DNA of 64,000 nucleotides, taken from NCBI RefSeq assembly GCF_014642675.1, contig NZ_BMIS01000002.1, forward strand, positions 1-64,000, in the 5' to 3' direction. The notes beneath the pieces were generated by a model. It had not been told where the DNA came from. It made no database searches and saw only the letters and a program-made list of their open reading frames with translations. The stretch's first letter is position 1. Every line of letters begins with the position of its first letter. Shown here piece after piece: positions 1 to 64,000 of the stretch. The stretch comes from Nesterenkonia cremea. GTDB taxonomy: Bacteria; Actinomycetota; Actinomycetes; Actinomycetales; Micrococcaceae. Both the position numbers and the translations under genes were made by a program.

Positions 1-76
1 TCCTGCAGTGATCCTCCATCATCCGCACTGCCCGGTCCTTGAACTCCGGGGTGTAGAACGTCCTGGTCCTGCTCAT
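1..76 (-). CDS. IS3-family transposase OrfA, N-terminal fragment
   Basis: The first 25 codons of an IS3-type OrfA are present. The translation starts MSRTRTFYTPEFKDRAVRMM, the typical beginning of the N-terminal helix-turn-helix of these proteins. The ATG at 76-74 is preceded on the minus strand by AGGAGG with good spacing. OrfA normally binds the IS ends and is joined to the DDE-domain OrfB by frameshifting. The gene runs off the left edge of the window, so its integrity cannot be judged. Confidence 0.8.
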   Translation of the reverse strand, partial: MSRTRTFYTPEFKDRAVRMMEDHCR

Positions 77-127
77 AGTCCGATCCTCCTGAATCAAGTA
101 GGTCGGAACAAAACCCAGGACGGTTCA
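1..127 (-). mobile_element. IS3-family insertion sequence, one end only
   Basis: The terminal inverted repeat read on the minus strand from 127 begins TGAACCGTCCTGGGTTTTG, the usual form of IS3-family ends in actinobacteria. It lies about 50 bp ahead of an orfA start on the same strand. The rest of the element is outside the window, so the second end and the target duplication cannot be seen. The element abuts the promoter region of the restriction-modification gene that follows. Confidence 0.8.
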
Positions 128-165
128 TACGTCATACAACGGGCGAGTTCAGTAGCTTGAGCATA

Positions 166-3100
166 ATGGTCCCTATGGCTTCACCAGGAGAGATCACGCT
201 CGGACACGTCCTCGAGAGCTACTTTGAGAATCACACCGACTACCGTGATCGGGGCGACAAGTTCGAGCGGCTGGTCCGGACCTTCCTCACCACAGCTCCG
301 GAGTGGGCCGACCAATTCTCCGACGTGTGGTTGTGGAAGGACTATCCCGACCGAGGCACCCGCCGTGACAACGGCATCGACCTGGTGGCCAAAGACCGCT
401 TCACCGGTGGGCTGACAGCGATCCAGTGCAAATTCCACGACCCCACCGTCGCGATCGACAAGGGCGGGGTGCAGTCCTTCATCGCTGAGGCCACCCCGGA
501 GGAGTTCGAAGACCGGATCTTCTTCCATACTGCGTTGAAGCTTGGCCGTGAAGCCGAGCGGACCTTGGCTCAGAACAATGTCCGAGTGGTCGACCTGCCC
601 CAGATGGACCGGGCCGACATCGACTGGAGCGAGTTCCGGATTGAAGCCCCCGACCGGATGGTCCATAAGTCACAGAAGAAGACCCCCTTCGAGTACCAGC
701 GGAGGGCCATTGACGAGGTCGCTGCAGGTTTTGCCGACGGGGACCGGGGCAAGATGATCATGGCCTGCGGTACGGGCAAGACCTACACCAGCCTGAACAT
801 CATGCTGGAGCAGACCCCAGTCAGCGGGTTCGTGCTGTTTTTGGTTCCCTCTATCGCTCTGCTTGATCAGACTCTGCGCGAGTGGAAGCGGGACTCCACC
901 GAGGAGTTCCGGGCTCTGGCTGTCTGTTCGGATGTGAAGGTCGGTAAGAACCAGGACGAGGACATCTCCACCACGGAGCTGGTCGTGCCTGCCACCACGA
1001 ATCCTGAGGCTCTGCTGCGGCGCCGCGCGGCTGGGGCTAACTACGCCGGCCGGACCGTGGTCTTCTCGACCTACCAGTCGATCGAGGTCATCCACCAGGC
1101 CCAGCAGCAGGGCTTCCCCGAGTTCGACATGATCATTTGCGACGAGGCCCACCGCACCACCGGTGCCACCGTTGCGGGCCAAGACGAGTCGGCCTTTACC
1201 AAGATCCACTCCAACAGCTACATCGCCGGGGCAAAGCGACTCTACATGACCGCCACTCCACGGGTCTTCGACGACGCAGCCAAGAAGAAGGCCGACGAGA
1301 AGTCCGTGGTCGTCGCTTCCATGGACGATGAGAACCTCTACGGGCGTGAGTTCCACCGGCTCGGCTTCGGCGAAGCCGTCGAGCACGGGCTGCTGACCGA
1401 CTACAAGGTCCTCATCCTCGCGGTGAACGAAAACTCCGTGAACCGCCAGCTTCAGGGACTGCTGACAGACGACGACGGTGAACTGAAGATCGACGACGTC
1501 GCCAAAGTCGTCGGCTGTTGGAACGGACTCTCCCGCCGTGGCAAGGAAGACGACCAGCCCGGCGAAGTCCGGGCGATGCAGCGGGCAGTGGCTTTCGCGT
1601 CCAACATCAAGGAATCCCAGAGAGTGGCCGGGATGTTCGAGCGCATCACTGCCAAGCTCTCCGACGACACCGAGGGCGCGGGCCTTCTCTGCCAGGCCGA
1701 GCACGTCGACGGCGGAATGAACGTCGCTGAGCGCACCGGCAAGCTCAACTGGCTCGAGGCCGAGCCGGAGGACAACGAGTGCCGGATCCTCACCAACGCC
1801 CGCTGCCTCTCCGAAGGCGTGGACGTCCCTAGTCTGGATGCGGTGCTGTTCCTCAACCCCAGGAACTCTCAGGTCGATGTCGTCCAGTCCGTGGGCCGGG
1901 TCATGCGTAAAGCCAAGGGCAAGGACTACGGCTACATCATCCTGCCTGTCGGCATCCCTGTGGGTCAGGACCCCGCCACCGCGCTGAAGGACAACAAGAA
2001 GTACAAAGTCATCTGGTCGGTGCTGAACGCCCTGCGGTCCCACGATGACCGGTTCGAGGCCATGGTCAACAAGATCGACCTGGGCGAGAAGACACCGAAT
2101 ATTGAGATCGGCTCCGTCGGCGGCGACGAGACCGATGACGAGGCTTCGGTCACCACCAGCCAGCAGCTGACACTGGACCTGGACTTCAGCGGCCTGGAGA
2201 ACTGGCGAGAAGCTATCTACGCCAAGATCGTCCAGAAGGTCGGCGACCGCGAGTACTGGGAGAACTGGGCCGGCACCATCGCCGACGTCGCTGACCGACA
2301 CACACAACGGATCACCGCCCTGGTGAAGAACGACCCCGCCCCAGAGGTAGAGGAGAAGTTTGACACCTTCGTCGAAGCCCTCCGCCACAACCTTAACGAA
2401 GGCATCACCGCAGATGACGCGATCTCGATGCTCTCCCAGCACCTGATCACCAAGCCGGTCTTCGCTGCCCTGTTCGAAGGCTATGACTTCGCGGCGAACA
2501 ACCCGGTATCCCAGGTCATGCAGGAGATGATCGACACTCTTGAGGGCAACAACCTCGACGCCGAAACCGCAGAGCTGAACAAGTTCTACGCCTCCGTGGC
2601 CCGTCGCGCCGAAGGTATCGAGAACGCCGAGGGCAAGCAGAAGATCATCAAGGACCTCTACGAAGACTTCTTCAAGAAGGCCTTCCCCAAACAGGCCGAC
2701 GCCCTTGGAGTGGTCTACACCCCGGTGGAGATCATCGATTTCATCGTCCACGCTGTCGATGACCTCTCGAAGAAGCACTTCGACCGCGGCCTAACCGATG
2801 AGGGCGTCCACGTCCTCGACCCATTCACCGGCACCGGCACATTCATCGTCCGGCTGCTGCAGTCCGGGGTCATCACTCCGCACGACCTGGCCCGAAAGTA
2901 CGCCAATGAGCTGCACGCCAACGAGATCATGCTCTTGGCCTACTACGTCGCCGCGATTAACATCGAGGCGACGTACCACGGCTTGGCCAAAGCCCAGGAG
3001 GGCGAGGCTGACTACCGGCCGTTCGAGGGGATCGTCCTCGGTGACACCTTCCAGATGACCGAAGAAGACAACACCTTCGATTTGGAGCTTTTCACCTCCA

Positions 3101-3480
3101 ACAATGAACGCGCCAAGCGCCAGCTGGCCACCGACATACGGGTCATCATCGGTAACCCGCCCTACTCATCAGGGCAGACATCGGCCAACGACAACAACGC
3201 CAACGCGTCTTACCCGACGCTGGATGAGCGGATCCGTACCACCTACGCGGCAAAGACCCACGGGCAGAACAAGAACAGCCTCTACGACTCATACATCCGC
3301 GCCATACGTTGGGGCACTGACCGCATCGGCGACCAGGGGATCCTCGCCTACGTCAGCAACGGTGGGTACATCGACTCCAACTCAGCCGATGGTCTGCGCA
3401 AGACCTTCATCGAGGACTTCGACCAGCTCTATGTCTATAACCTCCGCGGCAACACTCGAACCCCTGGGGAGAGGAGATAA
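166..3480 (+). CDS. Type ISP restriction-modification enzyme, N-terminal part (nuclease-helicase-methylase), ends at premature TAA
   Basis: This is the first two thirds of a single-chain Type ISP (LlaGI/LlaBIII-like) enzyme. Domains in order: an Mrr-like nuclease near residues 70-95 (GIDLVAKD and AIQCK, the D...QxK pattern); a superfamily 2 helicase with Walker A MACGTGKT near 202-209 and DEAH near 329-332; and an adenine methylase with DPFTGTGTF near 886 and NPPY near 1000. The frame is also open from a TTG at 157. I chose ATG 166 because TAGCTT (153-158) lies 7 nt before it, as in other apparently leaderless genes here; ATG 175 is also possible. The frame ends at TAA 3478-3480, just after the conserved YNLRGNTRTPGE segment, where family members continue into the target recognition domain. 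Without that domain the product should not recognise its site. Calling the family is secure; activity is doubtful. Confidence 0.85.
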   Translation: MVPMASPGEITLGHVLESYFENHTDYRDRGDKFERLVRTFLTTAPEWADQFSDVWLWKDYPDRGTRRDNGIDLVAKDRFTGGLTAIQCKFHDPTVAIDKGGVQSFIAEATPEEFEDRIFFHTALKLGREAERTLAQNNVRVVDLPQMDRADIDWSEFRIEAPDRMVHKSQKKTPFEYQRRAIDEVAAGFADGDRGKMIMACGTGKTYTSLNIMLEQTPVSGFVLFLVPSIALLDQTLREWKRDSTEEFRALAVCSDVKVGKNQDEDISTTELVVPATTNPEALLRRRAAGANYAGRTVVFSTYQSIEVIHQAQQQGFPEFDMIICDEAHRTTGATVAGQDESAFTKIHSNSYIAGAKRLYMTATPRVFDDAAKKKADEKSVVVASMDDENLYGREFHRLGFGEAVEHGLLTDYKVLILAVNENSVNRQLQGLLTDDDGELKIDDVAKVVGCWNGLSRRGKEDDQPGEVRAMQRAVAFASNIKESQRVAGMFERITAKLSDDTEGAGLLCQAEHVDGGMNVAERTGKLNWLEAEPEDNECRILTNARCLSEGVDVPSLDAVLFLNPRNSQVDVVQSVGRVMRKAKGKDYGYIILPVGIPVGQDPATALKDNKKYKVIWSVLNALRSHDDRFEAMVNKIDLGEKTPNIEIGSVGGDETDDEASVTTSQQLTLDLDFSGLENWREAIYAKIVQKVGDREYWENWAGTIADVADRHTQRITALVKNDPAPEVEEKFDTFVEALRHNLNEGITADDAISMLSQHLITKPVFAALFEGYDFAANNPVSQVMQEMIDTLEGNNLDAETAELNKFYASVARRAEGIENAEGKQKIIKDLYEDFFKKAFPKQADALGVVYTPVEIIDFIVHAVDDLSKKHFDRGLTDEGVHVLDPFTGTGTFIVRLLQSGVITPHDLARKYANELHANEIMLLAYYVAAINIEATYHGLAKAQEGEADYRPFEGIVLGDTFQMTEEDNTFDLELFTSNNERAKRQLATDIRVIIGNPPYSSGQTSANDNNANASYPTLDERIRTTYAAKTHGQNKNSLYDSYIRAIRWGTDRIGDQGILAYVSNGGYIDSNSADGLRKTFIEDFDQLYVYNLRGNTRTPGERR

Positions 3481-5013
3481 ATCAACGGTCGCACTGTTTA
3501 TGCGGAAGGAGGACAAACTTTTGGCTCCGGTAGCCGAGCCACAGTGGCGATCGTCGTGGGCGTCAAAGATCCGAACCACTTTGGCGACTGCGAGCTCCAC
3601 TACCGGGACATCGGCGACTTCTTGAGCACTGAAGAGAAACTCGGCCTAATCCGCGAATCCACCATCGACTCCACCGCATGGGAAACCATCACACCCAACG
3701 CCAAGGGCGAATGGATCAACCAATCCAGCGACATCTTCGACACCCTCCTGCCGCTGGGCGACAAGAAGGGTGACACTGGCATGACCCCGGTGTTCAAGAC
3801 CTACAGCCCGGGGCTCCAGACAAACCGCGACGCGTGGGTCTACAACTTCTCCCGCGACGCCGTCTTGCGGAACGTCGTGACGATGACCCAGACCTATGAT
3901 GAGGTCCGTTACGCCTACCACACTGAACCCAGAGCCAAACGGAACGAGAAAGACGTTGCTGCCTGGCTCAGCGAACATCTGTCCTTCTCAGATCCGACCC
4001 AGATCTCGTGGGCACGGTCTCTCCGGAACTTCGTTGCTCGTGACCGCGAGTTGAAAATGGCTCCTGACAGCCACCGCGTGGGCCTCTATAGACCATTCAC
4101 GAAGCAACACGTGTTCTTCGGGGCTGGTTACAACCACGAACGCAGCCAGCTTCCCTCGATGTTCCCCACTCCGGAACACTCAAACTACGGTTTTTACCTC
4201 CACGGCATTAACCCGGGCCAACCATTTGCGCTCCTAGCCACGGACCAGATTCCCTGCCTGGACCTTTTCGGCAAGGCTGGGCAGTTCTTCCCCCGCTACA
4301 CATGGAAGCCGATAGAGGATGCTGAGACTGACCTGCTCAGCGGGCTCTCGGACTCCGATTCTGGTGAGGTAATTGATGGCTACAAACGGGTCGACAACAT
4401 CAGCGACGAGACGCTCTCCCGCTATCAGAATGCATTCGGGCAAGACGTCACGGGGGACGCTATCTTCGCCCACGTCTACGCACTGCTGCATTCCGAGCAG
4501 TATCGGACCACCTTCTCAGCGGAACTCACGCGTCAGCTTCCCCGACTTCCGATGCCAACGTCCACGGCTGATTTCTGGGCGTTCGCAGAGACGGGTCAGA
4601 AGCTCCTCAACCTGCACATCAACTACGAGACAGTCGACCCCTACCCGCTCGTGGAAGAGAGCGCCTTCGAGGGGGACGACGATGCAAGCTTCTACCGTGT
4701 CGAAAAGCTGAAGTGGGGCGGCAAAGCACGCGCTGCAGATAAGACCCGCCTGGTCTACAACTACAACATCACGCTCTCCGGCATCCCAGATGAGGCTCAC
4801 GAGTACATGCTGGGCAGTCGCAGTGCCCTGGAGTGGCTCATCGACCGTTACCAGGGCAAAAGGGACAAAGCTTCCGGCATCGTCAACGACCCGAACGCCT
4901 GGGCCGACGAGCATGAGGAGCCGCGCTATATTCTCGATCTCATCAAGCGGGTGACTACGGTTAGCGTTGAAACTGTCCGTCTCACCAAGTCATTGCCTGA
5001 TCTGCGAATCTGA
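3481..5013 (+). pseudogene. Type ISP restriction-modification enzyme, C-terminal part (target recognition), same frame after the TAA
   Basis: The codons after TAA 3478-3480 stay in the same frame and read straight into conserved family sequence (EGGQTFGSGSRATVAIVVGV at about 3505-3564), then 480 further residues to the stop at 5013. With the upstream part this makes one protein of about 1,615 residues, close to the roughly 1,580 of LlaGI. This part carries the end of the methylase fold, the target recognition domain and the C-terminal coupling region. A GTG at 3544 could open a 489-residue ORF, but it has no ribosome binding site at proper spacing, so independent translation is unlikely. The simplest reading is a single nonsense change (for example CAA to TAA) in a recently intact gene. 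A sequencing error or stop-codon readthrough cannot be excluded. Confidence 0.75.
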
Positions 5014-5075
5014 AAAATGGTTTCAGGCATGAACTTGGGACGGTCGGAGCAGGTCATAGGAGAGCGGGGGTTGGG

Positions 5076-5720
5076 GTGAGCATAAAAGGCCGGCACGCGT
5101 GGAACTGCCAAACATGTGCTAAAGCGGTGATTCTCGAAGTAATTGAATCTTGGTGGGTTAATCCAGAGGGTGAATGGGACGATTTTGAGCCCTATGAATG
5201 GCTCGTAGGAAAGTGTCCTGGTTGCGCGGGGCCCTATGTGCTAACTCGAGAGAGTGATCCAGATTGGCGAGAGCGTTATTATCAAGATGAGCCAGTAGCG
5301 GAGATGCCATATGTGCAGAGCTTCCCGGAAACTCATCGTGCTCTGTCACGCGCGGTCCCGTTGACCGTGAGGGAGTCATATGACGAAGCGATTTCTTGTT
5401 TTCGTTCAGGTCTAAACACCGCTGCGGTCATTATGGCGAGAAGAACGGTTGAGCTTGTTTGCAAAGAACAAGGTCTTAGCGAAGGGACTTTAGCGCAGAA
5501 GCTCCGTAAGATGAGGGAACAAGATCTCATCGATGAGAGGCTATTCGACTGGTCGTCCGTGGCGAAGGACCTCGGCAATAATGGGGCGCACGATTTTAAT
5601 CCGGTCGCGCGTGAAGACGCCGATGATGCGCTCCTGTTCACGGAAGCCCTAGCAAGTTATCTCTACACGTTTGCTGAACGGTATGAGACCCACAGGCGGC
5701 GCGAAGTAGCGAGCGACTAG
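5076..5720 (+). CDS. DUF4145-domain protein with N-terminal zinc ribbon
   Basis: A 214-residue protein with two CxxC pairs (C11/C14 and C47/C50) that form a likely zinc ribbon. An all-helical DUF4145 region follows; its typical core here is SGLNTAAVIMARRTVE and later LGNNGAHDF near 165-173. DUF4145 occurs in restriction enzymes and other phage-defence contexts, but its biochemical role is not settled. The GTG start at 5076 follows a purine-rich stretch. It lies 62 bp downstream of the broken Type ISP gene on the same strand and is clearly more AT-rich than the rest of the window, which suggests recent acquisition. A role as accessory or stand-alone defence protein is inference from position only. 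Confidence 0.7.
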   Translation: MSIKGRHAWNCQTCAKAVILEVIESWWVNPEGEWDDFEPYEWLVGKCPGCAGPYVLTRESDPDWRERYYQDEPVAEMPYVQSFPETHRALSRAVPLTVRESYDEAISCFRSGLNTAAVIMARRTVELVCKEQGLSEGTLAQKLRKMREQDLIDERLFDWSSVAKDLGNNGAHDFNPVAREDADDALLFTEALASYLYTFAERYETHRRREVASD

Positions 5721-5893
5721 ATGACTCGGTCCGACTAGCGGTTTACGGGAAATTGCCGCGCGTCTGCGCCCAGTCGCCGGCATATTGGATTTCCACGAGG
5801 GTAGTCCCAACTTTAGTGTTCTCGAATGCGGCAGTACGACGCGTGGCTGTGCCCGCGCGTTAGGCTTTGTCCTTTACAAGCTTCCGGGGACTC

Positions 5894-8308
5894 TTAGTAA
5901 GTGCCCACGGTCCGCCACGCGGGATGACGCAGCCGGTGGTCGCGAGTGAGGCCTGAGTGCTTCACCTCAGCCTGAAGCTTCGGGGTCACCCAAGTGGCGT
6001 CTGAGGAGTCCTCATCGGGGACGTCGTCCACTGGGGGAGTCTTGCGGACCAGCTTCTCGAGCTGAGTTCGGAGGTCCTTTAAGTCAGCACCGCTGAAGCC
6101 AGCGCCGACCCGGCCGGCGTAGTGGAGCTCGCCGCTGTCGTCGGGAAGTGCCAGCAGCAGGGAACCGAAGGTGTTCTTGCGGCTGCCCTTGCCCTGGCGC
6201 CAGCCGATGATGGTGACGTCCGCATGGTTGTCGTGCTTGATCTTCACCCAGTCCTCAGACCGGCGGCCGGCGGCGTAGGTGCTGTCAGTGCGCTTGCAGA
6301 CTATCCCCTCCAGCTTCAGCTCCTCGCTGACCTCCATGGCTTCCTCGAGGGAATCGCCCAAGTCACCCGGGGCCTGGACACGTTGCCCCTCGCTGACCAG
6401 GTCCATGAGGATTCGTCGACGTTCTGAGTAAGGTTCGCCCGTCAGGTCGCCGTGCTCAGCGGCGTGCAGCACGTCGAAGAGCATGTAATGGACAGGGGTC
6501 TTCTTCGCGGCCTGCTCGATCTCGCGCTTCTTGGTGAGCCGCCCGCGCTTCTGGAGCAGGCCGAAGTCAGGACGACTGTTCGAGTTCAGCGCGACGACTT
6601 CGCCGTCCACGATCGTTCCTTCGGGGACGAGATCAGCCAGCTCAGTGAGCTCAGGGAAGGTTCCCGTCAGGTCTTTGCCGTTGCGGCTGCGCAGTGTGGC
6701 GCCGTCGGCGTCGACCCTGGCCAGTACCCGGTACCCGTCCCACTTGCCCTCGAAGGTCCATCCCTTCCCACGGATGTCTGCGGGCTTGCCGAGTGTGGCG
6801 AGCATAGGGGAGGGGAACTCCACGTCCTGCGGCTGAGACGGCGCCTCCTTGTCGGCGCTCTCAGCCTCCGAGCGCTTCGGCTGCTTCTTCATCAGGCGGA
6901 TCAGCCATTGCTTGTCCTCATCACCAGCCTTCACCAGGGCGTAGCGCCGCGGCTTGCCGCCCAGGCCGCCGTCGGGCTGTCCGTGGAGGGTGAAGACCAC
7001 CTTTGCCTCTTCCCACTTCTCGATGTCCACGGTGCCGGAGTCCCAGATGGTGACCTCACCGCCGCCGTACTCGCCCTTGGGGATGGTGCCCTCGAACTCG
7101 GCGTACTCCAGCGGATGGTCCTCGGTTTGCACGGCCAGTCGCTGAGTTCCCTGCTTCAGCGGCGGCGCCTTCGGAACTGCCCAGGAGACCAGGACACCGT
7201 CACGCTCCAGGCGGGTGTCGTAGTGCAGGCGGGTGGCGTGATGCTCCTGGATCACGAAGATGGGGTCCTCGCTGCGCGCGGCGGGGGAGGCGGCGGGGAC
7301 CGGTTCCGGTGTCTTGCCGGCGTCGCGCATGGAGCGGTAGGTGGTGAGCCGGTCCTCGGGGTCGTCGGTGGGGGAGAGCGGAGATCCGAAGTCCTCCAGG
7401 GGGTCGACTCCCTCGGCTACCCGTTCCATGACCTGGCGGAAGTCCAGATGCTCCAGATCGGGGTCTTCTAATTCCTCCCAGGTGCGCGGCGCGGCCACAT
7501 AGGGGCCAGCCGAGGAGCCCGGGCGCCCGCGCAGCGAGTAGGGGGCGACGGTGGTCTTGTTCCAGTGGTTCTGCGACCAGTCGATGAAGACCTTGCCCTT
7601 GCGCTGGGACTTCTTCATGGAGCTGATCACCTCGTCCGGGTGATCCTTCTCCAGGGAGGTCGCCAGCTCCTTGGCGACGTCGGAGACCTGCTCTGAGGTG
7701 TAGGAGCCGTCCAACGCTGCGTAGAGGTGCACCCCCTTCGAGCCGGAGGTCACCGGGACCGATGGCAGGCCCATGTCATCCAGGATCTCGCGGCACCAGC
7801 GGGCCACCTGTGCGCATTCGGGCAGTCCTGTGCCCGGGCCAGGGTCCAGGTCCAGGACCAGCCGGTCGGGATTGCGGCGCTCCGTAGGGGAGGGGCTCTT
7901 CTTACCTGCCTGTTTGGGTTCGCCGTCGAACCGCCACTGCGGCACGTGCAGCTCCAGGGCTGCGACCTGCCCGAACCACGCCAGCTCGGCCTCTGAGATG
8001 GCCACGGGATAGGTGTTCACGTGATCGGAGTGCTGCAGCGCCAGGCGATGGACCCACCGGGGTGCGGAGTCCTCGAGGTTCTTCCGGAAGAATGCGTCAT
8101 TGGGCTCATCGGCAGTGCCCACGCCGTCGGGCCAGCGTTTGCGCGTGACCGGACGGCCGAGGACATGGGGCAGCATGACTGGCGCCACCGTCTGGAGGTA
8201 CTCGATGACCTCGGCCTTCGTGGTGTCTGAGGCAGGGAAGAGCACCTTGTCCAGATTGGTGAGCTTCAGCTTCTTCCCGGAGATGGTGACGGTCTCCTGT
8301 GTGCCCAT
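5894..8308 (-). CDS. ligD: Multifunctional ATP-dependent DNA ligase LigD
   Basis: LigD of bacterial non-homologous end joining, 804 residues, with the mycobacterial domain order. An archaeo-eukaryotic primase-type polymerase occupies about 10-300, with the metal-binding LVLDLDPG near 150-157. A 3'-phosphoesterase spans about 350-460 (FVIQEHHATRLHYDTRLERD). An ATP-dependent ligase starts near 500, with the nucleotidyl-lysine motif EGKWDGYR at 520-527 (K522). It fills, trims and seals broken ends held by Ku, whose gene lies 1.5 kb away on the opposite strand. ATG 8308 begins the conserved N-terminus; no strong ribosome binding site is visible. The 173 bp between this gene and the DUF4145 gene (5721-5893) show no recognisable feature. 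Confidence 0.95.
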   Translation of the reverse strand: MGTQETVTISGKKLKLTNLDKVLFPASDTTKAEVIEYLQTVAPVMLPHVLGRPVTRKRWPDGVGTADEPNDAFFRKNLEDSAPRWVHRLALQHSDHVNTYPVAISEAELAWFGQVAALELHVPQWRFDGEPKQAGKKSPSPTERRNPDRLVLDLDPGPGTGLPECAQVARWCREILDDMGLPSVPVTSGSKGVHLYAALDGSYTSEQVSDVAKELATSLEKDHPDEVISSMKKSQRKGKVFIDWSQNHWNKTTVAPYSLRGRPGSSAGPYVAAPRTWEELEDPDLEHLDFRQVMERVAEGVDPLEDFGSPLSPTDDPEDRLTTYRSMRDAGKTPEPVPAASPAARSEDPIFVIQEHHATRLHYDTRLERDGVLVSWAVPKAPPLKQGTQRLAVQTEDHPLEYAEFEGTIPKGEYGGGEVTIWDSGTVDIEKWEEAKVVFTLHGQPDGGLGGKPRRYALVKAGDEDKQWLIRLMKKQPKRSEAESADKEAPSQPQDVEFPSPMLATLGKPADIRGKGWTFEGKWDGYRVLARVDADGATLRSRNGKDLTGTFPELTELADLVPEGTIVDGEVVALNSNSRPDFGLLQKRGRLTKKREIEQAAKKTPVHYMLFDVLHAAEHGDLTGEPYSERRRILMDLVSEGQRVQAPGDLGDSLEEAMEVSEELKLEGIVCKRTDSTYAAGRRSEDWVKIKHDNHADVTIIGWRQGKGSRKNTFGSLLLALPDDSGELHYAGRVGAGFSGADLKDLRTQLEKLVRKTPPVDDVPDEDSSDATWVTPKLQAEVKHSGLTRDHRLRHPAWRTVGTY

Positions 8309-8438
8309 AGGGGCAGTGAATCATGTGCTGGGCCAAGGGTGAACAGTCCGGTCCTTTGAACGGCTCGTCATATCGATTCCCACGCTGCGATCGGTGAGTA
8401 GGATTTCAAGACATCGCACTGACAGAGGGGACAGAAAG

Positions 8439-8870
8439 ATGCTTGGTGGTAAGAAGGGCTTGCGGGATATGAGCCGCGGATTCGAAGATATCTCGAAGGC
8501 CAAGGCCGACATGAAGATCGCTCGGGCCAAGACTCCTGAGGAAGCCCTTGGTCTTATGGAAGCGCAGCGAGATCGTCACCTAGAGCTGGCAGCGAAGCAT
8601 CAGTCGAAGGCACGAGGTATTTTCACCGGACCCGCTGAACTTCGGGCGGCTAAAGCATCTGAAGCGAATGCCAACCAGTATCAGCGGAAGATAGACAAGC
8701 TGACCAAGAAGAATCCTCACCTGCAGAAGGACGCGGTTCAGCCAGTCGACCAACAGGTAGAGCCGAGCGTGGCCCAGAAACTGGAGGACTTGAAGCGCCT
8801 GTACGACCAGGGCATCGTCTCGGCTGAGGAATATGAGCAGAAGCGGGTGCAGCTGCTCGAGCAGCTCTGA
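8439..8870 (+). CDS. SHOCT-domain protein
   Basis: A small, very hydrophilic, Lys/Gln-rich protein of 143 residues. The last 30 residues (KLEDLKRLYDQGIVSAEEYE and onward) match the SHOCT motif, a short C-terminal domain common in actinobacteria and thought to mediate oligomerisation. The middle is helical and charged. The reading frame is open further upstream to 8394, but ATG 8439 is preceded by GAGGGGA at about 8 nt and is the better start. There is no signal peptide or membrane segment. It sits between ligD and ku and is transcribed away from ligD; a link to end joining is possible but unsupported by the sequence itself. Confidence 0.75.
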   Translation: MLGGKKGLRDMSRGFEDISKAKADMKIARAKTPEEALGLMEAQRDRHLELAAKHQSKARGIFTGPAELRAAKASEANANQYQRKIDKLTKKNPHLQKDAVQPVDQQVEPSVAQKLEDLKRLYDQGIVSAEEYEQKRVQLLEQL

Positions 8871-8873
8871 ACT

Positions 8874-9668
8874 TCAGCTGGAGAGGAACCGCCGCAACAC
8901 CTCGGTGAACACCTGCGGCTGCTCCGCGTGCACCCAGTGGCCGGCGTTCTTGATGGTGGTCTGGAAGACCCGTGGGAACAGCTCGCGCATCACCGGCTCG
9001 GCACGTTCTTCCACGTAGTCGGACTTCGCTCCGGCGATCCACAGCACCGGGCCCTCGTACTGCTCCTCGCTGAACTCGGGGAAGTCGCCGATCTCCGCCA
9101 GGCTCTCGTGCAGCAGGTCCAGGTTGGACTTCCAGGCCAGGCCCTCGGGCCCGCTCTCCAGGCTCTGCAGCAGGAACCCGCGCACCATGTCCTCCGGGAT
9201 GGGCTCGCGCAGCTGTGCGTCGGCATCGCGGCGTGAACTCAGCTGCTCCAGGTCCAGCTGGCGCAGGTTACCGAGCAGGTGGTCGAACTCATCCATGTTC
9301 TCCCGCTTCACCGGGGAGATGTCCACGATCACCAGGCTGCGGATCAGCTCCGGGTGCCGTAGCGCCAGGCACATGGCGACCTTGCCGCCCATCGAATGCC
9401 CCACCAGGTGCACCGGCTCCTCGGCCGCAGCTCCGGAACGCAGCTGCTCGGCCACCAGGTCAGCCTGCTCGATGTAGCTGAACGTCTCCGTCCAGTCCGA
9501 ATCTCCATGATTGGGCAGATCCACCAGCACCGAACGGAACTCAGGCTGCAACGCCTTGGCGATCTGGGTGAAGTTCTTCCCCTGCCCGAAGAGCCCATGC
9601 AGGAAGACCACCGTCTGATCGGCGTCGCCGAGAGTCTGAGTGCTGAGGGAGAACGAACGGTCGGTCAT
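8874..9668 (-). CDS. Alpha/beta-fold hydrolase (YbfF-like esterase)
   Basis: A 264-residue alpha/beta hydrolase. The oxyanion-hole segment FLHGLFG is near 22-28, the nucleophile elbow GHSMGG near 90-95 (Ser92), and the C-terminal histidine sits in NAGHW (His244). The spacing and the absence of a signal peptide fit cytosolic esterases of the YbfF type; the substrate cannot be told. The frame stays open upstream past the ku start, but ATG 9668 is preceded by GGAAGG at suitable distance and begins where the family begins. It converges on the SHOCT gene with only 3 bp between the stop codons, and diverges from ku. Confidence 0.85.
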   Translation of the reverse strand: MTDRSFSLSTQTLGDADQTVVFLHGLFGQGKNFTQIAKALQPEFRSVLVDLPNHGDSDWTETFSYIEQADLVAEQLRSGAAAEEPVHLVGHSMGGKVAMCLALRHPELIRSLVIVDISPVKRENMDEFDHLLGNLRQLDLEQLSSRRDADAQLREPIPEDMVRGFLLQSLESGPEGLAWKSNLDLLHESLAEIGDFPEFSEEQYEGPVLWIAGAKSDYVEERAEPVMRELFPRVFQTTIKNAGHWVHAEQPQVFTEVLRRFLSS

Positions 9669-9801
9669 CACGAGCCTTCCTGCTGTGCTGTCGTGTGCTG
9701 CGCCAGTGCTGAGGTTGTGCCGCGCCCGCGCTGCAGATGTGCTGAGCCGGACCAGGTCATGCGCCCTCGCCACTCTACGCGCTGGATGTTTGGATGGGCC
9801 C

Positions 9802-10668
9802 ATGCGAGCTATCTGGTCAGGGGAAGTGTCCTTCGGGTTGGTCAGCGTGCCGGTCAAGCTGTACTCGGCCACGCAGAGCCACGATGTCAGTCTCCATCAG
9901 GTCCACGACGCCGACGGCGGGCGCATCCGCTATCAGCGCCGCTGTGAGGTCTGTGAGAAGAAGATCGACTTCAAGAACATCGACCGCGCCTATGACGACG
10001 GCGAATCCACGGTGGTCATCACCAAAGACGAAATGGAGGAGCTGCCGGCGGACGAATCCAAAGAGATCGCCGTCGAGCAGTTCGTGCCCGAGGAGCAGAT
10101 CGACACCCTTGTCCTGGACAAGGCCTACTTCTTGGAACCCGCCGGAAAGTCTGCGAAGTCCTATGTGCTGCTGCGCCGGACCCTGGAGGACGCCGAGCGC
10201 GTCGCCGTCGTGAAGTTCACGCTGCGCTCCCGCACCCGACTGGCCGCCCTGCGGGTCCGCGACGACGTCATCATCCTGCAGACCATGCGCTGGGCCGATG
10301 AGATGCGCGATGCCGACTTCGACATCCCCCAGCCCAAGGTCTCCAAGAAGGAGCTGGAGATGGCGGCCTCCCTGGTGGAGTCCTACTCGCAGGACTTTGA
10401 GCCCGAGCGGTTCACCGACGAATACCAGGAGCAGCTCCAGGAGCTCATCGACGAGAAGCTGGAACACGGTGAGGAGATCGACACTGAGGCCACCTTCGGC
10501 GAGCCGGAGGAGGACGAAGGCCAGGGCAACGTCGTCGACCTTATGGAAGCGCTGAAGAAGTCCGTGGACGATCGGCGGAAGAAGAGCAGCGGCGGGTCTG
10601 GGAAGTCCGGCGGCTCCAAGTCTGGGAGTTCCAAGTCCGGGGGCTCCAAACAGAAGAAAGCCAGCTGA
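9802..10668 (+). CDS. ku: Non-homologous end joining protein Ku
   Basis: Bacterial Ku, 288 residues, beginning with the characteristic MRAIWSGEVSFGLVSVPVKL. The core forms a homodimeric ring that binds DNA ends and recruits LigD. After residue 255 there is a Ser/Gly/Lys-rich tail (repeats of SGGSK) ending KQKKAS. Such basic C-terminal extensions of actinobacterial Ku modulate DNA binding. ATG 9802 is the only start compatible with the family N-terminus; a frame extending to 9640 is not used. With ligD this gives a complete two-component end-joining system. Confidence 0.95.
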   Translation: MRAIWSGEVSFGLVSVPVKLYSATQSHDVSLHQVHDADGGRIRYQRRCEVCEKKIDFKNIDRAYDDGESTVVITKDEMEELPADESKEIAVEQFVPEEQIDTLVLDKAYFLEPAGKSAKSYVLLRRTLEDAERVAVVKFTLRSRTRLAALRVRDDVIILQTMRWADEMRDADFDIPQPKVSKKELEMAASLVESYSQDFEPERFTDEYQEQLQELIDEKLEHGEEIDTEATFGEPEEDEGQGNVVDLMEALKKSVDDRRKKSSGGSGKSGGSKSGSSKSGGSKQKKAS

Positions 10669-10671
10669 CCC

Positions 10672-10700
10672 GAGCCTCAAGGGCTCAGGCCAACTGGCCT
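10672..10700. terminator. Tandem hairpins between convergent ku and doxX
   Basis: Two short hairpins lie between the convergent genes: GAGCC/GGCTC (10672-10686) and AGGCC/GGCCT (10687-10700). There is no clear T tract, so termination may be Rho-dependent or weak; the position suggests use in both directions. Confidence 0.4.
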
Positions 10701-10720
10701 TCAACGGTGCTGCTCAGGCG

Positions 10721-11155
10721 TCAGGCCGCCCGGTTGAGGAGTCGGTCCACGCTGAAGCGGCCGGCGCCGCGGGCGGTGAGGATGATCAGCCCAGCGAAGA
10801 TCGCCAGGACCAACTCGTAGCCGCCGGCGTCGACGAAGATCCCCGCCTCCAGGTGCACCAGGAACAGGGCGCTGAGCATGCTGATCACGTTGATCAGTGC
10901 CACCAGCGGGGTCAACACGCCCAGGATCAGCAATGCGCCGCCGACCAGCTCGGCGAAGGTCACTACGCCTGCCGTGACAGACGGTGCCGGCACGCCCATG
11001 CCCGCGAAGGAGTCGCCGGTTCCGGCGATGGTCCACTCATCGAACTTCTGCCAGCCGTGGGCGATGAGGATGATGCCCAGGGCGACGCGTGCCACCAGCA
11101 GGGCGAGGTCGGTGAGGATGGGGCTCTTGGACGAGGGGTTCACCAGAAGGCGCAC
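10721..11155 (-). CDS. DoxX-family membrane protein
   Basis: A 144-residue DoxX-family integral membrane protein with four predicted helices. The family motif region ALGIILIAHGWQKF and the second segment FAELVGGALLILGVLTPL are clear. DoxX-like proteins are linked to redox and thiol homeostasis, but this member has no assigned reaction. I chose GTG 11155 because AGGAGAGAG precedes it by about 4-6 nt; the frame is open to a TTG at 11185. It is divergent from a MarR regulator, and the gap contains two matching palindromes, so it is probably the regulator's main target. Confidence 0.85.
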   Translation of the reverse strand: MRLLVNPSSKSPILTDLALLVARVALGIILIAHGWQKFDEWTIAGTGDSFAGMGVPAPSVTAGVVTFAELVGGALLILGVLTPLVALINVISMLSALFLVHLEAGIFVDAGGYELVLAIFAGLIILTARGAGRFSVDRLLNRAA

Positions 11156-11186
11156 GGGCTCTCTCCTGTTCGTTGGTGTTGCCAAG

Positions 11187-11250
11187 GTTGTAGGTACAAC
11201 GAAAACCGTAGAGCATGAATAGTTGTAGCTACAAGCTGATGCGGGATAAT
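11187..11250. promoter_or_regulatory. Divergent doxX/marR promoter with two palindromic operators
   Basis: Two near-identical palindromes are present: GTTGTAGGTACAAC (11187-11200) and TTGTAGCTACAA (11223-11234), centres 35 bp apart. For marR, TTGTAG (11223-11228) is 16 bp from GATAAT (11245-11250), which lies 6 nt before GTG 11257. For doxX on the minus strand, TTGTAG (11234-11229) is 18 bp from TACGGT (11210-11205), with the other palindrome near +1. The sites would let MarR block both promoters. Confidence 0.65.
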
Positions 11251-11256
11251 GAGAGA

Positions 11257-11751
11257 GTGAACACTCGTTGGCTCTCCTCCCGTGAACTGTCCTCCTGGGC
11301 CCGGCTGGCCTCCATCCTGGAGGCGTTGCCGCCCCTGCTGGACTCTCAGCTGCGCCATGACGCCGGACTGACCCACTTCGACTACCGAGTGCTCGCCCTG
11401 CTCTCGGAGACGGAGGGACGCACGGTCCGGATGAGCTTCCTGGCCAAGGCCAACAACGCGACGCTGCCGCGGCTCTCTCACGTGATCCAGCGGCTGGAGG
11501 AGCGCGGCTATGTCGAAAGGCTCGCCTCAGCCGAAGATCGCCGGGCCACCGATGTCTGGCTCACCGACGAAGGGTGGGAGAAGATCCGCTTCGCCGCCCC
11601 GGGGCACGTGGAGATGGTCAGAGAGCATGTCCTGGACCCGCTCACCGAGGAGCAGGTGGACCAGCTCGGCACGATCGCCGAGCAGATCCTTCGCCGCCTG
11701 GATCCCGACGGAGAGCTGCGGCCCATCTACGGAAAGCACGACGACGACTGA
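11257..11751 (+). CDS. MarR-family transcriptional regulator
   Basis: A 164-residue MarR-type winged-helix repressor. The recognition region (MSFLAKANNATLPRLSHVIQ) and the wing (AEDRRATDVWLTDEG) are well preserved. Upstream in-frame starts exist at 11215 and ATG 11239, but the first would place the operator inside the gene. GATAAT at 11245-11250 lies exactly 6 nt before GTG 11257, so I take a leaderless GTG as start; ATG 11239 is the alternative. It is divergent from doxX with shared operator palindromes, the classical arrangement for a ligand-responsive autorepressor. The ligand is unknown. Confidence 0.85.
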   Translation: MNTRWLSSRELSSWARLASILEALPPLLDSQLRHDAGLTHFDYRVLALLSETEGRTVRMSFLAKANNATLPRLSHVIQRLEERGYVERLASAEDRRATDVWLTDEGWEKIRFAAPGHVEMVREHVLDPLTEEQVDQLGTIAEQILRRLDPDGELRPIYGKHDDD

Positions 11752-11787
11752 GCAGCTCTGCCCCTGTCGACCGCTGGTGAGCCAGCC

Positions 11788-12426
11788 TCAGGGGCGGATC
11801 TCAGCTGCCCGCGGGTGATCAGTCCAGGGCGCGCGGGCCTCGCGGAGCTCTCCGGCCCCGGTGCGGACTGCGTGCAGCGCCAGGATGCCGTTGGCCGCGC
11901 TCGGGTTATGGATCCTGCCGGAGAGCACGGCCTGCACCGCCTCGGCCAACGGCAACCAGGCGGTGGTGATCTCGGCTTCCTCCGCCTCACGGGTATGGCG
12001 CTCAGCCTCAGGAACCTCGGTGAGGCCCTCGGCCAGGTAGATGCGGATGGCCTCATTGTTGGCGCCCGGGGTGGTGTAGAAGTCCAGGAGCGTGGACCAG
12101 GTCTGAGCCTGCAGATCCGCCTCCTCGACCAGCTCGCGCTGGGCTCCCTCCAGCATGGGTTCGCCGTCCACATCCAGCAGTCCCGCCGGGATCTCCCAGA
12201 GCTTCATCCGCACAGGGTGCCGGTACTGATTGATCAGCAGCACCCGGTCCTGCTCGTCCACCGCCAGCACGGCTACGGCGCTGAGGTGCTTGAGGTAGAC
12301 CCGGCGCAGCGTCTCACCGCGCTCGCCGAAGGTGAAGGAGTCCTTCACCGCATCGAAGATCGGAGTGGTCAGAACCTTCTCGGAGCTCTGGACGGGCAGG
12401 TCAGCGGGGGAGTCCTGGATGCTCAT
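11788..12426 (-). CDS. NUDIX hydrolase, ADP-ribose pyrophosphatase type
   Basis: A 212-residue NUDIX hydrolase. The NUDIX box is EGAQRELVEEADL near 93-105, preceded by the EIPAGLLDV segment typical of ADP-ribose pyrophosphatases (Rv1700-like), which split ADP-ribose to AMP and ribose 5-phosphate. The substrate class is inferred from this segment and length, not proven. TAGGGT lies 5 nt before ATG 12426 on the minus strand, so the message may be leaderless. It converges with marR (36 bp gap) and diverges from the M16 peptidase. Confidence 0.85.
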   Translation of the reverse strand: MSIQDSPADLPVQSSEKVLTTPIFDAVKDSFTFGERGETLRRVYLKHLSAVAVLAVDEQDRVLLINQYRHPVRMKLWEIPAGLLDVDGEPMLEGAQRELVEEADLQAQTWSTLLDFYTTPGANNEAIRIYLAEGLTEVPEAERHTREAEEAEITTAWLPLAEAVQAVLSGRIHNPSAANGILALHAVRTGAGELREARAPWTDHPRAAEIRP

Positions 12427-12508
12427 ACCTCACCCTATGCACGAAGGGAGACATTTGTGCAGAACCCGGACGCGGACGGCGTCGCTGACTCCTGTACCCT
12501 GACTCCCT

Positions 12509-13810
12509 ATGCGCGTGACGATCGAACCCCATACCGAAGGCATCCTCAACGCCGACCTCGGCTCCACCGTCCGGCGCACCGTCCTCCCCTCAGGAGTGCG
12601 CGTGCTGACCGAGGAGATGCCCGGGCAGCGCTCGGTCACCATCGGGTTCTGGATCGCAGTGGGCTCCCGGGATGAGGCTGACCACCAGCACGGCTCCACC
12701 CACTTCCTGGAGCATCTGCTGTTCAAAGGCACCCAGCAGCGCTCCGCCCTGGACATCGCCGCGGCCTTCGATGCCGTGGGCGGCGAATCCAACGCCATGA
12801 CCGGCAAGGAGTCCACGTGCTATTACGCCCGGGTGCTGGATGCGGACCTGACCATGGCCGTGGAGGTGCTGACCGATATGGTCACCTCCGCCACCATCGA
12901 CCCGGCAGAGATGGAGACCGAGCGCGGGGTCATCCTCGAAGAGCTCGCCATGGACGAGGACGACCCGATGGATGTGGTCCACGAGCGCTTCGGCGAACAG
13001 GTCATGGACGGTCACCCGCTGGGCCGGCCCATCGGCGGCACCCCTGAGGAGATCAATGCCGCCACCCGCGACGACGTCTTCGCCCATTTCAAGCGCTGGT
13101 ACACCCCCGGCGAGCTGGTCATCACCGCCGCCGGCGGCCTGGACCACGATCACCTCTGCCGCCTGGTCACCGAGGCCCTGGGGAAGTCCTCATGGGACAT
13201 CAGCGTCCCAGGTTCGCCGGCTGAGCGGCGCGTGGGCCACGAGGAGCTCATCCCGGTCCGCGAAGGCGTGGAGACCATCACCAAACCCATCGAGCAGGCT
13301 CAGGTCATCCTGGGCGGGCGTGGCGGCTCAGCCTCTGACCCAGACCGGTTCGCGCTCTCGGTGCTGCATGCAGTCCTGGGCGGAGGCATGTCCTCCCGGC
13401 TCTTCCAAGAGGTCCGCGAGCGCCGCGGCCTGGCCTACTCCACCTACTCCTTCTCCGCAGCCTTCACCGACGCCGGCCACTTCGGCCTCTACGCCGGCTG
13501 CCTGCCGGAGAAGGTCGACCAGGTCACCGGCGTGCTGACCTCCGAGCTGGAACGCATCGCCACCGAGCCGGTCACCGAGGAAGAACTCGCCCGCGCCAAG
13601 GGCCAGCTGCGCGGCGCCACGGTGCTTGGCATGGAGGAGACCTCCTCGCGGATGTCCCGGCTGGGCCGGGCCGAGCTGGTCCGCGGCGAATTCGTGGACA
13701 TCTCAGACACGCTCAGCCAGCTGGACCACGTCACCGCCGAGGACGTGCTGTGCGTGGGCCGCCGCATGGCGGAGTCGCCGCGCGCGGTGACAGTGGTCGC
13801 GCCGAGCTGA
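12509..13810 (+). CDS. M16-family zinc metallopeptidase
   Basis: A 433-residue insulinase/processing-peptidase homologue. The inverted zinc motif HFLEH is at 65-69 (HxxEH, catalytic E68), followed by the third zinc-ligand region TERGVILEELAMDEDDP near 132-148. The C-terminal half keeps the R/Y-type substrate-binding segment (RERRGLAYSTYS). The size equals one M16 half, so the active form is likely a dimer. There is no signal peptide, so it is cytosolic. TACCCT (12495-12500) lies 8 nt before ATG 12509, compatible with a leaderless message. In many actinobacteria this gene follows polynucleotide phosphorylase; here that neighbour is missing. Confidence 0.9.
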   Translation: MRVTIEPHTEGILNADLGSTVRRTVLPSGVRVLTEEMPGQRSVTIGFWIAVGSRDEADHQHGSTHFLEHLLFKGTQQRSALDIAAAFDAVGGESNAMTGKESTCYYARVLDADLTMAVEVLTDMVTSATIDPAEMETERGVILEELAMDEDDPMDVVHERFGEQVMDGHPLGRPIGGTPEEINAATRDDVFAHFKRWYTPGELVITAAGGLDHDHLCRLVTEALGKSSWDISVPGSPAERRVGHEELIPVREGVETITKPIEQAQVILGGRGGSASDPDRFALSVLHAVLGGGMSSRLFQEVRERRGLAYSTYSFSAAFTDAGHFGLYAGCLPEKVDQVTGVLTSELERIATEPVTEEELARAKGQLRGATVLGMEETSSRMSRLGRAELVRGEFVDISDTLSQLDHVTAEDVLCVGRRMAESPRAVTVVAPS

Positions 13811-13850
13811 ATCCGGGGCCGCTGAATCCGGGGCCGCTGAATCCGGAGCT
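13806..13850. repeat. 15-bp tandem repeat, three units, overlapping a stop codon
   Basis: The unit GCTGAATCCGGGGCC occurs at 13806-13820 and 13821-13835 exactly, with a third degenerate unit at 13836-13850. The first unit contains the TGA stop of the M16 peptidase. Gain or loss of units would leave the protein unchanged because each unit repeats the stop codon. Confidence 0.85.
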
Positions 13851-13903
13851 TTGTAAGAAAACTAGTGTTTTTCTTGGACGGTGGCCCTGCTGCTCCAAGA
13901 AGA

Positions 13904-13956
13904 CTTACATTCCTCTCCTGTGAATGTAAGTAAATCCCTCGTATGCTTACATTGTG
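13904..13956 (+). promoter_or_regulatory. Promoter and putative operator of the fic gene
   Basis: CTTACATTC (13904-13912) and GAATGTAAG (13922-13930) form a perfect 9-bp inverted repeat with a 9-bp spacer. A third copy, CTTACATTG (13946-13954), touches the start codon. TATGCT (13942-13947) is a good -10 box lying 6 nt before GTG 13954, which suggests a leaderless transcript. The inverted repeat covers the -35 region, a position suited to repression. Confidence 0.6.
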
Positions 13957-15129
13957 AAGCCAGAGTAGTTCAGCCCGGAAGCGCCAGGCGCGCTCCGTCG
14001 CATCCAGGGTGTAGACCCTCGAACCCAGAAGAGCTGGGAGACCCATGCCTTCCTCCCGGAGGATCTGCCCCTTGAGCTGGCTCTCAGTCCCGAAGTCCAG
14101 CTCACGCTCGGACAAGCAGATCGCGCGCTGGGTGGGCTCAATGCATTCCTGTCCCTGATTCCCAATCCACAGCGGCTCGTCCGACCCTCCCTGTCTCGTG
14201 AAGCGGTCTCGACCTCGGCGCTCGAAGGGACATACGCGTCCCTGGAAGAGGTCATGGAGGCCGACTACCTGGATGAAAAGGCTCCAAGCGCTCAGGTCCG
14301 TGAAGTTCGAAACTACTTGGACGCAGCAGACCGTTCACTGGAGCTGTTGAAGACTCGTCCTGTCTCCCGACGACTTCTGGAAGAGCTTCAGCTCATTTTG
14401 GTCAAGGGCACGCGAGGGGAAGCCTACGACTCTGGGCAGATCAGGCAGAGGCAGGTATTCATCGGTGGCAGCGGCCGGTCCGTCCAGGACGCACGCTTTG
14501 TCCCGCCACCGCCGGGAGAGGCGTTGGACGAAGGAGTTTCATCATGGGAAAAGTGGATCAACACTGCTGAACGCATCCATCCTCTGGTGCGGGTGGCGCT
14601 CGGTCATTACCAGTTTGAGACATTACATCCGTTCTCCGACGGAAACGGACGCATCGGCCGGCTGGTGGTCACGCTCCAGCTCATCGACCAAGGGTTGCTC
14701 GACTACCCGGTTCTGAACCTGGCGTCCTGGCTAGAGCCACGACGTGATGAGTATATCGATCGTCTGTTGGCAGTCAGCCAGCGGGGAGCCATGGACGATT
14801 GGCTGGCGTTCTTTCTTCGAGGTGTGGCCGAGCAGGCAGAAACTACGACAAATACGATGAAGGACCTTCTGGCGCTTCGAGACAGCATGCTGAACCAGCT
14901 GCGGGAAGCGAAGGACCGGAGCATTGCCACGCGAATCGCCGGGGATCTGATCGAGACACCGATCTTTGACGTGGCGACCGTCGCCCGCCGCTACGCGGTT
15001 ACTCATCAGGCGGCGAGCAATGCAGTACGCAAGCTGAAGGAGCTGAACCTAGTCGAGCAGGTGGGGCAGAGCGACTATAAGCGGCTCTACATCTCTCGGC
15101 ACGTTATGGAGATTCTGAATTCCCTCTGA
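13954..15129 (+). pseudogene. Fic-family AMP-transferase with C-terminal winged helix; amber stop at codon 5
   Basis: From GTG 13954 the frame reads VKPE, then TAG (13966-13968), then about 386 residues of a complete Fic protein. After the stop, FSPEAPGALRRIQ fits the family's usual N-terminal region. The Fic_N domain carries the inhibitory motif TSALEG (T87-G92, pattern S/TxxxEG). The catalytic motif HPFSDGNGRIGR starts at about residue 225. The last 80 residues form a winged helix (VTHQAASNAVRKLKEL). Fic enzymes transfer AMP from ATP to protein hydroxyls, and the inhibitory glutamate normally blocks ATP positioning. The first usable start after the amber is ATG 14254 (residue 101), which would make a 291-residue protein with the Fic core but without the inhibitory motif. 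Whether the gene is dead, suppressed, or makes that short form cannot be told from sequence. Confidence 0.8.
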
Positions 15130-15186
15130 TCGCGAGGCACTGAACGGTGCGGCTGAGCCCGAGCAGTCCTCAGGACCCTCTGACCC

Positions 15187-15486
15187 TCACCCCCCGGCAA
15201 ACGGGGGCAGCACATCCAGCTGGTCGCCGGGGGAGAGGGCGCCGGTCTCGCGCTTGGTGCGCACGCCGTTGACCAGGAACGAGCTGCGTGAGCACACTCG
15301 CTCCAGCGACGGTGCCGCGATCAGCTCGGGCAGTCGGCTCAGGAACTCATCCAGCCCTTGCCCCTCGCTCAGCGGCAGCTGGCGCTCCTCGGCACCGGCG
15401 GCCTCGGCCGCGCCGGCGTAGAAGCGGACCGTGACCGCACCAGTGGTGGTGCTGCCGGCGTCGGGAACTGTGGTCTCTGCGCTCAT
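15187..15486 (-). CDS. moaD: MoaD/ThiS-family sulfur carrier, molybdopterin synthase small subunit
   Basis: A 99-residue ubiquitin-fold protein ending in the required Gly-Gly (PPFAGG). The C-terminal glycine is adenylated and thiocarboxylated, then donates sulfur to precursor Z together with MoaE (19148-19648). The first 17 residues are a variable leader. The frame is open to 15585 but overlaps moaA; ATG 15486 sits 2 bp after the moaA stop, giving a moaA-moaD operon. No MoeB-type activating enzyme is in the window. Confidence 0.85.
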   Translation of the reverse strand: MSAETTVPDAGSTTTGAVTVRFYAGAAEAAGAEERQLPLSEGQGLDEFLSRLPELIAAPSLERVCSRSSFLVNGVRTKRETGALSPGDQLDVLPPFAGG

Positions 15487-15488
15487 GC

Positions 15489-16634
15489 TCAGCCTCCGAT
15501 CGCGCTCATCGAACGTCCCGGCCGGTGGAAGGACTCCAGCTCGAAGCCGGGCCGGTCCGTGCCGTGGGCGGCGGGCTTGACCCACATCGCCTCAGCCCAC
15601 CGCTGGGCCACATCGGCGTCGGTGGCCTCCGGGTCCCGAAGGATGTGCATCAGATCGAACTCCTCGTTGGAGAACAGGCAGCTCATGACCCGACCCTCCG
15701 CGGTGATGCGGGTGCGCCGGCAGTCGGCGCAGAACGGCTCGGTCACCGAGGCGATCACGCCCACCTTTCCCAGGAAGGCACCGGCACCGTGTGCGCCGGC
15801 GTCGTGCTTGTCATCGTCGTCCTTGTCGTTGCCGTGCGGCTCATAGACGTCGAAGCGCTCGGCCGGGGCGCCGTCGCGGTTCTCCTGCGACGGGACCAGC
15901 CGGAACCGCTGGGACAGCAGCTCACGGGTCTCGGCGGCACTGACGGTGCCTTCGCGCTTCCAGTTCTCCTCGCCGTCCAGGGGCATCTGTTCGATGAACC
16001 GCAGCTCATAGCCCTGCTCCAGGGACCAGGCCAGCAGCTCTGGGGCCTCCTGGTCGTTGATCCCGCGCATCAGCACTGCGTTGATCTTCAGCGGCGTCAG
16101 CCCGGCCTGTGCAGCGGCCTCCACTCCGGTGAGCACCTTGTCCAGCGAATCCCGGCGGGTCAGCTGTGCGAAAGTCTCCCGATGCAGCGAATCCAGGGAG
16201 ACGTTGATCCGGCTCAGTCCGGCGTCGGCCAGCGCCTGGGCCTTCTTCTCCAGGCCGATCGCGTTGGTGGTCATCGCGATCGGCAGCTCCGGGTGATCGG
16301 CACGCAGCCCAGAGATGATCTCCAGCAGATCGGCTCTGACCAGCGGCTCACCACCGGTCAGGCGCAGCTCCCGGATGCCCAGAGTCTCCACACCGATCCG
16401 CACCAGACGCCGGATCTCATCCGGGGTCATCAGCTGGTCCTTCTTCAGCCACGGTAGACCCTCGGCAGGCATGCAGTAGGTGCAGCGCAGATTGCACTTA
16501 TCGATCAGCGAGATCCGCAGATCCGTGGCTCGGCGCCCGAAGGAGTCCACCAGGCCGTGGGCAGGGTCAGCCCCTTCGACGTCGCGGGGGAGCGAGGGCA
16601 TCCCCAGGGCAACGGGTGCAGCCGATCCAGTCAT
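15489..16634 (-). CDS. moaA: GTP 3',8-cyclase MoaA
   Basis: Radical SAM enzyme of molybdenum cofactor synthesis, 381 residues. The N-terminal cluster motif CNLRCTYC is at C47/C51/C54, the second cluster is carried by CADC and a later cysteine in RVMSC near the C-terminus, and the protein ends in the essential Gly-Gly. It converts GTP to 3',8-cyclo-GTP, the substrate of MoaC (18101-18592). An unusual Asp/His-rich insert (NDKDDDDKHDAG and onward, about 263-283) is absent from most MoaA proteins. TAGACT lies 6 nt before ATG 16634 on the minus strand, so the message is probably leaderless. Divergent from moeA. Confidence 0.95.
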   Translation of the reverse strand: MTGSAAPVALGMPSLPRDVEGADPAHGLVDSFGRRATDLRISLIDKCNLRCTYCMPAEGLPWLKKDQLMTPDEIRRLVRIGVETLGIRELRLTGGEPLVRADLLEIISGLRADHPELPIAMTTNAIGLEKKAQALADAGLSRINVSLDSLHRETFAQLTRRDSLDKVLTGVEAAAQAGLTPLKINAVLMRGINDQEAPELLAWSLEQGYELRFIEQMPLDGEENWKREGTVSAAETRELLSQRFRLVPSQENRDGAPAERFDVYEPHGNDKDDDDKHDAGAHGAGAFLGKVGVIASVTEPFCADCRRTRITAEGRVMSCLFSNEEFDLMHILRDPEATDADVAQRWAEAMWVKPAAHGTDRPGFELESFHRPGRSMSAIGG

Positions 16635-16636
16635 CC

Positions 16637-16671
16637 CTCCAGTCTAAAGGGCTGCGGTACGTAGACTGGAG
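16637..16671. promoter_or_regulatory. Mirror-symmetric divergent promoters of moaA and moeA
   Basis: CTCCAGTCTA (16637-16646) and TAGACTGGAG (16662-16671) are a perfect 10-bp inverted repeat with a 15-bp spacer. Each arm contains TAGACT in the orientation of the gene it faces: 6 nt before moaA ATG 16634 and 7 nt before moeA ATG 16675. The -35 region of each promoter falls on the -10 box of the other, so RNA polymerase probably cannot occupy both at once. Confidence 0.65.
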
Positions 16672-16674
16672 CCC

Positions 16675-18108
16675 ATGTCCTCCGATTCCCAACGCGCCTC
16701 CGTGGAGACGCACATCCAGCGGCTGACCGACGTCCTGGGTGCCGCGATCAGCAGCCGCGCCGTCGAGACCGTCCAGCTCGCCACCAGCGGGCTGGTGGGC
16801 CGACTGGCCGCTGAGACCGTCACTGCCCCCATCCCGCTGCCCGGGTTCGACAACTCGCAGATGGACGGGTTCGCTGTGCGGATCCACGACATCACCCCCG
16901 ACGACGCCGGCCGGGCCACGCTGCCGCTGGTCGGTGCCGTCGCCGCCGGCTCCGACCACGCCGAGCTCCCACCCGGTGCCGCCATGGCGGTGATGACCGG
17001 TGCCCCCATCCCAGAGGGCGCGGATCTGGTCATCCCGGTGGAGAAGACCACAGCAGGCTCCTTCGATCACATGGAGCTGCCCGAGGAGCCCGAAGCCGCT
17101 CCGGAGGCCCCGCACCACCGCAAGCACCGCTTCTTCGGCTATAAGGCGCCGCTGCTGCTGAGCACTGAGCTCTACCAGACCGAACCGGCCGAATCGCCCC
17201 TGGAGGCCGGCACCAGCGTGGAGTTCCTCGGACTGACCCCGGCTGACCTGGAGCCCGGGAGGTTCATCCGTCGGGCCGGCTCCGACATCGCCGTGGGGGA
17301 CACCCTGCTGGAGCCGGGCATGGTGCTCACCCCCGCCCGGCTGGGCGTGCTGGCCGCCTGCGGATTCACTGAGGTGCCGCTGCTCAGCCGCACCAAGGCC
17401 CTGGTGCTCAGCACCGGAGATGAGGTCCGCACCCCGGGCTCCGACCTGCGGCCCGGCCAGCTCTATGACGCGAACTCATCGCTGATCGCCGCCACTCTGG
17501 AGACGTTCGGCTGTGTGGCTGAGACCGCCCGGGTGGGCACCGATGACCCCAGCTGGTTCATGGAGAACCTGGAGGCGCTGGTGGCACTGCACCACCCGCA
17601 TGTCATCGTCACCGCCGGCGGCATCAGCAAGGGCGCCTATGAGGTGGTCCGCCAGGCCCTGGGCGGCCGCGGTGTGGAGTTCGGCTCCGTGGCCCAGCAG
17701 CCCGGCGGCCCGCAGGGCTGGGGCCTGATCCATGTGGAGAGCCCGGGGCGCGAGGACCCGCCGGTGGCCGTGATCGCACTGCCCGGGAACCCGGTCAGCT
17801 GCGCGGTCAGCCTGGAGACCTTGGTCCGGCCTGCGCTGGCCTCCATGGGTCCGGTGTGCCCGCCGCAGCGCCGCGTCTCTGTGAAGCTGACCGAGCAGCT
17901 CAGTTCGCCTGCGGGCCTGCGGCAGTTCCGTCGCGTCCGGTTCACCGGCGAGGATGAGGTGGAGACTGTGGGCGGACCGAGTTCACACCTGCTGGGACAC
18001 CTGGCGCAGGCCGATGCCCTGCTGGAGATCCTCGAGGAGGACACAGACCTGCCTTCCGGCACCGTCCGCGAGGCCATCCTGCTGACCGAAAGGAGGGCTC
18101 ATGGCTGA
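16675..18108 (+). CDS. moeA: Molybdopterin molybdotransferase MoeA
   Basis: MoeA inserts molybdate into adenylylated molybdopterin. The 477-residue protein shows the family's [10 protein letters not shown] near 60-70, [16 protein letters not shown] near 104-120, STGDEV near 246, [11 protein letters not shown] near 308 and ALPGNPVS near 366. It is about 60 residues longer than usual owing to an insert at roughly 132-185 that is Pro/Glu-rich and carries HHRKHR. Leaderless start at ATG 16675, 7 nt after TAGACT. It overlaps moaC by 8 bp, so moeA-moaC-mog-moaE are translationally coupled. Confidence 0.95.
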
Positions 18109-18592
18109 GACCTCACATCTGACCCACGTCCGCTCCGACGGCAGCGCCCATATGGTGGACGTCTCCGCCAAGGAGGTCACCTCCCGCACCGCTCGGGCCC
18201 AGGCCGTGGTCACCACCACCGAAGAGGTGGTCAGCCTGCTCGGCCAGGACGGCCTGCCCAAGGGCGACGCCCTGGCCACCGCCCGGATCGCCGGGATCAT
18301 GGCCGCGAAGAAGACACCCGAGCTGGTGCCGCTGTGCCACCCCCTTCCGGTGGCCAAGGTGACCGTGGACTTCCAACTCCAAGTCCCCGACGCCGCCAGC
18401 GTGCTGATCACCACTGAGGTCAAGACCACCTCCCGCACCGGTGTTGAGATCGAGGCGCTCACCGCCGCCTCCGTAGCCGCACTGACCCTCTATGACATGA
18501 TCAAAGCCGTAGACAAGTCTGCCGTGATCAGCGACCAGAAGGTCCTGGCCAAGAGCGGCGGAGCCAGTGGGGAGTGGAGCCGCGATGACTGA
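18101..18592 (+). CDS. moaC: Cyclic pyranopterin monophosphate synthase MoaC
   Basis: A 163-residue MoaC, which turns 3',8-cyclo-GTP into cyclic pyranopterin monophosphate. The signature [15 protein letters not shown] is near 69-83, and the later catalytic region [20 protein letters not shown] and DKSAVI is intact. ATG 18101 lies inside the last codons of moeA (8-bp overlap), preceded by AAAGGAGG in the moeA coding sequence, a strong ribosome binding site. It overlaps the next gene by 8 bp. Confidence 0.95.
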
Positions 18593-19151
18593 GCAGGGTA
18601 TGAGCGAGAGTGGCATGACTGAGACTCCGGAGAGTACTGACCGGATCATCGCCCCGGTGATCGTCTCCACCCGGGCCGCCACCGGTGCCCGTGAGGACGA
18701 ATCCGTTCCGGTGATCGCCGAGTTCGCCGAGTCCATCGGCTTCGGCTGCCGGCCCTCAGTGATCATCCCCGACGGCGAGGGTGTCCTCGCCGCACTCTCT
18801 GAGCTGCTGGTCCAGGTGGCTCCCGCGGTCATCATCACCTCCGGCGGAACCGGGCTGACCCCGGATGACCTCACCCCGGAGTACACCAAGCCGCTGCTGG
18901 ACAAGGAGGTCCCCGGGATCATGGAGGCGGTGCGCGCCCACGGGAGGGAGAACACTGCGCTGGCCGCATTGAGCCGCGGAGTCGCCGGCGTGGCCGAAGG
19001 CACCGTGATCGTGAACCTGCCCGGTTCCCCGAAGGCAGTCCGCGAAGGCATGGAGGTCCTGGTGGAGCTGCTCCCGCATCTGTGCGACCAGGTGGCCGAC
19101 ATCCGCAAGCACGATGTCTGGGGCGGAGACGGCCGCAGGAGCGCTGAGTGA
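18585..19151 (+). CDS. mog: MogA/MoaB-family molybdopterin adenylyltransferase
   Basis: A 188-residue MogA/MoaB-type protein that activates molybdopterin with ATP before MoeA acts. The signature [14 protein letters not shown] and the adjacent [13 protein letters not shown] segment are clear. The start at ATG 18585 overlaps the end of moaC by 8 bp; the frame is open to 18567 but offers no better start. MoaB and MogA cannot be separated reliably by eye; the position in the operon favours the adenylyltransferase role. Confidence 0.85.
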
Positions 19152-19648
19152 CCGGGATGTCAGAGGCTTCAGGTGATGCGCCGCTGAACCGTGAAGGACT
19201 CTCCGGCGGCCACTCCCAGGACAGCGCAGAGGACCGCGTGGTCGCCGCTTTTCTGAGCGAGGAGACCCTGGACCCGGCCCGTGCGGAGGCCGAGGCCTGG
19301 TCGCAGCGGGCGGGCGCCGTCGTCGTCTTCTCCGGGATCGTGCGCAACCACGACGCCGGCCAGCCGGTGCAGAAGCTGAACTACACCGCCCATCCCAGTG
19401 CGGAGCGGCGGCTGCAGGAGGTCGCCCTGGAGCTGGCCTCCCGGTATGAGAGTATCCGCCTCTGGGTGGGCCACCGTGTTGGTGCCCTGGAGATCGGCGA
19501 CCACGCCCTGGTGGCCGCCGTGGCCTCCGGGCATCGGCAGGAGGCCTTCGCCGCCTGCGCAGAACTGGTGGAAGAGATCAAAGCCGAAGTGCCGATCTGG
19601 AAGGAGCAGTTCTTCGCCGACGGCACTCGAGAATGGGTGGGACTATAG
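19148..19648 (+). CDS. moaE: Molybdopterin synthase catalytic subunit MoaE
   Basis: A 166-residue MoaE, the large subunit of molybdopterin synthase, which adds two sulfurs from MoaD thiocarboxylate to the pyranopterin. Family segments VVFSGIVRNHD, YTAHPSAERRL, GHRVGALEIGD and the C-terminal VPIWKEQFFADGTREWVG are present, including the catalytic Lys of PIWKEQ. The N-terminal 25 residues are a non-conserved extension. GTG 19148 overlaps the mog stop (GTGA). Confidence 0.92.
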   Translation: MTGMSEASGDAPLNREGLSGGHSQDSAEDRVVAAFLSEETLDPARAEAEAWSQRAGAVVVFSGIVRNHDAGQPVQKLNYTAHPSAERRLQEVALELASRYESIRLWVGHRVGALEIGDHALVAAVASGHRQEAFAACAELVEEIKAEVPIWKEQFFADGTREWVGL

Positions 19649-21502
19649 ATGCACCACATGCACGCCGAGGACCAGACCACGCGCCCCACGCTTGAGGGGC
19701 GGTTCGGGATGTCAGCCTCCACCCACTGGTTGGCCACGGCGGCCGCCCAGTCTGTGCTGGAGCGCGGCGGCAACGCCTTCGACGCCTCCGTGGCCGGAGC
19801 CTTCGTGCTGCATGTGGTGGAGCCCCACCTCAACGGACCTGCCGGCGATATGACCGGCGTCTTCGCCGCTGCGGAGGAACCCCAGCCGCAGATCCTGATG
19901 GGTCAGGGTCCCGCACCGGCCGGGGCCAGCCTGGAGCATTACCGCAGCCTGGGCCTGGAGAAGGTGCCAGGAGCCGGTGGCCTGGCCGCGGCGGTGCCTG
20001 GAGCCGTGGATGCCTGGCTGGTGCTGCTGAAGGACCGTGGCACCTGGGAACTCGAGGACGTGCTCAGCTATGCCATCGACCTGGCCGAGAACGGCTATCC
20101 TGCGCTGTCGCGCATGTGCTCGCTGATCGAAGGCGTCAGCGAGCTCTTCACCCAGCACTGGCCCAGCTCCGCCGCGCTGTGGATGCCCGGGGGAGAGGTG
20201 CCGCAGCCCGGCCGCCTGCTTGTCAACACGGAGTACGCTGCGGTGCTGCGCGGTCTCATCCGTGCGGGGGAGCCGCAGGGTGGCGAGGACGGTCTGGTCG
20301 ACCGGGTCGCGCGGATCGAGGCGGCCCGCCGCGAATGGAAGACCGGTGAGGTGGCGCAGCGTTCGGCCGAGTTCATCGCCCAGGCCCACCGGCATTCCGA
20401 CGGCGGCGACTACGCCGGTGTGATCACCGCCGAGGACTTCGCAGCCTTCGACGCCGGCTACGAGGCCGCGGTGACCGTGGAGTTCCGCGGGCACACCATC
20501 GCCAAGACCGGTGCCTGGGGTCAGGGGCCGGTGCTGCTGCAGGCGCTGAAGATTCTGGAAGGCTTCTCCGACGATCAGCTCGATCCCGGTACGGAGGCCG
20601 GCGCCCACCGGATCCTGGAGGCGCTGAAGCTGGCCCTGGCCGACCGGGACACCTACTACGGCGAGGCCGCTGCTGGCAGCGGCGTGCTGGAGCATCTGCT
20701 CAGCGAGGACTATGCCGCCCAGCGCCGGGCGCTGATCACCGAGGAGGCCTCCCACGAGTTCCGCCCCGGCCAGATCCCTGGCGTCCGGGCCGTCTGGCCG
20801 CCGCTGCACCAGGAGGATCCGACCGCGGCCGGTGCCGGCGGAGCAGGGGAGCCCACCGTGAGCAGGCCGGCGTCGGCGTCGTCGTCCTCTGCTGCGGAGC
20901 AGGCGGCCGAGCGCCGCGGCGACACCTGCCACATCGACGTGGTGGACCGCTGGGGGAACATGATCTCCGCGACGCCCTCGGGCGGCTGGCTGCAGTCCTC
21001 GCCGGCGGTTCCGGGACTGGGCTTCTGCCTGGGCACGCGGCTGCAGATGAACTGGCTGGACCCGAAGTCGCCCTCGGCGCTGAAGCCCGGGACGCGGCCG
21101 CGGACCACGCTGACTCCCACGCTGGTGCTCAAAGACGGCCAGCCGACCATCGCCCTGGGCACGCCCGGAGGTGACCAGCAGGATCAGTGGCAGCTGCCGA
21201 TGCTGCTGCGCATGCTGATCGGCGGGCACACTCCGCAGCAGGCCATCGATGCGCCCACGCTGCACACCACCTCCAGGGCGGGATCCTTCTGGCCGCGCAC
21301 CTGGGAGCCGGGCGGGGCCGTGGTGGAGGACCGTCTGGGCGAGGCGCTGATCAGTGGGCTGGAGCGCCGCGGGCACAAGGTGACCCGCGCCGGAGACTGG
21401 TCGCTGGGCCGGCTCTCCTGTGTGACCCGTGACCCGCAGACCGGCCGGCTCCAGGCCGCGGCCAACCCGCGCGGGGCCCAGGGCTACGCCGCCGGCCGCT
21501 GA
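19649..21502 (+). CDS. Gamma-glutamyltransferase-family protein
   Basis: A 617-residue N-terminal nucleophile hydrolase of the gamma-glutamyltransferase family. These precursors cut themselves before a threonine that becomes the catalytic residue; here it is probably T426 in GDTCHIDVVD, just after a Ser/Ala-rich linker, with PSGGW near 448 as the later active-site loop. No signal peptide is seen, unlike many GGTs, so a cytosolic amidohydrolase or acylase role is equally possible. ATG 19649 follows the moaE stop with no gap, so the gene is coupled to the molybdenum cofactor operon. No molybdoenzyme in the window explains this link. Confidence 0.8.
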   Translation: MHHMHAEDQTTRPTLEGRFGMSASTHWLATAAAQSVLERGGNAFDASVAGAFVLHVVEPHLNGPAGDMTGVFAAAEEPQPQILMGQGPAPAGASLEHYRSLGLEKVPGAGGLAAAVPGAVDAWLVLLKDRGTWELEDVLSYAIDLAENGYPALSRMCSLIEGVSELFTQHWPSSAALWMPGGEVPQPGRLLVNTEYAAVLRGLIRAGEPQGGEDGLVDRVARIEAARREWKTGEVAQRSAEFIAQAHRHSDGGDYAGVITAEDFAAFDAGYEAAVTVEFRGHTIAKTGAWGQGPVLLQALKILEGFSDDQLDPGTEAGAHRILEALKLALADRDTYYGEAAAGSGVLEHLLSEDYAAQRRALITEEASHEFRPGQIPGVRAVWPPLHQEDPTAAGAGGAGEPTVSRPASASSSSAAEQAAERRGDTCHIDVVDRWGNMISATPSGGWLQSSPAVPGLGFCLGTRLQMNWLDPKSPSALKPGTRPRTTLTPTLVLKDGQPTIALGTPGGDQQDQWQLPMLLRMLIGGHTPQQAIDAPTLHTTSRAGSFWPRTWEPGGAVVEDRLGEALISGLERRGHKVTRAGDWSLGRLSCVTRDPQTGRLQAAANPRGAQGYAAGR

Positions 21503-21521
21503 AGTCTCCTTCTCTTCCTGC

Positions 21522-21594
21522 CGAATTGCGTACCCCGTTGTCGACAATCGGGTACGCGATCCCCGTATTCACCACATTCCGGTACGCGATTCGG
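21522..21594. repeat. Intergenic palindromic repeat, copy 1 of 3
   Basis: About 73 bp with three related arms: ATTGCGTACCCCGTTG, then CAATCGGGTACGCGAT in opposite orientation, then CCGGTACGCGATTC in opposite orientation. It shares its core and the segment GTATTCACCACA with the copy at 28269-28341. It lies downstream of the GGT-family gene and upstream of the GntR operon. Confidence 0.8.
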
Positions 21595-21698
21595 GAGATT
21601 CCGTCGATTCCAGCGGCGACGCAGCCTCTGTAGCCCGGATGTAGCGATCCCGATACCTCGGGGCAACACTGAGAAACCACGGCGAAACACGCGCTCCA

Positions 21699-21720
21699 TA
21701 GCGTCGTAGCCATGTATACA
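21699..21720 (+). promoter_or_regulatory. Leaderless promoter and GntR-type operator at the start of the TTT/ABC operon regulator
   Basis: TAGCGT (21699-21704) lies 7 nt before ATG 21712, so transcription probably starts at the start codon. The palindrome TGTATACA (21713-21720) begins one base into that codon. GTATAC is the usual core of operators for FadR-type GntR proteins, so the regulator may bind at its own transcription start. Confidence 0.5.
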
Positions 21721-22473
21721 GATGTGTCGACAGGGGCGAATACGGCCGCAGCGTCCGTGGTCGGCTCCGCCCGGGGGCAGGCCACCGGCTCGGCCTCGGA
21801 TACCGTCTACGCCGCACTGCGCGATGACCTGCGCGCCGGCACGGTCTACCCCTGGGACCGACTGACCGAGAAGACGGTGGCCGCCCACTTCAAGGTCTCC
21901 CGGACGCCGGTGCGCGAGAGCATCGCTCGGCTCGTGGCCGAAGGTCTGCTCCAGCGCCACCACGACGGCTTCGGCCTGGTCTTCCCGGATCCGGAGACCC
22001 TCGGCGGGCTCTATGAGGCGCGCCTGGCCCTGGAGCTGCAGGGCATCCGCCGCGTCGCCGAGGGCACCGCCGACTACGACCAGCAGACCCTGGACGAGCT
22101 CACCCGCGAGTGGGAGGCGCTGCAGGACCACCCGCCGGAGGCCAGCCCCCGGTTGGTGGCCGAGGACGAGAAGTTCCACAGCCGCCTGCTCGGCGCCGCC
22201 GGGGAGCCCGCGCTGGTCGCCGTCCTGGGCCACGTCAACGACCGCATCCGCGCCCTGCGCATGTACGGCTACATCACCAGCGATCGGCTGGCCAGCGCCA
22301 CAGCTGAGCATCTGGAGATCCTGCGGCTGCTGCACGGGCAGGACTATGACCAGGCGCAGACCGTGCTCACTCAGCACATCAACACCTCCCGGAACGCCGC
22401 ACGGTCCCGGGCCCTGCACGACAACCCCGCCAGCGGCTTCCTGCGCCAGTCGCCCTATCTGGGCGGACCATGA
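21712..22473 (+). CDS. GntR-family regulator, FadR (FCD) type
   Basis: A 253-residue regulator with an N-terminal winged helix (VYAALRDDLRAGTVYPWDRL, then KVSRTPVRESIARLVAEGLL) and a C-terminal FCD ligand domain. The FCD metal ligands are probable at EDEKFHSRLL and the later AEHLEIL histidine. The first 28 residues are a non-conserved Ala/Gly/Ser-rich leader. It is the first gene of a same-strand run that continues into the TTT and ABC transporters, with a 99-bp gap to the next gene, and likely senses the transported organic acid. Confidence 0.9.
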   Translation: MYTDVSTGANTAAASVVGSARGQATGSASDTVYAALRDDLRAGTVYPWDRLTEKTVAAHFKVSRTPVRESIARLVAEGLLQRHHDGFGLVFPDPETLGGLYEARLALELQGIRRVAEGTADYDQQTLDELTREWEALQDHPPEASPRLVAEDEKFHSRLLGAAGEPALVAVLGHVNDRIRALRMYGYITSDRLASATAEHLEILRLLHGQDYDQAQTVLTQHINTSRNAARSRALHDNPASGFLRQSPYLGGP

Positions 22474-22474
22474 G

Positions 22475-22531
22475 CGCACCCAGTCCGACGCCGGCACCCA
22501 GCCCGACGCCGACGGCCCGGCACCCAGCCCA
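22475..22531. repeat. Short C-rich direct repeats
   Basis: GCACCCAGTCCGACGCCG (22475-22492) is repeated with one change at 22494-22511 and partly again at 22520-22531. They fill most of the gap between the GntR gene and tctC and may affect expression of the transporter genes. Confidence 0.6.
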
Positions 22532-22572
22532 CCAGCCCCTTTCCCACACTGCTCCATCGAGGAGGAGAACCC

Positions 22573-23571
22573 ATGCCGAAGACCGGACCGCTGAGCGCGC
22601 TGACCCTGGCGGCCGCGCTGGTCGCCCTGTCCGCCTGCGCCGAGGGGGACGTGGAGGTCACCGCACAGGATGACTTCCCGAACACCGGTATCGAGATGGT
22701 CATCCCGTATCCGCCCGGCGGCGGCTCCGATGAGCTGTTCCGGATGATGGCCCGCCACGCCTCCGAGGAGCTGGGCGTGGAGATCACGCCCACCAATGTG
22801 GACGGTGCCACCGCCACGGTGGGCTCCCGCCAGGTGCTGGACTCCACGCCGGACGGCTACACCATCCTGGCCTCCCACCAGGTGATCTCCGGGGCGTATC
22901 ACAACGAGATCGTCGACTATGGCTTCGAGTCCTTCGAACCCATCGCCCTGGGCACGGTGACCCCTCATCTGCCCTCCATCAGCACGGAGTTCGCTCAAGA
23001 GCACGGGATCGAGGACCTCCAGGACTTTCTGGATCACGTGGAGGCCAACCCCGATGACGTCAACTGGGGCTTCACCACCGGTTCTGAGGATCACTACAGC
23101 ATCGCCGCGATCCTCGACGGTGCCGGGTTGGACCCGGGCAGCCTGAACTACGTCAACTATGACGGCACCGGACCGCAGTACGCCGGCGTCGTCGCCGGAG
23201 AGATCCAGGGGATGACCGGTGACTACGCCTCCGCACAGGGCTATATCGAGGACGGCAGCCTCATGCCGCTGGGCATCGTGGCTGAGGACCGCGACGACAA
23301 CCTGCCCGAGCTGCTCACGGTGGAGGAACAAGGTGTGGACCACACGCTGACCGTGGACCGCGGCTTCTTCGCCCCGGAGGGGACGCCTGAGGAGCACATC
23401 GAGGTCATCGCCGAGGCCTTCGAGGCCGCCATCAACAGCCCTGACTTCCAGGAAGAGGTGGAGGCGGCCGGCTCCTACGCCCATTTCCTGGGTCCGGAGG
23501 AGTACCAGGATCATCTCGATGACCTCGACGAGGCCATGGCCAGCCTCGCCGATGAGATGCAGGAGTTCTGA
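22573..23571 (+). CDS. Tripartite tricarboxylate transporter substrate-binding lipoprotein (TctC/Bug family)
   Basis: A 332-residue extracytoplasmic binding protein of the Bug/TctC family. The signal peptide ends in the lipobox LSAC (Cys22), so it is lipid-anchored outside the membrane. Family markers are VIPYPPGGGSDELFR near 43-57, LASHQVISG in place of the usual AS..T loop, and the C-terminal PEEYQDHL. The mature protein is very acidic. GAGGAGAA precedes ATG 22573. It delivers a carboxylate ligand to the TctB/TctA pair that follows 2 bp downstream; the ligand is unknown. Confidence 0.9.
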   Translation: MPKTGPLSALTLAAALVALSACAEGDVEVTAQDDFPNTGIEMVIPYPPGGGSDELFRMMARHASEELGVEITPTNVDGATATVGSRQVLDSTPDGYTILASHQVISGAYHNEIVDYGFESFEPIALGTVTPHLPSISTEFAQEHGIEDLQDFLDHVEANPDDVNWGFTTGSEDHYSIAAILDGAGLDPGSLNYVNYDGTGPQYAGVVAGEIQGMTGDYASAQGYIEDGSLMPLGIVAEDRDDNLPELLTVEEQGVDHTLTVDRGFFAPEGTPEEHIEVIAEAFEAAINSPDFQEEVEAAGSYAHFLGPEEYQDHLDDLDEAMASLADEMQEF

Positions 23572-23573
23572 GC

Positions 23574-24026
23574 ATGGCTGATCGCGTCTTCGCCGTCGGG
23601 CTGATGGTGCTCGTGGCCGCCTTCTGGCGGGAGACCGCCGAGCTCGCCGGGGCCTCCGGAGGCTCTCCGGTGGGACCGGCCTTCGTGCCGCGCGTCGTCC
23701 TGGCCCTGATCTTCGGACTGTCCGTGCTGCTGCTGGTCCAGAGCGTCCTGCAGGCCGAGAAGGCCGTGCGGATGACCGGCATCAGTGACTTTCTGAAGCT
23801 GCACTGGCGTGTCCCTGTGCTGCTGGCCGGATTCGGAGTCTATGTGGCGCTGATGGAGGGTATCGGCTTCACCTGGGCCTCGGTGGCCTTTCTGTTGGGC
23901 TCCTTCGCGCTGCTGATCCGGGAGTACTCACGGGGGATCCTCATCGCCTCCGCCGTCATCGCTGTGGGCCTGCCGTTCGGCCTGGAGTGGCTGTTCGAAT
24001 CCGCTCTGAACACGTTCCTGCCCTAG
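23574..24026 (+). CDS. TctB-family small membrane subunit of the tripartite tricarboxylate transporter
   Basis: A 150-residue protein with four predicted membrane helices, the usual TctB layout: helix 1 at 4-20, a periplasmic loop with GGSPVGPAFVPR, and the paired C-terminal helices FLLGSFALLI and ILIASAVIAVGLPFG. TctB is the small subunit, poorly conserved in sequence. It sits between tctC (2-bp gap) and tctA (13-bp gap). Identification rests on size, topology and position. Confidence 0.85.
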   Translation: MADRVFAVGLMVLVAAFWRETAELAGASGGSPVGPAFVPRVVLALIFGLSVLLLVQSVLQAEKAVRMTGISDFLKLHWRVPVLLAGFGVYVALMEGIGFTWASVAFLLGSFALLIREYSRGILIASAVIAVGLPFGLEWLFESALNTFLP

Positions 24027-24039
24027 GGGAGAGGAAGAC

Positions 24040-25629
24040 ATGGACCTCGTACACATCCTCGACGCCGCCGGAGAGATCCTGGCGCCGATGACGCTGCTGA
24101 GCATCATGCTCGGCGTGTTCTTCGGCATCATCGCCGGCTCCATCCCCGGGTTCACCTTCACCATGGCCCTGGTGCTGGCCTTCCCGTTCACCTTCGCCAT
24201 GGGGCCCATCCCGGGGCTGGCGCTGATGGTGGGCATCTATATCGGCGGACTCTCCGGAGGCCTGATCGCCGGAACGTTGTTGGGCATCCCCGGCACGCCG
24301 TCCTCGGTGGTGACCATCTTCGACGGCTATCCGATGACCAAGAACGGGGAGCCGGCCCGAGCCCTGGGCATCGGCATCGGAGCTTCGGTGATCGGCACCA
24401 TCCTGGGCGCGATCGTGCTGTTCCTGCTCGGTCCGCTGATCGGCCGGCTGACGTTGAACTTCGGGCCCTGGGAGATCTTCTCCCTGGTGCTCTTCGCGCT
24501 GACCCTGGTGGCCGGACTCTCCGGCGATCACCTGGTCAAGGGCCTGATCTCCGGGCTGCTGGGTGTGCTGATCGCGATGATCGGGGTGGCGCCCACCGGC
24601 CAGCTGCGCTTCAACTTCGAGAACCCGCAGCTGCACGGCGGCCTGGACGCCATTCCGGTGCTGATCGGGCTCTTCGCGGTCTCCCAGCTGCTGATCAACG
24701 TGGAGGAGTCGCGGGTGGACACCCGCGGCACCGGCTCAGTGCATAAGATACGGCTGCCCGTGCCGCGCGTGCTGAGAGACCTCTGGCGGGAGAAGGTCAA
24801 CGTGGGCCGCTCCTCCATGATCGGCACCTTTGTGGGCACCCTGCCCGCGGCCGGGGCGGAGTCGGCCAACTTCATCAGCTACGACCGCGCGCAGAAGGCA
24901 GAGAAGAAGGAACCGGAGCGCTACGGCAAGGGCCACCCGGGCGGCATAGTCGCCTCCGAGGCCTCCAACAGTTCCGTGGCCGGCGGCGCGTTCATCCCCA
25001 CCATCTCGCTGGGCATCCCCGGCGATGTGGCTCAGGCGATCATGATGGGCGCGCTGATCCTGCACGGGATCGCACCCGGTCCCGGGCTCTTCGAGCGTGA
25101 GCCGGTGCTGGTGAACTCCGTCTACCTTTCGATCATCGTGGCAGCCGTCGGGGTGCTGATCATCCAGACCCTGCTGCTGCCCTTCTTGGCCCGGGTGACC
25201 CTGGTGCCCAAGGCGGTGCTGGTGCCCAGCGTCCTGGTGATGACCGCCGTCGGCGCCTTCGCCCTGAACAACCGGACCTTCGACATCTGGCTGGTGCTGG
25301 TCTTCGGCGTCATCGGCTACTTCCTGGTGAAGCTGGGCGTGCCGCTGCCGCCGATGATCCTCGGCCTGATCCTGGGCGGAACCATGGAGCAGTCGCTGAT
25401 CCGCGCCCTGCAGATCGACGACCAGGTCTCCGCGTTCATCACCCGCCCGATCTCCGGCATCTTCCTGGCCCTGGCGCTGGCCTCGCTGATCTTCGCGCTC
25501 TGCCGCGGCATCCGCGGCACCCAGCGCCGCCTCCAGGAATCGTCTGATCAGGGCACCCCTGAGCAGGACGACGACGCCGACGGTTCCGAGGCCGAGACCT
25601 CCCATCTGACCGACACCCGCACCACCTGA
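24040..25629 (+). CDS. TctA-family large permease subunit of the tripartite tricarboxylate transporter
   Basis: A 529-residue TctA with about 12 membrane helices. The first conserved repeat GSIPGFTFTMALVLAFPFTF and the second-half GIPGDVAQAIMMGALILHGI mark the duplicated family fold; GTLLGIPGTPSSVVTIFDGYP is also typical. The C-terminal 40 residues are hydrophilic and acidic. GGGGAGAGGA precedes ATG 24040. With the preceding two genes it forms a complete secondary importer driven by an ion gradient. Confidence 0.92.
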   Translation: MDLVHILDAAGEILAPMTLLSIMLGVFFGIIAGSIPGFTFTMALVLAFPFTFAMGPIPGLALMVGIYIGGLSGGLIAGTLLGIPGTPSSVVTIFDGYPMTKNGEPARALGIGIGASVIGTILGAIVLFLLGPLIGRLTLNFGPWEIFSLVLFALTLVAGLSGDHLVKGLISGLLGVLIAMIGVAPTGQLRFNFENPQLHGGLDAIPVLIGLFAVSQLLINVEESRVDTRGTGSVHKIRLPVPRVLRDLWREKVNVGRSSMIGTFVGTLPAAGAESANFISYDRAQKAEKKEPERYGKGHPGGIVASEASNSSVAGGAFIPTISLGIPGDVAQAIMMGALILHGIAPGPGLFEREPVLVNSVYLSIIVAAVGVLIIQTLLLPFLARVTLVPKAVLVPSVLVMTAVGAFALNNRTFDIWLVLVFGVIGYFLVKLGVPLPPMILGLILGGTMEQSLIRALQIDDQVSAFITRPISGIFLALALASLIFALCRGIRGTQRRLQESSDQGTPEQDDDADGSEAETSHLTDTRTT

Positions 25630-25644
25630 GAAGAGGAGAACCTT

Positions 25645-26586
25645 ATGAAATCCCCACGCACTCTGCTCCCCGCCGCCGCGGTGATGGGCTCGATGCTGCT
25701 GGTCAGCTGCACCGGTGAGCCCGACGGATCTGCCGAAGGCGATGACGAGGTGATCACGGTGGCCACACAGCGCCAGCCGCACCTCTACGCCCCCTACGTC
25801 TATGAGGACTTCGCCCCGGAGGGTGTGACCATCGAGGTGGTCCCGATGGACAACTCCACCGACCAGGTCCAGGCGCTGATCTCCGGAGACGTGGACTTCG
25901 CGCTGACCGGTGTCCCAACCGTCATCACCAGCGTCTCCCAGGGTGAGGATGTCACGCTGATCGGCTCCGGCGCCGACGGCGGCAGCGGCCTCATCGGAGA
26001 CGCAGACATCGACGGCATCGCCGACCTCGAGGGACGCGAGATCGCCCACGTCCCCGGCTCCTCCCAGGAGATGGCCCTGCGGACGCTGCTCGAGGAGGAG
26101 GGGCTGGACCCGGACACCGATGTGGAGCTGGTGAACCTGGGCTATGCGGATATGTATGACGCACTCAGCGCAGGAGACGTGGATGCCTTCGCCGGTGCTG
26201 AGGTGGGAGTCTCCATGGCGCTGCTGGACGGCTTCGAGCCGGTGGGCGACATCTATGAGACCCCCTTGGGCTCGGTGAACATCGGCTTGGCCACCACCGG
26301 CACCCTGGCTGAGGAGGATCCCGAGCTGGTCGACCAGATCCTGGATGCCCATGCTGAGGCGGTTCAGGAGCTGGAGTCCGACGAGGAGGTCTGGATCGAG
26401 GGCGCGGCCACCCAGTTCGGCTTCGAGGAGGAGGTCCTGGAAGAGGCGGTGCAGAACATCTGGCTGGGCTCCGAGATCGATGAGGAGTACCGCAGCAGCA
26501 TGGAGGCGCTCACCGAGAACATGGTGGAGCTGGACGTGATCGACGAGGCCCCGGAGATCGACGACGTGGTCACCGAGGTGGACTGA
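25645..26586 (+). CDS. ABC transporter substrate-binding lipoprotein (NMT1/SsuA-like)
   Basis: A 313-residue binding protein with a lipoprotein signal (lipobox LVSC, Cys22) and the NMT1/THI5 or SsuA/TauA fold. Segments such as DQVQALISGDVDFALTGVP and DMYDALSAGDVDAFAGAE are typical of this group, which binds aliphatic sulfonates, nitrate, pyrimidine precursors or aromatic acids. The ligand cannot be named. It is strongly acidic. It starts 15 bp after tctA with GAAGAGGAG ahead of ATG 25645, so both transporter types belong to one operon. Confidence 0.88.
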   Translation: MKSPRTLLPAAAVMGSMLLVSCTGEPDGSAEGDDEVITVATQRQPHLYAPYVYEDFAPEGVTIEVVPMDNSTDQVQALISGDVDFALTGVPTVITSVSQGEDVTLIGSGADGGSGLIGDADIDGIADLEGREIAHVPGSSQEMALRTLLEEEGLDPDTDVELVNLGYADMYDALSAGDVDAFAGAEVGVSMALLDGFEPVGDIYETPLGSVNIGLATTGTLAEEDPELVDQILDAHAEAVQELESDEEVWIEGAATQFGFEEEVLEEAVQNIWLGSEIDEEYRSSMEALTENMVELDVIDEAPEIDDVVTEVD

Positions 26587-26587
26587 T

Positions 26588-27484
26588 ATGACCGCCACTC
26601 TGACCCACGAGAAGACCGCGGAGGCCGCCGCTGAGCCGCAGGCTCCGGCACCACGGCAGATGCCCCGCCTGCGCTCTCCCCGCTGGGGTCGCCTGGTCCT
26701 GGCCTTCCCGGTCCCGCTGGCGGTGCTGCTGATCTGGCACCTGGGCGTCCAGTTCGGCTGGACCCTGCCCTTCGGCATCCGCATGGCACAGCTCCCGACG
26801 CCGGCCGATGTGGGCGTGCGCCTGGCTGACCTGTTCGTCGGCGGCCTGCTGCCCAGCCCCTTCAGCGGGGAGGTCTACCAGCACATCTGGGCCAGCCTGG
26901 TGCGGGTGGCCTACGGCTTCGGCCTGGCTGTGGCGCTGGCCGTTCCCTTCGGCGTCATCCTGGGGCGCTCGGCCCTGGTGATGAAGCTCTTCGAACCCAC
27001 CATCAACGTCATCCGGCCCATCCCGGTGACCGCCTGGGCGCCGTTGGCGCTGATCATCATCGGCATCGGAGACCGCTCGGCGATCTTCCTGGTCTTCCTC
27101 GCGGCCTTCTTCCCCATGCTCATCAGCACCGCCGCAGCCGTGGCCCAGGTGCCGCCTCGGCTGCTGGAGGCCGCGGCCATGCTGGGCATGCCGCGCTGGA
27201 AGCGGATGGTCGCCGTCGTCGTGCCCTCCTCCATCCCCGGGATCTTCAGCGGTCTGCGCGTGGGGCTGGGACTGGCCTGGGCGCTGCTCGTGGTCGGCGA
27301 GATGGTCGGCATCAACATCGGTCTTGGCGCCATGATCTTCGAGGGCCGGCAGCTCAACCAGATCGACCTGATCATGGCCGGGATGGTGATCATCGGCGTG
27401 CTCGGTTTCCTGACCGACCGCCTGCTCACCGCCCTGCTGAAGCTGCTGTCCCGAGGTCGTCCCGTTCTGCAGGAGGTCGCATGA
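26588..27484 (+). CDS. ABC transporter permease (SsuC/TauC-like)
   Basis: A 298-residue inner-membrane permease of the binding-protein-dependent type. Six predicted helices and the EAA loop EAAAMLGMPRWKRMVAVVVP near 195-214, which contacts the ATPase, are present. The N-terminal 30 residues are cytosolic. It follows the binding protein with a 1-bp gap and overlaps the ATPase gene by 4 bp, giving a tightly coupled binding protein-permease-ATPase set. Confidence 0.92.
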   Translation: MTATLTHEKTAEAAAEPQAPAPRQMPRLRSPRWGRLVLAFPVPLAVLLIWHLGVQFGWTLPFGIRMAQLPTPADVGVRLADLFVGGLLPSPFSGEVYQHIWASLVRVAYGFGLAVALAVPFGVILGRSALVMKLFEPTINVIRPIPVTAWAPLALIIIGIGDRSAIFLVFLAAFFPMLISTAAAVAQVPPRLLEAAAMLGMPRWKRMVAVVVPSSIPGIFSGLRVGLGLAWALLVVGEMVGINIGLGAMIFEGRQLNQIDLIMAGMVIIGVLGFLTDRLLTALLKLLSRGRPVLQEVA

Positions 27485-28257
27485 CTGCATCAGTGAAGAC
27501 CGGCGCCATCTCCATCCGAGGAGTGGGCAAGAGGTACAGCGAGGACGCCCCCTGGGCGATGCGCGGATTCGACCTGGAGGCGGCTCCGGGGGAGCTGGTC
27601 GCCATCGTCGGGGCCAGCGGCTGCGGCAAGAGCACCGTGCTGCGCATGGTCTCAGGCTTCGAGGGGCCCACCGAAGGGGAGATCAGCCTGGACGGTGCGC
27701 CCATCAAGGCTCCGGGGCCGGACCGCGGGTTCGTCTTCCAGGACTACGGGCTCTTCCCCTGGCTGACCGTGGCCGAGAACGTGGAGTTCGGTCCCAAGCA
27801 GGCCGGCCTGGGACGGGCCGCACGTAGGGAGCGGGTCCAGGAGTATCTGGAGCTGGTGGGACTGACGCGGGTGCGCGCCTCCTATCCGCATCAGCTCTCC
27901 GGAGGCATGCAGCAACGCGTGGCCATCGCTCGCGTGCTGGCCAATAAGCCCACAGTCATGCTGATGGATGAGCCCTTCGGGGCGTTGGACGCGCTGACCC
28001 GTGAGCAGATGCAGGCAGACCTGGCCGATATCCGGCGCCGGGTGGGGACCACGGTGCTGTTCGTGACGCACAGCATCGAGGAGGCGGTCCAGCTGGCCGA
28101 CCGCGTGGTCATCATGACCGGCGGGATGTCCCATGGGGTTCCGGGGCACATCCGGCGGATCGTCGACATCGAGCTCGGTGAGGAGCGCGACCCCACCAGC
28201 ACGGCCTTCACCGACCTCGAGCGGGCCATCTCAGAAGAGGTCCACGCCAAGCTCTGA
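27481..28257 (+). CDS. ABC transporter ATP-binding protein (SsuB/TauB-like)
   Basis: A 258-residue ATPase. Walker A GASGCGKST is at 44-52, the Q-loop is in FVFQDYGLFPWLTV, the signature LSGGMQQRVA is near 139, Walker B VMLMDEPFGALD is near 158, and the H-loop is in VLFVTHSIEEA. ATG 27481 overlaps the permease stop. The subtype with LFPWLTV is typical of nitrate/sulfonate/taurine-class importers. It is the last gene of the operon; a palindromic repeat follows 12 bp later. Confidence 0.93.
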   Translation: MTASVKTGAISIRGVGKRYSEDAPWAMRGFDLEAAPGELVAIVGASGCGKSTVLRMVSGFEGPTEGEISLDGAPIKAPGPDRGFVFQDYGLFPWLTVAENVEFGPKQAGLGRAARRERVQEYLELVGLTRVRASYPHQLSGGMQQRVAIARVLANKPTVMLMDEPFGALDALTREQMQADLADIRRRVGTTVLFVTHSIEEAVQLADRVVIMTGGMSHGVPGHIRRIVDIELGEERDPTSTAFTDLERAISEEVHAKL

Positions 28258-28268
28258 CCTGCCAGCGT

Positions 28269-28341
28269 CGAATTGCGTACCCCGTTGTCGTGAATGGAGC
28301 ACACGATTCGCGTATTCACCACAACGCGGTACGCAATCCGG
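28269..28341. repeat. Intergenic palindromic repeat, copy 2 of 3
   Basis: About 73 bp between the stop of the ABC ATPase gene and the convergent GntR gene. GAATTGCGTACCCCGTTGT near the left end pairs imperfectly with ACAACGCGGTACGCAATC near the right end, and GTGAAT with ATTCAC inside. The sequence is closely related to copies 1 (21522-21594) and 3 (38668-38739). It may also serve as a transcription end for both facing genes. Confidence 0.8.
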
Positions 28342-28552
28342 CGCCGCCCCAGAGCTGCTGGGGATCAAGCACGTCGTTTCGCGGCAGCGAGCAGATCAAC
28401 TCCATGGCCGCATATCGGGTTCAAGGTTTCCCCCGTAGGTGAGATCACCAGTGGCCCGCAGGACATCGGCCGACACGAGGCCAGCCTCGGCTACAACCCA
28501 GCCCGCGAGTCCTCATGCGGTCGACGAGGAGAGCTGGTGACTCCGGGCCGGT
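28342..28552. other. Intergenic sequence without recognisable gene
   Basis: This stretch between the repeat and the 3' end of the minus-strand GntR gene contains short open frames only. None resembles a known family or has a convincing start signal. It could be the decayed remains of a gene. Confidence 0.5.
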
Positions 28553-29170
28553 TCAACGCTGGCGAAGGGCTGACTCCAGATGCTGGCGCATGAGGTCTGC
28601 GGCCTCAGCAGCCCGGTGGGCATCGATATGGCGCACGAGCTCTGTATGCTCCTCGATGGACTTCTCCCACCTCTCATCGGTGCGCAGCGTGGTGGGTGTC
28701 ACCGACATGGACTGCACCCCGTATTTCCGGTTGGCCTCCAGCAGGAACGGATTGCCGGAGGCCTGCCAGATCTCTTCATGGAATCGGTAGTTCAGGTCAC
28801 GCCGCAGCTCCGATGAGGGGTTTTTCAAGCCCTGCTGCTCAGCCAAGGAAGCTTCCAAACGGATGATGGTGTTCTCGCTGCGACGCATCGCCGCCAGTCG
28901 GCAGGCCTCAGACTCGAGCAGAGCGCGGGTCTCATACAACTGGCCCAGCCGTTCCTCGTCCCAGACCGTCACCCGGGTACGACGATTTTGCCGCTCTGCC
29001 AGACCATCTTCGATCAGTCGGGCGACTCCCTCTCGGACCGGGGTCCGAGAGGTGCCCGTCAGATCAGCTATGGCGCGCTCATTCAGATCGTCTCCCTGTG
29101 CCAAGGTCCCATCGAGGATCTTGGCCCGGAGCTGGTCATATACCACATCGACCTGAGAGTTCTTCGTCAT
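28553..29170 (-). CDS. GntR-family regulator, FCD type
   Basis: A 205-residue GntR regulator with the winged helix VYDQLRAKILDGTLAQGDDL and TGTSRTPVREGVARLIEDGL, then an FCD ligand-binding domain with the likely metal-binding NYRFHEEIWQ and IEEHTELVRHI histidines. I chose ATG 29170, whose ATGA overlaps the stop of the upstream flavoprotein gene; the frame is also open from a GTG at 29182. It is the third gene of a minus-strand LysR-flavoprotein-GntR run. A GGTATACC palindrome at 30652-30659 is a plausible binding site. Confidence 0.88.
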   Translation of the reverse strand: MTKNSQVDVVYDQLRAKILDGTLAQGDDLNERAIADLTGTSRTPVREGVARLIEDGLAERQNRRTRVTVWDEERLGQLYETRALLESEACRLAAMRRSENTIIRLEASLAEQQGLKNPSSELRRDLNYRFHEEIWQASGNPFLLEANRKYGVQSMSVTPTTLRTDERWEKSIEEHTELVRHIDAHRAAEAADLMRQHLESALRQR

Positions 29171-30639
29171 GAAGCCGCGCACCGTCCCGCAATACGTCCG
29201 AATACGATTCCCGCAGCGAGTCCAGAGCCTCCGGGATAGTTCTCGCTAAACAGTCCACCGAGTGCTTCGCCGCATGCGAAGAGCCCAGGGATCGGGGTCC
29301 CGTCCAACTTTAGTACACGGGCGCATTCGTCCCCTTTGAGCCCACCGAAGGTGAAGGTGATACCGCACGTGACGGGATAGGCATAGTATGGTGGCTCCGA
29401 GATGGCGTTGGCCCAGTTCGATTTCACCGGCGCAGTACGCGCGATTCGGCCATCTTTGACATTGGGATCGAACTCCGCAGAGGTATCGATGGATCGGTTG
29501 AACGCCGCTATGGTCTCTTCCAGCCCAGTCTTGTCTATGCCGGTCTGTGCGGCGAGCTCCTCCAGCGAGCCTGCGATGTGCTCGCCCACGCCAGGCACCT
29601 CGTACTCCTCAGCGCGCAGCATCGGCCGCAATGGGGCATCGAAGATCTGCCAGGCGATGGCCCCAGGCTGCATGAGCACCTCTTTGCCGTACTTGGCGTA
29701 GGTGAGGTTGCGGAAGTCTGCCCCCTCATCCACAAATCGTCGACCTTGACGGTTTACGATGATTCCAAGGGGGTAGCTCTGCCGAGTCAGACGGTTGGTG
29801 ACCTCAAAGTTGGACTCATTGCCCACGAAACCTGCGTCCCACTGCGTGGCGTGGCCGGACGACCAGTCCCCGCCCTTGGCTGCGCCCAGGGCAATGGCCT
29901 CTTCGAGCATGGTGCCGGTGTTGAAGGGCGTGCCGCGGGTCACCGCGTGGTACCACTGCTGCCCCATGTGTTCGGCGCGCATCTGTCTGCTTGCTTCAAA
30001 GCCTCCGCTGCCCAAGACAGTTGCCTCGGCACGAACAGCATATTCTTCACCGTCCTTTTCGAACACGACGCCGGTCACCGCACCTGCCACTTCCACAAGG
30101 CGAGTTGCACGGGCTTCGTAGATGACCTCTATGCCCGACTCTGCGGCGATGGCGAAGTGATCGCGCATGAGGCCTTCACCGCCGTCGACGTTGCCCACAT
30201 GCAAGCCGCCCCAAAAGAGGAAGCTGCCATCCGGGCGCTCATATGCCTGGCGCTCGTACATAAGGCGGTACTTCATCCCCTTGGCTTTCAGCCACCGCAT
30301 ATCTCCTGAGACTCGGGATGTCAGTGTCTCAGTCATCCGAGGATCATTCCGCCCCCGGGTGACCTTCTTCAGGTCGGCGGCGTAGTCCTCCGCTGTGTAA
30401 GCCGGAACCTCACTGCGGCTGTGGCGCTCATCCGGCTCGACCAGGTCCTTCAGGCTCTCAAGACCCTCATGGGTCATTCGCGTGGCACCAGCGGTGAAGT
30501 AGCTGTTGCCACCTGCTTGCTCCTTCGGGGCAGCCTCCAACATCAGGACCGTTTTACCTTCGTCTCGTGCAGCATGAGCCGCGCACATCGCTGCATTGCC
30601 GGCCCCGACCACGAGGACATCTGCTGTATAGGTGTACAT
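29167..30639 (-). CDS. FAD-dependent dehydrogenase, tricarballylate dehydrogenase (TcuA)-like
   Basis: A 490-residue flavoprotein of the fumarate reductase/succinate dehydrogenase family. The N-terminal dinucleotide fold VLVVGAGNAAMCAAHAARD is at 9-27, and the C-terminal FAD site GEALGGLFSENYPGGSGLA is near 456-474. The length, the AGGNSYFTAGATRM segment and the lack of an N-terminal signal fit TcuA, which oxidises tricarballylate to cis-aconitate. The neighbouring LysR, tricarboxylate transporter and PrpF genes support an organic-acid substrate. The TcuB electron-transfer partner is not in the window, so another electron acceptor must serve. Substrate assignment is inference. Confidence 0.8.
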   Translation of the reverse strand: MYTYTADVLVVGAGNAAMCAAHAARDEGKTVLMLEAAPKEQAGGNSYFTAGATRMTHEGLESLKDLVEPDERHSRSEVPAYTAEDYAADLKKVTRGRNDPRMTETLTSRVSGDMRWLKAKGMKYRLMYERQAYERPDGSFLFWGGLHVGNVDGGEGLMRDHFAIAAESGIEVIYEARATRLVEVAGAVTGVVFEKDGEEYAVRAEATVLGSGGFEASRQMRAEHMGQQWYHAVTRGTPFNTGTMLEEAIALGAAKGGDWSSGHATQWDAGFVGNESNFEVTNRLTRQSYPLGIIVNRQGRRFVDEGADFRNLTYAKYGKEVLMQPGAIAWQIFDAPLRPMLRAEEYEVPGVGEHIAGSLEELAAQTGIDKTGLEETIAAFNRSIDTSAEFDPNVKDGRIARTAPVKSNWANAISEPPYYAYPVTCGITFTFGGLKGDECARVLKLDGTPIPGLFACGEALGGLFSENYPGGSGLAAGIVFGRIAGRCAAS

Positions 30640-30651
30640 TAGGGCTCCTAG

Positions 30652-30659
30652 GGTATACC
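30652..30659. promoter_or_regulatory. GGTATACC palindrome upstream of the flavoprotein gene
   Basis: A perfect 8-bp palindrome with the GTATAC core lies 13 bp upstream of the flavoprotein start codon. The same core occurs at the other GntR gene (21713-21720). It is a candidate operator for the GntR protein at 28553-29170. Confidence 0.4.
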
Positions 30660-30688
30660 AAGAGACCTAAGAAGCATGCCAACTGCTC

Positions 30689-31609
30689 TTATGTGGTGTC
30701 AACACCTCGGCCCTTACGCCGCGCCACGTCCATGAGGATGGATCGGAAGGCCACCTCGGCAGGCGAGTAGACCCGTTCTTCGCGCTGAGCCATCATTACG
30801 GAACGGACCGGCCCTTGCTCTCCCAGCGACAGCACGCGGACATCGGGGTGTTGTACGGCTACTGCTCCACGCGGCGCCATGGCAACCCCAATGCCGACAC
30901 TGACCATGGCCTGAACTTCCTGGTAGTTATTGGCGTACAGCGTGATGGACGGCCGGAAGCCTGCGCTCTCTGTGGCGCGCTCAAGGACTTCGACGACGGG
31001 GTGGCGGTTGGCCCGCACGATCCAGGACTCGTTGCGCAGCTCTTCAAGGCGCACCTCTCCGCGCTCTGCGAGTGGGTGGTGCCTGGAGACCAGGATCACC
31101 GATTCTTCTTTGAAGAGTTCCTCCACGCGTGCGCCGTCGATGTTCACCGGATTCCATGGGTACTCCCAGAGGAAGGCGATGTGGGAGCGGCCTCGCTCCA
31201 GGTCATCCATAAGCAGATCCAGTCGACCGCTCTTGAGGGCGAGGTTGATCGCCGGATAGCGAGACTTGAAGGTTTCGATGACCTCCGGCAGAAAGGAGGC
31301 TGCAACAGTCGGGAACGCGCCGACGATCAGCGATCCGCGGTTTCCTTCAGCCAGGTCCTTGAGGTCTGCGGAGGCGGCATCGAGCTGGCGAAGCACCTTT
31401 CGCGCATGGTTGACCAGAATGTGGCCAGCATCAGTGGGAACGATGCCGCGAGCCCTGCGCCTGAGCAGCGGCTGATCCACCTCACGCTCAAGCTTCTTCA
31501 GCTGTTGGGAGACGGCTGAGGCGGTGTAGTCGAGCTCATCTGCGGCGGCGGTGACCGAGCCGTGCTCGACAACATGGACAAGAATTGCAAGCCTCTGAGG
31601 GTTAAGCAT
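30689..31609 (-). CDS. LysR-family transcriptional regulator
   Basis: A 306-residue LysR protein. The N-terminal helix-turn-helix HGSVTAAADELDYTASAVSQ is at 16-35, followed by the linker helix and a periplasmic-binding-like effector domain. On the minus strand TAGAAT (31621-31616) lies 6 nt before ATG 31609, so the message is probably leaderless. It lies upstream of the flavoprotein gene on the same strand and is divergent from prpF, the usual place for a LysR activator of a catabolic operon (compare TcuR). Confidence 0.92.
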   Translation of the reverse strand: MLNPQRLAILVHVVEHGSVTAAADELDYTASAVSQQLKKLEREVDQPLLRRRARGIVPTDAGHILVNHARKVLRQLDAASADLKDLAEGNRGSLIVGAFPTVAASFLPEVIETFKSRYPAINLALKSGRLDLLMDDLERGRSHIAFLWEYPWNPVNIDGARVEELFKEESVILVSRHHPLAERGEVRLEELRNESWIVRANRHPVVEVLERATESAGFRPSITLYANNYQEVQAMVSVGIGVAMAPRGAVAVQHPDVRVLSLGEQGPVRSVMMAQREERVYSPAEVAFRSILMDVARRKGRGVDTT

Positions 31610-31623
31610 TTAGTGATTCTAAA
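31609..31623. promoter_or_regulatory. TTTAG-N5-CTAAA palindrome on the LysR start and -10 box
   Basis: TTTAG (31609-31613) and CTAAA (31619-31623) flank a 5-bp spacer. The palindrome covers both the predicted -10 box of the LysR gene and the first base of its start codon, a position suited to autorepression. Confidence 0.4.
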
Positions 31624-31762
31624 CTATTGCTAACTTGCTGTTCCAGAATGTTCACTCTCGGGATCAGCGAGTCTAAAACTGCCCATAGTGGCCCTCCGTG
31701 TCGTAGTGAGGTGCTCCGGGCGGGCCATGAATCCTAGAAGCCCTCTCCATGAGTTAAGTTCT

Positions 31763-31776
31763 ACTACGTATGTAGT
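31763..31776. promoter_or_regulatory. ACTAC-N4-GTAGT palindrome in the LysR/prpF gap
   Basis: A perfect 5-bp inverted repeat with a 4-bp spacer lies in the 243-bp gap between the divergent LysR and prpF genes, about 77 bp before the prpF start. This is a plausible activator site, but no footprint-like second half-site was seen. Confidence 0.35.
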
Positions 31777-31852
31777 CAGCAAATGAACATTGATTTCATA
31801 TGTGGTCGCCACCACACTCGTCTATGACCCAGCGAAGTGTGATGGAGGACAT

Positions 31853-32947
31853 ATGGCAGAGGTTACGGGAACCTGGATCCGTGGAGGCACCAGCAAATGC
31901 TGGGTGTTTGAGACCGAGGACATAGAGGCCACCGGTCTCACCCCGGATGAGTTCCTGCCCCGCATCTATGGTAGCCCCGACCATCGGCAGCTCGACGGCG
32001 TGGGTGGTGCCACCTCCACGACCAGCAAAGCCATGCTGCTCTCCCGCTCGGAGGAACCAGACATCGACGTCGTCTACACCTTTGCCCAGGTGGGGATCGA
32101 CGAGCTCAAAGTCGATTGGGGCAGCAACTGCGGTAACTGCTCAAGTACAGCCGGCCTTTATGCCGTGGAGCAGGGCTGGGTGGAACTAGCCCAGGACATG
32201 ACTTACGTTCGCACCTATAACACCAATACCGGTCAGCTTATCGTTCAGCGTATCCCCACCCCTGGTGGCGCGCTGCCGGAGAGCCCCACTGCAATGATCC
32301 CTGGCACCTTGTACCCGGGATACGAAGTCGGACTGGGCTTTGTGGAACCGTCTGGAAAGACCTTGGGAGCGCTGCTGCCGACAGGCAGAACCCGCGAGGA
32401 CCTCTCCGTCGCCGGCACCTCATGGCCGGTGACCTTGGTCGACGCCGGTGCCCCGGCGGTCATCCTCCCGGCAGAGGCCGTGGGCCTCGTCAAGATTCCT
32501 CATGAAGACTGGACCGATGCTGTTCGCGCACGCCTGGCAGAACTGGACCAGGTACGGCGGGCCGGTGCCGTGGCCATGGGAATGGCCACCACAGCCGGCG
32601 AAGCCGAACGTGCGGTACCCAAACTGGGAATCGTGGGACCCTCCCGCACAGACGGTGCGGACCTGGAAGTGCTCATGCTCTCCATGGGCCACCCTCACCC
32701 AGCTATGCCGATTACCGGAAGTGTCGCGATGACCATGGCGTCATTCACCGCCGGGACATGGCCAGCAGAATTCGCTGACGCTGACGCTGACCCGCAGAAC
32801 CTGCGGCTGCGCACTCCAGCTGGTGTGATCGCCACATTCGCCGATGATTCAGGACCCCAGCTCATCGTTGGAGCCGATCGGACCGCCCGGACCCTGGCCT
32901 CGGCCAGGCTTCATCTGCCTGCACCTGTTCCTATGACAGCAGTCTGA
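31853..32947 (+). CDS. prpF: PrpF-family isomerase
   Basis: A 364-residue PrpF protein (diaminopimelate epimerase fold). The N-terminal RGGTSKCWVF is near 10-19, and the catalytic segment GSNCGNCSSTAG carries the cysteine pair region; the second half has MSMGHPHPAMPITGS. PrpF isomerises 2-methylaconitate, and relatives act on aconitate. GGAGG at 31844-31848 precedes ATG 31853; the frame is open further upstream to 31790. No prpBCD genes are in the window, so a role on aconitate-like products of the flavoprotein fits better than propionate degradation. That is inference from neighbours. Confidence 0.85.
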   Translation: MAEVTGTWIRGGTSKCWVFETEDIEATGLTPDEFLPRIYGSPDHRQLDGVGGATSTTSKAMLLSRSEEPDIDVVYTFAQVGIDELKVDWGSNCGNCSSTAGLYAVEQGWVELAQDMTYVRTYNTNTGQLIVQRIPTPGGALPESPTAMIPGTLYPGYEVGLGFVEPSGKTLGALLPTGRTREDLSVAGTSWPVTLVDAGAPAVILPAEAVGLVKIPHEDWTDAVRARLAELDQVRRAGAVAMGMATTAGEAERAVPKLGIVGPSRTDGADLEVLMLSMGHPHPAMPITGSVAMTMASFTAGTWPAEFADADADPQNLRLRTPAGVIATFADDSGPQLIVGADRTARTLASARLHLPAPVPMTAV

Positions 32948-33020
32948 ACTTCACCCTACGGGACCTGCCTCAGGAGCTGGTCTGTGACCCATCTGCACCC
33001 GAATCTTCAAGGATAATGCA

Positions 33021-34127
33021 ATGTCACATCGTATCTCCCGGAGAAACTTTTTCCAACTGGGCGCCCTCGGCGGAGCTGCTGCTGCGCTCTCTGCATGCGC
33101 CCCACAGCAAGCTGCTTTCAACCCGTCCGGACCGGGCATCATCGACACTGTGGTTCCCTACGCCACCGGCGGCGGCACGGACAGCTGGGCGCGCTTCATC
33201 GCTCCCTATTTCGCCGATGTTCTCGAGGACGCACAGCGTTTCCAGATCGAGAACATCACCGGCGGGGAGTCTGTCACCGGCACGAACGCCTATGTGGATT
33301 CTGGAGTCAACGACGGCTCCTATCTCCTGGTCAGCTCAGGAACCACCTATTTCAACGGGATCCTCGAGCAGGAGAACGTCCGCTATGACTTCACTGGAAT
33401 GACGCCGCTGGTGCTGCATGGGACCGGATCGGTGATGTATTCAGGAGCCGACAGCGGCATCACCTCCATGCAGGAGCTGCTCGAGCGCGGCACTGAGGCA
33501 ACGTTCGGCGGCATCTCCGCGGCAGGTCTGGACCTGCTTCCAGTGCTTGCCGTCGAAGTTCTCGGCGGGGGCATCACCAGTGTCTACGGCTTTGAGGGCA
33601 ATGGCCCCATCCGTTTGGCCTTGGCACGTGGTGAGATCGACGTCGGATTCGACACCACCTCCACCTACTTGGGGCAGATCAAGCCAGAAGTGGATGCCGG
33701 GGAAGCCTTTCCGCTGCTCTCAGTGGGAGTCCTCGACGATAACGGCGAGGTGGTGCGCGACCCCGCGATGCCCGAGATCCCCACCCTGGAAGAGATCCAT
33801 CGGGATCTTCACGGCACCGGCCCCTCCGGTCCGGCATACGAGGCGTACCAGGCTTTTGTCACCTCTGGCTTCTACTACCAGAAGGGCTTCTGGACCAACG
33901 CAGGCGATGACGACGACGAACTGCAGGACCTCTACGCCGAGGCGGTGGAGACCCTCAACAGCGACGAGCAATTCCTTGAGGAAGCCGCAGGCGCCCTGGG
34001 TGGATACGAGCTCATGCCTGGAAAAGGCAACTTCGAGGCATTCCGGGACTCGCTGAACATCAGCCAGGAGACCCTCGACTTCACCAAGACATTCCTCACC
34101 GAAGAGCACGGTGCGGCCCTGGCCTGA
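33021..34127 (+). CDS. Tripartite tricarboxylate transporter substrate-binding protein, Tat-exported lipoprotein
   Basis: A 368-residue TctC/Bug-family binding protein. The signal has a twin-arginine motif (SRRNFFQLG at 6-14) and a lipobox LSAC (Cys26), suggesting folding before export and lipid anchoring. The ligand-site segment VVPYATGGGTDSWAR near 44-58 is typical. It is acidic. The other TctC in the window (22573-23571) uses an ordinary signal, so the two proteins follow different export routes. It lies 73 bp after prpF and 31 bp before the TctA-TctB gene. Confidence 0.9.
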   Translation: MSHRISRRNFFQLGALGGAAAALSACAPQQAAFNPSGPGIIDTVVPYATGGGTDSWARFIAPYFADVLEDAQRFQIENITGGESVTGTNAYVDSGVNDGSYLLVSSGTTYFNGILEQENVRYDFTGMTPLVLHGTGSVMYSGADSGITSMQELLERGTEATFGGISAAGLDLLPVLAVEVLGGGITSVYGFEGNGPIRLALARGEIDVGFDTTSTYLGQIKPEVDAGEAFPLLSVGVLDDNGEVVRDPAMPEIPTLEEIHRDLHGTGPSGPAYEAYQAFVTSGFYYQKGFWTNAGDDDDELQDLYAEAVETLNSDEQFLEEAAGALGGYELMPGKGNFEAFRDSLNISQETLDFTKTFLTEEHGAALA

Positions 34128-34158
34128 ACCTGCCGACTGAGACAGAAAGTACCTAGAC

Positions 34159-36204
34159 ATGTTTGAAGCAGCCACTGAGGCGCTATCCAGTTTCGCGGAT
34201 CCCGCGATGCTGCTCTACCTTGGCGCCGGAGTTTTGGTCGGGTTGATCATCGGTGTGATTCCTGGCCTGGGTGGAACTGGCGCAGTAGCCGTTCTCCTCC
34301 CGTTTGTCTTTGTTCTTGAACCCAATCAGGCCATTGCGCTGATCATCGGCGCAGTCGCGGTGGTCCACACCTCAGATGTCATCACCTCGGTGGTCCTGGG
34401 CATACCTGGGTCAGCCTCAGCGGCAGTGTTCCTGCTGGATGGCAACACCATGGCGAAGAAGGGCGAAGGCGGACGCGCCCTGTCTGCCAGTTTCATCGCC
34501 TCAACCCTAGGCGGCCTACTCGGCATTGTGGCGCTGACCCTTGTGATCCCGGTGGCGCGCCCCGTGGTGACAGCTTTCGGCTCACCGGAGATCTTTATGC
34601 TGATCCTGCTGGGTATCTTCCTCACCGCCCTGCTCTCTCAGGGCAATATGCTCAAAGGCCTGCTCATCGCCTCCTTCGGGCTGGCTTTGGGCATGATCGG
34701 CATGTCCCCGGTCTCAGCGGAGTATCGCTACACCTTCGGCTCTGAGTACCTGATGGAGGGCATCGGCCTGGTCGCGGTGGCTCTGGGTATCTACGGTGTC
34801 GCCGAGATCATTGACCTGGTGGCGCAGCGTGCCGCCGTCGCAGATAAGAAGGACATGGCACTTGGCGGCGGCTGGAGCAAGGGTGCCCGTGACGTCTTCC
34901 GCTACAAGGGCGATGTGCTGCGCGGCTCTGCGGTGGGCATCGGATCCGGCATCCTGCCCGGCGTCGGCGCCACGGCAGGGGCTTGGTTGGCCTATGGTCA
35001 GGCTCGAGCCATCGGCAGCCGAAAGCAGGATGCACGTTTCGGCAAGGGTGATCCGCGCGGTGTGATCGCTCCGTCGGCAGCTAGCAACGGGATCGAATCC
35101 GGTGCGCTTATCCCCACGCTGCTCTTCGGCGTTCCCGGGGCCGCACCGTTTGCGCTGCTGCTGGGTGTGCTGCTGATCTTCGGGATTCAGCCTGGCCCGG
35201 ATCTCATCGAACAGGATCTGGACCTGGTGTACTTCATCGTCTGGTCCTTCGCGATCGCTGCGGTGGTCGGCGCAGTGTTGGCCTTCTTCATGGCACGCCC
35301 GCTGGCCAAGCTGAGTTTCGTCCGGTTCCCTGTGCTGGCCGCCGCGCTGGTGCCGCTGCTGTTCATGAGCGGATTCCAAGAACCGCTGAACCTCAATGTC
35401 TTCTACGTGATGCTCGCCCTGGGTGTGGTCGGATGGATCTGCAAGATCACTAACATTCCGCGTGCGCCTTTCTTGATCGCCTACGTTCTGGCTGTTCCGC
35501 TGGAACGCTACTACTTCATCACCGTCTCGGCCTTCGAACCGGGCGAATGGATGACCCGCCCGTTCGTCGTCGTCGTGGCTCTGCTCCTGGTGGGCGTGAC
35601 CGGCTACCAGATATGGAAACGCAGCCGCAGGTCAGCCTCGGCCTCTGAGAACCAGGCGAGCGCGACGGCGCCGGACGGAACAGCTCCCCATGGTTCAGAG
35701 CTCGAACCGGTGCCTGAGAAAGAGGGTGAGGCTGAGGCCGAGCCGGAATCCTCGCCGACGCCTCCGTCTTTCGTGCATCTGCTGGTCAGCGGCGGCATGT
35801 TGCTGTTCTTTATCGCCGGCCTGCTGTTGGCCGCTGGCTTCTCTGATACTGGCCGGCTGTTCCCCTTCATCGTGGGTGGCCTCGGCGTCGCACTGAGTCT
35901 ATGTGCTCTGGTCAAAGATATTCGGGAGACCCGGTCTTCAGGTGGTCTGGGCCGGGTCGGTGCCGCGTTCAGAGATCAGCTCAAAGTGGTCGGCATCTCC
36001 CTGGCCTGGATCCTCGGTTTCATCTGGCTGGTGCTCTTGGTGGGTATGTTTGTGGGCACTGGCATCTTCTCTTTGGTTTTCCTGCTGGTGGTGGCCAGAA
36101 TGAAGCCACTGCCCGCAGTGATCTACACAGCGGTGATCGTAGCGGCGTTGTGGGCGCTGACGGAGTTCGCCGAGCTGATGGCTCCGGTGGGCTGGTTCCT
36201 CTAG
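34159..36204 (+). CDS. TctA-TctB fusion, membrane part of a tripartite tricarboxylate transporter
   Basis: A 681-residue protein whose first 490 residues are TctA (GVIPGLGGTGAVAVLLPFVF near 30-49, VLGIPGSASAAVFLLDGNTM near 76-95). A Glu/Pro-rich linker spans about 494-537. The last 140 residues have four helices and the TctB layout (FSDTGRLFPFIVGGLGVALS). TctA and TctB are normally separate, as in the operon at 23574-25629, so this is a one-chain membrane unit. GAAAGTA precedes ATG 34159. The linker makes frameshift artefacts unlikely because the frame is open throughout. Confidence 0.88.
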   Translation: MFEAATEALSSFADPAMLLYLGAGVLVGLIIGVIPGLGGTGAVAVLLPFVFVLEPNQAIALIIGAVAVVHTSDVITSVVLGIPGSASAAVFLLDGNTMAKKGEGGRALSASFIASTLGGLLGIVALTLVIPVARPVVTAFGSPEIFMLILLGIFLTALLSQGNMLKGLLIASFGLALGMIGMSPVSAEYRYTFGSEYLMEGIGLVAVALGIYGVAEIIDLVAQRAAVADKKDMALGGGWSKGARDVFRYKGDVLRGSAVGIGSGILPGVGATAGAWLAYGQARAIGSRKQDARFGKGDPRGVIAPSAASNGIESGALIPTLLFGVPGAAPFALLLGVLLIFGIQPGPDLIEQDLDLVYFIVWSFAIAAVVGAVLAFFMARPLAKLSFVRFPVLAAALVPLLFMSGFQEPLNLNVFYVMLALGVVGWICKITNIPRAPFLIAYVLAVPLERYYFITVSAFEPGEWMTRPFVVVVALLLVGVTGYQIWKRSRRSASASENQASATAPDGTAPHGSELEPVPEKEGEAEAEPESSPTPPSFVHLLVSGGMLLFFIAGLLLAAGFSDTGRLFPFIVGGLGVALSLCALVKDIRETRSSGGLGRVGAAFRDQLKVVGISLAWILGFIWLVLLVGMFVGTGIFSLVFLLVVARMKPLPAVIYTAVIVAALWALTEFAELMAPVGWFL

Positions 36205-36228
36205 GTCCACCGGATCGAACGCAGAGTG

Positions 36229-37440
36229 ATGACTCGACGACTGCGACGTGCCCGTGGTGGTCGCTGGCTGTGGACCATCTGCCTGGCCGCCGTTTTGGCT
36301 CAAACGGCGTTGCACCTGATCCGCCCGGTCACCAGCTATAAGGTGTTGGATCTGGGTGGCACAGCCACGGTCATCGGGGCCATCACTGCTGCCTATGCGT
36401 TGCTGCCGGTTCTGGCGGCTTCTCAGGTGGGTCGACTCTCGGACAATCGCTCGCGGTTGGGTCCGTGGATGATCCTGGGCGTGGCCGTGATGGCCTTCGG
36501 CTCAGGCCTGCTGGTGCTGGCCTGGGGCATGACACTCATGATTATCGGTTCGGCGCTTCTGGGGCTCGGGCACTTGGTGTTGACCATATGCATCCAGGCG
36601 GTCATTGCCCGGCGTGCTGTCCACGGCGGGCTGGAGGCCGGCTTCGGGTGGTTCACCGCAGCGAACTCCATCGGGCAGATGATCGGCCCGTTGTTGGGAG
36701 GCTGGTTGGTCGATGTGGGCCCATCAGGTTTGGCCATCAATATGGCACTGCTGCTGGGTCTGGTCATCGCGCTGCTGAGCGTTCCAGTGATTGTGGCCGG
36801 GCGGCGCGAGTTCACCTTGCCAGTGCACGCTGAAGGTCCACAAGACTCTGCCTCGGGGCGCAGCAGCTGGTCTCTGGTGCGCATGCCGCGGGTCGGGGTG
36901 ATCCTGTACTGCTCGGTGGGTTTCGTGGCGATGGTGGATATATTGGCCGCGTTCATGCCGCTGATCGGCGAGCAACGGGGAATCTCTGCCACGGTGATCG
37001 GGGCTCTTCTGGCGGTCCGGGGCGCAGCATCGGTGGTTTCCCGGGTGGTGCTGCCTTGGGCGGCTGATCAGTATCGCAATGAAACCTTGCTGCTCTCCAG
37101 CCTCCTCGGGGCGGCCGCCTGTTTCGCCACCATGCCCTTCGTGTTGGAGACCATGTGGCTGGCCGTGATGTTGACGGTGATCGGCGGTTTCACTCTGGGC
37201 ATCGGCCAGCCGGTCACCATGGGGATGATCTCCACTGCCGTGCCCTACGATCGCCGCGGTCAGGCTCTGGCGATTCGGCTGATGAGTTCACGCGCCGGTC
37301 AAGTAGTGATCCCCCTGGGTGCTGGGGCTTACGCAGGTGTCCTCGGGCCTGTCGCCGCACTTCAGCTGGCTGTCTTCGTGCTCATCAGCGCAGCGGGAGT
37401 GTCAGCTTTCATGGTCCGTGGGAATCCGCCGGATGAGTAG
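36229..37440 (+). CDS. Major facilitator superfamily transporter
   Basis: A 403-residue MFS carrier with 12 predicted helices in two halves. The loop 2-3 segment GRLSDNRSRLGPW is recognisable though degenerate. The substrate cannot be assigned; its place between a TTT transporter and a dehydrogenase suggests an organic acid or export of a pathway product (TcuC in the enterobacterial tricarballylate operon is also MFS). GTG 36226 directly precedes ATG 36229 and either may start the protein. It is 24 bp after the TctA-TctB gene. Confidence 0.85.
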   Translation: MTRRLRRARGGRWLWTICLAAVLAQTALHLIRPVTSYKVLDLGGTATVIGAITAAYALLPVLAASQVGRLSDNRSRLGPWMILGVAVMAFGSGLLVLAWGMTLMIIGSALLGLGHLVLTICIQAVIARRAVHGGLEAGFGWFTAANSIGQMIGPLLGGWLVDVGPSGLAINMALLLGLVIALLSVPVIVAGRREFTLPVHAEGPQDSASGRSSWSLVRMPRVGVILYCSVGFVAMVDILAAFMPLIGEQRGISATVIGALLAVRGAASVVSRVVLPWAADQYRNETLLLSSLLGAAACFATMPFVLETMWLAVMLTVIGGFTLGIGQPVTMGMISTAVPYDRRGQALAIRLMSSRAGQVVIPLGAGAYAGVLGPVAALQLAVFVLISAAGVSAFMVRGNPPDE

Positions 37441-37486
37441 GCACCGAGCGGCGAAATCTGGACAGAATGACATGACAGGAGATGAG

Positions 37487-38584
37487 ATGGAAGACATTTC
37501 GGCGCTGCAGCTGGCGCTGTTCGATGGGGATGGAATCGGGCCTGAGGTAGTCGCTGCGACCGAGCGAGTGCTCGAGGCGGTCCTTGAGGCCGCACACGTG
37601 GCGTGGGAGCCGATTCGGACACCCATAGGCTTCGCTTCGCTGGAATCTGAAGGGACTACCTTCCCCGCCCGTGCCCTTCAGCTTGCACGCACAGCCGATG
37701 GGATGGTGCTCGGCCCGGTCTCACATCTGGACTACCCTGAGGCCACGGCCGGTGGGATCAACCCCTCTGGAACTTTGCGCCGTGAACTGCAGCTTTATGC
37801 CAATGTTCGGCCCGCACGGACCTATGACGGCGTTCCCTGGCCCGCACAGGGTCCCTTCGACCTGGTGATCGTCCGTGAGAACACTGAAGGCTTCTATGCC
37901 GACCGCACCATGCACATGGGTACCGGTGAGGTCATGCCTACCCCGGACCTAGCGATGTCCTACCGGAAGGTCACCCGCGAGGGGTCCCTGCGGATTGCCC
38001 GCCATGCGTTCGAGCTGGCGCTGCGTCGTCGTCGTTCGGTCACCGCAGTGCATAAGTCCAATGTGCTGCGGGTCAGCGACGGCTTATTCCTCGAGTGTGT
38101 CCGCCAGGTGGCTGCCGACTACCCGGATGTCGAGTATCAGGAGGAGCTGGTTGATGCGGCGGCTGCTCTGCTGATCCGGGATCCTGCCCAGTTCGATGTC
38201 ATGGTCACGACCAACATGTTCGGCGATATCCTCTCCGACGAGGCCACTGAGCTCTCCGGTAGCATCGGCCTGGCTGCCTCCCTCAACGTGGGCGAACAGT
38301 ATGTCATGGCCCAGGCGCAGCACGGTTCTGCGCCTTCCCTCGCCGGAAAGGACGTGGCGAACCCGGCTTCGCTCGTCGGATCTGCCGCAATGCTGCTGGC
38401 CCATCTGGGTCGTCGTCGTGGCCAGGAGGCATTGCTCCGTGCCGCCGCAGGCATCGAAGACGGACTCGAGCATCTGGTCACTTCACCTGAGACTCGTACG
38501 CGCGATCTTGGGGGCACACTGGGCACTCAGGAGTTCGCCGAGAAGGTGGCGGCAGAGGCGGCACAGCGGGTCGAGCAACGCTGA
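37487..38584 (+). CDS. Isocitrate/isopropylmalate dehydrogenase-family beta-decarboxylating dehydrogenase
   Basis: A 365-residue member of the isocitrate/isopropylmalate/tartrate dehydrogenase family. The N-terminal FDGDGIGPEVVAATERVL is near 13-30. The substrate loop INPSGTLRRELQLYANVRPA is near 86-105, the catalytic Tyr is probably in RENTEGFYADR, the Lys in VHKSNVLRVSDG, and the metal-binding Asp residues in MFGDILSDEATEL. The INPSGT loop differs from true isocitrate and isopropylmalate enzymes, so another malate-type hydroxy acid is likely. AGGAGA lies 5 nt before ATG 37487; the ATG at 37472 is an alternative. Last gene of the plus-strand run. Confidence 0.85.
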   Translation: MEDISALQLALFDGDGIGPEVVAATERVLEAVLEAAHVAWEPIRTPIGFASLESEGTTFPARALQLARTADGMVLGPVSHLDYPEATAGGINPSGTLRRELQLYANVRPARTYDGVPWPAQGPFDLVIVRENTEGFYADRTMHMGTGEVMPTPDLAMSYRKVTREGSLRIARHAFELALRRRRSVTAVHKSNVLRVSDGLFLECVRQVAADYPDVEYQEELVDAAAALLIRDPAQFDVMVTTNMFGDILSDEATELSGSIGLAASLNVGEQYVMAQAQHGSAPSLAGKDVANPASLVGSAAMLLAHLGRRRGQEALLRAAAGIEDGLEHLVTSPETRTRDLGGTLGTQEFAEKVAAEAAQRVEQR

Positions 38585-38667
38585 ACGGGTGTTTGCCGGA
38601 CGCGCGCTTGACACCATTCCGGATGCATTTGCCGCGGAGGGGTGGCGCACGCCGACCTCACCTCACC

Positions 38668-38739
38668 GCATTGCGTACCCCATTGTGGTGAATGCGCGGA
38701 TCGTGTACTCCATTCACCACAATGGGGTACACGATCCGG
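38668..38739. repeat. Intergenic palindromic repeat, copy 3 of 3
   Basis: The strongest copy: GTACCCCATTGTGGTGAAT (38675-38693) is a perfect 19-bp inverted repeat of 38712-38730, with an 18-bp spacer that itself contains GATCGTGTACT, related to the arm ends. It lies between the convergent dehydrogenase and TPR genes and could form a long hairpin in RNA from either strand. Confidence 0.85.
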
Positions 38740-38751
38740 CCGGCGCCGCCC

Positions 38752-39195
38752 TCAGCGGGTCTGCTTCTCCATGGCGATGGCCCTGCGCATGGTCTTCCGC
38801 GCCCGCGCCCGGTCTGAGGCCACGTCATAGGCGATCGAGAGCCGGAACCAGCTGCGCCAGTCCTCGGGGTTCGACTCCGCCTCGGCGGCATAGCGCTGGA
38901 ACTGCTCATCGGCCTGGGTCTTATCCGCCCGGCCGCCGGGGGAACGCTCCACCGTGTCCTCGGGCAGGCCGTCCTCCGCGTCGAGGATCCGGCCCAGCCG
39001 CTCGGTCCTCCAACCGAAGGAGATCTCGCGCCAGAGCACCCACGCGCCGATGGCCACCAGCAGCAGCACGCCCACGCCGATCCCGCGGGCCAGCAGGTCA
39101 TCCACCCGCAGGAAGCGGAATGCGCTGACCACCGCACCCACCAGGAAGATGGAGAGCAGGGCGATCATCACGCCCGTCCAGAACTTCGCTTTCAC
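38752..39195 (-). CDS. Small membrane protein with TPR-like C-terminus
   Basis: A 147-residue protein with two N-terminal membrane helices (about 6-26 and 37-57) and a cytosolic tail. The tail has one tetratricopeptide-like helix pair, NPEDWRSWFRLSIAYDVASD, followed by RARARKTMRRAIAMEK. Similar genes next to dapB are common in Micrococcales, with no known function. It follows dapB on the same strand with a 19-bp gap, so it is probably co-transcribed. Confidence 0.75.
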   Translation of the reverse strand: MKAKFWTGVMIALLSIFLVGAVVSAFRFLRVDDLLARGIGVGVLLLVAIGAWVLWREISFGWRTERLGRILDAEDGLPEDTVERSPGGRADKTQADEQFQRYAAEAESNPEDWRSWFRLSIAYDVASDRARARKTMRRAIAMEKQTR

Positions 39196-39214
39196 TCGGT
39201 GAGTCCTCTCCGGC

Positions 39215-39976
39215 CTAGAGGCCCAGGTCCAGGTAGCCGTCCAGCCCGTGGGTCAGACCCGGGCGGGAGGCGGCGGTGCGCAGGCCCAGCAGCACGCCGG
39301 GCATGAAGGAGGCGCGATCGAAGGAGTCGTGCCGGAAGGTCAGCTGCTCACCGGCCGAGCCCAGCAGCACCTCCTGGTGGGCCACCAGTCCGCGCAGGCG
39401 CACCGAGTGGACGTGGATGTCCTCCACCACGGCGCCCCGGGCGCCGCCGGGGTCTTTCTGTGTGGCATCAGGGGAGGGCCCGACGCCGGCCTCCCGCCGC
39501 GCCTGTCCCATCAGCTCCGCGGTCCGCGCGGCAGTGCCGGAGGGGGCGTCCACCTTACCGGGGTGGTGCAGCTCGATGATCTCGGCGGATTCGAAGTACT
39601 GCGCAGCTTTGGCCGCGAAGGCCGAGGCCAGCACGGAGCCCAGGGCGAAGTTCGGGGCGATCAGCACGCCGACCTGCGGGTTCTGCTCCAGCAGGGCCTC
39701 CAAGCGGGCCAGGCGCTCGCCGTCCCAGCCGGTGGTCCCGACCACGGCGTGGAGTCCGTTCTCCGCGGCGAAGCGCACATTGTCCTCGGTGACGTCCGGG
39801 ACGGTCAGATCCACGATATGGGTGGCCCCGGCCTCCAGGACCTTCTTCAGCGAGTCACCGCGGCCCAGCGCGGCCACCAGCTCCATATCCTGTGCGTTCT
39901 CAACGGCCTTCACGGCCTCGGATCCCATCCGCCCTTGGGCGCCCAGGACGGCTGTACGAATGGCTGCATCACTCAT
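39215..39976 (-). CDS. dapB: 4-hydroxy-tetrahydrodipicolinate reductase DapB
   Basis: DapB of the lysine/diaminopimelate pathway, 253 residues. The nucleotide site LGAQGRMGSEAVKAV is near 10-24. The catalytic segment ELHHPGKVDAPSGTA is near 136-150, with the His pair and Lys in place. It reduces the product of DapA (46066-47028) with NAD(P)H. On the minus strand TAGTCT lies 6 nt before ATG 39976, indicating a leaderless message. It is divergent from the galactose regulator gene. Confidence 0.95.
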   Translation of the reverse strand: MSDAAIRTAVLGAQGRMGSEAVKAVENAQDMELVAALGRGDSLKKVLEAGATHIVDLTVPDVTEDNVRFAAENGLHAVVGTTGWDGERLARLEALLEQNPQVGVLIAPNFALGSVLASAFAAKAAQYFESAEIIELHHPGKVDAPSGTAARTAELMGQARREAGVGPSPDATQKDPGGARGAVVEDIHVHSVRLRGLVAHQEVLLGSAGEQLTFRHDSFDRASFMPGVLLGLRTAASRPGLTHGLDGYLDLGL

Positions 39977-40010
39977 GGGACCAGACTATCGCCCAGAGGC
40001 TTGTGTTCAG

Positions 40011-40044
40011 TTCTGTTGGATTCTGTTGGAACATGGTGTTTAAT
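40011..40044 (+). promoter_or_regulatory. Galactose operon promoter with tandem 10-bp operator-like repeat
   Basis: TTCTGTTGGA occurs twice in immediate tandem (40011-40020 and 40021-40030). TTGGAT (40016-40021) spans the junction and is 17 bp from TTTAAT (40039-40044), a plausible -35/-10 pair. The tandem repeat would therefore be an operator over the -35 box, suited to the DeoR-type repressor encoded just downstream. Confidence 0.5.
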
Positions 40045-40115
40045 GAGGGCCGTCACATCTCAGATCAGACACCTCACAGATCAGCATCACACACCACAGA
40101 CAGGAAGGATACGGC

Positions 40116-40946
40116 GTGCTGGCAGCTCAACGGCGAGCGGCGATCCGCAGTCTCATCGAGGCCGAAGGGGCCCTCAGCGTGGCCGACCTCTCGGGGCGCT
40201 TCGAAGTCTCCGATATGACCATCCGCCGCGACCTCGACGTTCTGGCCGCCGAAGGTCACCTGGCCAAGGTCCACGGCGGCGCGGTGGCCGCTGAGGAGAC
40301 CGAACCCCACCGGCGCACTGAGGAGCCCGGCTTCGAGGCCAAGTTCCTCCAGCAGGAGGCCCAGAAGAACGCCATCGCGCAGGAGGCCCTCGCCCTGGTC
40401 GAACCCGGGATGTCCGTAGGTCTCTCCGCCGGCACCACCACCTGGACCCTGGCTCAGCGGCTGACCGCCGTGCCTGACCTGACCGTGGTGACCAACTCTC
40501 CGCGCATCGCAGACACCTTCCACACGGTCGGCGACAGCCAGATCGTGATCCTCACCGGGGGAGTGCGCACCCCCTCCGACGCCTTGGTCGGACCCCTGGC
40601 GGTGAACTCGCTGAAGACCCTCCACTTGGACCTGCTCTTCTTCGGCACCCACGGATTCTCCGCCCGCACCGGCTTCACCACGCCCAACCTGCTCGAGGCC
40701 GAGACCAACCAGGCCCTGATCGGCACCGCCCAGCGCTCCGTGGCCCTGGCCGACCACAGCAAATGGGGAGTGGTCGGCATCGCGACCTACGCCGCGTTGG
40801 ACGAGATCCACACCCTGATCACCGACGCCGGTCTGGGCCGCCGCGCCCGGCAGGAGCTTGAAGAGCACGTGGAGCACGTGATCCTCGCCCAGGCCGGATC
40901 CGACCAGACCGCACCCGAAGCGCCCACCCCGAGGAGCCGTCCATGA
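40116..40946 (+). CDS. DeoR/GlpR-family repressor of the galactose operon
   Basis: A 276-residue DeoR-type regulator. The N-terminal helix-turn-helix LSVADLSGRFEVSDMTIRRD is at 20-39. The sugar-phosphate effector domain shows GLSAGTTTWTLA near 110-121, LTGGVRTPSDALVGPLA and the C-terminal ADHSKWG. Galactose 1-phosphate or a related sugar phosphate is the expected effector. AGGAAGGA precedes GTG 40116. It overlaps galT by 4 bp, so regulator and enzymes share one message. The last 20 residues are a non-conserved tail. Confidence 0.9.
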   Translation: MLAAQRRAAIRSLIEAEGALSVADLSGRFEVSDMTIRRDLDVLAAEGHLAKVHGGAVAAEETEPHRRTEEPGFEAKFLQQEAQKNAIAQEALALVEPGMSVGLSAGTTTWTLAQRLTAVPDLTVVTNSPRIADTFHTVGDSQIVILTGGVRTPSDALVGPLAVNSLKTLHLDLLFFGTHGFSARTGFTTPNLLEAETNQALIGTAQRSVALADHSKWGVVGIATYAALDEIHTLITDAGLGRRARQELEEHVEHVILAQAGSDQTAPEAPTPRSRP

Positions 40947-42067
40947 ATCTGACCCATGCCCATCTCGCCGACGGGCGCGACATCTTCTTCTTCGACGATG
41001 AGCCGCGCCAGCGCAGCGTCGAGGACCGCCGCGAGATCACGCGCCCCGAAGGCGGCAACGAGATGCGCTTCGACCCCTTCCTCCAGGAGTGGGTGGCCAT
41101 CGCCGCGGCCCGGCAGAACCGCACCCACCTGCCCAGCAGCGACCAGTGCCCGCTGTGCCCCTCCACCGAGGAGCGCTTCAGCGAGATCCCGCAGGCCCAG
41201 TACGACGTGGCCGTGTTCGAGAACCGTTTCCCGTCCTTTCGCGGGGATCAGCCGGTTCCCGCCGATCGGCTGAGCACCGCCGACGCCGAGGAGGAGGCCG
41301 CCGGCCTGCTCCAGCCAGGCTCCGGCCGCTGCGAGGTCGTCTGCTTCACCGATGAGCACACCTCCCAGCTGGCGCAGGCCTCCACCACCCGCATGCGCAC
41401 TGTGGTGGACGCCTGGGCCGCCCGCAGCGAGGCCCTGCTGCAGATGCCCGGCGTGGAGCAGGTCTACTGCTTCGAGAACCGCGGCGAGGAGATCGGGGTG
41501 ACCCTGCACCACCCGCACGGGCAGATCTACGGCTACCCCTTCATCACCCCGCGCACCCGCCGGATCCTGGACTCCGCCGCTGACTATGAGCAGCGCCGGG
41601 GCTCGGACCTCTTCGCCGATGTGCTCGCCGCCGAGCAGGCCGACGGCAGCCGGATCGTCCGCCGCACTGAGCATTGGACCGCCTTCATCCCAGCCTGGGC
41701 CCGTTGGCCCCTGGAGCTGCAGATCTGGCCCAACCGGCCCATCGAGCGGCTTCCGGAGCTCACCGACGCCGAACGCGACGACTTCGCCGAGCTCTACCTG
41801 GACATGCTGCGCCGCGGCGACCAGCTCTTCAGCGGCCGGCTGCCCTATATCTCCGGCTGGCAGCAGGCCCCGCGCTCAGCTTCCGAAGGCCTGATGCGCC
41901 TGCACTGCCAGCTCTTCTCCATCCGTCGGGCGGAGAACAAGCTGAAGTACCTGGCCGGCTCCGAATCCGGCATGGGCGTGTTCATCAACGATATCGCTCC
42001 CGAGGAGATGGCCCAGCGCCTGCGCGACCTCGCAGGCAGCACCGACCGCGCAGAACAGGAAGCCTGA
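40943..42067 (+). CDS. galT: Galactose-1-phosphate uridylyltransferase
   Basis: A 374-residue GalT of the Leloir pathway, exchanging UMP between UDP-glucose and galactose 1-phosphate. The zinc-type CPLC is near 69-72 and the active-site HHPHGQIYG near 190-198 (nucleophilic His in HPH). The C-terminal domain has NKLKYLAGSESGMGVFINDI. The ATGA start overlaps the DeoR stop. It is followed after 1 bp by galK. No galE is in the window, so the epimerase must be elsewhere. Confidence 0.95.
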   Translation: MNLTHAHLADGRDIFFFDDEPRQRSVEDRREITRPEGGNEMRFDPFLQEWVAIAAARQNRTHLPSSDQCPLCPSTEERFSEIPQAQYDVAVFENRFPSFRGDQPVPADRLSTADAEEEAAGLLQPGSGRCEVVCFTDEHTSQLAQASTTRMRTVVDAWAARSEALLQMPGVEQVYCFENRGEEIGVTLHHPHGQIYGYPFITPRTRRILDSAADYEQRRGSDLFADVLAAEQADGSRIVRRTEHWTAFIPAWARWPLELQIWPNRPIERLPELTDAERDDFAELYLDMLRRGDQLFSGRLPYISGWQQAPRSASEGLMRLHCQLFSIRRAENKLKYLAGSESGMGVFINDIAPEEMAQRLRDLAGSTDRAEQEA

Positions 42068-42068
42068 G

Positions 42069-43217
42069 ATGGCCGAACAGCTGACACAGGGGACCTGGGC
42101 CGCCCCGGGCCGGGTCAACCTCATGGGCGAGCACACCGACTACAACGGCGGCTTCGTCCTGCCCTTCGCCCTGGGCCAGACCACCACGGTCGCCGCATCC
42201 CTCCGGCAGGACCGGACGGTCACCGTCCGCTCCACCCCCGACGACGCCGACCAGCCCAGCCCAGCCGTCGAGTTCAGCCTGGAGGGCCTCGCCCCCGGCG
42301 GCGTGGAGGGCTGGGCCGCCTATGTGGCCGGCACCCTCTGGGCCCTGGAGCAGGCCGGATACCGGGTGCCCGGCCTGGACCTGCAGGTGGACTCCACTGT
42401 GCCGGTGGGTGCGGGGCTCTCCTCCTCGGCGGCGCTGGAGTGCGCCGTCGGGCTGGCCGCCGCTGAGCTGGGCGGTCAGAGCATCGACCGCCTGCAGCTG
42501 GCCGGTCTGGCCCAGCGCGCGGAGAACGACTTCGTGGGGATGCCCTGCGGAATCATGGATCAGGTCGCCTCGCTGGCCGGGGCCGAGGGCCATGCCGTGC
42601 TGCTGGACACCCGCAGCCTGGAGGTGGAACAGGTGCCCTTCGCGTTGAAGGAGGCGGGCCTGTCCCTGATGGTCATCGACTCCCGCGCCGAGCACCGCCT
42701 GGTGGACGGCGAATACGCCGCCCGACGCCGCCAGTGCGAGCAGGGTGCCCAGCTGCTGGGCCTGCAGAGCCTGCGCGAGCTCAACGACGCCGGCACCACA
42801 GCCGAGCAGCTGGCTCACCGCCTGGAGGGCTTCACCGAGGACGAGGCCATCCTGCGTAGGCTCCGCCATGTGCTCACCGAGAACGACCGCGTCCTGGCCG
42901 CCAGGGACGCTCTGCGTGCCGGCCGGCCCGCAGACTTGGGTGTGATTCTCACCTCATCGCATGTCTCTCAGCGGGATGACTTCCAGATCACCGTTCCGGA
43001 GACCGACACCATGGTGGAGGCGCTGCTGGAGCACGGAGCCTTGGGAGCGCGCCAGGTCGGAGGCGGCTTCGGCGGATGCGTGATCGCCCTGGCGCCCTCC
43101 GAAGAGGTTCCGAAGCTGCTCGCGGCAGCCGAAGCCAATGCCAGTGACCGGGAGTACAGTAGGCCGCTGGCTCTGACGGCGCAGCCCTCATCAGGGGCTC
43201 GCCGCATCACCGATTGA
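42069..43217 (+). CDS. galK: Galactokinase
   Basis: A 382-residue GHMP-family galactokinase. The signature GRVNLMGEHTDYNGGFVLPF is near 14-33, the phosphate loop VPVGAGLSSSAALE near 113-126, the catalytic region GMPCGIMDQVAS near 157, and the C-terminal GARQVGGGFGGCVIAL near 322. It phosphorylates galactose at C1 with ATP. ATG 42069 is 1 bp after the galT stop. Confidence 0.96.
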   Translation: MAEQLTQGTWAAPGRVNLMGEHTDYNGGFVLPFALGQTTTVAASLRQDRTVTVRSTPDDADQPSPAVEFSLEGLAPGGVEGWAAYVAGTLWALEQAGYRVPGLDLQVDSTVPVGAGLSSSAALECAVGLAAAELGGQSIDRLQLAGLAQRAENDFVGMPCGIMDQVASLAGAEGHAVLLDTRSLEVEQVPFALKEAGLSLMVIDSRAEHRLVDGEYAARRRQCEQGAQLLGLQSLRELNDAGTTAEQLAHRLEGFTEDEAILRRLRHVLTENDRVLAARDALRAGRPADLGVILTSSHVSQRDDFQITVPETDTMVEALLEHGALGARQVGGGFGGCVIALAPSEEVPKLLAAAEANASDREYSRPLALTAQPSSGARRITD

Positions 43218-43301
43218 CGGTCCGGATCTGCAACACGGTCCGGACCTGGATCACGGTGTGGAACTGAACCTCAGAAAGACTCTCAACGAGGAGACCTTGG
43301 A

Positions 43302-44747
43302 ATGACATCAGTACGATCGACATCGTCTGAGACGAACTCCGGAAGCGTGGCGTGGGTGGTCCTGGTGGCCGCCTTCGGCGGCTTCCTCTTCGGCTTCGAC
43401 GTCGCCGTGATCAACGGCGCTGTCCAGCCGCTGCAGGAGGAGTTCGACCTGGGCGAGCTCAGCCTCGGCTTCGCCGTGGCCTCAGGACTGCTGGGCGCGA
43501 TGCTCGGCGCGTGGGTCGGAGGGCCCATCGTGGACCGCATCGGCCGTGTGCGCTCGATGCAGATCGCCGCAGTCCTCTTCTTCCTCTCCGCCATCCTCTC
43601 CGGACTGGCCTTCACCGCCTTCGACTTCGTGCTCTGGCGCATCCTGGGCGGCATCGGCGTCGGTATGGCCTCCGTGCTGGCCCCGGCCTATATCGCAGAG
43701 GTCGCCCCCACTCGGATGCGTGGACGTCTGGGCTCGATGTGGCAGATGGCCATCGTGCTCGGCATCTTCTTCTCCGCCGTCTCCAACGCCTTCCTGGCCA
43801 ATCTGGCCGGCGGTGCCGGATCGGAGTTCTGGCTGGGACTGGACACCTGGCGCTGGATGCTCATCGCTGAGGCTGTCCCGGCGCTGATCTATGGCCTGCT
43901 GGCCCTGTCCATCCCGGAGTCTCCGCGCTACCTGGTCGGTCGCGGCCAGGAGGATAAGGCACGCAGGGTCCTCTCCGAGATCGTGGGAATCTCCGGCCGC
44001 GAAGAGCTGGATCAGAAGGTCGCGGAGATCCGCGAGACCATCAACTTCGAGGCTCGGCAGAAGCTGAAGGACCTGATGGCCTCCGGCAAGATCATGCCCA
44101 TCGTGTGGGTGGGCATCGGCCTGGCGGTCTTCCAGCAGTTCGTCGGCATCAACGTGATCTTCTTCTACTCGGACACGCTCTGGCAGTCCGTGGGCATCCC
44201 GGAGGAGCAGTCCCTGCTCATCCAGATCATCTCCACCTCGGTCAACGTGCTCTTCACCGTGGTCGGCATCGTGATCGTGGACAAGGTCGGCCGGCGCATC
44301 CCGCTGGCGGTGGGTTCGGCCGGCATGACCGTCACGCTGGGTGTGCTCGTGCTGGCCTTCAGCCAGGCTGAGGTCCAGAATGCCGCCGACGGCGCAGTGA
44401 CCCTGCCCGAGCCCTGGAACCTGATCGCGCTGATCGCCGCGAACCTCTTTGTGGCCTTCTTCGCCGCCACCTGGGGTCCCTTCATGTGGCTGCTGCTGGG
44501 CGAGATGTTCCCCAACCGCATCCGTGCGGTGGCCCTGGGCGTCACTGCGGCGTTCAACTGGCTGGCGAACTTCGTCATCAGCCTGTTCTTCCCCTACATG
44601 GCCGAGCTGTCGCTGGTCTTCGCCTACGGCCTCTACGCCGTGGTCGCGCTGATCTCCCTGATCTTCGTGCTCAAGTGGGTCCCGGAGACCAAGGGCCGCG
44701 AGCTGGAGGACATGCAGGAGGGCGCCTACCAGCGTCCCGAGCGCTGA
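43302..44747 (+). CDS. MFS sugar porter (galactose/xylose:H+ symporter type)
   Basis: A 481-residue sugar porter with 12 predicted helices. Family markers are GGFLFGFDVAVINGAVQPLQ near 24-43, PESPRYLVGRGQEDKARRVL near 205-224, QQFVGINVIFFYSD near 276, and PETKGRELEDMQ near the C-terminus. GAGGAG precedes ATG 43302. It lies 84 bp downstream of galK on the same strand, so galactose uptake is the most likely role; other hexoses or xylose are possible. Confidence 0.9.
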   Translation: MTSVRSTSSETNSGSVAWVVLVAAFGGFLFGFDVAVINGAVQPLQEEFDLGELSLGFAVASGLLGAMLGAWVGGPIVDRIGRVRSMQIAAVLFFLSAILSGLAFTAFDFVLWRILGGIGVGMASVLAPAYIAEVAPTRMRGRLGSMWQMAIVLGIFFSAVSNAFLANLAGGAGSEFWLGLDTWRWMLIAEAVPALIYGLLALSIPESPRYLVGRGQEDKARRVLSEIVGISGREELDQKVAEIRETINFEARQKLKDLMASGKIMPIVWVGIGLAVFQQFVGINVIFFYSDTLWQSVGIPEEQSLLIQIISTSVNVLFTVVGIVIVDKVGRRIPLAVGSAGMTVTLGVLVLAFSQAEVQNAADGAVTLPEPWNLIALIAANLFVAFFAATWGPFMWLLLGEMFPNRIRAVALGVTAAFNWLANFVISLFFPYMAELSLVFAYGLYAVVALISLIFVLKWVPETKGRELEDMQEGAYQRPER

Positions 44748-44766
44748 TCGTCGGACCCGGGGTGAT

Positions 44767-44820
44767 GAGCACCTGAGTGCTCCCTGAGGAGCTCAGGGAC
44801 GTGGAGTTCAGGGACGTGGA
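44767..44820. terminator. Tandem hairpins between convergent sugar porter and acyltransferase genes
   Basis: GAGCAC/GTGCTC with a 4-nt loop (44767-44782) is followed at once by CCCTGAG/CTCAGGG with a 3-nt loop (44782-44798). A direct repeat TCAGGGACGTGGA then occurs at 44793-44805 and 44808-44820, the second copy inside the facing gene. No T tract is present. Confidence 0.5.
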
Positions 44821-46046
44821 CCCGCCATGGAGGCGCTGGCCCGATGGGTCAGCGCCTCCAGCGGTCCTCGGCGCCTGAGCAGCACCTTGACCAGGCCCAG
44901 CCCCAGCGCTCCCAGCAGCATTCCGGTCAGGATCGTGGCCTCCCCGCAGTCCCGGAGGAGGTCGGGGGCGCCCAGGACCGGGCCGCCGTCGTCGTCGGTT
45001 CCCCTCCAGAGATGCAGGACGATCAGGTGGCCCACGTAGAGGCTCAGCGGCATCGCCCCTGCCCCGATCAGCGGGGCCAGCACCCATCTGAGCCGTTCGG
45101 TCACCAGCAGGCAGACGCCGAGCACCAGCATGGCGCAGCCGATGGTGTGTACCAGGTCCACTGTGGAGCCCTCATGCGGGGTCACCAGGCCGAACCACCC
45201 GGGGTCGGTCACCAGCGGCACCTGGTGGGTGCCGGTGAGCAGTTCGCCGCGCAGGTAGCGCTCCTGCAGCGGGAGATTCTCCAGGATGCGTGAGGCCACG
45301 CCCGGCATCATCAGTCGGCCCACCAGATACCCGGCCCCGGCCAGGATGGCTCCGAGGCCCACCAGGTTCAGCGCCGTGGAGCTGCGGTCCAGACGCAGCC
45401 TCCCGATGGCCAGCCCGGCGAAGAGATAGGCCGGCCAGATCAGCAGCGGGTAGTAGCCGGTCAGCGCCAGATCCATGCCGAGGACCGGGGAGACCGCCAG
45501 ATCCCCGAAGCTGGGGGAGTGCCAGAGCCTCCACTCATGCGGGAAGCCCTCCAGCCGCTCACGCAGAGCGTTCTGCAGCCACCAGAAGGCCACCGGGGCG
45601 AACAGCACCCAGCCGGTGGCCACGGCGAACAGCGCCCGGGCGCCCAGGCGCAGAAAGGGCAGAGCCAGCAGGAACAGCAGTCCGTAGTGGACCAGGATGA
45701 TGGCCACCCCGGAGTCCAGCATGGCCGCCCCCATGCCCAGGACCACGATCAGCCCGGCGCGCACGGCGATGACCTTCCGGTCCCAGGCCACCCGGGCGTT
45801 GGAGCGGTCGGCCTCGGGGCCGCCGGTCAGCAGGGCGATCCCCACTCCGGCCAGCAGGGCGAAGAGGGCGGCGGGGCGTCCGGTGAACAGCATCCCGGCC
45901 CAGGTGGGATCATCGGTGAGCTCATCGGTGGTGGGCAGAACGTGGACCGCCATCATGCCCAGCAGAGCCAGCCCGCGGGCCGCATCCACCCCCGAGATCC
46001 TCGAGCCCGCTCGGGAAGCGCGTCTGAGAGTGTCGGCTGACTTCAC
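44808..46046 (-). CDS. Multi-helix membrane protein, DUF1624/DUF418-like acyltransferase
   Basis: A 412-residue membrane protein with about ten helices. The N-terminal RISGVDAARGLALLGMMAVH is the hallmark of the DUF418 and heparan-alpha-glucosaminide N-acetyltransferase-like families, and the C-terminal MPLSLYVGHLIVLHLW fits. Such proteins probably transfer acyl groups across the membrane to envelope glycans; the substrate is unknown. The frame is open to 46088, but TAGCCT on the minus strand (46059-46054) lies 7 nt before GTG 46046, which I take as a leaderless start. Divergent from dapA. Confidence 0.75.
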   Translation of the reverse strand: MKSADTLRRASRAGSRISGVDAARGLALLGMMAVHVLPTTDELTDDPTWAGMLFTGRPAALFALLAGVGIALLTGGPEADRSNARVAWDRKVIAVRAGLIVVLGMGAAMLDSGVAIILVHYGLLFLLALPFLRLGARALFAVATGWVLFAPVAFWWLQNALRERLEGFPHEWRLWHSPSFGDLAVSPVLGMDLALTGYYPLLIWPAYLFAGLAIGRLRLDRSSTALNLVGLGAILAGAGYLVGRLMMPGVASRILENLPLQERYLRGELLTGTHQVPLVTDPGWFGLVTPHEGSTVDLVHTIGCAMLVLGVCLLVTERLRWVLAPLIGAGAMPLSLYVGHLIVLHLWRGTDDDGGPVLGAPDLLRDCGEATILTGMLLGALGLGLVKVLLRRRGPLEALTHRASASMAGPRP

Positions 46047-46052
46047 AGACGG

Positions 46053-46059
46053 TAGGCTA
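46053..46059. promoter_or_regulatory. Superimposed -10 boxes of the acyltransferase gene and dapA
   Basis: TAGGCT (46053-46058, plus strand) lies 7 nt before dapA ATG 46066. TAGCCT (46059-46054, minus strand) lies 7 nt before GTG 46046. The two hexamers occupy almost the same bases on opposite strands, so only one promoter can be melted at a time. Confidence 0.55.
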
Positions 46060-46065
46060 CTGCCT

Positions 46066-47028
46066 ATGGCAGGACACCACGAGCCCACGCATGACTTCGA
46101 CCCTTACCTGGCTGAGGGCGAAGTCAAACACCCTGATCAGACAGACCCATACTTCGGTCACCTCATCACGGCCATGGTCACTCCGTTCACCAAGGAGGAC
46201 GAGGTCGACTACGAGGCCTTCGAGGCGCTCGCCGATAAGCTCGTCAACGAGGGCAACGACGCCCTCGTGGTCTCCGGCACCACCGGAGAGACCTCCACGC
46301 TGGAGGACGACGAGAAGGAAGGCCTGGTCCGGGCCGCCAAATCGGCTGTGGGAGACCGTGCGAAGATCATCGCCGGCACTTCCACCAACCACACCTCCCA
46401 TGACTTGGAGGTGGCCAAGCGTGCCGAGCGCGCCGGCGCCGACGGACAGCTCGTGGTCACCCCGTACTACAACAAGCCCAGCCAGGACGGCGTGCTGGCC
46501 CACTACACCGCAGTGGCCGACGCCGCAGACCTGCCGCTGATGATCTATGACATCCCCGGCCGCACCGGCATCCCGGTGGCCACCGAGACCATCCTCCGAC
46601 TGGCCGAGCACCCCCGGGTGATGTGCCTGAAGGACGCCAAGAACGACATCACCGCCACCACTGAGGTGCTGACCAAGACGGACCTGGAGATCTACTCCGG
46701 CGACGACCAGAACGTCCTGGCCTGGATGGCCATGGGCGCGGCCGGCGTCGTCTCCGTCACCAGCCACGTGGCCGCACCGACGTTCCGTCGCATGATCGAC
46801 TCGGTGCTGAACTATGACCTGAAGGAGGCGCGCATCGCCCACGGCGAGCTGGGCCCGGTCATCCGTGGCATGATGACCCGCGTCCAAGGTGCCGTCTCCT
46901 CCAAGCTGGCACTGAACTGGCTGGGCTTCGGCATCAACACAGACGTCCGGCTTCCGCTGGTGGAAGCCAATGAGCAGGAGAAGGAACTGGTTCTGGCCGA
47001 CCTCCGCGAGGCTGGCTGGAACCTCTGA
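46066..47028 (+). CDS. dapA: 4-hydroxy-tetrahydrodipicolinate synthase DapA
   Basis: DapA, 320 residues, condensing pyruvate with aspartate semialdehyde. The SGTTGETSTL loop is near 69-78, the catalytic Tyr is in TPYYNKPSQDG near 133, and the Schiff-base Lys in MCLKDAKND near 187. The first 28 residues are an acidic extension. The frame is open to 45697, but ATG 46066 follows TAGGCT by 7 nt and begins the family sequence. It precedes rnj by 19 bp, a dapA-rnj pairing common in actinobacteria. Confidence 0.95.
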   Translation: MAGHHEPTHDFDPYLAEGEVKHPDQTDPYFGHLITAMVTPFTKEDEVDYEAFEALADKLVNEGNDALVVSGTTGETSTLEDDEKEGLVRAAKSAVGDRAKIIAGTSTNHTSHDLEVAKRAERAGADGQLVVTPYYNKPSQDGVLAHYTAVADAADLPLMIYDIPGRTGIPVATETILRLAEHPRVMCLKDAKNDITATTEVLTKTDLEIYSGDDQNVLAWMAMGAAGVVSVTSHVAAPTFRRMIDSVLNYDLKEARIAHGELGPVIRGMMTRVQGAVSSKLALNWLGFGINTDVRLPLVEANEQEKELVLADLREAGWNL

Positions 47029-47047
47029 TTTGAAGGAGAACACCTAC

Positions 47048-48730
47048 GTGGCAGCAGAGCGCCTGATCACCCCGCCCAAGCTCAAGAACGGCACCATGCG
47101 GATCGTGCCGCTGGGCGGACTCGGGGAGGTCGGACGCAACATGGCCGTCTTCGAGCTGGACGGGAAGATCCTCATCGTCGACTGCGGCGTCCTCTTCCCG
47201 GAGGAGGAGCAGCCGGGCGTGGATCTCATCCTGCCCGACTTCAGCTACATCGAAGACCGCCTGGACGACGTCGTCGGCCTGGTCCTGACCCACGGTCATG
47301 AGGACCACATCGGTGCAGTGCCCTATCTGCTGCGCCGCAAGCCCGACATCCCGCTGATCGGCTCCCAGCTGACCCTCGCCCTGATCGAGGCCAAGCTGCA
47401 GGAGCACCGCATCAAGCCCTACACTCTGGCGGTGAAGGAGGGTGACGTCGAGGACCTCCACCCGTTCCAGTGCGAGTTCGTGGCGGTCAATCACTCCATC
47501 CCGGATGCGCTGGCAGTGTTCATCCGCACCGAGGCAGGCACCGTCCTGCACACCGGCGACTTCAAGATGGACCAGCTGCCCCTGGACGGCCGGATCACCG
47601 ATCTGCGCCACTTCGCCAAGCTGGGCGAAGAGGGAGTGGACCTCTACATGTCCGACTCCACCAACGCGCACGTCCCCGGCTTCACCACTCCGGAGAAGGA
47701 GATCGGCCCGGTCATCGAGCAGGTCTTCGGCCGCTCCGAGCGGCGGATCATCGTGGCCAGCTTCTCCTCCCACATCCACCGCGTGCAGCAGGTGCTCGAC
47801 GCCGCCGAGGCCCATGGGCGCCGGGTGGCCTTCGTGGGCCGCTCCATGGTGCGCAATATGGGCATCGCCGCCAAGCTGGGCTATCTGAACGTGCCCGAGG
47901 GCATCCTGATCGACATCAAGAAGGTGGATCAGCTTCCGGACAATGAGGTCGTCCTCATGTCCACCGGCTCCCAGGGCGAACCCATGGCGGCCCTGTCCCG
48001 CATGGCCAACGGCGACCACCAGGTCCAGGTGGGCGAGGGCGACACGATCATCCTGGCCTCCTCGCTGATCCCCGGCAACGAGAACTCGGTCTACCGGGTG
48101 ATCAACGGGCTGATGAAGCTCGGTGCCGATGTGATCCACAAGGACAATGCCAAGGTCCACGTCTCCGGCCATGCCTCCGCCGGCGAGCTGCTCTACACCT
48201 ACAACATCCTGCAGCCGAAGAACGCGATGCCGGTGCACGGCGAGACCCGTCACCTCATCGCGAACGGAAAGCTGGCTGAGGAGACCGGTGTGGATCCGGA
48301 CCAGGTGCTGCTGTGCGAGGACGGCTCCGTGGTGGACCTGCGCGGCGGTGTGGCTCGCCATGTGGGTCAGGTCGAATGCGGCTATGTCTACGTGGACGGC
48401 TCCTCCATCGGCGAGATCACCGACTCCGACCTCAAGGACCGCCGCGTCCTGGGGGAGGAGGGTTTCATCTCCGTGATCACCGTGGTCAACCGTCAGACCG
48501 GCCAGATCGTCTCCGGCCCGGACATCCACGCCCGCGGTGTGGCCGAGGAGGACAAGGTCTTCAAAGACATCAAGTCCAAGATCGCCCGTGCCCTGACCGA
48601 GGCCATCCAGGACAACAAGGAGCACACCACCCACCAGCTCCAGCAGATCGTCCGCCGGACCGTCGGCTCCTGGGTCAACCGGAAGCTGCGCCGGAAACCG
48701 ATGATCGTTCCGGTGGTCGTCGAGACCTGA
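47048..48730 (+). CDS. rnj: Ribonuclease J
   Basis: A 560-residue RNase J with 5'-3' exonuclease and endonuclease activity in mRNA decay and rRNA maturation. The metallo-beta-lactamase motif HGHEDH is at 82-87. The beta-CASP region follows (FSSHIHRVQQ, STGSQGEP, VSGHASAGE, VHGETRHL), and then the C-terminal domain. GAAGGAGA precedes GTG 47048, clearly better than the in-frame upstream start at 46970. It probably forms an operon with dapA. Confidence 0.95.
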   Translation: MAAERLITPPKLKNGTMRIVPLGGLGEVGRNMAVFELDGKILIVDCGVLFPEEEQPGVDLILPDFSYIEDRLDDVVGLVLTHGHEDHIGAVPYLLRRKPDIPLIGSQLTLALIEAKLQEHRIKPYTLAVKEGDVEDLHPFQCEFVAVNHSIPDALAVFIRTEAGTVLHTGDFKMDQLPLDGRITDLRHFAKLGEEGVDLYMSDSTNAHVPGFTTPEKEIGPVIEQVFGRSERRIIVASFSSHIHRVQQVLDAAEAHGRRVAFVGRSMVRNMGIAAKLGYLNVPEGILIDIKKVDQLPDNEVVLMSTGSQGEPMAALSRMANGDHQVQVGEGDTIILASSLIPGNENSVYRVINGLMKLGADVIHKDNAKVHVSGHASAGELLYTYNILQPKNAMPVHGETRHLIANGKLAEETGVDPDQVLLCEDGSVVDLRGGVARHVGQVECGYVYVDGSSIGEITDSDLKDRRVLGEEGFISVITVVNRQTGQIVSGPDIHARGVAEEDKVFKDIKSKIARALTEAIQDNKEHTTHQLQQIVRRTVGSWVNRKLRRKPMIVPVVVET

Positions 48731-48741
48731 GAGGTCCCGCG

Positions 48742-48789
48742 CTGATCGAGCACACCAACCTGGACGCAGGCCAAAGGTGTGCCGATCAG
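48742..48789. terminator. Long hairpin between rnj and ftsK
   Basis: CTGATCGAGCACACC (48742-48756) pairs with GGTGTGCCGATCAG (48776-48789) with one bulged base and a 19-nt loop. It starts 12 bp after the rnj stop and ends before the ftsK promoter. There is no T tract, so it may act as a 3' stabilising structure or Rho-assisted terminator. Confidence 0.5.
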
Positions 48790-48824
48790 TGACGTGACGC
48801 GCCGATGCCGGTAGGTTAGGTGGC

Positions 48825-51800
48825 ATGGCGACACGTACTTCCCCCTCGCGAGCCGCCAGCACCTCGGGTAAGAGCTCCAAGAGTGCGAACGGCCGCGCGA
48901 CGACGTCGAAGAATCAGAAGAAGACTGCCCAGGATGAGCCCCAGGGCAGCATCTTCGCCACTGCTGTGCGCGGACTGTGGATGGCATTCGCAACCCCGGC
49001 CGGCGGAGCGATGCGCGGCATCGGACGGCAGATCAAGATCCACCCGGATGACCGCCGGGACAGCGCAGGACTGGTGTTCCTGCTGCTGGCCGCGGTGACC
49101 GCCGTCGTCGACTGGTGGGGAATCCGCCACACCGATCACTGGCTGCCCGGAGTGGTCCACGGCGGCACCGCCGGGACCTTCGGCTGGGCCTCCGTGATCC
49201 TGCCGCTCGTGCTCTTCGTGACCGCCGTCCGCTACTTCCGGCATCCCCAGGAGCACGACGACAACGGCCGCGTCGCCATCGGCCTGACCGTCATCCTGTT
49301 CTCCGCCGCCGGCCTGGCGCACCTCTGGAACGGCGCCCCGCCGCTGAACACCGCCTTCGAGGACATGCTCGCCTCCGGAGGCATCATCGGCTACCTGATG
49401 GCTGTGCCGCTGGCCTCGCTGATCACCCCCTACCCGATGTGGGTGCTCCTGGGCCTGCTGCTCGGCGCCGGCATCCTGGTGGTCACCGCAACCCCCGTGC
49501 GCCGGATCCCGGACCGGATCGCCGTGGCCAAGAACTACATCGTGGGCGAGAAATCCTCCGAGCCCGTCCTGGACGACACCCTGCCCATAGGCGGCCAGGC
49601 GCAGCAGAAGGAGGCCGAGGAGCCCGCTCCGAAGAAGGCCGCACCCCGTCGCGCCAAGAAGCAGGAGGCGGAGGAGGCCTTCGCCGAGGAGACTCCCGCC
49701 GAACCCGTTGAGAAGCCCAAGAAGGGCCTGTTCTCCAAGCTCATGGGCGCCGATGACCACGAGGAGGAGCCTGAGCTCTACGACGTGGACAGCGAGGAGG
49801 CCGCCCGCGCCGCCGAGGGCGCCTTCGACCAGGGCGCCGTGGAGCGCGAATCCACCTCCGACGCCGCCGATCAGGGTTCCGCCGTGCCGCCGGGGGTCAA
49901 GCGCCCCACTGCTCAGGAGCTCGCCATCCAGCGCGCCCGCGAGAAGGCCGGCGCCGATCAGGCCGCCCAGGCGCAGGAGCAGGCGGGAGGGCCGGCAGCC
50001 CAGACCGCGGCTCAGCGTGCTGTGCAGTCCGAGGCCAAGCCCTCGTTGCAGGAGACCACCGTCCAGGAGTCCCCCGCGGCTCCCTCGGACCTGCCCGTGC
50101 GCTCCGAGCAGCTCGAACTGGCCGGGGATGTCACCTATACCCTGCCGGATCAGTCCATGCTGCCTGCTGGACCGCCGGCCAAGGAACACACCACCGCCAA
50201 TGACGAGATCGTCGAGGCGCTGAACCAGACCTTCGCCCAGTTCAAGGTGGACGCGCAGGTCACCGGCTTCTCCCGCGGTCCCACGGTCACCCGCTACGAG
50301 GTGGAGCTGACCCCGGGCACGAAGGTGGAGAAGGTCACCTCTCTGGAGAAGAACATCTCCCTGGCCGTGGCCTCCAATGAGGTCCGCATCCTGTCTCCGA
50401 TCCCGGGCAAGTCCGCGATCGGCATCGAGATCCCGAACAAGGACAAAGAGGTCGTCGCCCTGGGCGATGTGCTGCGCTCCAACGCCGCACGCAAGACCGA
50501 GCACCCTATGGTCATGGGTGTGGGCAAGGACATCGAGGGCGGCTACGTGGTGGCCAATCTCGCCAAGATGCCGCATATGCTGGTCGCCGGTGCCACCGGT
50601 GCCGGCAAGTCGGCGTTTGTGAACTCCATGGTGACCTCCATCCTCATGCGGTCCACCCCGGATGAGGTCCGCATGGTCATGGTGGACCCCAAGCGTGTGG
50701 AGCTCACCGCCTACGAGGGTGTGCCGCACCTGGTCACCCCCATCATCACCGACGCCAAGAAGGCCGCCGAGGCGCTGCAGTGGGTCGTCAAGGAGATGGA
50801 CAACCGCTACGACGACCTCGCCCACTTCGGCTATAAGCATGTGGACGACTTCAACAAGGCCGTCCGCGCCGGGAAGATCCAGCTGCCGCCGGACTCCAAG
50901 CGTGTGCTGCGGCCCTACCCCTACCTGCTGGTGATCGTCGACGAGCTGGCCGACCTGATGATGGTGGCCCCGCGCGACGTCGAGGACTCCATCGTCCGCA
51001 TCACCCAGCTGGCCCGTGCGGCCGGGATCCACCTGGTGCTGGCCACCCAGCGTCCCTCGGTCAACGTGGTCACCGGTCTGATCAAGGCCAACGTGCCCTC
51101 CCGTATGGCCTTCTCGACCTCTTCGGCCACCGACTCCCGCGTGGTGCTCGACTCCGTCGGTGCGGAGAAGCTGCTGGGTCAGGGTGACGCGCTGTTCCTG
51201 CCCATGGGCTCTGCCAAGCCCATGCGTGTCCAGGGTGCCTGGGTCAACGAGTCCGAGGTCCACGGCGTGGTCGACCACGTGAAGTCCCAGCTGAAGGCTC
51301 AGTACAGCGAGGACGCCGTCCAGGCCATGGAGCCCAAGAAGAAGGAGATCGACGAGGACATCGGCGATGACCTCGAGCTCCTGCTGCAGGCCACCGAGCT
51401 GGTGGTCACCACGCAGTTCGGCTCCACCTCCATGCTGCAGCGCAAGCTGCGTGTGGGCTTCGCCAAGGCCGGCCGTCTCATGGACCTCATGGAGTCCCGC
51501 GGAGTGGTGGGGGAGTCCACCGGCTCCAAGGCCCGCGACGTGCTGGTCGCCCCCGAGGAGCTGCCCGAGGTGCTGGCCACCATCAAGGGCGAGACTCCGC
51601 CGGCCGAGCCCTCTGAGGACGCCCCGGACGCCTACCAGCAGGACGTGGTGGAGTATGAGCCCGGTCAGTCGGTGGCGGCCGCCCCCGCGGATGCCGCTGC
51701 TGCAGCGCCCGTTCAGGAGGAGGCTCCGGTCCCTGACTACGACGCCGGCCCCGCACCCACCGCGGAGACTGAGGCTGTGCGCCCCCAGCGCAGCGGCCCG

Positions 51801-51959
51801 GTGCCCTCGGGCGGATCCACCACTTCGGGGATGTCCAGCGCCGACCTGATCGCCCGCGATCTGGCCGAGCGCACGCAGGCTCTGCCCACCGCCACGGACT
51901 ACTACGACGAGGACGGCGCGACAGGTTCTGAGGATGCGTGGCAGCTCACCGGGCGCTGA
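48825..51959 (+). CDS. ftsK: DNA translocase FtsK
   Basis: A 1,044-residue FtsK/SpoIIIE translocase that pumps chromosome ends through the closing septum. An N-terminal basic region is followed by about four membrane helices (residues 80-225), then a long Ala/Glu/Pro-rich linker (about 240-440). The motor has Walker A GATGAGKSAF near 588-597 and Walker B LLVIVDELADLMM near 703. The gamma winged helix that reads polar sequences (VTTQFGSTSMLQRKLRVGFA) is near 863-882. A further 120 acidic residues follow gamma. TAGGTT (48812-48817) lies 7 nt before ATG 48825, so the message is probably leaderless. Confidence 0.96.
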   Translation: MATRTSPSRAASTSGKSSKSANGRATTSKNQKKTAQDEPQGSIFATAVRGLWMAFATPAGGAMRGIGRQIKIHPDDRRDSAGLVFLLLAAVTAVVDWWGIRHTDHWLPGVVHGGTAGTFGWASVILPLVLFVTAVRYFRHPQEHDDNGRVAIGLTVILFSAAGLAHLWNGAPPLNTAFEDMLASGGIIGYLMAVPLASLITPYPMWVLLGLLLGAGILVVTATPVRRIPDRIAVAKNYIVGEKSSEPVLDDTLPIGGQAQQKEAEEPAPKKAAPRRAKKQEAEEAFAEETPAEPVEKPKKGLFSKLMGADDHEEEPELYDVDSEEAARAAEGAFDQGAVERESTSDAADQGSAVPPGVKRPTAQELAIQRAREKAGADQAAQAQEQAGGPAAQTAAQRAVQSEAKPSLQETTVQESPAAPSDLPVRSEQLELAGDVTYTLPDQSMLPAGPPAKEHTTANDEIVEALNQTFAQFKVDAQVTGFSRGPTVTRYEVELTPGTKVEKVTSLEKNISLAVASNEVRILSPIPGKSAIGIEIPNKDKEVVALGDVLRSNAARKTEHPMVMGVGKDIEGGYVVANLAKMPHMLVAGATGAGKSAFVNSMVTSILMRSTPDEVRMVMVDPKRVELTAYEGVPHLVTPIITDAKKAAEALQWVVKEMDNRYDDLAHFGYKHVDDFNKAVRAGKIQLPPDSKRVLRPYPYLLVIVDELADLMMVAPRDVEDSIVRITQLARAAGIHLVLATQRPSVNVVTGLIKANVPSRMAFSTSSATDSRVVLDSVGAEKLLGQGDALFLPMGSAKPMRVQGAWVNESEVHGVVDHVKSQLKAQYSEDAVQAMEPKKKEIDEDIGDDLELLLQATELVVTTQFGSTSMLQRKLRVGFAKAGRLMDLMESRGVVGESTGSKARDVLVAPEELPEVLATIKGETPPAEPSEDAPDAYQQDVVEYEPGQSVAAAPADAAAAAPVQEEAPVPDYDAGPAPTAETEAVRPQRSGPVPSGGSTTSGMSSADLIARDLAERTQALPTATDYYDEDGATGSEDAWQLTGR

Positions 51960-51986
51960 GCCAGGGTGAATTGCTAGAGTCTCGCT

Positions 51987-52616
51987 ATGGTCGAGCCCAA
52001 TAACGCACCGCTGTTCAACATCGCGAACGTCCTGACGATGCTTCGCATCGCCCTGGTGCCAGTCTTCGTCTGGTTCCTGCTGCTCGACGCCGAAGGCTCG
52101 CTGACCGAGGCATTCGGCGGTGGGCTGGAGGCTCAGAACGGCGGATGGCGGTGGGCGGCCGCCGGGCTCTTCGCCGCCGCGATGATCACCGATAAGATCG
52201 ACGGCGACCTGGCCCGCTCGCGGAACCTGATCACTGACTTCGGCAAGATCGCCGACCCCATCGCGGATAAGACGCTGATCGGCGCAGGCCTGATCATGCT
52301 CTCGCTGCTCGGCGAGCTGCCCTGGTGGGTCACGCTGGTGATCCTGGCCCGCGAGCTGGGCATCACTGTGCTGCGCATGGTGATGCTGCGCACCCAGGTC
52401 ATGCCCGCATCCCGCGGCGGCAAGCTCAAGACTGTCCTGCAGACCGCAGGCCTGCAGCTGATGCTGCTGCCGCTGGTGGTCATCGCCGGTTGGCTGGCTG
52501 ATGTCGCCTTCTGGATCATGATCGCCGCCCTGGTGGTCACAGTGGTCACCGGTGCGGACTATCTGATGTCGGCTCTGCGGCTGCGCCGCGAGTCCAAAGG
52601 GGCAGGGGCAGCCTGA
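51987..52616 (+). CDS. pgsA: CDP-diacylglycerol-glycerol-3-phosphate 3-phosphatidyltransferase
   Basis: A 209-residue CDP-alcohol phosphatidyltransferase. The signature DGX2ARX8GX3DX3D is met by the segment from DGDLAR to DPIAD near 72-94. Five to six membrane helices are predicted. It makes phosphatidylglycerol phosphate, although actinobacterial paralogues with this motif can differ in acceptor. TAGAGT (51975-51980) lies 6 nt before ATG 51987. It overlaps pncC by 1 bp. Confidence 0.92.
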   Translation: MVEPNNAPLFNIANVLTMLRIALVPVFVWFLLLDAEGSLTEAFGGGLEAQNGGWRWAAAGLFAAAMITDKIDGDLARSRNLITDFGKIADPIADKTLIGAGLIMLSLLGELPWWVTLVILARELGITVLRMVMLRTQVMPASRGGKLKTVLQTAGLQLMLLPLVVIAGWLADVAFWIMIAALVVTVVTGADYLMSALRLRRESKGAGAA

Positions 52617-53284
52617 TGTCCGGGCGTCAGCACAACTGGCTGGATGAGCACGGCGCCGAGGTCCACGGGGGAGCCCAGGCGGTGGCCGCCGAGGCGGAGG
52701 AGACCTCTGATCCGGTGGAGATCATTCAGCGCGGAGCCCACCGCGGACTGACCGTCGCCACCGCTGAATCGCTGACCGCCGGATCTCTGGCGGCCCGGCT
52801 GGCAGACGTGCCGGGCGCCTCGGCAGTGCTGCTGGGCGGCGTCGTCGCCTATTGCAATGAGGTAAAACATCATTTGCTCGATGTGGATGCCGAACTGCTG
52901 GAGACCCAGGGCGCGGTGGATCCCCCAGTGGCCGCCGCCATGGCGCGCGGGGCAGCTGTGGCCACCGACGCCGACATCGGGATCTCGACCACCGGTGTGG
53001 CCGGGCCCGAGCCACATCAGGGCAAGGACGTCGGAACCGTCTATCTGGGCCTGGCCTGCAGAGATGAGGCCGTTCAGCGTTTGGGGCTGCGTCTCCCCGG
53101 TGACTGCGAGGAGGACCTGCAGCGGGCTTCGGAAGGCGACGGCGCGCCGTGGCTGGCCGGTTCTCTGCTGTTGGATCTGGACGGGGATCGGGCCGGAATC
53201 CGGGAGGCCTCCGTGGAGGGAGCGCTGAAACTTCTCGACGATTTCCTGCACACAGAGCCTTCCGGTATCGGCGAACCGCGTTAG
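52616..53284 (+). CDS. pncC: CinA C-terminal-domain protein, nicotinamide-nucleotide amidohydrolase PncC
   Basis: A 222-residue CinA-type deamidase. The active-site segment TVATAESLTAGSLAARLADV is near 46-65, the GGVVAYCNEVKHHLL loop near 74, and STTGVAGPEPHQGK near 124. PncC converts nicotinamide mononucleotide to nicotinate mononucleotide. The first 30 residues and an insert near 170-195 are not conserved. ATG 52616 shares one base with the pgsA stop. The order pgsA-cinA-clgR-recA is conserved in actinobacteria. Confidence 0.9.
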   Translation: MSGRQHNWLDEHGAEVHGGAQAVAAEAEETSDPVEIIQRGAHRGLTVATAESLTAGSLAARLADVPGASAVLLGGVVAYCNEVKHHLLDVDAELLETQGAVDPPVAAAMARGAAVATDADIGISTTGVAGPEPHQGKDVGTVYLGLACRDEAVQRLGLRLPGDCEEDLQRASEGDGAPWLAGSLLLDLDGDRAGIREASVEGALKLLDDFLHTEPSGIGEPR

Positions 53285-53295
53285 AGTGGGAACAA

Positions 53296-53323
53296 TCCCG
53301 GGAGAGATTCGGTTGATCCCGGG
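53296..53323. repeat. TCCCGGG direct repeat upstream of clgR
   Basis: TCCCGGG at 53296-53302 and 53317-53323, exactly 21 bp apart (two helical turns), each containing the palindrome CCCGGG. They lie 36-63 bp before the clgR start and may be a protein-binding pair. Confidence 0.4.
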
Positions 53324-53358
53324 TGTAATGAGGGCTACGAGTCCGAAGGAGAGAGTCC

Positions 53359-53817
53359 ATGGTGCGACAGCCAGTCACCGTCAACGGCGTCACCCGGTGG
53401 AAGGATATGGACGCCGAAGGCGCAGTCACCGCCGAGACCAAGGAAGCCAAAGCCGTCGTGCTTCGGCAGGAGATCGGTGATGTGCTGCGCAGCATCCGCC
53501 AGGCTGAGGGCCGCACCCTCCGCGATGTATCCCACGATGCCCGCGTCTCCCTGGGATACCTCTCCGAGGTGGAGCGGGGGCAGAAGGAAGCATCCTCCGA
53601 GCTGTTGGCCTCCATCTGTGCCGCACTCGACGTCCCGCTCTCCGCGATGCTCGGCCAGGTGGCCGAACGCGTGGCAGTGGCCGAGGGCGTGCACGTTCCG
53701 GACACTGTGCCCACCGAGTTCCAGCGTGAGTTCGGCCAGCCGGTGGACGGCGGAATGGTTCCGGATGCAGTGCCTGAGGAGTTCGCGAACGAGCAGTTCG
53801 CCCGCAGCTGCGGCTGA
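53359..53817 (+). CDS. clgR: Helix-turn-helix regulator, ClgR type
   Basis: A 152-residue XRE-type regulator at the position of ClgR (Rv2745c), the activator of clp protease and stress genes. The helix-turn-helix [20 protein letters not shown] is near 53-72, followed by [19 protein letters not shown], which matches ClgR. The C-terminal 40 residues are acidic and end FARSCG; ClgR of related species is itself degraded by Clp from its C-terminus. GAAGGAGAGAG precedes ATG 53359. Confidence 0.9.
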
Positions 53818-53855
53818 TGTCGGTCGCCTCCGGGCGATCAGTTGAAAGACGTGTG

Positions 53856-53890
53856 GGGAGAGGGTCCTTCATCAGGGCCCTCTCCCTTTT
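53856..53890 (+). terminator. Rho-independent terminator after clgR
   Basis: GGGAGAGGGTCC (53856-53867) and GGGCCCTCTCCC (53875-53886) form a 12-bp stem with one wobble pair and a 7-nt loop, followed by TTTT (53887-53890). It ends the ftsK/pgsA-pncC-clgR transcripts. Confidence 0.9.
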
Positions 53891-53963
53891 CATGTCCGGC
53901 CGCGGTGTGCGCCTGCGCCCGTACGCTTTCTCTCTTCGGCGCCTGGGTCTCTACACTGTTGGG

Positions 53964-54458
53964 ATGACCACTGAGGGGCGGCGGAGCACGGTCCGCGAGC
54001 TGGAGCGTGAGTTCAATCGGCTCTTCGTGCGGCGACGGTTCAACGCCCTGCAGATCGCCCGGCGCCTGGACCCGGAGATCGAGCCGGCCTCCTATTCGGT
54101 GCTGGCCGCGCTGCAGCATGACGGCCCCCAGCGGATGACCTCCATCGCCCGGCAGCTGGGCATCGGCAAACCCACGCTGTCCCGTCAGCTGGCCACCTTG
54201 GCCGAGCGCGGGCTGGTCACCAAGGACACCGACCCGCTGGACGGACGCGCCCAGCTGATCTCGCTGACCCAGGAGGGTCTGGAGCGGCTGCAGGGCGCCC
54301 AGCAGGAGCGGGCCGAACGCTATCTGACGATGTTGGAGACCTGGGAGGAGCACGAGATCGAGACCCTCTCCGGACTGCTGTCCAAGCTCAACCGCACCTA
54401 TGCAGACTTCGACGCCGCACACGCCCCGGCCTGCGGTGCCGAGGAGGTGCGGCCATGA
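53964..54458 (+). CDS. MarR-family transcriptional regulator
   Basis: A 164-residue MarR protein. The recognition helix region TSIARQLGIGKPTLSRQLAT is near 59-78 and the wing KDTDPLDGRAQLISLTQEG near 88-106. It is a different branch from the regulator at 11257. The frame is open upstream to 53817, but TACACT (53952-53957) lies 6 nt before ATG 53964, giving a leaderless start after the terminator. It overlaps the DUF3046 gene by 4 bp. The target is unknown. Confidence 0.85.
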   Translation: MTTEGRRSTVRELEREFNRLFVRRRFNALQIARRLDPEIEPASYSVLAALQHDGPQRMTSIARQLGIGKPTLSRQLATLAERGLVTKDTDPLDGRAQLISLTQEGLERLQGAQQERAERYLTMLETWEEHEIETLSGLLSKLNRTYADFDAAHAPACGAEEVRP

Positions 54459-54673
54459 GGCTCAGCCGTTTCTGGTTCCTGATGGAGGAGGAGTTCGGCA
54501 GCGGCTACGCCCATGTGCTGGCCGACTCACTGGTGCTCAGCGACTATCAGAAGACCGTCAATGATGCCCTGGGCTCCGGTGTGGCGCCCCGCGACGTATG
54601 GGACGCCGTCTGCGATCAGCAGGAGGTCCCCACCGAGCGTCGCCTGGGACGGGACATCCCGCCCAAGCGGTGA
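54455..54673 (+). CDS. DUF3046 protein
   Basis: A 72-residue protein starting MRLSRFWFLMEEEFG, the hallmark of DUF3046, an actinobacterial family regularly found just upstream of recA. It is helical and soluble, with no known function. Its ATG overlaps the MarR stop. The sequence VCDQQEVPTERRLGRDIPPK at the C-terminus is also typical. Confidence 0.92.
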   Translation: MRLSRFWFLMEEEFGSGYAHVLADSLVLSDYQKTVNDALGSGVAPRDVWDAVCDQQEVPTERRLGRDIPPKR

Positions 54674-54694
54674 GCGACACGCGGGTCCACCTCT

Positions 54695-54710
54695 TCGAAC
54701 CTATGTTCGA
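54695..54710. promoter_or_regulatory. LexA (SOS) box of recA
   Basis: TCGAACCTATGTTCGA is a perfect match to the actinobacterial LexA site TCGAAC-N4-GTTCGA. It overlaps the expected -35 region; GATAAG (54717-54722) is a candidate -10 box. Only this site of its kind was noticed in the window. Confidence 0.92.
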
Positions 54711-54880
54711 TGTCGCGATAAGCTCGTGACAGATTCCGCCACAGAGGATCTCAGTGCTGCTGCGGCACGCGCAGGACTTCACAGCACGGAGCGTGTCACG
54801 CATCCATGTCAGTGGATCTGCGTAGTCTCGACGGCGTAAGCAATCAGCAGCGAAGAACATCGAATGAACGAGGTGTAGTC

Positions 54881-55936
54881 ATGGCAGTCAGCCAGGACCG
54901 GCAGAAGGCGCTGGACGCGGCGCTCGCGCAGATCGACAAGCAGTACGGCAAGGGCTCGGTGATGCGTCTGGGCGATGAGACCCGGGCGCCGATCGAGACC
55001 ATCTCGACCTCCTCCATCTCCATGGACGCCGCACTGGGCATCGGAGGCTTTCCCCGCGGCCGTGTGGTGGAGATCTACGGCCCGGAGTCCTCGGGTAAGA
55101 CCACTGTGGCCCTCCACGCTGTGGCCAACGCGCAGAAGAACGGCGGCATCGCCGCGTTCATCGACGCTGAGCACGCTCTGGACCCCACCTACGCCGAGAA
55201 GCTGGGCGTGGACACAGACTCCCTGCTGGTCTCCCAGCCGGACACCGGTGAGCAGGCCCTGGAGATCATGGACATGCTGGTGTCCTCCGGCTCCCTGGAT
55301 GTCGTGGTCATCGACTCGGTGGCGGCCCTGGTGCCGCGTGCTGAGATCGAGGGCGAGATGGGCGACGCCCACGTCGGCCTGCAGGCCCGTCTGATGTCTC
55401 AGGCGCTGCGTAAGATCGCTGGTCGCCTGGGGCAGACCAAGACTACTGCGATCTTCATCAACCAGCTGCGTGAGAAGGTCGGCGTCTTCTTCGGCTCCCC
55501 GGAGACGACCTCCGGCGGTAAGGCGCTGAAGTTCTACGCCTCGGTCCGTGTGGACGTCCGTCGCATCGAGACCCTGAAGGAGGGCACCAACGCAGTGGGC
55601 AACCGCACTCGCGCCAAGATCGTGAAGAACAAGATGGCTCCGCCGTTCAAGCAGGCCGAGTTCGACATCCTCTACGGAGAGGGCATCTCTCGTGAGGGCG
55701 GCCTGATCGACGTGGGCGTGGAGAACGGCCTGATCAAGAAGTCCGGCGCCTGGTTCACCTATGAGGGAGACCAGCTCGGTCAGGGCAAGGAGAAGGCTCG
55801 CCAGTTCCTCAAGGACAACCCGGACCTGGCCGATGAGATCGAGCATAAGATCCGCGTGAAGCTCGGCGTCATCACCGAGGACGACTCCTCCGATCAGGGT
55901 GGACCGGATCTGAAGCCCGTGGGAGAGACTGCCTGA
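54881..55936 (+). CDS. recA: Recombinase RecA
   Basis: A 351-residue RecA without intein. Walker [10 protein letters not shown] is at 67-75, Walker [14 protein letters not shown] near 142, and the DNA-binding loops are in [18 protein letters not shown] and [20 protein letters not shown]. RecA coats single-stranded DNA, drives strand exchange and triggers LexA cleavage. The frame is open to 54806, but ATG 54881 begins the family sequence ([20 protein letters not shown]). A 170-nt leader separates it from the SOS box. recX follows 26 bp later. Confidence 0.98.
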
Positions 55937-55962
55937 GCAGTCCCGTCCGGACGGAGTGAGCG

Positions 55963-56661
55963 ATGTCTGAGCAGCAGGAGAAGCTGGAGGCCCTCCGCGC
56001 AGCTGTGGTCCAGATCCAGGACGGGACCGCTGAGAGCGGGCTCTTCCAGGACGGGCCGGCCCAGGCGGCGGAGCAGTCCCCGGCCGCGGAGCAGTCCGAG
56101 GTTGCCGACCCCGCGGCCGAGGAGGAGTCCTCCCCGCGCTCCCAGTGCGAGGACAGCCGCAACGACTACGAGAAGGCCCGCGCCGTGGTCCTGCGCAAGC
56201 TGACCGGTTCGGCCAAGAGCCGGCACCAGCTGGCCGAGTCGCTGCGTGAGCGGGAGTTCGAGGAAGCGGTCATCACCGAGGTCCTGGACCGGATGGAGCA
56301 GGTCCACCTCCTCGACGACGCCGACTTCGCCCGCACCTGGGTGCGCACCCGGCACGAGATGAAGAACCTGGGCCGGGCCGCTCTGCGCCGGGAGCTGAAG
56401 GAGAAGGGCGTCGAGGATGCCCTGGCCGAGGAGGCTCTGGAGCAGATCAGCACTGAGGATGAGGACGCCGCTGCCCGGCAGCTCGTGGCCAAGAAGCTGC
56501 GCGGCACCACAGTCCCCATGGGCAACGGACCCGAGGAGCGCAAGGAGCGGGACAAGCACACGCGTCGCCTGGTCTCTATGCTCGCCCGGAGGGGCCATTC
56601 TCCCGGTGCCGCCTTCCAGATCGTGCGGGAAACGCTGGACGAGCGGGCCGCACATCAGTGA
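55963..56661 (+). CDS. recX: Regulatory protein RecX
   Basis: A 232-residue RecX, which binds RecA filaments and limits their activity. The helical repeats typical of the family are clear from about residue 68 (KARAVVLRKLTGSAKSRHQL, VITEVLDRMEQVHLLDDADF, GRAALRRELKEKGVEDALAE). The first 65 residues are an Ala/Glu/Gln-rich extension of low complexity. GGAG precedes ATG 55963. Co-transcribed with recA, so it is part of the SOS response. Confidence 0.93.
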   Translation: MSEQQEKLEALRAAVVQIQDGTAESGLFQDGPAQAAEQSPAAEQSEVADPAAEEESSPRSQCEDSRNDYEKARAVVLRKLTGSAKSRHQLAESLREREFEEAVITEVLDRMEQVHLLDDADFARTWVRTRHEMKNLGRAALRRELKEKGVEDALAEEALEQISTEDEDAAARQLVAKKLRGTTVPMGNGPEERKERDKHTRRLVSMLARRGHSPGAAFQIVRETLDERAAHQ

Positions 56662-56685
56662 GCCGGCCTTCAGTAGAATTGGTCA

Positions 56686-58215
56686 GTGATGACAGCGACC
56701 GCCGTGACAGACACCGCGAACACTGAGGCCGCCGGACGCACCTATGAGGTGCGGACCTTCGGCTGCCAGATGAACGTCCACGACTCCGAGCGGATCTCCG
56801 GGCTCCTGGAGGATGCCGGCTACACCCGCGCCGACTCCGAGGGGACCCCGGACCTGGTCGTCTTCAACACCTGCGCCGTCCGTGAGAACGCGGACAATAA
56901 GCTCTACGGCCACCTCGGCCAGCTGCGCAGGACCAAAGAGGCCCGTGAGGGCATGCAGATCGCCGTGGGCGGCTGCCTGGCGCAGAAGGACCAGAACGCC
57001 GTCCAGGAGAAGGCTCCCTGGGTGGATGTGGTCTTCGGCACCCACAACATCGGTTCCCTGCCCACGCTGCTGGCGCGCTCCCGCCACAATGAGGAAGCCT
57101 CCATCGAGATCCTCGAATCTCTGGAGACCTTCCCCTCCACGCTGCCGACCAAGCGGGAATCCGTGCACTCCGGCTGGGTGTCCATCTCTGTGGGCTGCAA
57201 CAACACCTGCACCTTCTGCATCGTGCCCTCGCTGCGCGGCAAGGAACGCGACCGACGCCCCGGCGAGATCCTGGCCGAGGTTCAGGCTCTGGTGGACGAC
57301 GGGGCCGTGGAGGTCACCCTGCTGGGCCAGAACGTCAACACCTATGGCGTGGAGTTCCGTGACCGCGGGGCTTTCGCCAAGCTGCTGCGCGCCTGCGGCA
57401 CGATCGACGGCTTGGAGCGCGTCCGGTTCACCAGCCCTCATCCGGCCTCCTTCACCGATGACGTCATCGACGCCATGGCCGAGACCCCCAATGTCATGCC
57501 GCAGCTGCATATGCCCCTGCAGTCCGGCTCGGACAAGGTCCTGAAGGATATGCGCCGCTCATACCGGGGCAAGAAGTTCCTGAGCATCCTGGACAAGGTC
57601 CGTGAGCGCATCCCGCATGCCGCAGTGACCACCGACATCATCGTGGGCTTCCCCGGCGAGACCGAGGAGGACTTCGAGGACACGATGCGGGTGGTCGAAG
57701 CCTCCCGCTTCTCCTCGGCCTTCACCTTCCAGTACTCGCCGCGCCCGGGCACCCCTGCCGCCACTATGGAGGATCAGGTGCCCAAGGAGGTCGTCCAGCA
57801 GCGCTTCGACCGCCTGATCGCCCTGCAGAACCGGATCACCGCCGAGGAGAACCAGAAGCAGGTCGGCACCCAGCAGGAGCTGCTGGTCACCGCGGACTCC
57901 GGTTCCAAGGGCTCCGAGACCGGACGGCTCACCGGCCGAGCCCCGGACAACCGGCTGGTCCACTTCTCCGTGCCCGAAGGTGCTGAGATCCCGCGCCCCG
58001 GTGACTTCGTGACCGTGCCGATCACCGACGCCGGCGGCCACCACCTGCTGGCCGATCCCAGCTCTGCGGAGCAGTACAGCCTGAGTGCCTCACGGGCCGG
58101 CGAGGCCTGGGACCGCTGGCAGGCCGACTCCTGCGGTGTGGGGACCACTCAGGTCTCCGGTGATAGGCCAGGGTCGGTCTCCCTGGGCATGCCCAGCCTG
58201 CGCATCGGCAGCTGA
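56686..58215 (+). CDS. miaB: tRNA-2-methylthio-N6-dimethylallyladenosine synthase MiaB
   Basis: A 509-residue MiaB, a radical SAM methylthiotransferase acting on A37 of tRNA. The N-terminal cluster cysteines lie in [15 protein letters not shown] and GGCLAQK; the radical SAM cluster is in CNNTCTFC; a TRAM domain lies near 375-445. About 55 residues follow TRAM. TAGAAT (56674-56679) lies 6 nt before GTG 56686, so that GTG is the likely leaderless start, with ATG 56689 next to it. Its substrate is made by miaA, 3 bp downstream. Confidence 0.95.
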
Positions 58216-58218
58216 CCC

Positions 58219-59133
58219 GTGACCACAGACCAGACACCGCTGGTGGTCGTGGCAGGCGCCACCGCCTCCGGAAAGTCCGCACTCGGCGTCGAGCTGGCCC
58301 AGCGGCTGGCCGAACAGGGCCGGCCGGGGGAGATCATCAATGCCGACTCCATGCAGCTCTACCGCGGGATGGACATCGGCACCGCCAAGATCACCGCTGA
58401 GGAGATGCAGGGGATCCCGCATCACCTCCTGGACGTCCTGGACATCACCGAGGAGGCCTCGGTGGCCGCCTTCCAGGAGCAGGCCCGGGAGCTGATCGCC
58501 GCCATCCGCTCCCGGGGGAACACCCCGGTGATGGTAGGCGGCTCCGGACTCTACATCCGGGCCGCCACCGATGTCATCGAGTTCCCGCCCACCGACCATC
58601 AGCTGCGCGGCGAGCTGACCCAGCAGCTGGAGGAGAAGGGGGCTGCGGCGCTGCGGGAGCAGCTGCGCGCCGCTGACCCGGAGTCGGCCTCAGTGATCAA
58701 GGACGACCGCCGGCTGGTCCGCGCTCTGGAGGTGGTCCGGCTGACCGGACGCAGCTTCAGCTCCTATATGCCCCAGCGGATCTACGAGCCCTCCCTGGGC
58801 GAGGTCATCCAGCTGGGGCTCTCCCTGCCGCGGGAGCAGCTGCATGAGCGCATCGCCCGGCGTGTGGACCTCATGGCCGAGCAGGGGCTGCTCGAGGAGG
58901 TCCGCCGCCTGGCCCAGCAGGGTCTGCGCGAGGGGAAGACCGCCTCCCGCGCCATCGGTTATCAGCAGCACCTGCAGGTGCTCGACGGCGAGCTCACCGA
59001 GGCCGAAGCCTTGGAGTCCACCACCGTGGCCACCCGCAGATTCGCCCGCCGCCAGGAGACCTGGTTCCGCGCCGACCACCGGCTGCAGTGGATGAGCGGC
59101 TCGGAAGAGGCCATGGAAGCTCTGGCGGCATGA
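58219..59133 (+). CDS. miaA: tRNA dimethylallyltransferase MiaA
   Basis: A 304-residue MiaA that adds dimethylallyl to A37 of tRNAs reading UNN codons. The P-loop [11 protein letters not shown] is near 13-23, [20 protein letters not shown] near 39-58, the catalytic segment [12 protein letters not shown] near 105, and the C-terminal [16 protein letters not shown] 58219 follows the miaB stop by 3 bp, so both modification steps are made from one message. Confidence 0.96.
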
Positions 59134-59203
59134 CAGCGTTGACCTCACAGAGACCACCGCAGCCCTGACTGTCCCCAGCCCGCCGAAGAACCCGGAGCGC
59201 CCC

Positions 59204-60157
59204 TTGCCACATCACTTCTCAGCCCTCGACGCCCTGGCCGGAACTCCCGTGACCAAGGCCCACGCCACCGGCAACGACTTCGTCATGCTCGCCGACGCCG
59301 ACGGCCGGTACAGCGTCGACGCCGACCAGGTGGCTGCGCTCTGCGATCGCCACCTGGGCATCGGAGGTGACGGACTGATCCGCGCCGTGCCTGCCCACCG
59401 CAGCCACGACGCCGCCGCCGAGGAGCTGCTCTCCACAGCCGGTCTCTCCAGCACCGATGAGGCGCCCCTGTGGTTCATGGACTACCGCAACGGCGACGGC
59501 TCCATCGCCGAGATGTGCGGCAACGGCGTGCGCGCCTTCGCCCACTTCCTGCTGGCCGAGGAGCTCATCGCACTGGAGGAGGGCCAGGAACTCACCATCC
59601 TCACCCGTGCCGGACTGCGCACCGTCCGCAAAGTGGCTGAGGGCTATGCCATCGGAATGGGCATCTGGTCCTTCATCGACCCGGAGCTCGCCCAGAACAA
59701 CGCCTCCGACGCCCTGGTCATGGCCCGCGGCCTGGAGGACCCCCGTCCGGCGCTGAGCATCTCCATGGGCAACCCGCACACTGTGGTGGCCCTGCCGGAG
59801 GCAGAGACGCTCGAGGCCCTGGACCTGACCGAGAAGCCCACAGTGGATCCGGTGCCCCCGCACGGGACCAATGTGGAGTTCGTCGTGCCCGGAGAGCCGC
59901 TGGTGGAGGACGGCGTCGGGCATGTGCGCATGCGCGTCCACGAGCGCGGTGTGGGGGAGACCATGTCCTGCGGCACCGGTGCCTGCGCGGCGGCGGCCGC
60001 GGTGCGGGTCTGGGCCGCTCAGGACGGCGTGGACACCTGGGCCGTTCAGGTGCCCGGCGGTGACGTGATGGTCCGGTTCATCCCGCGTCAGGACGGCGCA
60101 GAGGATGTGGAGCTCTCCGGGCCGGCAGAACTGGTGATGAGCGGGACGCTGCGCTGA
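59204..60157 (+). CDS. dapF: Diaminopimelate epimerase DapF
   Basis: A 317-residue DapF, interconverting LL- and meso-diaminopimelate for peptidoglycan and lysine. The two catalytic cysteines lie in EMCGNGVRAFA and SCGTGACAAAAA, and the N-terminal KAHATGNDFVML and GGDGLI are conserved. The TTG start at 59204 is unusual; it follows GGAG by about 6 nt, and no ATG or GTG fits the N-terminus. It lies 70 bp after miaA on the same strand. Confidence 0.95.
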   Translation: MPHHFSALDALAGTPVTKAHATGNDFVMLADADGRYSVDADQVAALCDRHLGIGGDGLIRAVPAHRSHDAAAEELLSTAGLSSTDEAPLWFMDYRNGDGSIAEMCGNGVRAFAHFLLAEELIALEEGQELTILTRAGLRTVRKVAEGYAIGMGIWSFIDPELAQNNASDALVMARGLEDPRPALSISMGNPHTVVALPEAETLEALDLTEKPTVDPVPPHGTNVEFVVPGEPLVEDGVGHVRMRVHERGVGETMSCGTGACAAAAAVRVWAAQDGVDTWAVQVPGGDVMVRFIPRQDGAEDVELSGPAELVMSGTLR

Positions 60158-60193
60158 ACCTGCGGCGGGCCCTGATCAGCCCTGTTTCCCTGA

Positions 60194-60823
60194 TCAGCCC
60201 AGACCAGCGCTGCGCCGGACTCTGAGCAGACGGAAACCCTTATCCGTCTCGGGACGGTCGGCGGAGAAGTCCTCGCCCACGGAGGCGAGCATGGAGCGGA
60301 TCCAGGTGAGCAGCGAGTCTGCCCCGAGGTTCTTCTGGACCACCATCCAGGCCTCGGTGTCCTCAGCCAGCCGCGGCAGCCACAGCTCCAGCAGCTCATG
60401 CAGAACCTTCTTGCCCACACGGATGGGCGGGTTGGACCAGATGGTGTCGAAGCGCACCGCCGAGGGGACCTCCTCAGGGGCCATGACCTGCACGTTCTCC
60501 AGGCCCAGTGCGGCGGCGTTCTCCGCGCAGAGCGTGCGGGAGCGCTCATTGACGTCCACCGCCCAGACCGTGGCCTTCGGGGACCGCATCGCCATGGTCA
60601 GGGCGATGGGACCCCAGCCGCAGCCGATGTCTAGCAGATGGCCCGTGGGCGCAGGGTCCGGCACATGCTTCAGGAGCACAGCGGTGCCCTTGTCCACCCC
60701 CTCGGGGGAGAAGATCCCACCGGCGGTGCTGACGGTCACCGGTCTGCCCTCGAGTTCGACCTGCAGGCGGCGGCGTTCGAAGGGACTGTCCGGAGAGACG
60801 GAGAAATAATGCGAGGAGCTCAC
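60194..60823 (-). CDS. Class I SAM-dependent methyltransferase, RsmC-like
   Basis: A 209-residue methyltransferase. The SAM site LLDIGCGWGPIAL is near 64-76, and SNPPIRVGK near 129-137 is the NPPY-type motif of base N-methylases. The closest type is the C-terminal half of RsmC, which methylates a guanine in 16S rRNA; as a single-domain version the exact target is uncertain. On the minus strand TACGAT (60835-60830) lies 6 nt before GTG 60823, so it is probably leaderless. Divergent from the hflX leader, with adjoining -10 boxes. Confidence 0.85.
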   Translation of the reverse strand: MSSSHYFSVSPDSPFERRRLQVELEGRPVTVSTAGGIFSPEGVDKGTAVLLKHVPDPAPTGHLLDIGCGWGPIALTMAMRSPKATVWAVDVNERSRTLCAENAAALGLENVQVMAPEEVPSAVRFDTIWSNPPIRVGKKVLHELLELWLPRLAEDTEAWMVVQKNLGADSLLTWIRSMLASVGEDFSADRPETDKGFRLLRVRRSAGLG

Positions 60824-60842
60824 CCGTTGATCGTAGTATGAT
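60804..60842 (+). promoter_or_regulatory. Promoter of the hflX leader transcript
   Basis: TATGAT (60837-60842) lies 7 nt before ATG 60850. The expected -35 position (about 60813-60819) reads GAGGAGC, not a consensus box, and is preceded by AAATAAT (60804-60810). An AT-rich patch just upstream of -35 is a known feature of WhiB7-dependent promoters, and hflX belongs to the WhiB7 regulon in mycobacteria. WhiB7 control here is inference. The -10 box adjoins that of the divergent methyltransferase gene (60830-60835). Confidence 0.5.
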
Positions 60843-60849
60843 TGACCCC

Positions 60850-60870
60850 ATGTGGATCTACTTCATCTGA
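60850..60870 (+). CDS. Six-residue leader peptide MWIYFI upstream of hflX
   Basis: ATG TGG ATC TAC TTC ATC TGA encodes M-W-I-Y-F-I. The ATG lies 7 nt after TATGAT, the same spacing as the apparently leaderless genes of this window, so translation would begin at the 5' end of the transcript. Composed of aromatic and branched residues, it could stall ribosomes when they are slowed by antibiotic or by low charged tRNA. The hflX start lies 220 nt downstream. There is no homology evidence available for a peptide this short. Confidence 0.55.
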   Translation: MWIYFI

Positions 60871-61089
60871 GTGCCCCGGTCTCGCTGAGACGCCTGTCTG
60901 GGCCACCCTGCTCCCGCCTGATGCGCGGTCGAGCCTGAACACCGTCCACATCTGAGCAATCCGCTCAGCGTATAAGCCCCGCTCATCCCCTCAAGAGCGC
61001 TCTGCCATAGGACGATGTCCCCGCCGAGCCGTAGGATGGGTGGACCACAGCGGGCAGGGCCGGGGGAAGCCTCGGTCCTTCAGGAGACT
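60850..61089 (+). promoter_or_regulatory. Structured 5' leader of hflX, candidate attenuator
   Basis: Segments that can pair in exclusive ways: ATGTGGA (60850-60856, the leader ORF start) with TCCACAT (60945-60951); CTGAGC (60952-60957) with GCTCAG (60963-60968); CTGAG at the leader stop (60867-60871) with CTCAG (60964-60968). CATCTGAG occurs at both 60865-60872 and 60949-60956. GTCTC/GAGAC (60879-60891) and the palindrome AGAGCGCTCT (60994-61003) add local hairpins. No T tract follows, so the outcome may be Rho-dependent or translational. Confidence 0.5.
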
Positions 61090-62664
61090 ATGACGAAGAA
61101 ACACGAGACCACACCCTCCGCCGACCAGGCGCAGCCGCAGCACGCCGAGCAGCAGGAGGAGACCAGCCAGTCCTCGATCGATGCGACCATCGAGCGCATC
61201 CTCGCGGCCGATGACACCAGCCGTCAGCGCGGCGTGTTGGATGAACGTGCCCGCGAGCTCTCCTCCGTGGAGGTGGAGCACGCAGACACCGACGGCGAGC
61301 AGTACGATCTCTTCGAACGTCGCTCGCTGCGCCGCGTGGAGGGACTCTCCACGGAGCTGGAGGACATCACCGAGGTCGAGTACCGCCAGCTGCGCCTGGA
61401 GCGTGTGGTGCTGGCCGGCATCTACGTGGGCGGACAGTCCGCTGAGGCTGAGCACTCGCTGCGTGAGCTCGCCGCTCTGGCCGAGACCGCTGGCTCCACT
61501 GTCCTGGACGGCTTCCTGCAGAAGAAGTCCACCCCGGATCCGGGCACCTTCTTCGGCTCCGGCAAGGCGGAGCAGATCCGCGAGGCCGTGGCCGAGGTCG
61601 GCGCAGACACGGTGATCGTCGATTCCGAGCTCGCCCCCTCCCAGCGCCGCGGTCTGGAGGACATCGTGAAGGTCAAGGTCATCGACCGCACAGGCCTGAT
61701 CCTGGACATCTTCGCCCAGCACGCCCAGTCCCGCGAGGGTAAGGCGCAGGTGGAGCTGGCCCAGCTGGAGTACCTGCTTCCGCGTCTGCGCGGCTGGGGC
61801 GACTCCATGTCCCGTCAGGCCGGTGGCCAGGTGGGCGGCGCCGGAGCCGGTATGGGCTCTCGCGGCCCCGGTGAGACCAAGATCGAGCTGGACCGTCGTC
61901 GCATCAACCAGCGGATGGCCAAGCTGCGCCGCGAGATCGCGAATATGAAGCCCGCCCGTGAGGCCAAGCGTGCCAACCGGCGTCGCAATGCAGTGCCCTC
62001 GGTGGCCATCGCCGGCTACACCAACGCCGGCAAGTCCTCGCTGCTGAACCGCCTCACCGACGCCGGTGTGCTGGTGGAGAACGCCCTGTTCGCCACGCTG
62101 GATCCCACGGTCCGCAAGGCCAGCACTCCGGACGGCATCGGCTATACACTCTCGGACACGGTCGGGTTCGTCCGTGCCCTGCCCACCCAGCTGGTGGAGG
62201 CCTTCCGCTCCACCTTGGAGGAGGTGGCCGACGCCGACCTCATCCTGCACGTGGTGGATGCCTCCCACCCGGAGCCGGAGGGGCAGATCGCCGCAGTGCG
62301 CCAGGTCCTCGCCGATGTCGAGGCCCATGAGGTGGACGAGATCATCGTCCTGAACAAGGCCGATGCCGCCGAATGGGACGTGGTGGAGCGCATCCGTCGC
62401 CGCGAGCCCCACACGGTGTTGGTCTCGGCCCGCACCGGCGAAGGCGTGGAGGAGCTCAAGGAGCTGATCAGCCAGTCCATCCCGCGGCCCAACGTGCCGC
62501 TGGAGCTGCTGGTGCCCTATGCCGACGGGGACATCGTCTCGCGTCTGCACGCCGAGGACGTGGAGATCCTCTCCACCACCTACACCGAGGAAGGCACACA
62601 GCTCAGCGTCCGGGTACGCCCGGAGATGACTGCTGACCTGGCGAAGTACCAGGTGACTGCGTGA
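61090..62664 (+). CDS. hflX: GTPase HflX
   Basis: A 524-residue HflX, a GTPase that binds the large ribosomal subunit and splits stalled ribosomes, contributing to macrolide-lincosamide tolerance in mycobacteria and Listeria. An N-terminal acidic extension of 70 residues precedes the HflX domain (RGPGETKIELDRRRIN near 259-274). GTPase motifs are GYTNAGKSS near 309, DTVGFVR near 356 and LNKAD near 422. AGGAG precedes ATG 61090; the frame is open upstream to 61015 without a better start. A 240-nt leader with a small ORF lies upstream. Confidence 0.95.
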   Translation: MTKKHETTPSADQAQPQHAEQQEETSQSSIDATIERILAADDTSRQRGVLDERARELSSVEVEHADTDGEQYDLFERRSLRRVEGLSTELEDITEVEYRQLRLERVVLAGIYVGGQSAEAEHSLRELAALAETAGSTVLDGFLQKKSTPDPGTFFGSGKAEQIREAVAEVGADTVIVDSELAPSQRRGLEDIVKVKVIDRTGLILDIFAQHAQSREGKAQVELAQLEYLLPRLRGWGDSMSRQAGGQVGGAGAGMGSRGPGETKIELDRRRINQRMAKLRREIANMKPAREAKRANRRRNAVPSVAIAGYTNAGKSSLLNRLTDAGVLVENALFATLDPTVRKASTPDGIGYTLSDTVGFVRALPTQLVEAFRSTLEEVADADLILHVVDASHPEPEGQIAAVRQVLADVEAHEVDEIIVLNKADAAEWDVVERIRRREPHTVLVSARTGEGVEELKELISQSIPRPNVPLELLVPYADGDIVSRLHAEDVEILSTTYTEEGTQLSVRVRPEMTADLAKYQVTA

Positions 62665-64000
62665 CCGAGACAGCCACCCGGTCCACCGGCTACACCCAGT
62701 CCCTGCAGCTGCTCGACCACGCCGTCTCCGCCATGGGCGGGGTCAAGCGTGAGGGGCAGTCCGAGATGACCAAGACGGTGGCCATGGCGCTGCGGAAGAA
62801 GCGGCACCTGCTGGTCCAGGCCGGCACCGGCACCGGTAAGTCCCTGGCCTATCTGGTGCCCGCCGTGGTCCATGCTTTGGACTCCGAGCGCCCGGTGCTG
62901 ATCTCCACGGCCACGCTGGCTCTGCAGGCCCAGATCATGGGCCGGGACCTGCCGCGGCTGCTGGAGAACCTGGACGAGGAGCTGGAGAGGCCGGTGGACG
63001 TGGCTCTGGTCAAGGGCCGGGCCAACTATGTGTGCAAGCACAAGCTTGACGGCGGCTTCCCCGAGGAGGACGACGATCAGGCGCTGTTCTCCGTGGCCGC
63101 GGAGCCCGGCGGCGGCGTGAGCACCTTCGAGCCGAGCTCCCGGCTGGGCAAGGAGATCGTCATGCTGCGCGAATGGGCGCAGACCACGGAGACCGGAGAC
63201 CGCGATGACCTGCCCGAGGGTGTGACCGATCGCGCGTGGCGGCAGGTCTCGGTCAACGCCGTGGACTGCATCGGCGCGCGGAAATGCCCGATGGCGGCGG
63301 AGTGCTTCTCCGAGCTGGCTCGGCAGGAGGCCCAGGACGCCGACCTGGTGGTCACCAATCACGCCATGCTGGCCATCGACGCTTTCGAAGGTCTGGAGGT
63401 GCTGCCCGAGCATGATGCGGTGATCGTGGATGAGGCCCATGAGCTGGCCGAGCGGGTGACCTCTGCGGTGACCGCCCAGCTGTCCTCGCAGATGATCCAG
63501 GCGGCTGCCTCCTCGGCCCGCAAGCACACCGCCATCAATGTGGAGGGACTGCAGAGTGCGGCCACAGCGGTGGAGGCCGCCTTCCACCTGGTGGAGTCCG
63601 GGCTGCTGCCCCGTGGGCTCAACCCGCAGCAGTCCGAGGCCGTGGAGCTCGCCCGCAATGCCGCCCGCACGGCGCTGTCGGACTCCAAGCCCTCCGGGGA
63701 TGCAGAGGCCGACGCCGGCCGCAAGACGGCCCGAGCTCGGCTGCAGGCGGTGCAGGACACCGCCAACCGAATGTTGGAGTCCCCGCAGACCCCTGATGTC
63801 ATCTGGTTGAGCCGGCCGGGAAGCTTCAGCCCGGGCAAGGGCTATCAGGAGGCCTCTCTGGAGGAGTCGCCCCTGATCTATGTGGCGCCCACCTCTGTGG
63901 CGGCGCGTCTGCGCGAGGGCCTCTTCGGGGACCGGACTGTGGTGCTGACCTCAGCCACGCTGACCATCGGCGACAGCTTCGACCCGGTGGCCGGGTCCCT
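62661..64000 (+). CDS. DinG/XPD-like ATP-dependent DNA helicase, partial
   Basis: The first 446 codons of an iron-sulfur helicase of the DinG/XPD family. Walker A AGTGTGKS is at 54-61 and DEAH at 257-260. Between them are four cysteines (YVCKH, DCIGARKCP and AECFS) placed like the Fe-S cluster ligands of XPD and DinG. Such helicases unwind DNA 5' to 3' and remove R-loops or forked structures. The GTGA start overlaps the hflX stop. The gene is open at the right edge of the window, so the remaining helicase motifs are not visible. Confidence 0.92.
   Translation, partial: MTETATRSTGYTQSLQLLDHAVSAMGGVKREGQSEMTKTVAMALRKKRHLLVQAGTGTGKSLAYLVPAVVHALDSERPVLISTATLALQAQIMGRDLPRLLENLDEELERPVDVALVKGRANYVCKHKLDGGFPEEDDDQALFSVAAEPGGGVSTFEPSSRLGKEIVMLREWAQTTETGDRDDLPEGVTDRAWRQVSVNAVDCIGARKCPMAAECFSELARQEAQDADLVVTNHAMLAIDAFEGLEVLPEHDAVIVDEAHELAERVTSAVTAQLSSQMIQAAASSARKHTAINVEGLQSAATAVEAAFHLVESGLLPRGLNPQQSEAVELARNAARTALSDSKPSGDAEADAGRKTARARLQAVQDTANRMLESPQTPDVIWLSRPGSFSPGKGYQEASLEESPLIYVAPTSVAARLREGLFGDRTVVLTSATLTIGDSFDPVAGS

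Follow-up and report, generated by a model that had tools for sequence, protein, structure and literature searches.

The hflX gene in the window (the whole 64,000-nucleotide stretch of DNA analyzed here) is preceded by a six-codon mini-ORF of the leaderless type, encoding the peptide MWIYFI, which begins 7 nt after a -10-like hexamer and 240 nt before the hflX start codon. All 30 genomes of the genus encode hflX and have a mini-ORF at the matching place in front of it, and such leaders were also found in 13 of the 25 other genera sampled in the family. The encoded peptides are of two kinds, the beginning of the mini-ORF takes part in a pairing (P1) that covaries within the genus, and a second RNA element, the P2 hairpin, recurs there as well. 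Judging from these sequence comparisons, it is reasonably probable that the mini-ORF is a macrolide-type ribosome-sensing leader of hflX, with drug-induced arrest being part of the prediction. A ribosome-sensing attenuator was already suggested by the first-pass annotation. The mini-ORF and P1 proved to be kept over the genus, and the peptides of the relatives resemble macrolide-arrest peptides, whereas the conservation of the six codons and the competition at the stop region, both parts of the same suggestion, were not borne out beyond the closest relative.

The mini-ORF, its promoter, and its distribution

The product of the gene is recognized by the HflX family model TIGR03156 with a score of 442 bits (cut-off, 216.75) and contains the GTP-bdg_N, GTP-bdg_M, and MMR_HSR1 domains; it is the single HflX above the family cut-off in its own genome. 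The MWIYFI mini-ORF described in the first-pass annotation (codons ATG TGG ATC TAC TTC ATC TGA) was confirmed in the sequence. Its ATG is directly preceded by TCGTAGTATGATTGACCCC, and the combination TAnnnT-7nt-ATGTGG occurs once in the window, with 0.07 occurrences expected by chance. From the -10 spacing, the transcript is predicted to begin at the A of this ATG (position 60850). No sigma-70 promoter with both hexamers was matched between positions 60700 and 61100, and Rfam covariance models gave no matches either in the whole window at the gathering thresholds or in the 60800-61100 segment at E values up to 1. The features of the region are listed below.

Features of the hflX leader region in the window
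Feature	Positions	Strand	Remarks
-10-like TATGAT, distal (leader) promoter	60837..60842	+	TAnnnT 6-8 nt before ATG in 29/30 genus genomes
Leaderless-type mini-ORF MWIYFI, ATGTGGATCTACTTCATCTGA	60850..60870	+	Stop at 60868-60870; same position filled in 30/30 genus genomes
P1 5' arm AUGUGGAU (mini-ORF start)	60850..60857	+	Pairs with 60944-60951; both sides change in relatives
P2 5' arm GCUCCCGC	60910..60917	+	NCUC/GAGN hairpin with YY bulge
P2 3' arm GCGG-UC-GAGC	60925..60934	+	UC bulged
P1 3' arm GUCCACAU	60944..60951	+	Pairs with 60850-60857
Local hairpin CUGAGC/GCUCAG, competitor proposed in the first-pass annotation	60952..60968	+	Kept only in the nearest relative G002 (L089) among aligned loci
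Possible upstream in-frame hflX ATG	61015..61017	+	25 codons longer; AGGA 2 nt before, poor Shine-Dalgarno spacing
Candidate hflX-proximal promoter, -10-like TAGGAT	61032..61037	+	Predicted; L089 has TATCAT here
hflX Shine-Dalgarno AGGAG	61082..61086	+	Before ATG 61090
hflX, ribosome-splitting GTPase family, putatively regulated gene	61090..62664	+	TIGR03156, Pfam

The gene upstream of the leader encodes a small-domain methyltransferase and is transcribed divergently, with a GTG start at position 60823 on the minus strand. The hexamer TACGAT is located six nt upstream of this GTG (minus strand, 60823-60850), and this -10-like element overlaps the leader promoter; the methyltransferase gene looks leaderless, too. 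In many loci of the genus, the divergent-promoter region shares the sequence TCGTAGTA.

The literal hexapeptide pattern ATGTGGATHTAYTTYATHTRR was found in 2 of 58 genomes (the own genome and 57 others), namely, in the own genome and in its nearest relative, G002, each time before hflX. The first-pass annotation had tied its proposal in advance to the conservation of the six codons in close relatives, which was thus observed in the nearest relative alone. Taken by itself, the count of the exact peptide would come close to refuting that proposal, but the mini-ORF as such is present in every genome of the genus: what is kept genus-wide is a leaderless-type mini-ORF before hflX, albeit with other peptides.

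This arrangement was counted in a strict scan for TAnnnT, a gap of 6 to 8 nt, and an ATG-started frame of 3 to 16 codons within 520 nt before hflX. In the genus, 30 of 31 loci matched, corresponding to 29 of 30 genomes (one genome, G009, was counted at two loci); the locus that was missed, L107, has GATACT as its hexamer. The gap is exactly 7 nt in 26 of the 30 genomes and 6 to 8 nt in 29 of them. Matches were also seen in 22 of 58 loci from other genera of the family and in 4 of 80 named loci, which belong to the Micrococcaceae Garicola, Citricoccus, Sinomonas, and Glutamicibacter. Leaders were lacking at 76 named loci (79 scanned), among them other Micrococcaceae as well as other families of Micrococcales. 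Garicola koreensis actually falls within the genus, as locus L113 is contained whole in the named locus L008; its genus is presumably Nesterenkonia in GTDB.

Controls produced few matches. The reverse strand gave 0 of 31 genus, 2 of 58 family, and 1 of 80 named loci, and dinucleotide shuffles led to expectations of 0.15, 1.35, and 1.1 matches, respectively. The same scan inside hflX yielded 0 of 71, and a far window on the same strand (520 to 1,040 nt) gave 0 of 30 genus, 4 of 57 family, and 3 of 73 named loci. The four family matches in the far window are true leaders, located 720 to 896 nt upstream with an acetyltransferase ORF between the mini-ORF and hflX; without the true leaders, the far windows contain 3 matches in 160. 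With the far leaders included, the family total comes to 26 of 58 loci in 13 of 25 genera, and no leader was found in the examined loci of the remaining 12 sampled genera; these 58 loci were hand-picked (1 to 6 per genus, from ∼160 listed places) and do not represent a random sample. A class-wide spread was considered and rejected: among the best-scoring 28 of 88 genomes of the class sample, a single locus from another family matched, with the nonhydrophobic peptide MRVS.

The start codon and the early stop at a fixed distance recur even in genera whose DNA cannot be aligned in this region. This observation bears on the view that the mini-ORF is untranslated and that its letters are kept solely as a constraint of the promoter or the divergent gene. 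The methyltransferase start at 60823 and the overlap of the two -10-like elements are compatible with such a view, and constraint on the RNA from P1 and P2 would require no peptide. However, it is very unlikely, considering the recurrence in unalignable genera, the matches inside the gene (0 of 71) and in the far windows (3 of 160, true leaders excluded), and the constraint seen at the level of the peptides.

Leader peptides and RNA pairings

The peptides of the genus include MWIYFI (twice), MWIFFI, MWIIYL, MWIPHP, MWIVHT, MWIMHT, and MRLYRI, together with 22 long forms, such as MWIHLTYSRPRG and MWIRPLQYARPRHAA. Overall, the leader peptides fall into two kinds, mostly hydrophobic 4- to 7-mers and 12- to 15-mers. 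In 25 leader peptides from outside the genus, the fraction of FWYILVM residues after the first Met is 0.68, versus 0.22 in 157 control mini-ORFs from the same regions (P of 3e-11, an underestimate given that the sequences are related). Hexapeptides or nearly so make up 11 of 24 leader peptides outside the genus. Compared with MYLIFM, the streptococcal MsrDL peptide, 16 distinct hexapeptides have a mean BLOSUM62 score of 7.1 (10 for MWIYFI and 15 for MFLIFE) and 94 distinct control hexapeptides a mean of −5.8; among the best-scoring controls, MWIFLR, MFLLFA, and MFLLFV turned out to be leaders lying beyond the 520-nt limit. Some peptides are unlike MYLIFM (MTFLPA, −5; MWIPHP, −2; MRLYRI, −1), and MWIPHP, MWIVHT, MWIMHT, MRLYRI, MTFLPA, MKK, and MANK resemble neither known kind of arrest peptide.

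A general +X(+) rule is known for arrest motifs. The [RK]x[RK] pattern, of the same type as RLR in Listeria hflXr, is found in 21 of the 23 long forms (20 of 22 in the genus) versus 38 of 224 control mini-ORFs, the long forms without it being those of L090 and L110. The latter is the sole MWIR form without R-x-R (it reads APPSP), and the perfect P2 hairpin is also lost there. Within the nine MWIHLTYSRPRG forms, codons 4 to 12 vary only synonymously (pN of 0); for the nine 15-residue forms, the pN/pS ratio is 0.64, and over YARPR it is 0.50, indicative of moderate constraint.

Given that the MWI-type peptides are rich in Trp and aromatic codons, the leader might be thought to sense charged tRNA through its Trp, Tyr, Phe, or Ile codons rather than a drug. 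This kind of amino acid attenuation appears extremely unlikely and was rejected on account of the variety of the peptides: no single amino acid is shared over the family (compare MFLIFE, MTLIIL, MLIFL, and MRLFK), the long forms contain only one Trp, and hflX does not belong to a biosynthetic pathway.

The pairing of the mini-ORF start with 60945-60951, proposed in the first-pass annotation, is present in the window as P1, an 8-bp helix (60944-60951) that includes one G-U pair, and is kept and covaries in the genus. In general, P1 joins the first 8 to 12 nt of the mini-ORF to a segment 50 to 185 nt downstream. It comprises at least 7 bp in 28 of 31 MW-type leaders (27 from the genus and four from other genera) versus 35% of shuffles, and two-sided changes are seen at nt 9 (TA 10, CG 3), nt 10 (CG 10, AT 1), and nt 11 (GC 5, TA 3). 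In L115, P1 is formed by GGAUCAUG with CAUGAUCC; other versions are GGAUUCG with CGAAUCC in the clade-B leaders and CUGGGC with GCCCAG in the MKIW forms. When mini-ORFs were compared on the same downstream sequence, the own mini-ORF had a mean rank of 0.15 against foreign ones for 21 genus 5' ends; P1 is weak outside the genus (mean rank of 0.39 for 22 5' ends). The P1 of the window is by itself unexceptional, being equaled in 22 of 200 shuffles and by 38% of foreign mini-ORFs (rank of 0.38). The minimum-energy fold computed for the window leader does not contain it, and the stability of the whole leader is not unusual (z of −0.78).

These data can be set against another explanation, in which the mini-ORF is translated but senses no drug: a ribosome positioned at the 5' end would protect the messenger or supply ribosomes to hflX, and the peptide would drift. 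The peptide indeed varies between genera while the start position and shortness stay constant, and leaderless starts are described as common in actinobacteria (PMC4633059). Still, this explanation is rather unlikely, as it does not account for leader peptides that greatly exceed control mini-ORFs in hydrophobicity and resemble MsrDL, for the R/K-x-R/K motif of 21 of the 23 long forms, for the purely synonymous changes in the MWIHLTYSRPRG group, or for the covariation of P1.

The P2 hairpin, absent from the first-pass annotation, recurs in the genus: in 23 of 30 genus leaders, the top-scoring hairpin of this shape has the pattern [GA]CUCCCG...CGGUYGAG[CU]. Shuffles of single leaders match its score in 0 to 30% of cases. 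It also occurs as UCUC/GAGA in two Citricoccus-type leaders. The competition between the stop region and a local hairpin, also proposed earlier, fared less well. The letters are there (CTGAG at 60867-60871, CTGAGC at 60952-60957, and GCTCAG at 60963-60968), but among the aligned loci only the own genome and its sister G002 have them, and this competition is a mere candidate. No alternative partner or terminator for P1 switching was found in the window and no intrinsic terminator on the plus strand between 60700 and 61100; terminator-like sites were seen in 7 of 55 leaders, scattered over different places. The pairing comparisons relied on segment tests, as MAFFT and RNAalifold, applied clade by clade to entire leaders, misaligned those of variable length (e.g., L113).

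An ACAAGYCCCGC-like motif is located 3' of the P1 3' arm in most genus leaders, in differing reading frames; its version in the window is ATAAGCCCCGC (60973-60981). A second small ORF after P2 (TTG/ATG before GAATCC) was also considered and discarded, as its frame differs, by eye, between L091 and L097.

hflX start codons and the proposed mechanism

In the genus, the 3' arm of P1 is not the hflX ribosome-binding site (RBS) and lies ∼140 nt before the hflX start. In L117, from another genus, 12 nt of complementarity link the mini-ORF start AUGUGGAUCUUC with GAGGAUCCACAU, which comprises the Shine-Dalgarno sequence and the start codon of the next cistron. In L124 and L159, the mini-ORF pairing (9 and 8 nt, respectively) covers the Shine-Dalgarno sequence of an in-frame upstream hflX start, and in L139 and L141 it is located immediately beside the Shine-Dalgarno sequence. 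A general rule that the mini-ORF pairs with the next RBS was rejected: such pairing is clearly above shuffles in 5 of 16 loci and not in the other 11.

In-frame upstream hflX starts with a Shine-Dalgarno sequence are present in 11 of the 26 leader-bearing family loci versus 2 of the 32 loci without a leader (0.5 each in the out-of-frame control), and in 2 of 4 named loci with a leader versus 3 of 76 without; by the same rule, none was found in the 30 genus genomes. In several leader-bearing loci (e.g., L124, L133, L155, L165, and L177), hflX has two in-frame starts with a Shine-Dalgarno sequence, 21 to 36 codons apart, which would yield HflX proteins of two lengths. A GNAT acetyltransferase ORF is located between the mini-ORF and hflX in L117 (recognized by Pfam) and in L139, L141, and L174 (similar translation). 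Owing to these upstream starts and intervening ORFs, the distal transcript would, in several genera, first make a longer HflX or the acetyltransferase.

According to the proposed mechanism, ribosomes would start directly on the 5'-terminal AUG of the mini-ORF, and a macrolide-type drug in the exit tunnel would cause them to stall there, most likely around the stop codon, by analogy with MsrDL. The stalled ribosome would then block the pairing of the mini-ORF start with 60944-60951 and thereby switch hflX on, so that HflX, known for rescuing stalled ribosomes, would increase upon stalling; in the window's genus, the output could be either translation or transcription. In L117, L124, and L159, the start or body of the mini-ORF would pair with the next cistron at its Shine-Dalgarno sequence or start codon, and this arrangement could serve as the simplest kind of translational attenuator, consisting of two segments. 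A ribosome stalled at RPR in the 15-residue forms would leave nt 1 to 11 free, so masking of P1 by a stalled ribosome fits these forms poorly.

Leaderless mRNAs are loaded by 70S ribosomes. It can be imagined that sensing resides in the leaderless start: unsplittable 70S ribosomes, the substrate of HflX, would be loaded at the 5' AUG, with little role for the peptide. The spacing of the -10 hexamer and the ATG is better conserved than the peptide, and HflX is described as splitting vacant and stalled 70S ribosomes (PMC12493154). However, a leaderless start may be nothing special for leader ORFs of actinobacteria, and the likeness to arrest peptides would require a separate reason; a start-codon sensor of this kind seems quite improbable. 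A wider scheme, improbable as well, would have the 5'-terminal AUG loaded by unsplit 70S ribosomes as the HflX substrate, the MsrDL-like and R-x-R peptides serving as interchangeable modules, and the released RBS giving a longer HflX or the acetyltransferase. If that were true, the hflX messenger would read the ribosome pool itself, family-wide.

If, instead, the mini-ORFs are macrolide-type ribosome-sensing leaders, as favored here, they would provide a natural set of leaderless arrest peptides, with both kinds occurring at a single orthologous site, so that both known modes of macrolide arrest would be directly comparable at hflX leaders. They would also add a second phylum with leader-peptide control of hflX.

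Comparison with known leader-peptide systems

In the open-licence papers searched, neither MWIYFI nor any leader peptide of an actinobacterial hflX was found. The own genome encodes two WhiB proteins (L178 and L179), neither of which has an AT-hook-like tail; the AT-hook is the mark of WhiB7, which seems to be absent from this 98% complete assembly. In mycobacteria, whose hflX is likewise actinobacterial, the gene is described as being controlled, in contrast to a leader peptide, by the transcription factor WhiB7 and raised by macrolides and lincosamides (PMC12493154).

Leader ORFs upstream of hflX are known from Listeria and Bacillales. The Listeria monocytogenes gene hflXr (lmo0762), a second, resistance-type copy of hflX, is preceded by rli80, described as a transcription attenuator with a 14-residue RLR leader ORF and an intrinsic terminator, where a drug-stalled ribosome is presumed to open expression (PMC6310831). 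The common features are a short leader ORF before hflX and the R-L-R motif, corresponding to R-x-R in 20 of the 22 long forms of the genus; in contrast, the window has a leaderless start, a single hflX, no intrinsic terminator that could be found, and a peptide without Arg-Leu-Arg, with RLR or RPR occurring only in its relatives. The Bacillales element uORFC-6-1 similarly combines a uORF with Arg-Leu-Arg before hflX and an RNA structure with covariation (PMC8632094); as described there, the whole of that structure is downstream of the uORF start codon, which P1, by contrast, includes.

The closest counterpart of the short peptides is MsrDL (MYLIFM), the leader of the streptococcal ABC-F gene msrD, which is reported to arrest at its stop codon in the presence of erythromycin on streptococcal and E. 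coli ribosomes, with Leu3 and Ile4 being essential and a Rho-independent terminator at msrD (PMC10314930). Like MsrDL, MWIYFI consists of six hydrophobic residues followed by a stop, and MFLIFE, MFIILV, and MFLYFL are similar; unlike MsrDL, it has Ile3 and Tyr4, while Leu3-Ile4 is present in MFLIFE and MTLIIL of other genera. The feedback idea as such is already described for hflX of Listeria and Bacillales, and what is new here is the peptide and the leaderless architecture. In the best reading of these comparisons, the hflX leader would work like the hflXr and msrD attenuators and represent a separate, leaderless variant of them.
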